37,157 nt of DNA from positions 1 to 37,157 of the forward strand of contig JAMOOX010000099.1 in assembly GCA_027065045.1 (NCBI GenBank), read 5' to 3'. Below the pieces are notes generated by a model, which was not told the DNA's origin, did no database searches, and saw only the letters and a program-made list of their open reading frames with translations. Positions 1 to 37,157 of the stretch are shown here, one piece after another; positions within the stretch are counted from its first letter, which is position 1; each line of letters starts with the position of its first letter. The DNA comes from Campylobacteraceae bacterium. Lineage in GTDB: Bacteria; Campylobacterota; Campylobacteria; Campylobacterales; Sulfurovaceae. Made by a program: the position numbers and the translations under genes.

Positions 1-124
1 TTCTTTTTTCTCTAATTTGAGTATGTCTATTAATATTCTTTTTTCTTTTTTCTCTAATTTGAGTATGTCTATTAATATTCTTTTTTCTTTTTTCTCTAAT
101 TTGAGTATGTCTATTAATATTCTT
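1..124. repeat. 42-bp tandem repeat, about 3 copies, in frame
   Basis: The segment CTCTAATTTGAGTATG recurs at 10, 52 and 94, an exact 42-bp period, and copies are essentially identical. Because 42 is a multiple of 3 it adds 14 residues per unit to the partial gene on the minus strand. The array touches position 1, so the true copy number is not visible. Confidence 0.95.
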
Positions 125-1087
125 TTTATCTACTTCTAATTGTTTTATCATTTTATTTTTATCAATTAAAGATTTTATATTTATAATTTTATCTATAAAT
201 TCTCTAATATCTTGATGTAAATTATATGAAAATACTTTTAGTAATGTTTTGTTGTCAATATCTTGAATAATATCTTCTTCATTAAATAATATAATTTTAT
301 CATTATAATCAACATAGTTTTTATTTTGTAGATAATTTTCAAGAATAGTATAATAAAAATCTAAATCATTTGAAGCTAAATTATCTTTATCAAAGATATT
401 CATTTTAAATAAAGTATTTGAAATAAAATCTACACTTTTTTGTGTTTTTGATTTAGATTTATATTGTATATTAATTGACTCATTTTCATTTAATTTATTT
501 AGTTCTTCTATTGTAAGGTATCTAGTAGCCAAAATATCTTTATCTATGATAGAGTTAAATATATGAAATAGTTTAATTTTTTCTTTATTACTAATCATAG
601 CCATATCTTTACTATCAATTAAAGGTATTTGCAAATTATAATTTATAGGTATATCTTTTTCAATTTCATTAAACTCAAAATAAAATGAGATTGAAACTTT
701 ATTTTTTAAAAAATTATCTATTATAATTTTTAATCTTTTAGGAGATATTATTTTATAACTTTTTTTATTTTCTAATTTATTTAGAGATGAGAAACTAGTT
801 AATCTTTTAAGAGAGGATTTAATACTTTTTTTAGAAAAAAGAAAATTATTATTTTGGATAGTTTGTATTAATTCAGATGATAAAAAATATCTATTGATTT
901 CAAAAGGTGGTTGAGTTTGATTTAAAAGTTTAATATATTGAAATATAAGTTTATCATTTTCTCTTGTAAGTTCTTGATATAAACTAAAGATAACTTTTTT
1001 ATTTCGTATAAATGGGGATAATTTATCTCTATTTTGTTGTATCTCTATTTGAATTTTATCATCAAATAAAATATAAACTAATCTCAT
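1..1087 (-). CDS. Unrecognised protein downstream of radical SAM maturase, C-terminus off window
   Basis: An open frame of 362 codons runs from an ATG at 1087 to the window edge with no stop, so the gene is 3'-partial. It starts 1 nt after the maturase stop, which implies translational coupling and a shared role in the peptide locus. The protein is Lys/Asn/Ile-rich and has no signal peptide, membrane segment or motif I can name. The last 40 or so residues seen are a 14-residue basic repeat (unit KKNINRHTQIREKR) present three times, encoded by a 42-bp tandem repeat. It could be a peptidase, transporter accessory or regulator of the RiPP locus, but no function can be assigned. Confidence 0.8.
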   Translation of the reverse strand, partial: MRLVYILFDDKIQIEIQQNRDKLSPFIRNKKVIFSLYQELTRENDKLIFQYIKLLNQTQPPFEINRYFLSSELIQTIQNNNFLFSKKSIKSSLKRLTSFSSLNKLENKKSYKIISPKRLKIIIDNFLKNKVSISFYFEFNEIEKDIPINYNLQIPLIDSKDMAMISNKEKIKLFHIFNSIIDKDILATRYLTIEELNKLNENESINIQYKSKSKTQKSVDFISNTLFKMNIFDKDNLASNDLDFYYTILENYLQNKNYVDYNDKIILFNEEDIIQDIDNKTLLKVFSYNLHQDIREFIDKIINIKSLIDKNKMIKQLEVDKKNINRHTQIREKRKKNINRHTQIREKRKKNINRHTQIREKR

Positions 1088-1088
1088 T

Positions 1089-2426
1089 TTAATCTACTTG
1101 ATATGTGTATTTTATGCTACCTATCATCTTTTCATAAATACTATTTTTATACTCAGTTGTACAGTCAATTTTAATTAATGGTTGTAGTTCTTTAATTTCT
1201 GCTTGTTTCCCTGCAAAATGGTACTCATCAATACGACACCCTCCACCACAAATATATTTTAGTTCACAACTCATACAAGGCATAACATTATCTACGCTTG
1301 ACCATTCATAATAATAATTTGCTTTATTAATTATAGTTTTGAAATCATCTTTATTTGTAGCAATAGGTTCTATATCTTCAACTCTATTACATAAGAAAAA
1401 TTTACCATCACTTGATATAGAGATACCACCATAACCACAATTTTTTAAGCCTGTTCCTATCTCCATATTATGAATAAAATTTCTAATTTCAGCATCAGGA
1501 TATAAACTATTTGCCAATTTTCTTGTAATTGTAGAATATTCTTTAGCTTTATCTTGAATAAGTGCTTGTACTTTTCTACCAGTAATTAACTTTTGAGAAA
1601 TTTTAAAATATAAATACTCACTTTGTAGTTCATTTAAGAGTTGTTTAGCAAAATTAATATATGTTTTTTCTATCTCTTTTACATTCTCAAGAGTTGGTGT
1701 AGTAGCAATAACAGTTTTTACTCCAGCTTTTACAAATAATTTAACATTATCTAATGCTTGATTAAAATTTCCCTTACCTCTAATTATAGAATTTAACTCT
1801 TCATCTGTTCCATCTAAACTAATTTGAACTTCATCTATATACAGTTTACTTTTCTCTATTTTATCTTTATCCCAAAGAACACCATTTGTTAAAAGTGTAA
1901 CTGACATATTACTCTCTTTTGCAAACTTTACGATATCAAACCATTCTTTATATTGTAAAATTTCACCACCTGTAAATGTAATTGCTGTAATTCCATTATC
2001 TTGTGCATTTTTTATAATTTTAAACCATTCTTCTTTTGCTAATTCATTAATTTTAGGTTTACCTGAATACATATAACAATGAGTACAAGCTAAATTACAA
2101 TCATTTGTAAGATAAATATACAATCCCTCATTATGTGGTGCATTGAATTTTACAGTTTGAGTAGATATAAAGTTTCTATCAATAATTTGACTTATAACAA
2201 AATTAAAATCTTCTTCACTATTTGAAAGTTTTGCAACTTTACCTAATGTATACTTCTCATATAAAAGTCCAAATATTTTTTCTTGTTCTTCATTGAATAA
2301 TCCTATCCAATTTGCAGTATTTTGTGAAATGACTAATAAATAATTATTAATTTTATTATAAAACAAATTTTGTGGTAAATCTAAAACTGTATCTTCTGTT
2401 AATTCTATTTCTAAGCTTTCTTCCAT
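1089..2426 (-). CDS. Radical SAM/SPASM peptide maturase
   Basis: A 445-residue radical SAM enzyme that probably modifies the small peptide encoded just upstream. The 4Fe-4S cluster motif CxxxCxxC is at C110, C114 and C117, followed by the SAM-binding GGE motif (FTGGEIL, about residues 151-157). The C-terminal SPASM domain shows C330, C346, C384, C387, C393, C397 and C422, enough for two auxiliary clusters. Residues 1-95 look like a PqqD/RRE-type peptide-recognition region (inference from position and size). This layout is typical of RiPP maturases that form thioether or C-C crosslinks. The chemistry here is unknown. It is cotranscribed with the precursor gene and the gene that follows. Confidence 0.9.
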   Translation of the reverse strand: MEESLEIELTEDTVLDLPQNLFYNKINNYLLVISQNTANWIGLFNEEQEKIFGLLYEKYTLGKVAKLSNSEEDFNFVISQIIDRNFISTQTVKFNAPHNEGLYIYLTNDCNLACTHCYMYSGKPKINELAKEEWFKIIKNAQDNGITAITFTGGEILQYKEWFDIVKFAKESNMSVTLLTNGVLWDKDKIEKSKLYIDEVQISLDGTDEELNSIIRGKGNFNQALDNVKLFVKAGVKTVIATTPTLENVKEIEKTYINFAKQLLNELQSEYLYFKISQKLITGRKVQALIQDKAKEYSTITRKLANSLYPDAEIRNFIHNMEIGTGLKNCGYGGISISSDGKFFLCNRVEDIEPIATNKDDFKTIINKANYYYEWSSVDNVMPCMSCELKYICGGGCRIDEYHFAGKQAEIKELQPLIKIDCTTEYKNSIYEKMIGSIKYTYQVD

Positions 2427-2453
2427 TAAATATTTCTCTTTTTATAATTTAAT

Positions 2454-2479
2454 TAGATAGTGAAACAAATCACTATCTA
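2454..2479 (-). terminator. Intercistronic hairpin between precursor and maturase
   Basis: A perfect 10-bp inverted repeat (TAGATAGTGA / TCACTATCTA) with a 6-nt loop lies in the leader between the precursor stop and the maturase start. Hairpins in this place in RiPP operons commonly act as partial terminators or RNA-stability elements giving more precursor than maturase mRNA. That role is inferred here. Confidence 0.5.
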
Positions 2480-2500
2480 TTTGTTTTGATCAAAACAAAT
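2479..2500. promoter_or_regulatory. 22-bp perfect palindrome after precursor gene
   Basis: Positions 2479-2500 form a perfect 22-bp palindrome centred on TTTTGATCAAAA. It abuts the next hairpin, sharing one base, and begins 4 bases after the precursor stop codon. It could be a second stem of a terminator/attenuator on the minus-strand transcript or an operator for a dimeric regulator. Sequence alone does not decide between them. Confidence 0.5.
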
Positions 2501-2503
2501 TTT

Positions 2504-2605
2504 TTAGTTATTATTTACACTACAACTTTTAAAACAATATAACGAACCTATTCTTGTATCATCTTTAATTATTTTTTTTGTAATTTTAAAAACTATTTTT
2601 TTCAT
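2504..2605 (-). CDS. Putative RiPP precursor peptide, 33 aa
   Basis: A 33-residue ORF (ATG at 2605, TAA at 2504) directly upstream of the radical SAM maturase. A near-perfect Shine-Dalgarno AAGGAGG at 2615-2621 sits 9 nt from the ATG, far stronger than most sites in this window. The N-terminal half is a Lys/Ile-rich leader (MKKIVFKITKKIIKDD). The C-terminal part, TRIGSLYCFKSCSVNNN, carries two cysteines (C24, C28) and ends in an Asn run, as expected for a core peptide to be crosslinked. Location, size, leader/core layout and RBS all support a RiPP precursor. I do not recognise the family. Core boundary and modification are unknown. Confidence 0.75.
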   Translation of the reverse strand: MKKIVFKITKKIIKDDTRIGSLYCFKSCSVNNN

Positions 2606-2614
2606 ATAACAGTA

Positions 2615-2621
2615 CCTCCTT
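2615..2621 (-). promoter_or_regulatory. Strong Shine-Dalgarno of precursor peptide
   Basis: AAGGAGG on the minus strand, 9 nt from the ATG at 2605. It decides the start of the short precursor gene and suggests high translation. Confidence 0.8.
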
Positions 2622-2651
2622 CATAAGATAAATATATTTTATATAAATAAC

Positions 2652-2700
2652 CTTAAAATAAAATAAATAAAAAGCTTAAAATAAAATAAATAAAAAGCTT
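2652..2700. repeat. 23-bp tandem direct repeat, two copies
   Basis: A perfect 23-bp unit beginning CTTAAAATAAAATAAATAAA occupies 2652-2674 and 2675-2697, followed by the first 3 bases of a third. It lies just upstream of the precursor gene, where an AT-rich UP-like promoter element would sit, and just after the stop of the Rpn remnant. Confidence 0.9.
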
Positions 2701-2941
2701 AAATATTTAAATTTACAACCTCTTCAACACTTAATCCTGTAATATCTGATATTACTTCTATATCCAAATCTTTTTTTAATGATTTTATGGCTATTTCTAT
2801 CTGTTTATTCCTTTCACCATCAAGTCTAGCTGTTTCAAGTTCATTTATTCTTTTTCCCTCTTGGATAGATATATAATCATAAACTTCTAACTCTTTAATA
2901 GTCTTAAATGCTATATCATTTTTGGGGTCAGCAAATTTCAT
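2699..2941 (-). pseudogene. Rpn/PD-(D/E)XK nuclease-family transposase remnant, internal deletion
   Basis: The 80-residue frame starts at the ATG at 2941, preceded by AAGGA; an in-frame ATG at 2983 gives an extension unlike the family. It opens with the family's N-terminal signature MKFADPKNDIAFK, then jumps to the charged helical C-terminal tail that ends SLKKDLDIEVISDITGLSVEE. The catalytic PD-(D/E)XK core of the full-length protein (about 280-330 residues) is missing. It is an internally deleted remnant of an Rpn/PDDEXK_2 gene. A second, differently truncated remnant lies at 36378-36542. Confidence 0.75.
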
Positions 2942-2990
2942 ATTAATCCTTAGTATATAATGATTATTATATCTTAAATACAATTAAGAG

Positions 2991-3905
2991 TTATTTAAAC
3001 CTAAATACCCTTAATTTTGCACTTCTACTTCTTGGATTGATTTTTAGTTCATCTTTTGAGGCGATAAGTGGTTTTTTAGTGATAGTTTTGCCTAAATCAT
3101 TATCTTTGCTACAAGTACATCTAATTGCATGGGCATCACATATACATTTTGTCATCCATTTTTTAAATCTATTTTTAACTAATCTATCTTCTAATGAATG
3201 AAATGTAATAAGTGCTATAATTGCTCCTGATGGGGTGGATTGTTCTAGGGTGTCTAATAGTAGTTCTATCTCTTGGAGTTCTCTATTTACCTCTATTCTA
3301 ATGGCTTGAAACATTAGGGTTGCTGGGTGGATTTTGCCTCCACGGTATAGATTATCTAGGGCTATTTGAGAAAGTTCTTTGGCTGTGCTAATCTCTTTTG
3401 AGGCTCTTGTTTGGATAATGGCACTTGCTAGTTTTTTATAGGCTTTTATCTCTCCATAGTGATTAAACATATACTCTAATTTCTCTTGTGAGTAGTTATT
3501 TACTATATCTTTGGCAGTGATTTCTTCATCTCTATCCATTCTCATATCTAATACATCACTATCAAATCCAAAACCTCTATCTAGTTTATCTAATTGAAGT
3601 GATGATACACCAAAATCAGCTAATACTCCTTTGATTGGTTGTTCTTTGAGAGATGGTAGAATATCTGAGAATTTACCTTTATATAGGGTGGAGCGATTGC
3701 TATATGGAGATAATCTCTCTTTGGAGAAGTTTAATGCTTCTATATCTCTATCAATGCCGATATGATTTATATTTGAATGGTTTTTGAGTATCTCAGAGCT
3801 ATGTCCTCCATAACCTAGAGTACAATCTACAAAATATCCATTATCTAAATCTTTGAAAGAGTCTAATACTTCATTTAATAATACGGGGATATGTGGGGTT
3901 TTCAT
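2991..3905 (-). CDS. rsmH: 16S rRNA m4C1402 N4-methyltransferase RsmH
   Basis: The 304-residue RsmH/MraW protein uses SAM to N4-methylate C1402 in the decoding centre of 16S rRNA. Typical features are the N-terminal HIPVLLNEVL, the SAM-binding loop VDCTLGYGGHS (about residues 28-38), FGVSSLQLD (about 98-106), RGFGFDSDVLDMRMD and the C-terminal SLEDRLVKNRFKKW and RSRSAKLRVF. Length matches the family. It is read divergently from the LysR-like gene at 4043, and is not next to division-cluster genes here. Confidence 0.97.
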   Translation of the reverse strand: MKTPHIPVLLNEVLDSFKDLDNGYFVDCTLGYGGHSSEILKNHSNINHIGIDRDIEALNFSKERLSPYSNRSTLYKGKFSDILPSLKEQPIKGVLADFGVSSLQLDKLDRGFGFDSDVLDMRMDRDEEITAKDIVNNYSQEKLEYMFNHYGEIKAYKKLASAIIQTRASKEISTAKELSQIALDNLYRGGKIHPATLMFQAIRIEVNRELQEIELLLDTLEQSTPSGAIIALITFHSLEDRLVKNRFKKWMTKCICDAHAIRCTCSKDNDLGKTITKKPLIASKDELKINPRSRSAKLRVFRFK

Positions 3906-4042
3906 TTTTTACCTTATTTATAACTTTAAGGGTATAGTATCATAAATTATCTTGGGTTATAGAGTAATATATATATTTAACTCAACTATAATAAGCCATT
4001 AGATATAATTATAAATTATTATATTTATAAGGAATTTAGATA

Positions 4043-4666
4043 ATGAAAGATAGTTTTACTTTAGCAACATCATATACAATAGGTTCTCATATCTTACCAG
4101 GTGAGCCTTTAGAAAATATTCAAAATAGAATAGGTTGTAGTATATCTCTTAAAACAAAAACTTGTAAAGAGATAGTCAAAGGAATTGCATCAAAAGAGAT
4201 ACAGTTAGGATTAATAGAGTCTCCTATATTTGATGAGAATTTGATTTATAGAGAGTGGATGCAAGATGAGTTGGTGGTTTGTTCTAAAGAGCCTTTTGAA
4301 CAATCTTTAGATAGAGATATAATATCTAATACACATTTAGTATGTCGTGCAAAAGTATCTCCAACAAGAGAATTAATTACAGATTTATTAGATGATTTAG
4401 ATTTATCATATCAAAGCTTTAAATCTCTTTTTCAAGTAGATAATCCTACTACACTTATTCAAAATATTAAATACTCCAAGCCAAATAGTAATAGAGTAGC
4501 AATTCTTTCTAAACTTGCTATTGAAGATGAGTTAAAAAAGGGTGAGCTTTATGCTACAAGAATATATGATATACCTATGATTAGAAAATTTTATGTAGTT
4601 TATGACAAAGATTTCAATGGTGCTAAATATATAGATGATATTGTTGATTACCTACAAAATAGTTAA
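4043..4666 (+). CDS. LysR-type substrate-binding domain protein without HTH
   Basis: The 207-residue protein resembles the effector-binding (periplasmic-binding-protein-like) half of LysR-type regulators: an early strand-loop (TLATSYTIGSHILP), ...GIASKEIQLGLIESPI, then ELVVCSK and a late AILSKLAIEDELKKGEL region. There is no N-terminal winged helix, and the upstream 137 bp hold no in-frame HTH. AAGGA precedes the ATG at 4043, so the start is convincing. Similar stand-alone domains occur in Campylobacterota. It cannot bind DNA by itself in the LysR manner, so it may be a ligand-sensing partner or a decayed regulator. Confidence 0.75.
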   Translation: MKDSFTLATSYTIGSHILPGEPLENIQNRIGCSISLKTKTCKEIVKGIASKEIQLGLIESPIFDENLIYREWMQDELVVCSKEPFEQSLDRDIISNTHLVCRAKVSPTRELITDLLDDLDLSYQSFKSLFQVDNPTTLIQNIKYSKPNSNRVAILSKLAIEDELKKGELYATRIYDIPMIRKFYVVYDKDFNGAKYIDDIVDYLQNS

Positions 4667-4671
4667 TTAAT

Positions 4672-4698
4672 ATTTGGTGGAGGAGAATACCACCAAAT
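4672..4698 (+). terminator. Hairpin terminator after LysR-like gene
   Basis: A 9-bp perfect stem (ATTTGGTGG / CCACCAAAT) with a 9-nt loop starts 5 nt after the stop codon and is followed by TTATTATAT, a weak U-tract. Confidence 0.6.
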
Positions 4699-4790
4699 TA
4701 TTATATAAACAATAATCTAAATAAAATTAATGTAATATTTATATTGAAGGGAAAAATTTATATAGTTTATAAAATGGGAATGTATATTAG

Positions 4791-4865
4791 TGGTGACCCC
4801 TAGGAGACTCGAACTCCTGTAACATGGATGAAAACCATGGATCCTAACCACTAGACGAAGGGGCC
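4791..4865 (-). tRNA. tRNA-Glu (TTC)
   Basis: The reverse complement folds as a tRNA. Acceptor GGCCCCT pairs with AGGGGTC, then discriminator A and an encoded CCA. The anticodon arm is CATGG-TTTTCAT-CCATG with anticodon TTC. The T-arm contains GTTCGAGTC. It is identical to the next tRNA at 4899-4973. Confidence 0.95.
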
Positions 4866-4898
4866 ACTAATAAAAATAAGTTACACACAAATCAAAAG

Positions 4899-4973
4899 TG
4901 GTGACCCCTAGGAGACTCGAACTCCTGTAACATGGATGAAAACCATGGATCCTAACCACTAGACGAAGGGGCC
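4899..4973 (-). tRNA. tRNA-Glu (TTC), second identical copy
   Basis: The sequence is identical to 4791-4865, including the encoded CCA. The copies are 33 nt apart, and this one is nearer the shared promoter at 4994-4999, so it is the first gene of a two-tRNA transcript. Confidence 0.95.
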
Positions 4974-4993
4974 ACTATTGTTTGGTGAGTGCC

Positions 4994-4999
4994 ATTATA
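4994..4999 (-). promoter_or_regulatory. -10 box (TATAAT) of the tRNA-Glu pair
   Basis: A consensus TATAAT on the minus strand lies 20 nt upstream of the first tRNA, with a GC-rich discriminator (GGCACTCACC) as expected for a stable-RNA promoter. The -35 region is not clear. Confidence 0.6.
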
Positions 5000-5153
5000 T
5001 CGGGTTAAACTTAAAATAAACTTAAATATCATAAAATTTATAAAATATTTCAAATAAATCATAAAATATTAAATTAAAACTTGTCAATCATTCAGTAAAG
5101 AGTTAATCATAATCTGATAATATTCCAATAACTTTAAATAAAAAAGGATTAAA

Positions 5154-5681
5154 ATGATTAAGAAATTATTAATTGCTATTGTATTGATAGCTATTATTGG
5201 GATAGGTGGAGTTTTTTATATGAACTCTAAAGATAATTATGATGCTACTAAATATAGTGCAAATGCAGATAATGGTTTAAAAGTTGGTTCGTTTATTACT
5301 TTTACTCTTCCTGACCAATTTGATAAATCACACTCTTTAGATAGTAGTATCAAAAAATTAGTTGTAGTTTTTACCAAAGAGAATGGGCATTTAGCAAATG
5401 AGTTTATCTCATCTCAACCAAAAGGGTTTATGAAATCTAAAAATGCTCTATTGATAGCTGATATTAGTAAGATGCCTGTAGTAATTAGAAATACATTTGC
5501 TCTTCCCTCTCTTCAAAAAAGTGATTATCCAACAGCTCTTATTTATGATGAGAAATTATCATCTGTATTTAAAAATAGTGAAAAAGAGAAAGAGATACAC
5601 TTAATTCAATTAGAGAATAATAGATTAAAAAATATTAGTTATACAACTGATGTTAAAGATATAGAGAAGTTTCTTAAATGA
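5154..5681 (+). CDS. Membrane-anchored thioredoxin-fold-like hypothetical protein
   Basis: The 175-residue protein has an N-terminal membrane anchor (about residues 4-23, LLIAIVLIAIIGIGGVFYM) and a soluble, probably periplasmic domain. The pattern VGSFITFTLPDQFDKSHSLD... followed by KKLVVVFTKENG resembles the entry of thioredoxin/peroxiredoxin-like or YtfJ-like folds, but no CxxC active site is present, so redox function is unlikely. Its TGA overlaps the ATG of the next gene by 4 nt (ATGA), so it is translationally coupled to an outer-membrane barrel-like protein and may help its assembly or function. Function is inferred only. Confidence 0.7.
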   Translation: MIKKLLIAIVLIAIIGIGGVFYMNSKDNYDATKYSANADNGLKVGSFITFTLPDQFDKSHSLDSSIKKLVVVFTKENGHLANEFISSQPKGFMKSKNALLIADISKMPVVIRNTFALPSLQKSDYPTALIYDEKLSSVFKNSEKEKEIHLIQLENNRLKNISYTTDVKDIEKFLK

Positions 5682-6466
5682 AAAAGATAATATTGGTAGT
5701 ATTAACTACTCTATCTTTAAATGCCACTGATTTGGTAGTTGATATTGCTAAAAATACTCTTATGACATCTCAAAAATCATTTGAATCAGGTTCTCATGAT
5801 ATAGAGGTAGATAGTGAAAATAAAGCTCTTTTTGTAGCATTTAGATATAATCTTGATAGTAGTAGTAATATTAACTATTTTTTGAGTAGTAGTGTAGGAT
5901 TAAGTGAATATACTAATAATATTAATGGTTTAAATATTAAATCAAATGTGATAAATATAGGTGGAGGGGCTAGATTAAAATTAAATAAAAGCTCCTATAT
6001 CTCTCTAAATAGTGGTATTACATACTCTGATATATCTACTAATATTACAAATGATTTAGACGCTCTTACATATCAAATAGATATAAAATATGATTATGAG
6101 ACTACTATTAATGATTATGAGGCATATTTGACTCTATTTAGTGGATATTACTATACAAAAGTAGATGATTTGGCAGTTGATAACTCATCATCAATACTAT
6201 CTCATATCAAAGTGGGCGTATATTCTCCTGAGTTGATACAATTAGCTAATCTACCATTTAAAGTAGAACTATATGCACAAGAGACATTTTTGGGCAAAGA
6301 TATATCAGATAATTTAGATATGAGTAATTTTACAACTATAGGAATGGCATTTCATCTATATACTAATACTATTGTACCTTTAGTAGATAATATTTATCTT
6401 GATATAAATTATGTAACAGGTGATAATATTGATGGATTACATATAGGTTTAGCACTATCATTTTAG
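5678..6466 (+). CDS. Outer-membrane beta-barrel-like protein
   Basis: The 262-residue protein begins with a short signal peptide (MKKIILVVLTTLSLNATDLV, cleavage probably after NA). It is made of alternating Ser/Asn/Tyr-rich amphipathic strands and ends in LHIGLALSF, a terminal Phe signature typical of outer-membrane barrels. It starts within the stop of the upstream anchored protein. Family is not recognised. It may belong to the same functional set as the next gene. Confidence 0.7.
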   Translation: MKKIILVVLTTLSLNATDLVVDIAKNTLMTSQKSFESGSHDIEVDSENKALFVAFRYNLDSSSNINYFLSSSVGLSEYTNNINGLNIKSNVINIGGGARLKLNKSSYISLNSGITYSDISTNITNDLDALTYQIDIKYDYETTINDYEAYLTLFSGYYYTKVDDLAVDNSSSILSHIKVGVYSPELIQLANLPFKVELYAQETFLGKDISDNLDMSNFTTIGMAFHLYTNTIVPLVDNIYLDINYVTGDNIDGLHIGLALSF

Positions 6467-6508
6467 ATAAAGTATGATATAATATCAAAAAATATGAAAG
6501 GTCTTATT

Positions 6509-7084
6509 ATGTTTAATAAAAAATCCATATTAATTATATCAATTTTATCAACTCTACTTCTTGCAAAAGATACAATAGGTTTCAATGTAAATAGTGAAAG
6601 TGTAGAGATAGAGTCTCATACAGATGTTACAGGATATATTCAAACTAGTGATGATGGTACAAAGTTCAAGATAGATACAAGCTATTTAAATACAACTTAT
6701 AGCTATCTATTTGGTGCAGGATTTAGTGCTAATGGTAGCGTAAAAGAGTTGGAGGGGTTAGAGGTATCTATTGGGGCAAAGTTTATAATGAGTGATAATA
6801 AACAAAAGAGTTTTTTTGCTATTCCTTTGATGGCTACAGCTAAATATAAACTTCCAATTGATGATTTACCTCAATCATTTATATCTGCTCAACTTCTATA
6901 TGCACCATCATCTCTAAGCTTTTCTGATGCTTCATCATATAGTGAGCTTCGTGTTCAAGCTGATGTAGATGTAATAGATAATATTTCAATATTTTCAGGA
7001 TATAGAACGATTGATACAGATTATCAAAACTATGATAAGAGTTTGGATAAATCTATATATGGTGGATTAAAACTAGCCTTTTAA
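6509..7084 (+). CDS. Small outer-membrane barrel-like protein (YfaZ-like?)
   Basis: The 191-residue form starts at the ATG at 6509, where AAAGG precedes it and a clean signal peptide follows (MFNKKSILIISILSTLLLAK). An ATG 15 nt upstream is possible but less well placed. The mature part has alternating strands (LFGAGFSANGSV, LEVSIGAKFIM, FIPLMATAKYKL) and ends KLAF with terminal Phe. The pattern is like small YfaZ-type porin-like proteins, but the assignment is tentative. It is 28 nt or more downstream of the preceding barrel gene and likely in the same transcript. Confidence 0.65.
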   Translation: MFNKKSILIISILSTLLLAKDTIGFNVNSESVEIESHTDVTGYIQTSDDGTKFKIDTSYLNTTYSYLFGAGFSANGSVKELEGLEVSIGAKFIMSDNKQKSFFAIPLMATAKYKLPIDDLPQSFISAQLLYAPSSLSFSDASSYSELRVQADVDVIDNISIFSGYRTIDTDYQNYDKSLDKSIYGGLKLAF

Positions 7085-7089
7085 AACTA

Positions 7090-7117
7090 TTCAAGCTTGG
7101 ATTAATCCAAACTTGAA
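7090..7117. terminator. Bidirectional terminator between barrel gene and histidine kinase
   Basis: An inverted repeat with TTCAAG / CTTGAA outer arms, a one-base mismatch and the inner palindrome TTGGATTAATCCAA lies between two convergent genes. Its right side encodes the last codons and stop of the kinase. Confidence 0.6.
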
Positions 7118-8061
7118 GCAAGTGGTAATACTAAAGTAAAAGTAGCACCATCTTTATTATTTCTTACACTTAAAGCCCCATGATATTTTTTAACTATCTG
7201 AGTACTCATATATAATCCTATACCTGTACCTTTATCTTCTGCTTTAGTAGTAACATTTGGTTTAAATATATCATCTATAATATGTAATGGTATTCCACCT
7301 GCATTATCTTCAATCTCTATAAATATATTTTTCTTAATATGTCTAGAGGTTATCTTAATAGTTCGTTTCTTGATACCATTTTCATTAAAGGCATCTTTTG
7401 CATTATTAACAATATTTAAAATCAAATGTTTAAACTCATTCTCTTTTATATCTATTTCACTACTATTATCAACATTAACCTCTATATCAATATGATTTTT
7501 TAAAAAGTCATCTTTTATTAATCTTTGAAGAGACTCTATGGAACGCTTGATATTAACTCTCTCTATATTTTGATTATCTCTAAAAAATCTTCTAAATTCA
7601 TCAAGAGTATTTACCATATGATTTATCTGCATAGTAGTATTATCAAGAAAATCATTGATATATTTTTGGTCAACAATCCCATCTTGAAAATCACTCTTTA
7701 ATAGAGATTCATATAGAGTAATAGCATTTAATGGTTGCTTCCATTGATGAGCTACGGCATCCATCATCTCACCCATAGCTGCCATTTTTGTCTGTTGTTC
7801 TAATGCTTTATCTTGGACTATTCTTCTTTGTAGTTCATAATCAATTTTAATCTCTAGCGTTTCATTAAGTGCTTTTAATCTCTCTTCTGCTTTGAATTTA
7901 TCTTTTACTTCTCTTTTAAGTCTATAATTCATATATAGTATAGCACTAGATATAACAATAAGAATAGATATCATAAATATACTCATATCGATATTAATAT
8001 AATAGCTAATAACTCCAATTGATACAAGTGTAAATATTAAAATCATTAATATTATATGCAT
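7102..8061 (-). CDS. Orphan membrane sensor histidine kinase
   Basis: The 319-residue kinase has two N-terminal membrane helices (about 3-22 and 27-45) separated by only a few residues, so it has essentially no periplasmic sensor domain. A coiled-coil linker (50-95) leads to a dimerisation helix with the phospho-acceptor in AVAHQWKQPLN (H105). The ATPase domain shows the N box NIVNNAKDAF, G1 EDNAGGIP and G2 GTGIGLYMS. No response regulator gene is adjacent. The short sensor part suggests it detects a membrane or cytoplasmic cue. Confidence 0.93.
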   Translation of the reverse strand: MHIILMILIFTLVSIGVISYYINIDMSIFMISILIVISSAILYMNYRLKREVKDKFKAEERLKALNETLEIKIDYELQRRIVQDKALEQQTKMAAMGEMMDAVAHQWKQPLNAITLYESLLKSDFQDGIVDQKYINDFLDNTTMQINHMVNTLDEFRRFFRDNQNIERVNIKRSIESLQRLIKDDFLKNHIDIEVNVDNSSEIDIKENEFKHLILNIVNNAKDAFNENGIKKRTIKITSRHIKKNIFIEIEDNAGGIPLHIIDDIFKPNVTTKAEDKGTGIGLYMSTQIVKKYHGALSVRNNKDGATFTLVLPLASSLD

Positions 8062-8178
8062 TTAAAATCCTTTTGTCATAAATAAAGTAGTAGTAGAGTA
8101 TAAAAATAATAGAAATATAAAGTTATTTATCTAATACTTTTATCTATGTTGAACATTATAGTTATGATACCAAATATA

Positions 8179-8207
8179 TTATTAAATATCAATAAAATAT
8201 TTAATAA
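8179..8207 (-). terminator. AT-only hairpin after mnmE
   Basis: An 11-bp perfect inverted repeat (TTATTAAATAT / ATATTTAATAA) with a 7-nt loop follows the mnmE stop by 3 nt. The stem is AT-only, so termination strength is doubtful. Confidence 0.4.
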
Positions 8208-8210
8208 TAA

Positions 8211-9551
8211 TTATTTTCCTAAACAAAATTCGCCAAACATCTTATCCAATATTTCACTACTATTATATGGTTTTGATATTGAACTTATCTCTTCTATTGC
8301 TTGTTGTAGATGATATGAGAAAAACTCTAACTCCTCATTTTTAAGTGGTAAGATAGAAGAGTCTATCTCATTTTTGGCTTTTGTTACTGCTTCAATTTGT
8401 CTTGTAGATATCAGCATAAGCTCCTCTCCCTCACCTATGGAATTTAAGATTTCTAATAGTTTATCAGTGATTAATCTATTATCTTTTTTTGTACTAATTT
8501 CAAGAGGATTAAACTTTGATAACATCTTGCTATCTATTATTTGTGCCAAATCAGATTTATTAATAGCTACTATAATATGCTTATCTTCAAGTTTATTTAA
8601 TAAATCTATAATTTTACTATCTTCATCATCTACTTCTCTACTACCATCAAAAAGTGCTATTGTAATATCTGACTCTTGAAGTGATTCCAATGAACGCTCT
8701 ACTCCAATTTTCTCTATATCATCTCTAGCATCTCTTATCCCTGCTGTATCTACAAGTCTAATAATATGAGTACCTACTCTAATTTGTTCTTCTATGGTAT
8801 CTCTTGTAGTCCCTGCTATATTACTTACAATAGCTCTATCATAGCTCAAAAGTGAATTTAGAAGTGAGCTTTTACCTACATTTGGTTTACCTATAATAGA
8901 GACTTTAAACCCCTCTATCAATCCTTTTCTTCTATGGCTAACTTCTACTATATTTTGCATCTTATTTGAGAGGCTATTTAATTGTGATAGTAAATTATTT
9001 ATTATATCATCAGGAATATCCTCTTCGGCATAATCTATTAATACCTCACTATAAGCTAAGGCTCTTAAAAGCATCTCACGGCTATCATCTACAAAATCTT
9101 TAAGCTCACCTTTGAGCTGTTTTGCTAATATTTTGGTAGCATCAAGACTTTTTGCCTCTATTAGCTTTGCTGTTGCTTCTGCTCTAGTTAAATCCATTTT
9201 ACCATTTAAAAATGCTCTCTTTGAAAACTCTCCTGCTTTTGCAAGGGTAGCACCATAGAATAGAGCAGTCTCAAGAATTTCTTGGGCAATTACCAATCCA
9301 CCATGGCATTGAAACTCTATAATATCTTCACCTGTGAAGCTCTTAGGAGATACAAAATATATAACAATAGCTTGGTCAATTAAATCATTATCTCTATTAT
9401 AAAGAGATGATAGAGTCGCATATCGTGGTTTAATCTCATTCTTTTGTGATATTTTTTTAGCGATACTAAGTGCATTATCCCCACTAAGTCTAATAATAGA
9501 TATAGAAGATAACCCACTAGCAGTAGCTATTGCTACTATTGTGCTAGACAT
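8211..9551 (-). CDS. mnmE: tRNA modification GTPase MnmE
   Basis: The protein forms the MnmEG complex with MnmG and installs cmnm5 at U34 of certain tRNAs. The start chosen is the ATG at 9551 (MSSTIVAIATASGLSSISIIRLSG, the family's usual N-terminus); an in-frame ATG 24 nt upstream lies deeper in jag. The G domain shows GKPNVGKSSLLN, the G3 region DTAGIRD and NKSD. The C-terminus FCLGK carries the conserved Cys of the C-(I/L/V)-G-K motif. It overlaps the end of jag by 8 nt and is the last gene of the rpmH block. Confidence 0.97.
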   Translation of the reverse strand: MSSTIVAIATASGLSSISIIRLSGDNALSIAKKISQKNEIKPRYATLSSLYNRDNDLIDQAIVIYFVSPKSFTGEDIIEFQCHGGLVIAQEILETALFYGATLAKAGEFSKRAFLNGKMDLTRAEATAKLIEAKSLDATKILAKQLKGELKDFVDDSREMLLRALAYSEVLIDYAEEDIPDDIINNLLSQLNSLSNKMQNIVEVSHRRKGLIEGFKVSIIGKPNVGKSSLLNSLLSYDRAIVSNIAGTTRDTIEEQIRVGTHIIRLVDTAGIRDARDDIEKIGVERSLESLQESDITIALFDGSREVDDEDSKIIDLLNKLEDKHIIVAINKSDLAQIIDSKMLSKFNPLEISTKKDNRLITDKLLEILNSIGEGEELMLISTRQIEAVTKAKNEIDSSILPLKNEELEFFSYHLQQAIEEISSISKPYNSSEILDKMFGEFCLGK

Positions 9552-10410
9552 TTTTTTTGGGTGTTGAGAAGTCATTAATTACTATATATTTATCGCCATC
9601 TCTTTGAGTTTTGACTGCTACATATTTATTTGGAAATTCTGCACGAAGCTCTTCAAGGGCAAGTTGAATTAATATTCCATCTAATGGTCTAGTTTTACCT
9701 CTACCATTTTTATTAATATGTTCAATTACAGGTTTTACATAACTCTTAATCATCTCTTTTTGTGATGCTAGAAATTGTGCTATTTCAAGTTTGACATATA
9801 AGTTATATTTAGATTGTAGCCAATTAAAAAGCATATATGAAAGAGCATTATATCTATGCCCCTCTTTACCAATAATAAGTGCTGCATCAATTCCATCTAA
9901 ATATATTTGAGCCGTAGAGTTATCTATTGTAACCTCTACTATATCAATATCATAACAACTATATGAGAGAAGTTTTTCTATATCTTTTGTGATAGAGACT
10001 TCTAATTCATTGATAGTTATATTATCCTCTTCACTATCAATCTCAAATTCATTAATGATAGCATCTGATTTACTATCAAAGAAGTTATCTATTATATCAT
10101 TATCATTTTTGATTAAAGTTTTATCTATATCATTGATTTTTTTCTCTTCTACTTTAGGTTTCTCTGATTTAATCTTTTTAGTTACTTGTGGTTTCTCAAT
10201 TTTTTCTTCTACTTTAATCTCTATCTTTTCTTTTTTCTCTTCTTCTTCGCTACATACTGCTACAATAATGGCATTTTTTTTCATAAACCCAAGCAAACCA
10301 TTGCTTGGGTGTTGAATTACCTCATATTTGAGATTAGTAACAGAACAACCTAACTCAAAGGCTGCTTGCATATAAGCATCTTCAAGTGTTCTTGCTTCAA
10401 TCTTTTTCAT
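9544..10410 (-). CDS. jag: Jag/KhpB RNA-binding protein
   Basis: The 288-residue protein has a Jag-N domain (residues 1-50, MKKIEARTLEDAYMQAAFEL...), a long Lys/Glu-rich low-complexity linker (about 68-135), a KH domain containing LIIGKEGHRYNALSYMLFNW, and a C-terminal R3H domain. KhpB proteins bind RNA and are linked to envelope biogenesis and translation control in other bacteria. It sits directly after yidC and overlaps mnmE, the standard order in this phylum. Confidence 0.93.
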   Translation of the reverse strand: MKKIEARTLEDAYMQAAFELGCSVTNLKYEVIQHPSNGLLGFMKKNAIIVAVCSEEEEKKEKIEIKVEEKIEKPQVTKKIKSEKPKVEEKKINDIDKTLIKNDNDIIDNFFDSKSDAIINEFEIDSEEDNITINELEVSITKDIEKLLSYSCYDIDIVEVTIDNSTAQIYLDGIDAALIIGKEGHRYNALSYMLFNWLQSKYNLYVKLEIAQFLASQKEMIKSYVKPVIEHINKNGRGKTRPLDGILIQLALEELRAEFPNKYVAVKTQRDGDKYIVINDFSTPKKNV

Positions 10411-10422
10411 ATTTATATTCCT

Positions 10423-12054
10423 TTAGTGTTTATGGTGTGCTTCAATCTCTTCTTGTTTATGCTTTTCATAAGCACTATTTATATAATACTGTTGAGCAAT
10501 AGATAAGATATTGTTTGTTAGCCAATATAAAACTAATCCTGCAGGGAATGTAATAAAGAATATTGTCATTACAGCTGGAAGATACATAAAAATCTTCTGT
10601 TGTATTGGGTCTGTGATTGTTGATGGTGTAAGCTTTTGTTGTAAATACATAGAAGCCCCCATTAATACAGGTAAAATAAACCAAGGGTCCATTTTTGATA
10701 AATCATCTATCCACATAATCCATGGAGCACCTTGAAGCTCAACAGCATTTAATAGTACACGATAAAGTGCAAAGAATACTGGGATTTGTAATAACATTGG
10801 AAGACAACCACCCATTGGGTTGGCATCATGCTTTCTATATAATTCCATCATATGTTGGTTCATCTTTTGAGGGTCTTTACCATATCTCTCTTTTATATCT
10901 TTCATTTTAGGTGCTAGGTCTTTTAGCTTTTGCATAGACATCATACCTTTATATGAAAGTGGGAAAAGTATTAATTTAACTAATAGAGTAAATAGTATTA
11001 TTGCCCAACCCCAGTTACCTACATAATCATGCATCCAAATTGTTACAGCAAAAAATGGTTTTGATAAAAATGTAAACCAACCATACTCAATTATATTTGT
11101 AAGTTGTGGATTTATAGACTCTAATACTCTATAATCTTTTGCCCCAATGTATCCACCAAGAGCCATATTTTGCTCACCTTGAACAAATATCAGAGGATTA
11201 TTATCACTATCTTTTAGTAGAGATACCTGCATACCTTTTTCAAGACTATAAAACATTGAACTATAATATCTATCAAATGCAGATGCGATTGAGGCATGGC
11301 TAAATTGTTCATTACCCTCTCCATCACCATCTTCAATAACATTAATTATATTATCACTACCTCTAACTAATGCACCTTTTACAATCATAAATTGGCTTTT
11401 ATCTGCTGTTGGTCTATATCCTGTTGTAATAAAATAATTTTGATTAGATGATAATTTAATATCTAAATCATAATGTCCATCTTTATAAAATTTAATTGTT
11501 TTTGTAACTGTTGTTTTTGAAAGGACTTGTGTAAGAGTAACTACTGCACTATCTTTTAAATCAATTTTAGATACAGATGCTGTGTAATATTTACTAAATG
11601 CCTCTTTGTTTAAAGCAGGGTCTGCAAATCTAAGTTCAAGTGCCTTAGCTTTTGTATTATCAAAAAGCTCCAAAGCCTTATTCTCATCAGTTTTAAATCT
11701 CTCTTCTAATAGAGTAAATTGCCCTATTCTACCTAGATTATCTATCTCAACTATAAAATTATCTGATTTGATTGTAGATATAATTGGTGATGTCTCCACC
11801 ATAGGTGCATCAATACTACCATCACTATTTACTACTTTAGGTGTAGCTATTGTAGCTGGAGTTGAATTATCGTTACTATTTACTACTTGTGGTGTAGTCC
11901 GTGTTAAAGTTGTTGTTTGTTTTGTTGTTGTAGTATTATTTTCATTAATAACTTTAGGTTGAGATTGTTGTATTAAATACTCTAGCCCTATAAAAACTAC
12001 AAATGATAGAAAAAATGCAAGCATTAATCTTCTGTTTAAATCTGTTTTATCCAA
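10423..12054 (-). CDS. yidC: Membrane protein insertase YidC
   Basis: This 543-residue Gram-negative-type YidC inserts inner-membrane proteins with or without SecYEG. It has an N-terminal membrane segment (LMLAFFLSFVVFIGLEYLI), a large periplasmic domain (about 60-330, with a Thr-rich low-complexity start) and the conserved C-terminal five-helix insertase core with NWGWAIILFTLLVKLILFPL, GCLPMLLQIPVFFALYRVL and FPAGLVLYWLTNNILSI. It lies 12 nt upstream of jag. Confidence 0.97.
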   Translation of the reverse strand: MDKTDLNRRLMLAFFLSFVVFIGLEYLIQQSQPKVINENNTTTTKQTTTLTRTTPQVVNSNDNSTPATIATPKVVNSDGSIDAPMVETSPIISTIKSDNFIVEIDNLGRIGQFTLLEERFKTDENKALELFDNTKAKALELRFADPALNKEAFSKYYTASVSKIDLKDSAVVTLTQVLSKTTVTKTIKFYKDGHYDLDIKLSSNQNYFITTGYRPTADKSQFMIVKGALVRGSDNIINVIEDGDGEGNEQFSHASIASAFDRYYSSMFYSLEKGMQVSLLKDSDNNPLIFVQGEQNMALGGYIGAKDYRVLESINPQLTNIIEYGWFTFLSKPFFAVTIWMHDYVGNWGWAIILFTLLVKLILFPLSYKGMMSMQKLKDLAPKMKDIKERYGKDPQKMNQHMMELYRKHDANPMGGCLPMLLQIPVFFALYRVLLNAVELQGAPWIMWIDDLSKMDPWFILPVLMGASMYLQQKLTPSTITDPIQQKIFMYLPAVMTIFFITFPAGLVLYWLTNNILSIAQQYYINSAYEKHKQEEIEAHHKH

Positions 12055-12114
12055 TGTTATACCTTTGTTTTACAAAAGTAGATACAAGTATTGAAATCTT
12101 CAAACACCTAAACA

Positions 12115-12459
12115 TTATTTAGAAACTATTGCAGTGGTTCTATGAAGTGCATGTAGATATGATTTATTAAGAGATATAAAGCTCTCTGTCAAAATTTGGG
12201 GTTTAGCAACTAGTACAAATTCTCCACTATCTAACTTATCTATATTTTTTATAAAAATTGCCCTTAATAGCCGTTTAGCTCTATTTCGTTTAGTAGCATT
12301 ACCAATTTTCTTACTTGCTACTACTCCTATTTTGTGCATATCGCTTTTTTTATAAAAGAGTACAAACAACGACGAATGCCATACTTTTGTAGCCCCTTTA
12401 TAGACTCTATCAAACTCTTTACTATTTTTTAAAGATGTAAAGTGTTTTAAACTGCTAAT
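12115..12459 (-). CDS. rnpA: Ribonuclease P protein component, probable ATT start
   Basis: This is the protein subunit of RNase P, which matures tRNA 5' ends. The conserved RNA-binding motif is [12 protein letters not shown], preceded by [13 protein letters not shown]. The full-length frame includes [32 protein letters not shown], residues essential to the fold. Upstream of the TTG at 12369 this frame has no ATG, GTG or TTG before its stop (TAG), so the most likely initiator is ATT at 12459, giving 114 residues, the normal family length. Starting at the TTG would remove about 30 conserved residues. The gene overlaps the end of rpmH by 13 nt. yidD, usually next, is absent. Confidence 0.85.
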
Positions 12460-12581
12460 CTTTTTCTACCTTTAGCTCTTCTAGCTGATAGTATTTTTCT
12501 ACCATTTTTGCTCTTCATTCTAGTTCTGAAACCATGAGTTCTTTTTCTTGGTGTGTTGTGTGGTTGAAAAGTTCTTTTCAT
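12447..12581 (-). CDS. rpmH: 50S ribosomal protein L34
   Basis: The 44-residue L34 reads [19 protein letters not shown]... and ends GRKRLAV. It is complete, of normal length, and has an AAAGGA ribosome binding site. It is the first gene of the rpmH-rnpA-yidC-jag-mnmE block and overlaps rnpA. Confidence 0.97.
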
Positions 12582-12674
12582 TTATACATTCCTTTAAAAT
12601 ATTTACATGTCTTTTAATACACGCATATTGAAACGAAATTTTATCTAAAGAAGACTTAAGAAGATATTATATTT

Positions 12675-13151
12675 TTATAATGAGTGGTATTTTATTTCAC
12701 CTAAATGACTTTTATGTCTTGCATTAATATATAATTGAAATGCTTTATATATAATATCTCTTACACTATATCTTGTAGTTCTTACCTCTAGTGCTACACA
12801 AGTGGCATCTTTTACTTTTTTCTCTTCTATCAATATTTTAAGCATTCTTTGAGCAAATAGATAACCACCATCTACTGTTGTATCTTGACATATAATAGCA
12901 TGTAGATTAATTTTTGGGTCAATTGGTTGTAGAATATCACTATCTCTTTTTGTACCTATAATAAAATCATATAGACTATCAACTTCTGCTTTTAAAATTA
13001 TAATGGTGAATTTTGTATCAGTTTTATCTAGCATATAAGTTAGCATATTAACTATTGTTGTTAATTTCTCTTCCATATTTATGGCAATATTAATCTCTTT
13101 TTCACTAAATGTTAAAGATTGTTTTTTTTCTCTATTATCATCTTGTGCCAT
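12675..13151 (-). CDS. Hypothetical protein, 158 aa
   Basis: The 158-residue soluble protein is mixed alpha/beta: N-terminal helices (MEEKLTTIVNMLTYMLDKTD), strand FTIIILKAE, strand INLHAIICQDT, then GGYLFAQRMLKILIEEKK, strand TCVALEVRTT and a C-terminal helix. The order loosely recalls a GGDEF-like ferredoxin fold without any GG(D/E)EF motif. I do not recognise the family. It is divergent from nspC, with its own extended -10 promoter. Confidence 0.7.
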   Translation of the reverse strand: MAQDDNREKKQSLTFSEKEINIAINMEEKLTTIVNMLTYMLDKTDTKFTIIILKAEVDSLYDFIIGTKRDSDILQPIDPKINLHAIICQDTTVDGGYLFAQRMLKILIEEKKVKDATCVALEVRTTRYSVRDIIYKAFQLYINARHKSHLGEIKYHSL

Positions 13152-13194
13152 ATTTTCTCTCTTTGTTTTGGGATTGTATTAAATTAGTCTCCAC

Positions 13195-13200
13195 ATTATA
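13195..13200 (-). promoter_or_regulatory. Extended -10 box for the 158-aa gene
   Basis: TGTTATAAT on the minus strand (TATAAT at 13195-13200 with an upstream TGn), about 44 nt before the ATG at 13151. Confidence 0.5.
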
Positions 13201-13236
13201 ACAAAAACTGTTTTAAAATCATCTATAAAAATATGT

Positions 13237-13242
13237 TATAAT
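13237..13242 (+). promoter_or_regulatory. Extended -10 box for nspC
   Basis: TGTTATAAT on the plus strand (TATAAT at 13237-13242), 28 nt before the nspC start. The same 9-mer occurs in the opposite direction 36 bp away, giving a mirrored divergent promoter pair. Confidence 0.55.
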
Positions 13243-13270
13243 ATCTTAAAAATATATTGAAAGTTTTATA

Positions 13271-14398
13271 ATGTACAAAAATATCAAAACGCCTATGTGG
13301 ATAATAGAAGAGAAACTTCTAAGAAATAATCTTGAAATAATGGAATATATCAAACAAAAGACAAACTGTAAAATTCTCTTAGCACTAAAAGGATATGCCA
13401 TATACTCTACATTTGATATAATAAAAGAGTATTTAGATGGATGTTGTGCAAGTGGATTAAATGAAGCTCTCTTAGCATCACAAGAATTTGGCAAAGAGGT
13501 ACATACATATTCACCTGCTTTTAAAGATGATGAGATAGAAGAGATAGCACAAATATCAAATCACTTAGTATTTAACTCTATTTCACAATTTAAAAAGTAT
13601 TCCCAAAAAGCAAAAAATATAAATCCTGATATATCAATAGGAGTTAGAGTCAATCTAGAGTACTCAAGTAGTCCTGTTGAAAAGTATAATCCTTGTGGAT
13701 TGCATTCACGATTAGGAGTTAAAATTGAAAATTTTGATGAGTCTATTTTAGATATTTGTGAGGGACTTCATTTTCACGCACTATGCGAACAGGGTGCAGA
13801 GGCACTAGAAAGCGTACTAATAGAGTTTGAAAATAGATTTGAAAAGTATCTTTCTCAAATGAAATGGATAAACTTTGGTGGAGGACACCATATCACTAAA
13901 AAGGGATATAATATAAAACTTTTAATATCTCTTATCAAAAGATTTAAAACTAAATATAATGTAGAGATATATTTAGAACCTGCTGAAGCTATTGGTTGGG
14001 AAGTTGGTGTATTAGTCGCAAGTGTAGTAGATATTGTCCATAATGGTATGGATATTGCAATATTAGATATATCAGCAGAGGCTCATATGCCTGATACCAT
14101 TATTATGCCTTATCGTGCAGATATTCGTGATGCAAGAGAGGCTTATAATCTTGACTTTACATATAAAATTACAGGTAATAGTTGTCTTGCAGGTGATGTT
14201 ATGGGTGATTATAGCTTCAAAAATAGGTTAAAAATTGGAGATAAAATCATAATTGAAGACCAAATACACTATACTATCGTTAAGGCTACTACTTTTAATG
14301 GTGTAGCACTCCCATCTATATCTATACTAAGAAGTGATGAAACTTTACAAAAAATCAGAGAGTTTGAATATATTGACTTTAAAAATAGATTATCATAA
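13271..14398 (+). CDS. nspC: Carboxynorspermidine decarboxylase
   Basis: The 375-residue fold-type III PLP enzyme carries out the last step of the alternative spermidine/norspermidine pathway (carboxyspermidine to spermidine). The PLP lysine is in ILLALKGYA (K40). The barrel shows GVRVNLEYSS, HSRLGVK, GLHFHALCEQ and NFGGGHHI. The C-terminal barrel has GNSCLAGDVMGDY, the Cys-Asp motif of this family. Length is normal. It probably shares a transcript with the hemerythrin-like gene 15 nt downstream. Confidence 0.95.
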   Translation: MYKNIKTPMWIIEEKLLRNNLEIMEYIKQKTNCKILLALKGYAIYSTFDIIKEYLDGCCASGLNEALLASQEFGKEVHTYSPAFKDDEIEEIAQISNHLVFNSISQFKKYSQKAKNINPDISIGVRVNLEYSSSPVEKYNPCGLHSRLGVKIENFDESILDICEGLHFHALCEQGAEALESVLIEFENRFEKYLSQMKWINFGGGHHITKKGYNIKLLISLIKRFKTKYNVEIYLEPAEAIGWEVGVLVASVVDIVHNGMDIAILDISAEAHMPDTIIMPYRADIRDAREAYNLDFTYKITGNSCLAGDVMGDYSFKNRLKIGDKIIIEDQIHYTIVKATTFNGVALPSISILRSDETLQKIREFEYIDFKNRLS

Positions 14399-14413
14399 AA
14401 TAAAGGATTAATA

Positions 14414-14848
14414 GTGTTTGGTTTTATATTTCCATCAAAAAATAAAAAAATGGTTAAAAAATGGGTAAAAGAGCATAGAGAGATAGTATCTTTGGCTACA
14501 AAAATTATAGAAGCCTATGAAAAAGAGAACTTTAAAAAAGCAAAAAAATATTTAAATAAATTAGATAATATAATAATAGAACATCTAATGCAAGAGGATT
14601 TATCATTTTTTAAATTACAAAAAAACCCTGATAAATTAAAAGAAGAGACTATCAAAGAGATAAATGAGTTTATAGAGACATTTGGTGGCACAAAAGTAGC
14701 ACTGATGAACTTTATATCCAAATATGCAAAAGAGTCAACAAAACTAGATAAAGAGTTTATTAAAACTTTTAAAATATTAGTAGGTATTGTAGCAGATAGA
14801 ATAGAATTTGAAGAGAATAATCTATATAAAGTATTGGCTAAAGAGTAG
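14414..14848 (+). CDS. Hemerythrin/HHE-like four-helix protein
   Basis: The 144-residue protein starts at GTG (14414) after AAAGGA. It is all-helical, with candidate metal ligands H21 (KEHREIV), H57 and E61 (IIEHLMQED) and acidic residues E131-E134 (RIEFEENNLY). This is the general layout of a hemerythrin-like cation-binding bundle but with fewer His than classical O2-binding hemerythrins, so it may bind metal differently or not at all. It lies directly after nspC. Confidence 0.7.
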   Translation: MFGFIFPSKNKKMVKKWVKEHREIVSLATKIIEAYEKENFKKAKKYLNKLDNIIIEHLMQEDLSFFKLQKNPDKLKEETIKEINEFIETFGGTKVALMNFISKYAKESTKLDKEFIKTFKILVGIVADRIEFEENNLYKVLAKE

Positions 14849-14866
14849 AGATTATTCTCTAATCTC
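14848..14866. terminator. Hairpin spanning the convergent gene ends
   Basis: GAGATTA / TAATCTC, a 7-bp perfect stem with a 5-nt loop, starts on the last base of the hemerythrin-like stop codon and runs into the end of rqcH, so it can terminate both strands. Confidence 0.55.
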
Positions 14867-16195
14867 CACACCCTCTTTAGTTACAGATATAGTATCATAT
14901 TTATTATATAATACATTAGAACCATCTTGGACTTTGACAAACTTTCGCTTGGTATAATCTACTTCATAATCTCCATAAGCTTTAACCGAAAAATCAACAC
15001 AAAGTTTTGCAGATAACTCTATAATATGTTGAGGAAGATTTTGCTTATCTGTTTTGATTATTACATGAGATGATGGAATATTTCTAATATGCATCCATAT
15101 ATCATTTGCCTTTGCTAGTTCTAAAAGCTTTTGATTTTCTCTACTATTTCTACCTACTAATACCTTATAATCTTCTATCCAAAATAGCTCACACTCTTTG
15201 AGTTTTGCCTTTTTCTTTTTGGATTTTGCCCGTTTTGGTGCTAATATCTCTATCTCTCTAATATCATTGCTATTTTCAATTGAATATCTTATATTTTTAT
15301 AAAACTCTTTTTTAGAGGTTAGATTATCTTTTTCTATATATATCTTTTTGGCTCTATTTTTGGCTCTTTTAGAGAGATTAAAAAAATAATCACTTAATCT
15401 ATTTTTGACTATATTTTTAGGTAACTTAATTGTTATTTCATTCCCATCAAAACCATAAGTTTTTAGAGACCTATCATAAGGTTTAATTTGATATAAATTA
15501 GCCAAAATCAAATTAGCATAATCTTGATTTTTTTTATACTCTAATGCTAACTCATCTTCACTAGCAAGAGAGTTTAACTCTTTTGATAATTTATCTATCT
15601 TTTTAGTAACCTCTAATACTTTTTGCTTTTTTAATCCATTTAATTTAGAGGTATGATAAGTTTTATAAGAGTTTTCCAAAAACTCATCAATATCTTCTAT
15701 TGTTTTATCCTCTACCCTACCCTCATAAATAGGAATATCTTGAAGCTTAATATTAGGTCGTACTACTCTAAATGAACTATCACTATCAATATGACGAAGA
15801 GCCTCTATCACAAATCCCTCACTATCAATAAGTATAGCATTTGTATTTTTACCAGTAAATTCAAATTGAAGATATATTATCATACTCTTATACTGACTCT
15901 TTGGTGCTAATTTAAACCTAATAACTCTATCACCATTAAGCACCTCAACAGCTAAAATCTTAGCAGATGATACTTGTGAGTATATAATATTATCAAAAGG
16001 AGCTTGATAGCTCTCTAATGGTCGTTTACTCTCTTTTTTATATATAAAACTATGCCCTCGTGTCATATTAAAAAAATAACTATTATCTTTATCAAAATTA
16101 AGTTCAATAGTATTATTATCCACCCGTCTTGCACGATTAATAAACTTAAACTCTTTTAATCTCTCTACTACGGCTATAATCTCATATAATTTCAA
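14852..16195 (-). CDS. rqcH: NFACT protein, RqcH/Rqc2 homologue
   Basis: The 447-residue NFACT-family protein belongs to the family that binds peptidyl-tRNA-obstructed 50S subunits and adds C-terminal Ala tails in ribosome quality control. An N-terminal NFACT-N region (about 1-170) precedes a helical/coiled-coil segment (about 185-310) and the C-terminal NFACT-R (DUF814) domain with KANDIWMHIRNIPSSHVII and YTKRKFVKVQDG. It is somewhat shorter than Bacillus RqcH (about 570 residues). Membership is clear from NFACT-R. The tailing activity is inferred from family knowledge. Confidence 0.88.
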   Translation of the reverse strand: MKLYEIIAVVERLKEFKFINRARRVDNNTIELNFDKDNSYFFNMTRGHSFIYKKESKRPLESYQAPFDNIIYSQVSSAKILAVEVLNGDRVIRFKLAPKSQYKSMIIYLQFEFTGKNTNAILIDSEGFVIEALRHIDSDSSFRVVRPNIKLQDIPIYEGRVEDKTIEDIDEFLENSYKTYHTSKLNGLKKQKVLEVTKKIDKLSKELNSLASEDELALEYKKNQDYANLILANLYQIKPYDRSLKTYGFDGNEITIKLPKNIVKNRLSDYFFNLSKRAKNRAKKIYIEKDNLTSKKEFYKNIRYSIENSNDIREIEILAPKRAKSKKKKAKLKECELFWIEDYKVLVGRNSRENQKLLELAKANDIWMHIRNIPSSHVIIKTDKQNLPQHIIELSAKLCVDFSVKAYGDYEVDYTKRKFVKVQDGSNVLYNKYDTISVTKEGVEIRE

Positions 16196-16204
16196 ACCTA
16201 CCCC

Positions 16205-17782
16205 CTAAACATTCACAGATACTTTATAAGTAGGGTCATTCTCTTGATATGCACAAAATGGACCTGCTTTTTTGAGCATATTTCTACAATCATTTGATAG
16301 GTATCTAATACTTAGGCTCTTATTAGCTTGTCTATACTTTTCAGTCAAGGCATCTATTGCTTCTACTCCTGAACTATCCATTACTCTTGCTCTTTGGAAA
16401 TCTATAATCACTTCACTTGGGTCATTTTCTATATCAAACTGCTCTTGAAATGATGTAACTGATGCAAAAAATAGTGGACCATCAAGTTTATATATCTTTT
16501 TGCCACTATCATCATAACTAACGGTTGCATATATTTTGGCATGTTCCCATGCAAATACAAGTGCTGATATTATAATACCTGCAATTACTGCTATTGCTAA
16601 ATCTTCAAAAACTGTAATAATAGTAACGGCTATTAATACAAAAGCATCGGGGCGAGGCATATATTTAATTCTTTTAAGTGATGAAAATTCAAATGTCCCA
16701 ATACTTACCATAAACATAATTCCAACTAATACAGCCACTGGAATAATTGCAATAATATTAGAAAAACTTACTACTAATATAATAAGTAAAACTGACGCTG
16801 TAAATGATGATAATCTACCTAATCCACCTGATGAATAATTAATAATACTCTGCCCAATCATAGCACACCCTGCCATTCCCCCAAAGAAGCCAGAACATAT
16901 ATTCCCACTTCCTTGGGCTATACACTCTTTATTACCACTACCTCTTGTCCCACTCATCTCATCTAATACAGATAGAGTAAGAAGAGATTCTATTAAACCA
17001 ACAAGAGCCACTAATATAGCAGATGGAATAATAATATATAATGAACTAAAACTAAATAGAGATGTATCAGGCATTACAAAAGATGGCATTGATACATTTG
17101 ATAAATCTGCTAAATCACCCACAAGTTTAGTCTCCATACCTGTAAAATATACAATAATAGTAAGAGATATAATAGCTACAAGCCCTGATGGAATAGCTTT
17201 TGTAAATTTAGGTAAAAAGTGCATAATTAACATTGTAATAATTGTAAGTATATACATAATATAATGCTCACTCAAACTAGCATTTATTGTAGCAATAAAT
17301 CCATCTACCTTTTGAGATGGAGCAAAAAAACCAAACTGAGCAGATGCAATAACAATAGCAAGTCCATTTACAAATCCAAACATAGCAGGTTGAGGAACTA
17401 AACGAATAAATTTACCCATTTTAAGTAATCCTATAATTATCTGAATAACCCCTGCAAATATTGAAGTAAGCAAAATATAATGAAGTATCATCATTGATAA
17501 TGCATCTTTATCTAATCCACTATGAAGTGCTGATACAGATAACCCCAATGATACAAATACAATAGCCACAGCACCAGTAGCACCAGAAATCATACCTGGT
17601 TTACCACCAAATATTGATGTAATAAGCCCAATAATAAAAGCAGCATAAAGTCCAACAACAGGTGAAACACCTGCGATAAATGAGAATGCTATCGCCTCAG
17701 GGATCAATGCCACAGCCACAACAGAACCTGAAAGAATATCATTTTTGATATTTTGTCTTGAGTAGTTTTGTAAATTAAACAC
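16205..17782 (-). CDS. SulP-family anion transporter with STAS domain
   Basis: The 525-residue inner-membrane transporter of the SLC26/SulP family moves sulfate, bicarbonate or dicarboxylates, depending on the member. It has about 12-14 membrane segments, the signature VVAVALIPEAIAFSFIAGVSP near the N-terminus and GNICSGFFGGMAGCAMIGQS mid-protein. A cytoplasmic STAS domain occupies about residues 415-520 (VIIDFQRARVMDSSGVEAIDAL). The substrate cannot be read from the sequence. Divergent from metX. Confidence 0.93.
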   Translation of the reverse strand: MFNLQNYSRQNIKNDILSGSVVAVALIPEAIAFSFIAGVSPVVGLYAAFIIGLITSIFGGKPGMISGATGAVAIVFVSLGLSVSALHSGLDKDALSMMILHYILLTSIFAGVIQIIIGLLKMGKFIRLVPQPAMFGFVNGLAIVIASAQFGFFAPSQKVDGFIATINASLSEHYIMYILTIITMLIMHFLPKFTKAIPSGLVAIISLTIIVYFTGMETKLVGDLADLSNVSMPSFVMPDTSLFSFSSLYIIIPSAILVALVGLIESLLTLSVLDEMSGTRGSGNKECIAQGSGNICSGFFGGMAGCAMIGQSIINYSSGGLGRLSSFTASVLLIILVVSFSNIIAIIPVAVLVGIMFMVSIGTFEFSSLKRIKYMPRPDAFVLIAVTIITVFEDLAIAVIAGIIISALVFAWEHAKIYATVSYDDSGKKIYKLDGPLFFASVTSFQEQFDIENDPSEVIIDFQRARVMDSSGVEAIDALTEKYRQANKSLSIRYLSNDCRNMLKKAGPFCAYQENDPTYKVSVNV

Positions 17783-17939
17783 TATAAAATTCCTTTGATT
17801 TAAAAACGAAACTATATCATAATAGTACTTATTAAAAGATATATTAGAGAGTTGATAAAAATAATCACCATAAAAGCAAACTCTAATGGATAATTAGTGA
17901 TAATTTGATTTATATAAAATACAGCATAAAAAGAAGTTA

Positions 17940-19034
17940 ATGAAAATTCAAACAGATATAGCACATTTTACATCACCACTATATTTAGAGAGTGGTAGAA
18001 TATTAGAACCTTATGATATAGCTTATGAGACTTATGGTACTCTTAATAGTGATAAGAGTAATGTAATATTAATATGTCATGCCCTAAGTGGTTCTCATCA
18101 TGCCTCTGGTACTTATGAGGGAGATACAAAAGCTGGTTGGTGGGATGGATTGATAGGTAGTAAAAAGGCAATAGATACAGATAAATTTTTTGTCATATCT
18201 ACAAATACTATTGGTTCATGTTTTGGAAGTACTGGGCCTATGAGTGAAAATTATCCATCACAACAACCATATAGATTAAAGTTCCCAGTAGTTACTATCA
18301 AAGATATGGTAAAGGCTCAAAAGCAGTTTCTAGCAGATATGGGAATATATCATCTTCGTGCCATTGTAGGTGGTTCTATGGGTGGTATGCAAACCCTTCA
18401 ATTTGGGGTTGATTTCCCTAATTTTGCTGATGATATAATATCTTTGGCATCTACCTATGCTACTCGTCCTTGGACTATTGGATTTAATAAAGTAGCTATG
18501 GAGGCTATTCGTAAAGATGTAAGATTTAATAATGGAATGTATCACAAAGATGAGTTCAAAGAGAATGGTTGTGATGGATTGGCAATTGGTAGGGTAGCAG
18601 GACATATATCATATCTTAGCCCTGACTCTATGGATAGTAAATTTGGTAGAAATTATGTTAATAATGATGGACTATTTGAGCTATTTGGACGATATGAAGT
18701 AGAGAGATATATGGAGTATAATACTGCTAATTTCTCCAAGATATTTGACCCATTAAGCTACCTTTATATTATAAAAGCGATAAATACATTTAATCTAGCT
18801 CGTGGATATGACTCTCTTTATGATGCTATTAGTAGAATCAAATCTAATATCCATCTAATTAGCTTTAAAAGTGATTATCTATTTTTTCCAAGTGAAATGA
18901 GACATATCTATAAAATGCTTCAAAGAAATGGACAAAAAAGTTCATATTTAGAGGTAGATAGTAGTTATGGGCATGATGCCTTTTTGGTTGAAATTGATAA
19001 GTTTGAAGATAGAGTAAGAGAGGTTTTAAAGTAG
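17940..19034 (+). CDS. metX: Homoserine O-acetyltransferase
   Basis: The 364-residue alpha/beta hydrolase transfers acetyl from acetyl-CoA to homoserine in methionine synthesis. The nucleophile elbow is GGSMGGMQ (S146). The acid is in SFKSDYLFFPSEM, and the His is in SSYGHDAFLVE. The N-terminal AYETYGTLN and ICHALSGSHH are typical MetX. It could be annotated as a serine acetyltransferase-like paralogue, but the family fit is good. Its stop lies in a 12-bp hairpin shared with the end of ccoI. Confidence 0.93.
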   Translation: MKIQTDIAHFTSPLYLESGRILEPYDIAYETYGTLNSDKSNVILICHALSGSHHASGTYEGDTKAGWWDGLIGSKKAIDTDKFFVISTNTIGSCFGSTGPMSENYPSQQPYRLKFPVVTIKDMVKAQKQFLADMGIYHLRAIVGGSMGGMQTLQFGVDFPNFADDIISLASTYATRPWTIGFNKVAMEAIRKDVRFNNGMYHKDEFKENGCDGLAIGRVAGHISYLSPDSMDSKFGRNYVNNDGLFELFGRYEVERYMEYNTANFSKIFDPLSYLYIIKAINTFNLARGYDSLYDAISRIKSNIHLISFKSDYLFFPSEMRHIYKMLQRNGQKSSYLEVDSSYGHDAFLVEIDKFEDRVREVLK

Positions 19035-19052
19035 ATATTAATCTACTTTAAA
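19025..19052. terminator. Shared hairpin at metX and ccoI stops
   Basis: A perfect 12-bp inverted repeat (TTTAAAGTAGAT / ATCTACTTTAAA) with an ATTA loop contains both convergent stop codons. It would fold on either transcript. Confidence 0.65.
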
Positions 19053-21434
19053 TCTCACACTATACTTTATCCTTAGAGAGTTAAATACCACTATCAGTGA
19101 GCTTAGACTCATAGATAACGCTGCTATAAGTGGAGTTACAAACCCCATTACAGCCAATGGAATTGTAACCATATTATATAAAATAGAGAAGCCTAAATTC
19201 TCTTTGACTCCTCTATATGTTCGTTTAGAAATTACAAATGCCTCATATAGACTTTTGGGTTTATCATCAAGAAGTATTACATCACTTACATCCAAAGATA
19301 TATCAGCCCCACTACCCATAGCAATAGCAATATCTGATGAAGCCAAAGCAATAGTATCATTTATCCCATCTCCTGCCATTACTACAATTTTATTATCTTT
19401 ATGAAACTCTTCTATTTTATTGGCTTTATCTTGTGGCAGTAGTTTAGAATATACCTTATCTATACCTACTTCATTAGCTACTCTAATAGCACTCTCTTGA
19501 TGGTCGCCTGTAAGCATTACAACCTCTACACCCAATTTCTTGATATTAGCAATCGCTTCAACTGCTCCATCTCTAACCTTATCTTGAAGTTCAAATAGTG
19601 CTATTAATTGAGAATCTATAGCAAATATAAATAGTGAGTTGGTAGTATTAATATCAATATCTATCCCATTTTCTCTTATAAACTCTATATTACCACCCAC
19701 TATTTGGCTATTCTTAAATTTAGCTCTAATACCCTTGGCTTGAATGTTTTTAATATCTTGAAGTTCTATCTCTTTTGGATTATCACTCTCTAAATATTTA
19801 GCTACTCCCTTACTAATTGGGTGATTAGAACTCTTTAGCAATGAGTATAATATATCTATATTATACTCTTGATATATTTTAGTATCTACTACTTCAGGTT
19901 TGCCCTCTGTAATAGTCCCTGTTTTATCAAGTGCTAATATATTAGCCTTTGCCATACTCTCCAAAAATGAAGCCTCTTTAAATAGCAATCCACGAGATGA
20001 AGCAATAGATACCCCTACCAATGTACTCATAGGAGTAGCAAGTCCTAAAGCACAAGGACAAGCGATAACAATTACAGATATAGATACAATTAAAGCCCTC
20101 TCAAAATCACTAATAAATCCAAACCAAACTCCAAAAGTTATCACTCCTATTAATAAAATAATAGTAGAAAAATAACCTGAAATTTTATCTGCTAACTCCT
20201 CTATTTTAGGCTTTTTAGTTAATGACTCTTCTAGTAGAGAGGCTATATTATTAAGTAGTGAATTTGAGGCATCTTTGGTAGCTTTGTATCTAATAGTAGA
20301 GTCTAAACATATTGTACCACTAAGGATTTTATCTCCAACTTTTTTATAAACAGGCTCACTCTCTCCAGTGATAGAACTCTCATCAAATGATGCCCCACCC
20401 TTGATAACCTCTCCATCAATTACTATCTTCTCTCCTGATTTTACCTCTAAAATATCGCCTACTTTGATATTTTCCACAGATACCAATGATTCAACATCAT
20501 CATTTATCATCATAACTTCACTTGGAGTAGAACCAATAATAGAATCTAATTTATCCACAGCTTGTTTCTTGCTAAGGACTTCTAAATATTTACCTACAAG
20601 CACAAATGTAATAATCATTACAACGGACTCAAAATATGTCTCTCCAATTTGAGTAACCATAGCATAAATAGAGTAGATATAAGCCAATAAAGCCCCAGAT
20701 GCCACCAAAATATCCATATTTACAATATGATTTCTAATCCCAAAATATGCCCCTCTAAAAAATACCCAACCACTATAAAATAGCACAGGAGTAGCCAATA
20801 GAAACTCTGCTACATTTAAAATATCTTTAAATCTCTGCTCCATTCCAGTAAAATATCCAGCATATTGAGCAATAGCTATCCACATAATATTCATAGTCCC
20901 AAAGACACCAACCAAAATCCTACTATAATAATCTCTTTTGGTCTTATTAGCTCTATCTTCTTGAAGCGATGGGTCATAAGGATAACCATTATATCCAATA
21001 CTACGAATAACCTCTATAATCCTAGATAATTTTATCTCATCACTATCCCAAACCACTTTAGCCTTATTATTAGTATAATTTATAGTAGCCTCAATAATCC
21101 CATCTTGTCTATGAAGCACCTTTTCATTAAGCCATACACAAGCCGAACAGTGAATCCCCTCAATAATCAAATGTATCTCTTTAAGTCCATTATCAAGAGT
21201 TTTGATATATTTTCGCTCAAACCCTTCTAAATCAAATTTCTCCAACTCTCTATCAATATTCTCTACTGGTTCAAGTGAATTATTACCTAATTTATCATAA
21301 AAACTACCAAGTCCCTCTTCATTAAGAAGATGATAAACACCCTGACACCCCTTACAACAAAACCTTAAATCCCCATCTTTTATCATTACATCATCATTAA
21401 ATGATAAATTACAGTGGGTACATTTTACTTCCAT
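19038..21434 (-). CDS. ccoI: Copper-translocating P-type ATPase, CcoI/FixI type
   Basis: The 798-residue P1B-ATPase has an N-terminal Cys-rich metal-binding segment (CTHC..., CCKGC; residues 5-30), an HMA domain with GIHCSACVW (C96, C99), and eight membrane segments. It also has the CPC motif IACPCALGLATP, phosphorylation loop DKTGT and GDGINDTIALASSD. This N-terminal layout is typical of CcoI, which exports copper for assembly of cbb3 cytochrome oxidase. The cbb3 genes themselves are not in the window, so a CopA-like role is the alternative. Confidence 0.9.
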   Translation of the reverse strand: MEVKCTHCNLSFNDDVMIKDGDLRFCCKGCQGVYHLLNEEGLGSFYDKLGNNSLEPVENIDRELEKFDLEGFERKYIKTLDNGLKEIHLIIEGIHCSACVWLNEKVLHRQDGIIEATINYTNNKAKVVWDSDEIKLSRIIEVIRSIGYNGYPYDPSLQEDRANKTKRDYYSRILVGVFGTMNIMWIAIAQYAGYFTGMEQRFKDILNVAEFLLATPVLFYSGWVFFRGAYFGIRNHIVNMDILVASGALLAYIYSIYAMVTQIGETYFESVVMIITFVLVGKYLEVLSKKQAVDKLDSIIGSTPSEVMMINDDVESLVSVENIKVGDILEVKSGEKIVIDGEVIKGGASFDESSITGESEPVYKKVGDKILSGTICLDSTIRYKATKDASNSLLNNIASLLEESLTKKPKIEELADKISGYFSTIILLIGVITFGVWFGFISDFERALIVSISVIVIACPCALGLATPMSTLVGVSIASSRGLLFKEASFLESMAKANILALDKTGTITEGKPEVVDTKIYQEYNIDILYSLLKSSNHPISKGVAKYLESDNPKEIELQDIKNIQAKGIRAKFKNSQIVGGNIEFIRENGIDIDINTTNSLFIFAIDSQLIALFELQDKVRDGAVEAIANIKKLGVEVVMLTGDHQESAIRVANEVGIDKVYSKLLPQDKANKIEEFHKDNKIVVMAGDGINDTIALASSDIAIAMGSGADISLDVSDVILLDDKPKSLYEAFVISKRTYRGVKENLGFSILYNMVTIPLAVMGFVTPLIAALSMSLSSLIVVFNSLRIKYSVRFKVD

Positions 21435-21460
21435 ATAATACCTCTTAAATTATATTTATA

Positions 21461-21532
21461 TGTAGGGTGCGTTTCCTAACACACCTTTATTTATAATAAT
21501 ATCTTATGGTGTGTTATGAAACACACCCTACA
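21461..21532. repeat. 72-bp imperfect inverted repeat element
   Basis: The 25-nt arms 21461-21485 and 21508-21532 are reverse complements with 2 mismatches, around a 22-bp spacer. Each arm begins TGTAGGGTG and is itself a small hairpin (GGTG..TT / AA..CACC). The right arm encodes the last residues and stop of prmC. A related single arm lies at 32124-32148. It looks like a miniature palindromic mobile or BIME-type element and may act as a terminator after prmC. Confidence 0.8.
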
Positions 21533-22335
21533 AACCCTCTATCAATACCTGCTAAATCTTGATAAAAATTATAATCCTTTATACCTAAACTATCCAAAAA
21601 TTTAGATAATGGCTCTTTTTGGTCATATCCCATCTCACAAGCTAAATATTTAATATCTCTTGCTTTAGTATCTAAGATAATCTGTCTTAATAGTTCGTCC
21701 CCTACTCTACCACCAAACAAAGCAGTTGATGGTTCATAATCTACTACATTTTTTTCTAATTTAAAATCATTAGCAATATATGGTGGATTTGATACTACCA
21801 TATCTATATTTTGAGTTATATTATCCATTAGATTAGATTTAATTAGAGTAATTTGTGAAGATAGATTAAATTTATCTATATTTTTCTTTGCCAAAGCCAA
21901 AGGTTTATCATATAAATCAGTGGCATAGATTTCTAAATGTGGGAATCTTCTTGCTAATACTATTGAAATAGCACCACTTCCTACACCAATTTCTACTAAT
22001 GAATTTATATTTTTTTCTACTATAATTTGAGAAATTTCATCTATTAATATCTCTGTTTCAGGTCGTGGTATTAAAACCCCACTATTAATATATAGAGTTA
22101 TATCATAAAAACTAACCTCTCCTATAATATACTCATAAGGCTCATTATCCTCTCTTCGTTCTATCAGATTCCAAAACTCTTCTAAATTTTCTAAATTTTT
22201 ATCACTATTAAGCTCTAAATAAATTCTATCTTTTTTGAGATAAAAGCATAATAATAGTTGAGCTTCAAATTGTGGTCGTTGGCAACTAGAGGATAATCTT
22301 TGGGTTGCTATTTTTATAATATCTTTGATTTTCAT
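21514..22335 (-). CDS. prmC: Peptide chain release factor N5-glutamine methyltransferase
   Basis: The 273-residue PrmC/HemK methylates the GGQ glutamine of RF1 and RF2. It has a helical N-domain, the SAM motif VEIGVGSGAISIVLA (about 111-125) and the substrate motif VVSNPPYIAND. The protein ends in GFVGCVS, where the last residues come from the inverted-repeat element rather than from a usual PrmC tail. Its ATG is 1 nt after the stop of the upstream Hsp70-like gene (TGA-T-ATG), so it is coupled to the accessory operon. Confidence 0.95.
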   Translation of the reverse strand: MKIKDIIKIATQRLSSSCQRPQFEAQLLLCFYLKKDRIYLELNSDKNLENLEEFWNLIERREDNEPYEYIIGEVSFYDITLYINSGVLIPRPETEILIDEISQIIVEKNINSLVEIGVGSGAISIVLARRFPHLEIYATDLYDKPLALAKKNIDKFNLSSQITLIKSNLMDNITQNIDMVVSNPPYIANDFKLEKNVVDYEPSTALFGGRVGDELLRQIILDTKARDIKYLACEMGYDQKEPLSKFLDSLGIKDYNFYQDLAGIDRGFVGCVS

Positions 22336-22336
22336 A

Positions 22337-25198
22337 TCATTGCTTTAAGATAATTTTTTGAACTTTACCTAAATATCGTTCATTTTCTATTTCATTTTCA
22401 AGTGCTACTACAAACTCAAATTCTGTGGGTGAAACAGTACGAATATATACTAATGCATCATCATCAACTATATCAATCTTTAAAATTATCTTTTTAATCG
22501 CATTATCATCAATTGATATTTTATTTGTACTAACAGATGATTGAGAACTATAAAATAGTTCAAAAGTATCTTCACTAGCATCTATAAAATCTATCCACTC
22601 ATTATATTCAATATCTCTATCTACAACTACTTTAAATCTACCTCGTCTCTCTTCTCCAAGATAAAATTTAAAATTAATATTCTTTTTGATATTATGGTCA
22701 ATTACCAATATTTTACCACCTTTTCTACTTTTTATAAGTCCAAAAGCTACACCTGTTTTAGCAGTTGGTTTTTCCATATCATCTTCACTATTTCCAAGTG
22801 GTTCAAATATCTTGAATATTTTTTGTGGAGTAGTTTCTTCTTTTTCTATCTCTTCTTTAAATATTTTATGAACGAATATAGATTTACTTGAATTTCCAGA
22901 TAAAAATATATTTATAGTCTTAATTTTATCAAGTTCTACATTATAATTAGCAAAGGCAACTCTTAAAGAGTTAAAGAAGTTTTTGACACCTTTCTCTATT
23001 CTTTTATATAAAATTATTTTCATATCTTCTATATCTATATCCAAAGAGAAGTTAGCTATCTGTTTTCCATCTATATTTGTAAGATTTACCTCTATAATAC
23101 CATCTTCAAAATTAACTACCTCACCTTCTACACCTTCCCAAAAAGGTCTTAATTTTTCCATTAAAGTTTTAGTATTCATTTTTGCTTCTTGAGAAATGGA
23201 TAAGATAGTTTCACTTCCTAAAAAATCATTACATTCAGGAGGTAATATAAACTGTATATCTTGTTTAAGTAAATTATCTTTATTCTTTTTAAATATCTCA
23301 AAAGCCAAAAGTTCTAGCAGATTTTCTCCACCTAAATATCTATCTCCCCCTGCTCCAAAATGCTCTATGATATAATCATATCTTCGCTCTTTTTTTCCAT
23401 TAGCTTCCCTATATACACCAAAATCAAAATCAGTTGTCCCACCACCAAAATCAAAAACACCATAAAATACTCTCTCATCATTTATTGGTTCAAATTTATA
23501 CTCCTCTAATGCAATAATAGCATAAGCTGATGGTTCACTTGCTCCTTTTATAACTGATAATTTTGCTAACTCTTCTGATTGATTATGTAATTCTTGAGGA
23601 AGTGATTTTTTAATTCCTTTATAAAAACTATCTATTATCTTATCTCTAATTTCAATTTCATAAGTTACAGGAAAAGATAAAATATAGTTTAAAAAAATAC
23701 CATTTCGTTGATTATTAATATATAATCCTAAATAATAAGCATAAAGTTCTATTGGATTTATCTCATCTTTTACTTCCATAAATGGTGGTAAATCTAATAT
23801 AAATCTATTTTTATCTACAACTTTAAGCTTTTTATTCTTATCTCCTGCCCATTGCTTGAGTTCTGATACAAAAGAGTTAAACTCACTAGAACTACTATTC
23901 ATAAGAGAGTTAAAGGCTGTATGAGAGATTGTCAAATCTTGCCATTTTGTAGATGGTCTTCCATCTTTAGCTTGATAATCTTTTATAAAAGTATCAAGAT
24001 TATTAAACTCCATAATAGTAGGATTTTCATAATGAGTAGAGGCAATAATTTTTTTTAAATTTCCTGTACCTATTCGCATTGGATATATTTTTGTATTATC
24101 CTTTTGATAAACAACAACTGTACTTTTTGTACCAAAATCAATCCCAATAGTACCATTAACAATAGAACTTTTAGGGTCTCTTGCTACAAGTTTATCTTTT
24201 AATTGAATCTCAATTGGATTTTTAAAATTCTTTGCTTCTCCCCATAATTCCCAATGTCCTTGATTTGTATCATATAGCATCTTTTCATTATACTCACTAA
24301 TATCTGCTCTTATTTTATCTTCATTTAGAAGTTTAGCAATAAAATCATCAGAAGAGAGAATAAAACTTTTATTTATCTTAATCTCTTTAATTTTAAAAAA
24401 ATCTTCTATTTTATATTCAAAGTCATCTATTAATTTTATATAACTCTTATTATCTTTAAGTTTATCTGGAATTAAACCCAAAACTATCCATCTAAAAAAC
24501 AGTTCTCTATTTGATATATAAAAATCATTCTCCCTAGTGATACGAAAAATAGGAAGAGCAATAGAGTCATCATTAATATCCTTGAAATAGCTATGATAAG
24601 TATCAAATCCTTGAGCTAAATTATCTTTCTTATATAAAATAAAATCTCCAGTTTTAGTAGGTCTTTGATAAGATAAAGCAAATGGTGCAACTGTTAATCT
24701 TGTAAGAGATTCATACAATTCCTCTTTTGTTGGTAAATCAAGTCCTTCTTTTATTTTATAATTATCTCTTATATATTCCAAAACTATATCTTTATCTACT
24801 CCTGAAGCAAACTTTTTATACTCTAAATCTTTATTTATAAGTCCTAGCCAACAAGCTTTTATATTATTATCATATAGCAAATCATCTTGCATAACCACCC
24901 ATCTATCCTCTTTCAAAACAACTTTAACTTCTTGATATATATTCTCTAATATTGTATTTTTATTACCTTCTAAAAAATTTATCCAATTATTCTTATATCT
25001 ATCTTCTAGTTTATCTTTTTCTATAAATATTTTATCTATTAATCTTGTATCAGACTTATTATAATTAAGAGTTGGCACTAAAGTATTAGTACCCATTTTC
25101 ATAAGAATTTTCTTACTACTTATCTTTTCTTTAAAAATATCTTTTAATTTCTGATATTTCTTTTCTATAAATACATTATATATCAACTTTCTACCCAA
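22337..25198 (-). CDS. Large diverged Hsp70/actin-fold ATPase (paralogue B)
   Basis: The 953-residue protein has an Hsp70-type ATPase in its middle. Phosphate-1 is GTIGIDFGTKSTVVV (349-363), a GASEPSAYA loop (552-560) resembles Hsp70 NEPTAAA, phosphate-2 is FDFGGGTTDFDFG (582-594), the segment FGAGGDRYLGGENLLE follows, and the adenosine motif is NIFLSGNSSKS (763-773). About 345 residues precede the ATPase, and a beta-rich tail of about 130 residues replaces a classical substrate-binding domain. It starts at TTG (25198) after AAAAGGATAAAAG. Residues 4-24 and 51-69 look like an internal repeat (KLIYNVFIEKK / RLIDKIFIEKD). It is a tandem duplicate of the gene at 25243-27711. ATP binding is near certain; the client is unknown. 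Confidence 0.85.
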   Translation of the reverse strand: MGRKLIYNVFIEKKYQKLKDIFKEKISSKKILMKMGTNTLVPTLNYNKSDTRLIDKIFIEKDKLEDRYKNNWINFLEGNKNTILENIYQEVKVVLKEDRWVVMQDDLLYDNNIKACWLGLINKDLEYKKFASGVDKDIVLEYIRDNYKIKEGLDLPTKEELYESLTRLTVAPFALSYQRPTKTGDFILYKKDNLAQGFDTYHSYFKDINDDSIALPIFRITRENDFYISNRELFFRWIVLGLIPDKLKDNKSYIKLIDDFEYKIEDFFKIKEIKINKSFILSSDDFIAKLLNEDKIRADISEYNEKMLYDTNQGHWELWGEAKNFKNPIEIQLKDKLVARDPKSSIVNGTIGIDFGTKSTVVVYQKDNTKIYPMRIGTGNLKKIIASTHYENPTIMEFNNLDTFIKDYQAKDGRPSTKWQDLTISHTAFNSLMNSSSSEFNSFVSELKQWAGDKNKKLKVVDKNRFILDLPPFMEVKDEINPIELYAYYLGLYINNQRNGIFLNYILSFPVTYEIEIRDKIIDSFYKGIKKSLPQELHNQSEELAKLSVIKGASEPSAYAIIALEEYKFEPINDERVFYGVFDFGGGTTDFDFGVYREANGKKERRYDYIIEHFGAGGDRYLGGENLLELLAFEIFKKNKDNLLKQDIQFILPPECNDFLGSETILSISQEAKMNTKTLMEKLRPFWEGVEGEVVNFEDGIIEVNLTNIDGKQIANFSLDIDIEDMKIILYKRIEKGVKNFFNSLRVAFANYNVELDKIKTINIFLSGNSSKSIFVHKIFKEEIEKEETTPQKIFKIFEPLGNSEDDMEKPTAKTGVAFGLIKSRKGGKILVIDHNIKKNINFKFYLGEERRGRFKVVVDRDIEYNEWIDFIDASEDTFELFYSSQSSVSTNKISIDDNAIKKIILKIDIVDDDALVYIRTVSPTEFEFVVALENEIENERYLGKVQKIILKQ

Positions 25199-25242
25199 CT
25201 TTTATCCTTTTTTATCATCAAACAGTATATCCAATTTTCATA
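25199..25242 (-). other. Tandem duplication scar (prmC start fused to nuclease tail)
   Basis: After the stop of the 822-residue Hsp70-like gene the DNA reads AGTATGAAAATTGGATAT, close to the real prmC junction (GATATGAAAATCAAAGATAT). It then switches to GATGATAAAAAAGGATAAAAG, which matches the last codons of the upstream nuclease gene and the leader of the first Hsp70-like gene. This is what a tandem duplication of the segment nuclease-tail/hsp70/prmC-start would leave. Confidence 0.7.
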
Positions 25243-27711
25243 CTATTGCTTCAATGCCACTTTACAAACTTTACCTAAATATTGTTCATTTGCTATCTCA
25301 CCCTCATTTGCCACAACATACTCTATCTCACTAGGCGATACTATCCTTATATACACCAAAGCATCCTCATCTACAACATCTATTTTCAATATCATTTTTT
25401 TAATTCCACTATCATCTATGGATACTTTATTACTACTTACTATTGATTGAGAACTAAAATATAGCTCAAAACTCCCTCTTGAAGCATCTACAAAATCTAC
25501 CCATTTACCATATTCCTCATCTCTATTTATGATAACTTTAAACTTTTTCTTTCTACTCTCTCCAATATAATATTTAAAGCTTATATCTCTGTTCTCTTTG
25601 ATATTATGGTCTATGACTAAAATATCACCACCTTCTCTAGTCTCTACAAGTCCAAAAGCCACACCTGTTTTACCTGTTGGCTTCTCCAAATCAGAACCAT
25701 CTCCACCCAAAGGTTCAAAAATTTTAAATATCTCTTTGTCTGTATTTATAGACTCTTTTAATTCTACTGTTTGTTTGGCTATTTCATTTTTAAATATCTC
25801 TTTTACAAGCATAGATTTACTAGAGTTACCTGCTAGAAATATATTTATCTCTTCTATACTTTCAATATTCATATCATAGTTTTCAAATGCCAATCTAAGA
25901 CTATGAAAGAAATTTTGAACCCCTTTTTCTATTCTCTTATCAAGTATTTCTATCATCTCATCTTTATCTATATCTAACTCAAAGTTTGCTTTTTGCACTG
26001 CATTTACATCACTTAGATTAACTGATATTGTACCATTTTCAAAATTTGACATTTCATCTTCTATACCCTCCCAAAAAGGTCTTAATTTCTCCATTAAAGT
26101 TTTGGTATTCATTTTAGCTTCTCTTGAGAGTGAAAGTAGTGTCTCACTTCCCAAAAACTCATCACATTCAGGAGGTAAGATAAATTGTATAGATGCTTCA
26201 AGTAACTTTGTACTATTTTTCTTAAATATCTCAAAAGCCAAAAGTTCAAGTAGATTTTCACCACCCAAATATCTATCCCCACCTGCTCCAAAATGTTCTA
26301 TGGCATAATCATATCTTCTCTCTTTTGCACCATTAGCCTCTCTAAATATTCCAAAGTCAAAATCAGTAGTCCCTCCACCAAAATCAAAAACTCCATAAAA
26401 TACCTTTTCATCATCTTCAGGCTCAAACTCATACTCTTGAAGTGCAATTACTGCATAAGCAGCTGGTTCACTTGCTCCTTTTATCACAGAAAGCTTTGCT
26501 ATCTCTTCTGGCTGATTATGTAGTTCTTGTGGTAAAGATTTTTTAATCCCTCTCTCAAAACTCTCTATAATTTTATCTCTAATCTCAATTTCATAAGTTA
26601 CAGGAAAAGATAAAATATAGTTTAGGTATATTCCATTATTTTGATTATTAATATAAAGACCTAAATAATAAGCATATATTTCAATTGGATTTATATCATT
26701 TTCACTCATTTCCAGAAATGGTGGCAAATCCAATACAAAACCTTTTTTATCCACCATTTTTAATTTTTTATCTCTATTCCCTGCCCACTGTTTGAGTTCT
26801 GATATATAAGAGTTAAAATCTGATGATTTAGAATTTAACAAAGAGTTATAAGCTGTATGAGATATAGTCAAATCTTGCCATTTGGTAAAAGGTCGCCCAT
26901 CTCTTGCCTTATAATCTTCTTCAAAACCAAAAAGGTCATTAAACTCTAAAATAGTTGGATTTTCATAATGAGTAGATTGGATAGTTTTACTCAAATCTCC
27001 TGTACCTATTCTCATAGGATATATTTTGGTATTATCTTTTTGATAGACTACAACTGTACTTTTTGTTCCAAAATCAATGCCAACTGTTCCATTGATGATG
27101 GAGCTTTTAGGGTTTCTTGCTACAATTGGTTCATTTAGAGTTGCCTTGATAGATTCTGTTAAATCACTTCCATCATCTCTCCAAAGACTCCAATGTCCTT
27201 GTTCTGTATCTTCTAGCATTTTTTGGTTATAAGGAGTTATATCTGCTCTTATACAGTTAAGTATAAAACCTTTTTTGTGTTTTCCAAGTGCTTTGTACAT
27301 ATTGTTATATATATTAGAAACAATATCTTTTTCATAAAAAATATTATTATTATAGCTATTATTTACAACTTCATCTTTTGTTGGCAAAACAATGTTATAA
27401 TTGGTTTGATAATTATCATTTATATACTGTAAAACCTCTTCATTATTTGTTTTAATTTCAAATCTATTATCATTAGAACGATAAGAATAATTATCGTTTT
27501 CCAACCAACAAGCTTTACTTTCATTATCATAAATAAGGTTATCTTGCATAGAAATTATTTCATTTTTATTTAAAATAGTTTCTACTTTTTGAAATATATT
27601 TTCAATAATGGTATTTGTATCTTTATCTAAAAAGTTTATCCATGTATTTTTATATTGATATTTTACTTCAGCCTTCTCTAAATATATACTATCCACTAAT
27701 CTTGTATTCAA
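25243..27711 (-). CDS. Large diverged Hsp70/actin-fold ATPase (paralogue A)
   Basis: This 822-residue paralogue of the next gene is closely similar from the phosphate-1 loop (GTVGIDFGTKSTVVV, 208-222) through FDFGGGTTDFDFG and NIFLAGNSSKS to the C-terminus. The N-terminal part before the ATPase is about 141 residues shorter: it lacks the extra start of about 50 residues and much of the segment that follows LPTK. Both share NWINFL/NTWINFL, MQDxLxYD, KACWL and GHWxLW. It starts at TTG (27711) overlapping the nuclease stop (TTGA) by 4 nt, after AAAAGGATAAAAG. Hsp70-like proteins of this size in accessory operons are poorly characterised; a SrfB-like comparison is possible but not shown. Confidence 0.85.
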   Translation of the reverse strand: MNTRLVDSIYLEKAEVKYQYKNTWINFLDKDTNTIIENIFQKVETILNKNEIISMQDNLIYDNESKACWLENDNYSYRSNDNRFEIKTNNEEVLQYINDNYQTNYNIVLPTKDEVVNNSYNNNIFYEKDIVSNIYNNMYKALGKHKKGFILNCIRADITPYNQKMLEDTEQGHWSLWRDDGSDLTESIKATLNEPIVARNPKSSIINGTVGIDFGTKSTVVVYQKDNTKIYPMRIGTGDLSKTIQSTHYENPTILEFNDLFGFEEDYKARDGRPFTKWQDLTISHTAYNSLLNSKSSDFNSYISELKQWAGNRDKKLKMVDKKGFVLDLPPFLEMSENDINPIEIYAYYLGLYINNQNNGIYLNYILSFPVTYEIEIRDKIIESFERGIKKSLPQELHNQPEEIAKLSVIKGASEPAAYAVIALQEYEFEPEDDEKVFYGVFDFGGGTTDFDFGIFREANGAKERRYDYAIEHFGAGGDRYLGGENLLELLAFEIFKKNSTKLLEASIQFILPPECDEFLGSETLLSLSREAKMNTKTLMEKLRPFWEGIEDEMSNFENGTISVNLSDVNAVQKANFELDIDKDEMIEILDKRIEKGVQNFFHSLRLAFENYDMNIESIEEINIFLAGNSSKSMLVKEIFKNEIAKQTVELKESINTDKEIFKIFEPLGGDGSDLEKPTGKTGVAFGLVETREGGDILVIDHNIKENRDISFKYYIGESRKKKFKVIINRDEEYGKWVDFVDASRGSFELYFSSQSIVSSNKVSIDDSGIKKMILKIDVVDEDALVYIRIVSPSEIEYVVANEGEIANEQYLGKVCKVALKQ

Positions 27712-28442
27712 CTTTTATCCTTTTTTATCATCTCCACAATCTCATCTTTCACAAACATCAAATTCCTAAAAATACCTTTTAAATCCTCCATCTTACTACT
27801 ATCAAAATTGGCACTTACAAAATATTGGTATCTATTCTCTCCTAATTTTTCTAATATTACAAAGTTCCAAATTGCTCCAATAATATAACAACCCTTAATA
27901 TTCTTCCAACTGTTTAGCTCAACAGCACATATAAGTTCTGCTAAAAGTTGTGGTTCAGGGTCGCTTCCATTTTTAGATGGTTTGTACTCTTGAATAAAGA
28001 AATATGGAGATTGTGGATACTCTAAACCTTTGGCTACATAAAAATCACAATATCCATTGAAGTTAATTTTATCGTTTTTATAAGTTAAGTTTTTATGATA
28101 AAATTTACCTATTCTCAAATCTTGATTAAAGAATTCAACTCTTTCAATAATAGCACCAATAAAGACTACTTTTAGAGTATCTTCGTTGTATGCTTTCATT
28201 ATTTTTCCATATTTAGATAATAAATTCTCCAAAAATTTAATTATATTTTCTTTTATTTCAATATTATTATTAAACCAAGGCTCAAATATATCATCGTTAA
28301 AATTTCTCTCAATATCTACTAAACTTTCTAAATCATACATCGTAACATCACTAAAAGCTTTTGATTTATCTTTGCTCTTTAATCCTAATAACTCTCTTAG
28401 TTCTGCTATCTCTTTTGCTTGTTGCTTTTCTAGTTCACTCAT
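27708..28442 (-). CDS. PD-(D/E)XK nuclease-like protein, paralogue 1
   Basis: The 244-residue protein has a short N-terminal coiled coil (residues 2-20), a helical segment, and a core of YCDFYVAKG (D133), FFIQEYKP (E152, K154) and DPEPQLLAEL (Q165). This D...ExK...Q arrangement is the PD-(D/E)XK active-site pattern, with E100 in AIIERVEFF a candidate fourth residue. Activity on DNA or RNA is inferred from the motif. It overlaps paralogue 2 by 8 nt and the first Hsp70-like gene by 4 nt, so all are translated together. No methyltransferase is nearby, so it is not an ordinary restriction enzyme. Confidence 0.7.
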   Translation of the reverse strand: MSELEKQQAKEIAELRELLGLKSKDKSKAFSDVTMYDLESLVDIERNFNDDIFEPWFNNNIEIKENIIKFLENLLSKYGKIMKAYNEDTLKVVFIGAIIERVEFFNQDLRIGKFYHKNLTYKNDKINFNGYCDFYVAKGLEYPQSPYFFIQEYKPSKNGSDPEPQLLAELICAVELNSWKNIKGCYIIGAIWNFVILEKLGENRYQYFVSANFDSSKMEDLKGIFRNLMFVKDEIVEMIKKDKS

Positions 28443-29190
28443 CTATATTTCTCCCAATAGTCTCTATAACCTCATTCTTCACAAACATCAAATTTTTAAA
28501 AATACCTTTTAAATCCTCTATTTTACTACTATCAAAATTGGCACTTACAAAATATTCATAATGATGCTTTTTCAATCTTTTTAATATTACAAATCTCCAA
28601 ATAGAACCCTTAATATAAGAGCCTTTGATAATATTTTGATTATTTAACTCTACTGCTGAAATTAATTCTGCTAAAAGTTGTGGTTCTGGTTCTGATGAGC
28701 CTTTCTCTTGTTTGAATTCTTGTATAAAAAAATATGGTTTTTCTGCTTGGGATAAACCTCTTGCAAACATAAAGTCAGTTTCACCATTCAAGATAAATTT
28801 CTCACTTTTATAAGTTAATGGTTCATCATATAAACCTGTAAATCTATTTTGCATTGAAAAGAAATCAACTCTATTTAATACAGGAGCGATAAAAAGAACT
28901 TTTAGACTCTCTTCTTTGAAGCGACGCATAACCTTGATAAATTTATTAATAAGTTTAGATAAAAACTCTACATCTTCATCTAATAATTTATACTCATAAC
29001 CAAACCATTCATCAAATATATTATCATCAAAAGATTCTTTAATATCAACTATATCTTGAAGTTGATTATAACTAATTTGACTATATCTATAACTTGGAAT
29101 TTTATCTTCCACTTCCAATGAAATACCATTTTTGACTAATATAGATTCTAACTCTTTGGTTCTTTTCAACAATTTTTCTATTTGAGTCAT
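28435..29190 (-). CDS. PD-(D/E)XK nuclease-like protein, paralogue 2
   Basis: The 251-residue protein is the same family as its neighbour: N-terminal coiled coil (MTQIEKLLKRTKELESILVK), then ETDFMFARG (D139), FFIQEFKQ (E158, K160) and EPEPQLLAEL (Q171). The C-termini share VSANFDSSK and DLKGIF(R/K)NLMFVK. Both paralogues keep the catalytic residues, so neither looks like a dead partner; a heterodimer or two specificities is plausible. It starts 1 nt after the GrpE-like gene. Confidence 0.7.
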   Translation of the reverse strand: MTQIEKLLKRTKELESILVKNGISLEVEDKIPSYRYSQISYNQLQDIVDIKESFDDNIFDEWFGYEYKLLDEDVEFLSKLINKFIKVMRRFKEESLKVLFIAPVLNRVDFFSMQNRFTGLYDEPLTYKSEKFILNGETDFMFARGLSQAEKPYFFIQEFKQEKGSSEPEPQLLAELISAVELNNQNIIKGSYIKGSIWRFVILKRLKKHHYEYFVSANFDSSKIEDLKGIFKNLMFVKNEVIETIGRNIDE

Positions 29191-29191
29191 A

Positions 29192-29998
29192 TTATCCCAC
29201 TTTAACTACGGATTTTTTAATTATCTTATTAGTTTTTTTATTTACCCAACCTCTTAAAACTATTTGAGATATATTACCACTTACAGCGTTACTACTATTA
29301 TCTCGTATATAATCATCTGTATCAAATTTATCATCAATATTTACATTTTGAATAGAAAAAATAGGATAAGCTATGATATATCTACTAAATAAGAAATCAA
29401 ATATTTTAATCAAATTTGCTATATCAGAATTGCTGTTATCTCTTAGTTCATTTTGTATATAATCCCACAAACTAGATATATTTTTATCTTGTATTCCACA
29501 AGCTATAAAGCCTTGTAAACTGCTATCTTTGAAAATACCATCTAATGAAGATTTTGTACTACTATTTAGAGTTTGATATATCTCATAAGCCCTTAAATCA
29601 TCTTCAAAGTTATTTCTATAAAATTCTACTTTTAAATTTAGTTCTTTATTTGAATTTTTCATCTCTTTTTTTATATTTTCTAATTTATTAATATCATTTT
29701 CAAGAGTCTCTTTTTGAGATATTAAATTTGATAATTCACTATCTTTATCTTTTAAATTATCTAATAAATCTATATTCTTATTCTCTTCATCAGCAAAACA
29801 TTTTTTAAATTTTTCTACTAAGCCTTTTAGCATCTCTATCTCCTTATTTAAATCTTTTTCAATAGTTGGAAGTGGTATTTTAGCTCCATCATTTGACGAG
29901 GCTAAAGCCGTAGTTTCCGATGAATTATTTATTATATCTATAATAACCTTTTGTATCTCATCATCTTTTAAAAGTTTTATTAATTTATCTTTTTTCAT
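29192..29998 (-). CDS. Coiled-coil protein with GrpE-like C-terminus
   Basis: The start taken is the ATG at 29998 (MKKDKLIKLL), preceded by AGAGG, which gives 268 residues; an upstream ATG lies further inside the preceding gene. A long coiled coil (about 50-135 of this form) leads to a helical bundle, then a C-terminal beta segment with DDKFDTDDY... and GNISQIVLRGW...KKSVVKVG. This resembles GrpE's FDP...H and G-x-x-x-x-V-x-x-x-G-Y...RPAxVxV ending. With two Hsp70-like genes downstream, a dedicated nucleotide-exchange factor is an attractive inference, not proven. It also contains the embedded palindromic motif (29889-29922). Confidence 0.6.
   Translation of the reverse strand: MKKDKLIKLLKDDEIQKVIIDIINNSSETTALASSNDGAKIPLPTIEKDLNKEIEMLKGLVEKFKKCFADEENKNIDLLDNLKDKDSELSNLISQKETLENDINKLENIKKEMKNSNKELNLKVEFYRNNFEDDLRAYEIYQTLNSSTKSSLDGIFKDSSLQGFIACGIQDKNISSLWDYIQNELRDNSNSDIANLIKIFDFLFSRYIIAYPIFSIQNVNIDDKFDTDDYIRDNSSNAVSGNISQIVLRGWVNKKTNKIIKKSVVKVG
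29889..29922. repeat. GC-rich palindromic motif inside the GrpE-like gene
   Basis: The plus strand has GAGGCTAAAGCCGTAGTTTC followed by CGATGA, with a GGCT-AA-AGCC hairpin. It matches the copy at 30081-30110 and encodes SSETTALASSNDGAK near residue 30, between conserved-looking helices. Confidence 0.6.
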
Positions 29999-30455
29999 CT
30001 TTATAACCTCTTGTTTGTTTTCTAAAAGCATTTGCTAAAGAGTTTGATTTATTGGAAACGATGATTTTGACCTCATTAAAGGGTGAGGCTGAAGCCGTCA
30101 CATCCGATGATTTTTGCAATAATTTATTATCTCTTTTAGGAAATGATAATATAAAATAACCTTTAGATATATTTCTTATATGCTTATTTATATCTTGATT
30201 TTGACTTATCTTATTTATTGCACTTATAGTTATTCCACTATCTTGTGGTATATTAAACTCTTTATTATCAGTTACAACTACAAAACTAAGTTCCTCATCT
30301 TCATACTCTATTTTCTTTTTAAACCAAATCCAAAATTTAGTTTTATTATATTCTTGTTCTGTTTCACCCAAATATTTTAATGTTTCTAAATTATTATTTA
30401 TATATTTAGAAACTTCTATTCTATTCTTTATATATCGTATAAAATAAGAGTTCAT
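29985..30455 (-). CDS. Hypothetical protein of the Hsp70/HerA island, 156 aa
   Basis: The 156-residue protein is not recognised. Its start is 1 nt after the stop of the 216-residue gene (TAA-T-ATG), and its stop overlaps the GrpE-like start by 14 nt. It has N-terminal helices, then strands (LSFVVVTDN, SGITISAIN, GYFILSFPKR) and a basic C-terminus. Residues about 117-131 (SSDVTASASPFNEVK) come from the embedded palindromic motif, so the C-terminal third may be partly acquired sequence. Confidence 0.65.
   Translation of the reverse strand: MNSYFIRYIKNRIEVSKYINNNLETLKYLGETEQEYNKTKFWIWFKKKIEYEDEELSFVVVTDNKEFNIPQDSGITISAINKISQNQDINKHIRNISKGYFILSFPKRDNKLLQKSSDVTASASPFNEVKIIVSNKSNSLANAFRKQTRGYKDEKR
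30060..30114. repeat. GC-rich palindromic motif inside the 156-aa gene
   Basis: The plus strand has GTGAGGCTGAAGCCGTCAC (30083-30101), a hairpin with stem GTGAGGCT / AGCC-G-TCAC carrying one bulged G. A 9-bp direct repeat, GATGATTTT, flanks it at 30060-30068 and 30106-30114, like a target-site duplication. The core GAGGCTrAAGCCG...TCCGATGA is shared with 29889-29922. Confidence 0.65.
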
Positions 30456-30456
30456 A

Positions 30457-31107
30457 TTAATTTGCTTCCATTCTCATAATCTTATCTTCTATCTCTTCTA
30501 TACTCATATCTGGTTCAAGTTTTTGATACATATCCACTAATAAATCACCTGTCTTTTGTTCATCTTTAAAGTCTAGCTTACCATTCATATAATCTGAAAA
30601 ATTATTATCAGTTTTATTCTCTTTAAATGTATCTATTGTAGCCATAATCTCACTCTCTTGCATTTTCTGTTTTGACACTTCTACCCAAAAGTCCATAGGT
30701 ACAGAAGTATCTAATTTACTCTCTATACTTTTAGCAACAATAGTCCCACCAACTGCTTTTCGTACCATTTGCTCTTTCTTATCTGCTTTTTCAAATGCTT
30801 CTTTATCTAACTCTATATCATTTTTAAGATGTTCTATATACTCTGTAATAGAATCAAAATCTTCAGGTTTTTTATCTGATTGTAATGCTCTTGCACCCAA
30901 ATCATCAACATTATCATCAGCAGATATTACATCTATTAATTTCCCTATCATCTCTATTACTTTTGTAACCTCATCTAGCTTATCTCCTGCTAATTCCAAA
31001 AGCTTTGTTGCCCCTGTTACTAAAGCTTTTCCAACCACTTCAACTGCACTAGATACAGCCGACACACAAGAACTTACAAAACTACATACTGCTCCCCATA
31101 AACCCAT
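30457..31107 (-). CDS. Putative membrane-active protein of the island, 216 aa
   Basis: The 216-residue protein starts 1 nt after the HerA pseudogene stop with a strong AAGGAG site. Residues 1-45 are a Val/Ala/Ser/Gly-rich hydrophobic to amphipathic stretch (MGLWGAVCSFVSSCVSAVSS...) with two Cys, then a long helical stretch (DKLDEVTKVIEMIGKLIDVI) and an acidic, Lys/Asp-rich soluble C-terminal part. There is no cleavable signal peptide. The pattern suggests a protein that inserts in or lies on the membrane, such as a pore or anchor, which would fit an effector. Family not recognised. Confidence 0.65.
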   Translation of the reverse strand: MGLWGAVCSFVSSCVSAVSSAVEVVGKALVTGATKLLELAGDKLDEVTKVIEMIGKLIDVISADDNVDDLGARALQSDKKPEDFDSITEYIEHLKNDIELDKEAFEKADKKEQMVRKAVGGTIVAKSIESKLDTSVPMDFWVEVSKQKMQESEIMATIDTFKENKTDNNFSDYMNGKLDFKDEQKTGDLLVDMYQKLEPDMSIEEIEDKIMRMEAN

Positions 31108-31108
31108 C

Positions 31109-32098
31109 TTATCTCCTTCTTAAATAATTTTTATCATCTTTATTAAATTTAATCTTATCATTCTCTATCACATCTTTTAAAAACTCTTTTAAATACTCTA
31201 TTCTATCTTGATTAGATAAATCACCATTACCACTATACATATTTGTAACAATATCTACTGATATTTTATCTAAATTATTAATTAACCCATTATCTATTAG
31301 ATACTTTTTTAAATCAAATTCAAACTTCTCGGGATAATTATCAATTATACTACTCCAACCATTTATTAAATCTATATCAAAATGAGTCTCTTTTTCAAGA
31401 AAATCATTAGGATAATAATCAATACAAATCTCTCTAATCTTATCTTTTGATATTATATCAGTTGTTGTTGTACTAAGATTATCTAATGGTTTTATCTGTA
31501 CTTGCAAAGCTTTTGGGAAATCTTGACTAAAAATAATGGCTCTTCCTGTTTCAAGATTGGATAAAAACTCTTTTTGTTCATCTTGAAGTGCCATAGTATT
31601 ACCTATTGCCTCTTTGTCATCTTTTGCAAATAGTTTATGAACTATTTTAGTATTTGTATTTTTTAGAACTTCAGGAGTTAGTTTATTTGGAATTTGGTCA
31701 ACTATAATCAAAGCCTCTCCATATTTTCTAACCTCTGCTAACATATCTGTAAATACCTCAACACCTTACTTTAATATAATCTCACCAATATCATCAATAT
31801 CAAGAGCTAACTCTTTGTTAGAATTTTTCTCTTTTGCTATTCCAAAATAAAAAGAGACACCTCTCTCATCCCCTAGCAATAAATAGACAAAACTTATTCC
31901 ATCTATTCGTAATGAACTAATAACATTCTCAAAAGCCTCTTTTCGTGGAGATTTCTCTTCAAATGTTAATTCTTGTATATGATAAAGTATAAAGTCTTTT
32001 TTTAATAACTCTTTTGCTTTTTCTAGTTTGTTAATTTTGAAATTATCTGATAAATTTGAGCTATTTTCTAGTATGTCTATGAGTGGTTTTTTATTCAT
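31109..32098 (-). pseudogene. HerA/FtsK-superfamily ATPase with ATPase core deleted
   Basis: Two same-frame pieces of one gene. The 5' piece (31766-32098, 110 residues) ends in SSLRIDGISFVYLLLGDERG and VSFYFGIAKEK, typical of the N-domain of HerA-like ATPases. The 3' piece (31109-31765) reads GVEVFTDMLAEVRKYGEALI, IVDQIPNKLTPEVLKNTNTK and IVHKL...EAIGNT, the C-terminal part of the same family with its conserved DQ and Asn/Thr residues. Between them the Walker A and B region, probably several hundred residues, is gone, leaving only a TAA and 21 nt. Reinitiation at the ATG at 31744 could still yield a 211-residue C-terminal fragment, but it cannot hydrolyse ATP on its own. Confidence 0.75.
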
Positions 32099-32112
32099 AT
32101 TTTAAATTCCTT

Positions 32113-32157
32113 TTAAATATATGGTAGGGTGGGTTTCCCAACCCACCAAATATTTAA
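32113..32157. repeat. Nested inverted repeat between M48 gene and island
   Basis: An outer TTAAATAT / ATATTTAA encloses the perfect hairpin GGTGGGTT-TCCC-AACCCACC (32128-32147). Its start, GTAGGGTGGGTTTCC, matches the arms of the element at 21461-21532. It may terminate the metG-M48 transcript before the island, and it sits at the island's upstream boundary. Confidence 0.7.
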
Positions 32158-32170
32158 CCAAGCAATAATA

Positions 32171-33385
32171 TTAAGATGCTATCGCTTTATCTTCATATCC
32201 CAACTCTTTGAGTCTCTCTATCACAGGTGGGTGAGTATAGTAGAAAAATATCACTAATGGGTGTGATTTTGGGAATGATTTATTTTCAGTTACAAGCTTT
32301 AGTAGAGCTGTGGCTAGATTCTCTTTACCTCCTAGGTTTGCTCCAAACTCATCTGCTTCATACTCATTATGACGACTTACAAAGCTAATTATTGGGGTAA
32401 ATAAAAAGCTAATTATTGGCATTAGGAGCATTAATAGAGCTATTTTTACTCCTGCTGATGGGACTACTCCAATCTCTAAAAACATCTTATCTGGGATATT
32501 ACCTGCCAAAAAGAAAGTAACAAATAGTAAAATAGATATTAATCCTAAGTTTTTGAATATATCACCATGCTTAAAGTGTCCTAATTCGTGTCCTAATACT
32601 GCTAATAATTCATCTTTAGTTAGTTTTTCTATAAGTGTATCAAATAACACTACTCTTTTACTCTTGCCAAGTCCTGCGAAATAGGCATTTAGTCGGCTAT
32701 CTTTTTTACTTGCGTCCATACTAAATATTCCATCACTCTTTAGCCCTACACCCTCCATCATAGATACAATAGCACTCTTAAGCTCTCCATCTTCTAATGG
32801 TGTAAATTTATTAAATAGTGGGGCTATAAATATTGGGTATACTATATTTGCACCCAATACTACGATAAACATCACACCAAATCCCCATAACCACCAATTA
32901 TCATAGCTACTAATTATCCATGATAATAGATAGAATATTGCTCCACCTAAAATAATAAATACAAATGATGATTTAAGAGTATCTACTATATAATCTTTTG
33001 GTGTCATTTTATTAAATTTAAAATCTTCGTCAATTTTAAACTTCATATATAGTTCAAAAGGGATACCTATCAAAAAGTTTACAAATATAAATCCAAATAG
33101 AAAGGCTACACTTTGAGTAATAATATTTTCAAAATGAAATAATCCCTCAATTATACTAAACCCTACAATTATCCACCATAAAAATACAAAATAATCTACA
33201 AAAATCTCAACTAATGATAGCTTCTCTTTGGCTACGGCATAATTAGCTGATACCATATATTTAGCACTGCTCATTAGTACTGGTTCTTTTCTTTTTTCAT
33301 CATTGATATAACCTATCTGCATTACTGAAATATAAAGCTTCATTAATACATATAAGGAATATAAAATTACGACACTCTCTAACAT
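32171..33385 (-). CDS. M48 family (Ste24/CAAX-protease-like) membrane metallopeptidase
   Basis: The 404-residue integral membrane zinc protease has about six to seven membrane segments. The zinc site is LGHELGHFKHGD (HELGH at 266-270), and NEYEADEFG supplies the third ligand. SRLNAYFAGLGKSKR and VLFDTL are typical of Ste24-type members, which cleave membrane or prenylated proteins in eukaryotes; bacterial homologues are assumed to do membrane-protein quality control. It lies 12 nt after the Mur-like gene, in a transcript from metG. Confidence 0.93.
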   Translation of the reverse strand: MLESVVILYSLYVLMKLYISVMQIGYINDEKRKEPVLMSSAKYMVSANYAVAKEKLSLVEIFVDYFVFLWWIIVGFSIIEGLFHFENIITQSVAFLFGFIFVNFLIGIPFELYMKFKIDEDFKFNKMTPKDYIVDTLKSSFVFIILGGAIFYLLSWIISSYDNWWLWGFGVMFIVVLGANIVYPIFIAPLFNKFTPLEDGELKSAIVSMMEGVGLKSDGIFSMDASKKDSRLNAYFAGLGKSKRVVLFDTLIEKLTKDELLAVLGHELGHFKHGDIFKNLGLISILLFVTFFLAGNIPDKMFLEIGVVPSAGVKIALLMLLMPIISFLFTPIISFVSRHNEYEADEFGANLGGKENLATALLKLVTENKSFPKSHPLVIFFYYTHPPVIERLKELGYEDKAIAS

Positions 33386-33397
33386 CTGCTTCCTTCT

Positions 33398-34381
33398 CTA
33401 AAATAGACTATATTCATTTTTGATATTATTTATAATACTCTTATCAAGACTATAAACCAAAGCATAATTAAAGTGATTATTTTGAATTATATCTTTGGCA
33501 TCATCTACACTCTCAAACCATATTGGATTATCCATCATAGTTTTAATTTTTGTATTTGGTGGAGTTAGGACTATACTTTTTATCCATTTACCATTATATT
33601 TAATATAATCTTTGGCATCTAAAATATCTTGCATATTATCTACAAATATCAAAACTCTATCACTCTTTTTAGATGTGGTGCTACTCATAGAGTCATCTAT
33701 AAATATAGGCAAGAAATGTTTTGTATATTTAATTCTATCAATATCATAAGGTAGGTCATACTCTTGGGCAAAATATACTGCTCTACATAGATTATCAAAG
33801 TGAAATGGGATAAGTTCTTTCTCTTGATATATAAATTTACCTATTTTAAATGTAGATTTAAATAGAGTGTCCATTATTATATAGCCATCTACTTTTTTGC
33901 TAAGTATTTTTGTATCGGGCTTTATCATTGATAATATTTTTTTATCACTTCCTACAAATAGCTTATCATTAGAGTTTAATATCTGTTCAAATGCTTTTTT
34001 CCAATTATCTGATAAGATTGTAAGGTTGCTTTTTTGGGTGATAATCATCTTGGCAAAACTAAGTTCGTGCATATTTAAATATCTAATTGTTATATCTTTA
34101 TTAAGTATTACATATCTCAAAAATCTAAATGATGCTTCATAAATATCATCTACTATAATATGGGCTACTTCATCATCTTCAATTTTAATACTCTTATCAT
34201 CATAAATAATTGCATAAGCACCTTTTTCTATCGCCTTATTTATCTCTTCTATATCATTAGAGATAAATAAATCACCATTATCTACTTTTGAATAAAATAC
34301 GGTAGCACCATCTATCTCTGTAACTATTGGAGAGTTTAAAAGCTCTCCGTTTATTAAATTTATTATATTTTCTATTTTCAT
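33398..34381 (-). CDS. Protein like a Mur ligase N-domain
   Basis: The 327-residue protein opens with KIENIINLINGELLN...IDGATVFYSKVDNGDLFISN...AIEKGAYAIIYDD, closely patterned on the UDP-sugar-binding N-domain of MurE/MurF. There is no GTNGKT-type ATP loop and no ligase C-domain, so it should not ligate amino acids. The rest is alternating strand and helix without a clear motif. It lies 2 nt downstream of metG and 12 nt upstream of the M48 gene. It could be a wall-precursor-binding or regulatory protein. Confidence 0.7.
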   Translation of the reverse strand: MKIENIINLINGELLNSPIVTEIDGATVFYSKVDNGDLFISNDIEEINKAIEKGAYAIIYDDKSIKIEDDEVAHIIVDDIYEASFRFLRYVILNKDITIRYLNMHELSFAKMIITQKSNLTILSDNWKKAFEQILNSNDKLFVGSDKKILSMIKPDTKILSKKVDGYIIMDTLFKSTFKIGKFIYQEKELIPFHFDNLCRAVYFAQEYDLPYDIDRIKYTKHFLPIFIDDSMSSTTSKKSDRVLIFVDNMQDILDAKDYIKYNGKWIKSIVLTPPNTKIKTMMDNPIWFESVDDAKDIIQNNHFNYALVYSLDKSIINNIKNEYSLF

Positions 34382-34383
34382 AA

Positions 34384-36330
34384 TTATCCTATGCTTGAGC
34401 CATTCTCTTTTGGACTCTCTGGTCTAATAAGAGATAATCCACTACTATCTTTGACAGCTAATAGCATTCCCTCGCTCTTCATTCCCATAAGTTTAGCTGG
34501 TTTAAGGTTGGCTACTACACAAACTTGTGTATTTAATAAATCATCTACACCATACCACTCTTTTATACCTGCCACTACTTGTCGTGGTTCATCCTCTCCA
34601 ATATCTACTTGAAGAAGTAATAGTTTTTTACTCTTTTTAACCTCTTCTGCTTTGATAACTGTACCTAATTTTAGTGAAGTTTCAAAGAATTTATCAATTG
34701 TGATAAGTGCTATTCCCTCATCTTTACTACTCTCTTCTTTTTTGACCTCTTTTTTCTTTTTTTCTGCTTTTGGAATATCTTTTGTAGCTAGAAGTTCCTC
34801 TTCTATTCTTGGGAAAAGTGGTGCAATTTTTTCTAATTTAAACACATCTAACAGATTATTATCTATAATCAATTTTTGCCAACTACTATTATTAATTTCA
34901 AAATTAAGAGCAGATGCTATTTTGGTAGATGTTTGAGGCATTACTGGATATAACATAATAGATACTTTTGCTAAAATATTTGCTATTAACCCATTTAAAG
35001 CCATAGCCTTTTCTTCTTCTCCATTTTTCATCAAATTCCATGGTTGAGAGTAATCAATAGCCTTATTTGCTACTCCTAATGGTCTCCAAAGCTCTTCTAA
35101 ATATCTATGGATTTGAAGCTCATCAAGAAGAGGTTCAAGAAGTTTAAATGAACTCTCTACACTATCTAACTCATCTTGAAAATATTTAGATATATTACTG
35201 CTATCTACCACACCACCAAAATATTTACCACTCATTCCAATCAAACGATTTAGCAAATTACCCAAATCATTACCCAAATCAGAATTAATTCTATCAATCA
35301 AAGCCTTTTGAGAAAAATCACCATCTCCACCAAATGGAACTTCTCTAAGCATAAAGTATCTAAAGTTATCCAATCCATAAGCATCTGCTACCTCTCTTGG
35401 ATTAATTACATTTCCTTTTGATTTACTCATCTTCTCACCATTTCTAGTCCACCAACCGTGAGCACCAATATGTTTTGGGAGTGGTAAATCAAGGCTCATT
35501 AAAAATGCTGGCCAGTATATTGCATGAAATCTTAATATATCTTTACCAATTAAATGAATAGATGCAGGGTGAAATTTAATAAGTTTCTCATCATCTCCAT
35601 AACCCAAAGCTGTAAGATAATTCATCAAAGCATCAAGCCAAACATACATTACATGTTTTTCATCATTCATATCATCAGGAAGCTTTACACCCCAATCAAA
35701 ACTTGTACGAGTAATAGAGAGATCATTAAGCCCACCCTCAATAAATCTAATAACCTCATTTCTCTTGCTTTTTGGCAAAATAGCATCTGGATTATCTTCA
35801 TAATGTTTAAGTAATTTATCTTGATAGTTAGAGAGTCTAAAGAAATAACTCTCCTCCTCTACAACAGTTGTAACCTTACCACATTCAGGACAAAACTCAT
35901 CATCTACAAGTTGAGTTTTTGGAAAAAATGTCTCACAAGAGATACAGTAGTGTCCTTTGTATCTATCTTTATATACATCACCATTAGCAAACATCTTACT
36001 AAATGCTTTTTGGACACCCTTTTTATGGTCGCTATCAGTTGTACGAATAAATTTATCATAACTAATACCAAATTCATCCCATAAATTCTTAAATGTAGCA
36101 GATATTTCATCAGCATAAGCTTGTGTCTCTTTACCTCTAATTTTAGCCGACTCTTCTATCTTTTGACCATGTTCGTCAGTTCCAGTTAAAAAATAGGTAT
36201 CTTTACCTACCATACGCGAGTAACGAGCTAAAGTATCAGCGATAATTGTAGTATATGCGTGTCCGATATGAGCCACATCATTTACATAATATATAGGTGT
36301 TGTAATATAAGTTTGATTTTGATTAGACAT
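34384..36330 (-). CDS. metG: Methionyl-tRNA synthetase
   Basis: The 648-residue class I synthetase has HIGH at 21-24 (ANDV-like VNDVAHIGHAYTT), a zinc knuckle CISCETFFPKTQLVDDEFCPEC and the KMSKS loop in NGEKMSKSKGNVINP. After the anticodon domain comes a Lys/Glu linker and a C-terminal tRNA-binding domain (about 540-648) with ADNLKPAKLMGMKSEGMLLAV-type sequence, giving dimerisation and tRNA affinity. Normal length for a Campylobacterota MetRS. Confidence 0.97.
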   Translation of the reverse strand: MSNQNQTYITTPIYYVNDVAHIGHAYTTIIADTLARYSRMVGKDTYFLTGTDEHGQKIEESAKIRGKETQAYADEISATFKNLWDEFGISYDKFIRTTDSDHKKGVQKAFSKMFANGDVYKDRYKGHYCISCETFFPKTQLVDDEFCPECGKVTTVVEEESYFFRLSNYQDKLLKHYEDNPDAILPKSKRNEVIRFIEGGLNDLSITRTSFDWGVKLPDDMNDEKHVMYVWLDALMNYLTALGYGDDEKLIKFHPASIHLIGKDILRFHAIYWPAFLMSLDLPLPKHIGAHGWWTRNGEKMSKSKGNVINPREVADAYGLDNFRYFMLREVPFGGDGDFSQKALIDRINSDLGNDLGNLLNRLIGMSGKYFGGVVDSSNISKYFQDELDSVESSFKLLEPLLDELQIHRYLEELWRPLGVANKAIDYSQPWNLMKNGEEEKAMALNGLIANILAKVSIMLYPVMPQTSTKIASALNFEINNSSWQKLIIDNNLLDVFKLEKIAPLFPRIEEELLATKDIPKAEKKKKEVKKEESSKDEGIALITIDKFFETSLKLGTVIKAEEVKKSKKLLLLQVDIGEDEPRQVVAGIKEWYGVDDLLNTQVCVVANLKPAKLMGMKSEGMLLAVKDSSGLSLIRPESPKENGSSIG

Positions 36331-36377
36331 TGTAGTTATTCCTTAAACAAATGAGTTTTTATAGTTAAGGATTTTAT

Positions 36378-36542
36378 CTAAATCTTACTTTGGAGTTGAT
36401 AAAAAATTATATAACCTTTTATCTCTTTATTTCCTTGAAAGTCAAGTATTGAGTTTAGAAATGAGATTAATACTTCTGTTTTATTCTCATCTCCAAATAT
36501 CTTTTTAAATACTATATCATTTGTTGGGTTTGCAAATTTCAT
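36378..36542 (-). pseudogene. Rpn/PD-(D/E)XK nuclease-family remnant, N-terminal piece only
   Basis: A 54-codon ORF from the ATG at 36542 to TAG at 36378. It begins MKFANPTNDIVFKKIFGDEN and continues LISFLNSILDF, the family N-terminus, then after about 40 residues ends abruptly in YIIFYQLQSKI. Full-length members are about 280-330 residues, so at least 80 percent is missing, including catalytic residues. It sits between guaA and metG. Confidence 0.7.
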
Positions 36543-36592
36543 ATTTTATAACCTTTTTTGAGGTTATTATATCATAAATATAATTACTATTT

Positions 36593-37157
36593 TTACTCCC
36601 ACTCAATAGTCGCAGGTGGTTTAGAGCTTATATCATAGACTACTCTATTAATCCCATCAATCTCATTAATTATTCTTCTACTAATTCCCTCTAATACATC
36701 ATGAGGGACATGAGCGAATGTAGCAGTCATTCCATCTACTGACTCTACCATTCTTACACAAACTGTATTATCATAAGTACGATTATCTCCCATTACTCCA
36801 ACAGATTGAACATTTAACAGTACTGTAAATGCTTGCCAAACTTTATCGTAATATCCTGTGGCTCTTAGCTCTTCTTGCATAATAGCATCACTCTCTCTAA
36901 TAAGTCTTAGTCCATCATCTGTAACTGCACCCATTGTTCTTATTGCAAGTCCAGGTCCGGGGAAGGGGTGTCTGCCTATCATGTGTTTGGGAAGTCCAAG
37001 TTCAAGTCCTAATGCTCTTACTTCATCTTTGAAAATCTCTCTTAATGGCTCTACAAGTTCAAATGTCATCCAATCAGGAAGCCCACCTACATTATGATGA
37101 GATTTGATTGTTTTTGATGGTCCTTTAACCGAAACTGATTCAATTACATCAGTATAA
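36593..37157 (-). CDS. guaA: GMP synthase (glutamine-hydrolysing), C-terminal part
   Basis: The frame is open through the right window edge (187 codons seen; first visible residues [20 protein letters not shown]), so the gene is 5'-truncated by the window. GuaA amidates XMP to GMP. Visible are the end of the PPase domain (HHNVGGLP) and the dimerisation domain with [25 protein letters not shown] and the terminal PPATIEWE. The glutaminase domain and the SGG/PPi loop lie outside. Confidence 0.97.

Follow-up and report, generated by a model that had tools for sequence, protein, structure and literature searches.

Gene content of the locus

The window, by which we mean the whole stretch of DNA analysed (37,157 nucleotides), corresponds to contig C99 (37157 bases) from a genome of 2.06 Mb, and the contig ends at window position 1. 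Near this end, three open reading frames follow one another on the minus strand (Table 1): an ORF of 33 codons, then, after a 77-nt spacer, an ORF of 445 codons that encodes a radical SAM/SPASM protein, and finally a third ORF that runs off the contig. The first-pass annotation had proposed the short ORF as a RiPP precursor for the neighbouring radical SAM enzyme, and had pointed to the AAGGAGG ahead of it. The ORF and its sequence, the Shine-Dalgarno motif and the radical SAM/SPASM gene on the same strand were all found where they had been placed. What had been overlooked is a third conserved gene, which codes for an ATPase of the SNF2 family. The 33-residue peptide has a basic putative leader (KKIVFKI..., approximately residues 1-20), and its predicted core is YCFKSC(SVNNN).

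Table 1. Features at the contig end of the window, with positions on the forward strand.
Feature	Position	Strand	Remarks
SNF2-family ATPase gene, N-terminal part (~317 aa plus repeats)	1..1087	minus	cut by contig end; probably continues on contig C44 (L048:3-1505)
42-bp tandem repeat, 3 copies	1..127		in frame inside the ATPase gene; 14-aa unit NINRHTQIREKRKK
StsB-like radical SAM/SPASM peptide maturase gene	1089..2426	minus	complete, 445 aa; assigned from Cys motifs and profile matches
Second RNA stem-loop, precursor-maturase spacer	2455..2478	minus	no U-tract on the coding strand
First RNA stem-loop, precursor-maturase spacer	2479..2500	minus	holds the palindrome TTTGTTTTGATCAAAACAAA; kept in L004
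Candidate precursor peptide gene	2504..2605	minus	33-residue ORF MKKIVFKITKKIIKDDTRIGSLYCFKSCSVNNN; homologues L004:7825-7926 and L008:1314-1406
Shine-Dalgarno AAGGAGG	2615..2621	minus	9 nt ahead of the ATG of the 33-aa ORF

Two further features of the window were recorded. The short ORF is adjoined by a 94-aa ORF (2699-2983), probably an Rpn-family remnant, whose similarity to the Rpn family nuclease/transposase model (TIGR01784) is confined to the C-terminal end of that model. At 4791-4865 and 4899-4973 there are two tRNA-Glu(TTC) genes in tandem, which are almost identical in sequence.

Conservation of the peptide and of its maturase

The same arrangement was found in the Sulfurimonadaceae MAG BB10 (locus L004), where the peptide MKKIVFKITKITIKDDTRIGSMYCFKSCSVNNN is identical to that of the window at 30 of 33 residues and the maturase is 87% identical. 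A second relative (G413, locus L008), which belongs to another family of the same order, carries the peptide MKDFTIAKRDLEDEIVFYYCFKYCGNANPN ahead of a maturase that is 42% identical. The first-pass annotation had named the lack of a conserved short ORF before maturase homologues as the observation that would speak against a precursor; both Campylobacterota homologues of at least 42% identity have one, so that the proposal survives and is now supported by homologous ORFs. An encoded precursor and a radical SAM peptide maturase kept as a pair, by which radical SAM RiPPs are recognized, are thus seen in three loci (window, L004 and G413), which are the only ones with the peptide upstream of a maturase (n=3).

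Since the AT-rich sequence of the window has many ORFs of 25-60 aa, the short ORF might be spurious and conserved merely through a conserved intergenic region. However, DNA identity between the window and BB10 amounts to 90% in the peptide gene and 87% in the maturase gene vs 58% in the 300 nt upstream, and the ten differences in the peptide gene are distributed 2/2/6 over codon positions 1/2/3, i.e., mostly at third positions. Moreover, the diverged G413 peptide aligns to that of the window with a score of 45, a value reached by 0 of 5000 dinucleotide shuffles of the same G413 intergenic region (best shuffle, 36). By these comparisons the conservation of the short ORF exceeds chance, and we regard a spurious ORF as highly improbable.

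In the alignment of the three peptides, M1, K2, F6, I8, K10, D15, I19, Y23, C24, F25, K26, C28, N32, and N33 are invariant. Given the invariance of Y23, C24, F25, K26, and C28, the conserved core motif of these sequences is YCFKxC. Of the motif GSLYCxxxC, which had been suggested as shared, the GSLYC portion is only partially retained, with GSMYC even in the close relative BB10.

The maturase of the window contains both the CxxxCxxC motif (C110, C114, C117; PF04055, 1.7e-28) and the full seven-cysteine SPASM pattern (C330, C346, C384, C387, C393, C397, C422) by which the enzymes of radical SAM RiPP pathways are recognized. Its top curated match is the StsB model NF045574 (2.8e-38), which is also the best match of all four maturases found (window, L004, G413, and a Treponema enzyme described below). 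The score nevertheless misses the model cutoff (131.9 bits vs 625), as do those for TIGR04403 (SkfB; 106.5 vs 300 bits) and NF047865 (PapB; 68.4 vs 340 bits). In the PDB, the top match of the maturase profile is SkfB (6efn; 1.6e-31), a thioether sactisynthase. Judged from these matches, the protein is a RiPP-type radical SAM/SPASM enzyme that is related to thioether-forming maturases and lies outside the curated families; the distance to the StsB cutoff is too great for homology to indicate the type of bond.

In such radical SAM enzymes, a recognition domain is often found at the place taken here by the N-terminal ~95 residues, and the first-pass annotation had called this part RRE-like. A Pfam search gave no match at all for the maturase N-terminus, and hence none to a PqqD/RRE-like domain; the N-termini of relatives match the StsB model weakly (E 0.005 and 0.11), and that of the window enzyme itself does not match. 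Two AlphaFold models, one for the maturase and one for its N-terminal part, were built from a two-sequence alignment and had pLDDT values of 39 and 43, too low to be of use. An RRE in this enzyme is thus no more than putative.

The SNF2-family ATPase and the distribution of the gene pair

The third ORF of the window is 71% identical to the corresponding L004 protein across the first 317 residues and then enters the in-frame repeat. Copies of the same 42-bp repeat precede the motor half of an ATPase in open frame at the start of another contig of the genome (C44; L048:1-110). The repeat has therefore probably interrupted the assembly here, and C99 and C44 probably join within an intact ATPase gene. 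A truncated or broken gene was considered and rejected, as the second half on C44 is in open frame with intact motor motifs. This minisatellite is missing from the L004 homologue, which is the next ORF after the L004 maturase and matches the SNF2-related domain PF00176 (4.5e-37; protein incomplete). In G413 the ATPase (L027) is a complete protein of 737 aa with SNF2 and Helicase_C domains. The order peptide, maturase, ATPase is thus identical in 3/3 Campylobacterota loci. No convincing Pfam match was obtained for the N-terminal ~300 residues of the ATPase; when this domain was searched in 399 genomes of the order, only the window's genome matched. Since G413 was not among the matches, it was probably outside this sample.

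On C44, the ATPase gene is followed by genes for a pentapeptide-repeat protein and for a second M17 aminopeptidase, the genome's other M17 gene being located on C149; neither the pentapeptide-repeat nor the M17 gene next to the cassette is conserved in G413. Further downstream, on the opposite strand, lies a gene for a YhcG (DUF1016) PD-(D/E)XK nuclease (L048:4337-5365).

A maturase of 34% identity is encoded on the Treponema saccharophilum plasmid pTS1 (NZ_AP025289.1, L031:6929-11677). An SNF2 ATPase ORF of 812 aa, for which the record annotates a later start, begins no more than a few nucleotides after it, and next come a methyltransferase gene and two Cys-rich short ORFs, MVLTWNVAENELQNIKCFGCFNCCCVMANMGGGGPGSASENDNG and MKTLTLTWNVELIPEKVYTAASGGCYYTFKNCNECEKTVHKNS. 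Both have good Shine-Dalgarno sequences, with inferred starts, and share TWNV; the second contains GCYYTFKNC, which resembles GSLYCFKSC (residue-shuffle frequency 0.012). We consider the two ORFs candidate precursors. On the evidence of these genes, the maturase-ATPase pair is kept across two phyla. An FRG-domain gene is located just upstream of the pair on pTS1, and this gene, together with YhcG on C44 and the Rpn fragment of the window, gives a hint of an accessory or defence-like setting of some loci; the neighbours of the G413 cassette look ordinary.

The family appears to be rare. Strong maturase matches were obtained in 1 of 175 genomes of the window's family, in 1 of 121 genomes of the family of G413, and in 2 of 397 genomes across the phylum. 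Two other Campylobacterota families gave none (0/104, f6; 0/22, f8) and neither did a Bacillota sample (0/392 genomes), all of these being sets without an internal positive control. Scans of viral contigs, with the maturases (as alignments and as the Treponema sequence) and with the ATPase N-terminus, detected no convincing relative, and phage records gave none. Among plasmids, a further match to the maturase occurs in Streptantibioticus; a Mycetohabitans plasmid match (26%) was rejected as a family member, the helicase neighbour being absent.

Other candidate RiPP loci were noted as well. A sister radical SAM family, 27% identical to the window maturase, is represented in two genomes (G362, L009:1480-2790; G449, L010:1480-2793), where 37-aa ORFs lie upstream of the maturase genes (L009:1319-1432 and L010:1336-1449). 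The C-terminal 14 residues of these peptides, QRSQCRTTHKRQDC, are identical in two bacterial families, the DNA of this part differing by synonymous changes alone; the central leader region, by contrast, has diverged. A UvrA-like ATPase comes next in G362. The sister family is likely a second new RiPP family. The leader motif KKIVxK, common to the window peptide and the sister family, is suggestive only (residue-shuffle frequency 0.05-0.06). Other Campylobacterota radical SAM genes also adjoin candidate precursors (G446, L014:1183-1440; G540, L012:879-1184; G011, L018:2877-3161), which carry C-terminal CGMGMQCSGGGGQCGMGMNC or CGMSYSC repeats and a Cys/Gly-rich SCSGCGCACFSSGGAGHGCG tail.

The spacer between the peptide and maturase genes folds into stem-loops in all three Campylobacterota loci (folding z of -3.6 in the window, -3.4 in L004, and -3.4 in L008). 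Since the coding strand lacks a U-tract, those of the window may be read as processing, stabilizing or (partially) attenuating elements rather than as a clear terminator, and they may favour the production of more precursor than enzyme. Stem-loops directly 3' of a short ORF could also make an attenuator, and attenuation commonly involves short ORFs before an operon, so that the ORF might encode a regulatory leader peptide, or else an unmodified small protein, and not a maturase substrate. However, its conserved part is a Cys-containing C-terminal motif and not a run of codons for a single amino acid, and the adjoining gene encodes a RiPP-type radical SAM enzyme. In addition, the same gene pair has Cys-rich short ORFs nearby in Treponema, and the sister maturases follow a short ORF of their own, whose C-terminal core is invariant. 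We therefore consider a regulatory leader or an unmodified protein improbable.

Proposed function and relation to known systems

The conservation of the peptide, of its pairing with the maturase, of the gene order and of the protein domains suggests that the locus is a three-gene RiPP cassette, composed of a precursor, a StsB-like radical SAM/SPASM maturase and a dedicated SNF2 ATPase, with a modified peptide that most likely stays inside the cell. We hold this account to be probable, and our best reading of the sequences is that of a new and rare radical SAM RiPP family. After its presumed translation, the precursor would probably be bound through its leader by the maturase, which would use a 5'-deoxyadenosyl radical and probably form a thioether between C24 and/or C28 and a residue close by. 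A small thioether ring within YCFKxC is the likely, predicted modification. In the window's genome, the second M17 aminopeptidase could trim the leader.

In the window's contigs and in G413, the cassette has neither an exporter gene nor an immunity gene next to it. As no exporter gene is adjacent, we favour, with low confidence and as a speculation, a modified peptide that would act together with the SNF2 ATPase inside the cell, in a role such as regulation or defence. More specifically, the crosslinked peptide might be an intracellular ligand or cofactor of the dedicated ATPase, which would then be a peptide-controlled DNA translocase for regulation or defence, and not a secreted product; we find this version rather doubtful.

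Alternatively, the product could be an ordinary streptosactin-like bacteriocin, either a sactipeptide or a ranthipeptide, that would be exported to kill competitors, with an SNF2 gene that is incidental or serves immunity or maintenance. This would agree with the StsB model as the top maturase match in all members, with the unnested small rings of streptosactin, from a Cys to the residue three positions on, which are compatible with C-x3-C (PMC8172795), and with L004, where an ABC transporter with a C39-like domain and an HlyD protein are encoded ~4-7 kb upstream, with opposite-strand genes between, so that export at this locus is possible. However, the maturase scores far under the StsB cutoff, neither the window's contigs nor G413 have an exporter or immunity gene beside the cassette, and the SNF2 ATPase stays beside the maturase at 42% and at 32-34% identity in two phyla, which argues against a chance neighbourhood. 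A bacteriocin of this kind is a possible but not a likely explanation.

The cassette provides the Campylobacterota with a rare, probable RiPP family whose core motif has no match elsewhere, and it links a radical SAM maturase of peptides with a DNA motor of the SNF2 type. The open-access full-text literature, which mostly leaves out subscription papers so that an absence from it is weak evidence, gave no description of such an SNF2/helicase and radical SAM peptide pair, and almost nothing on radical SAM RiPPs in Campylobacterota. Should it be true that peptide and ATPase cooperate, such an intracellular role would be unusual among crosslinked peptides.

With ZorD (Zorya type I), DpdE, and DrmD (DISARM), the cassette shares only the SNF2/Helicase_C motor domains. 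The partners ZorA/B/C and those of Dpd and DISARM were not seen in the ORF lists of the loci, and the incomplete L004 ATPase remains under the respective cutoffs (ZorD, 103.8 vs 1500; DrmD_b, 58.1 vs 950; DpdE, 51.5 vs 500 bits). SkfB, the sactisynthase of the sporulation killing factor (TIGR04403), is likewise a radical SAM peptide maturase and the top PDB match, but the window maturase is under the family cutoff and has another substrate and other neighbours. Ranthipeptide maturases (PapB, NF047865; CteB, which we take to be PDB 5wgg) are radical SAM/SPASM enzymes that also act on Cys-containing peptides; the similarity is weaker and under the PapB cutoff, and the window precursor has only two cysteines. 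The streptosactin system (GggA/GggB, StsB) differs in that the window has a YCFKxC core and an SNF2 ATPase, that a GggC-type protease and an Rgg regulator were not seen, and that the maturase reaches 132 of 625 bits. Nevertheless, both systems combine a short precursor with two core cysteines and a SPASM radical SAM enzyme, the StsB model (NF045574) covering residues 13-400 of the window maturase. The thioether rings of streptosactin connect Cys25 with Ser28 and Cys31 with Gly34 (PMC8172795), a size in keeping with the rings that might form in the YCFKSC peptide.
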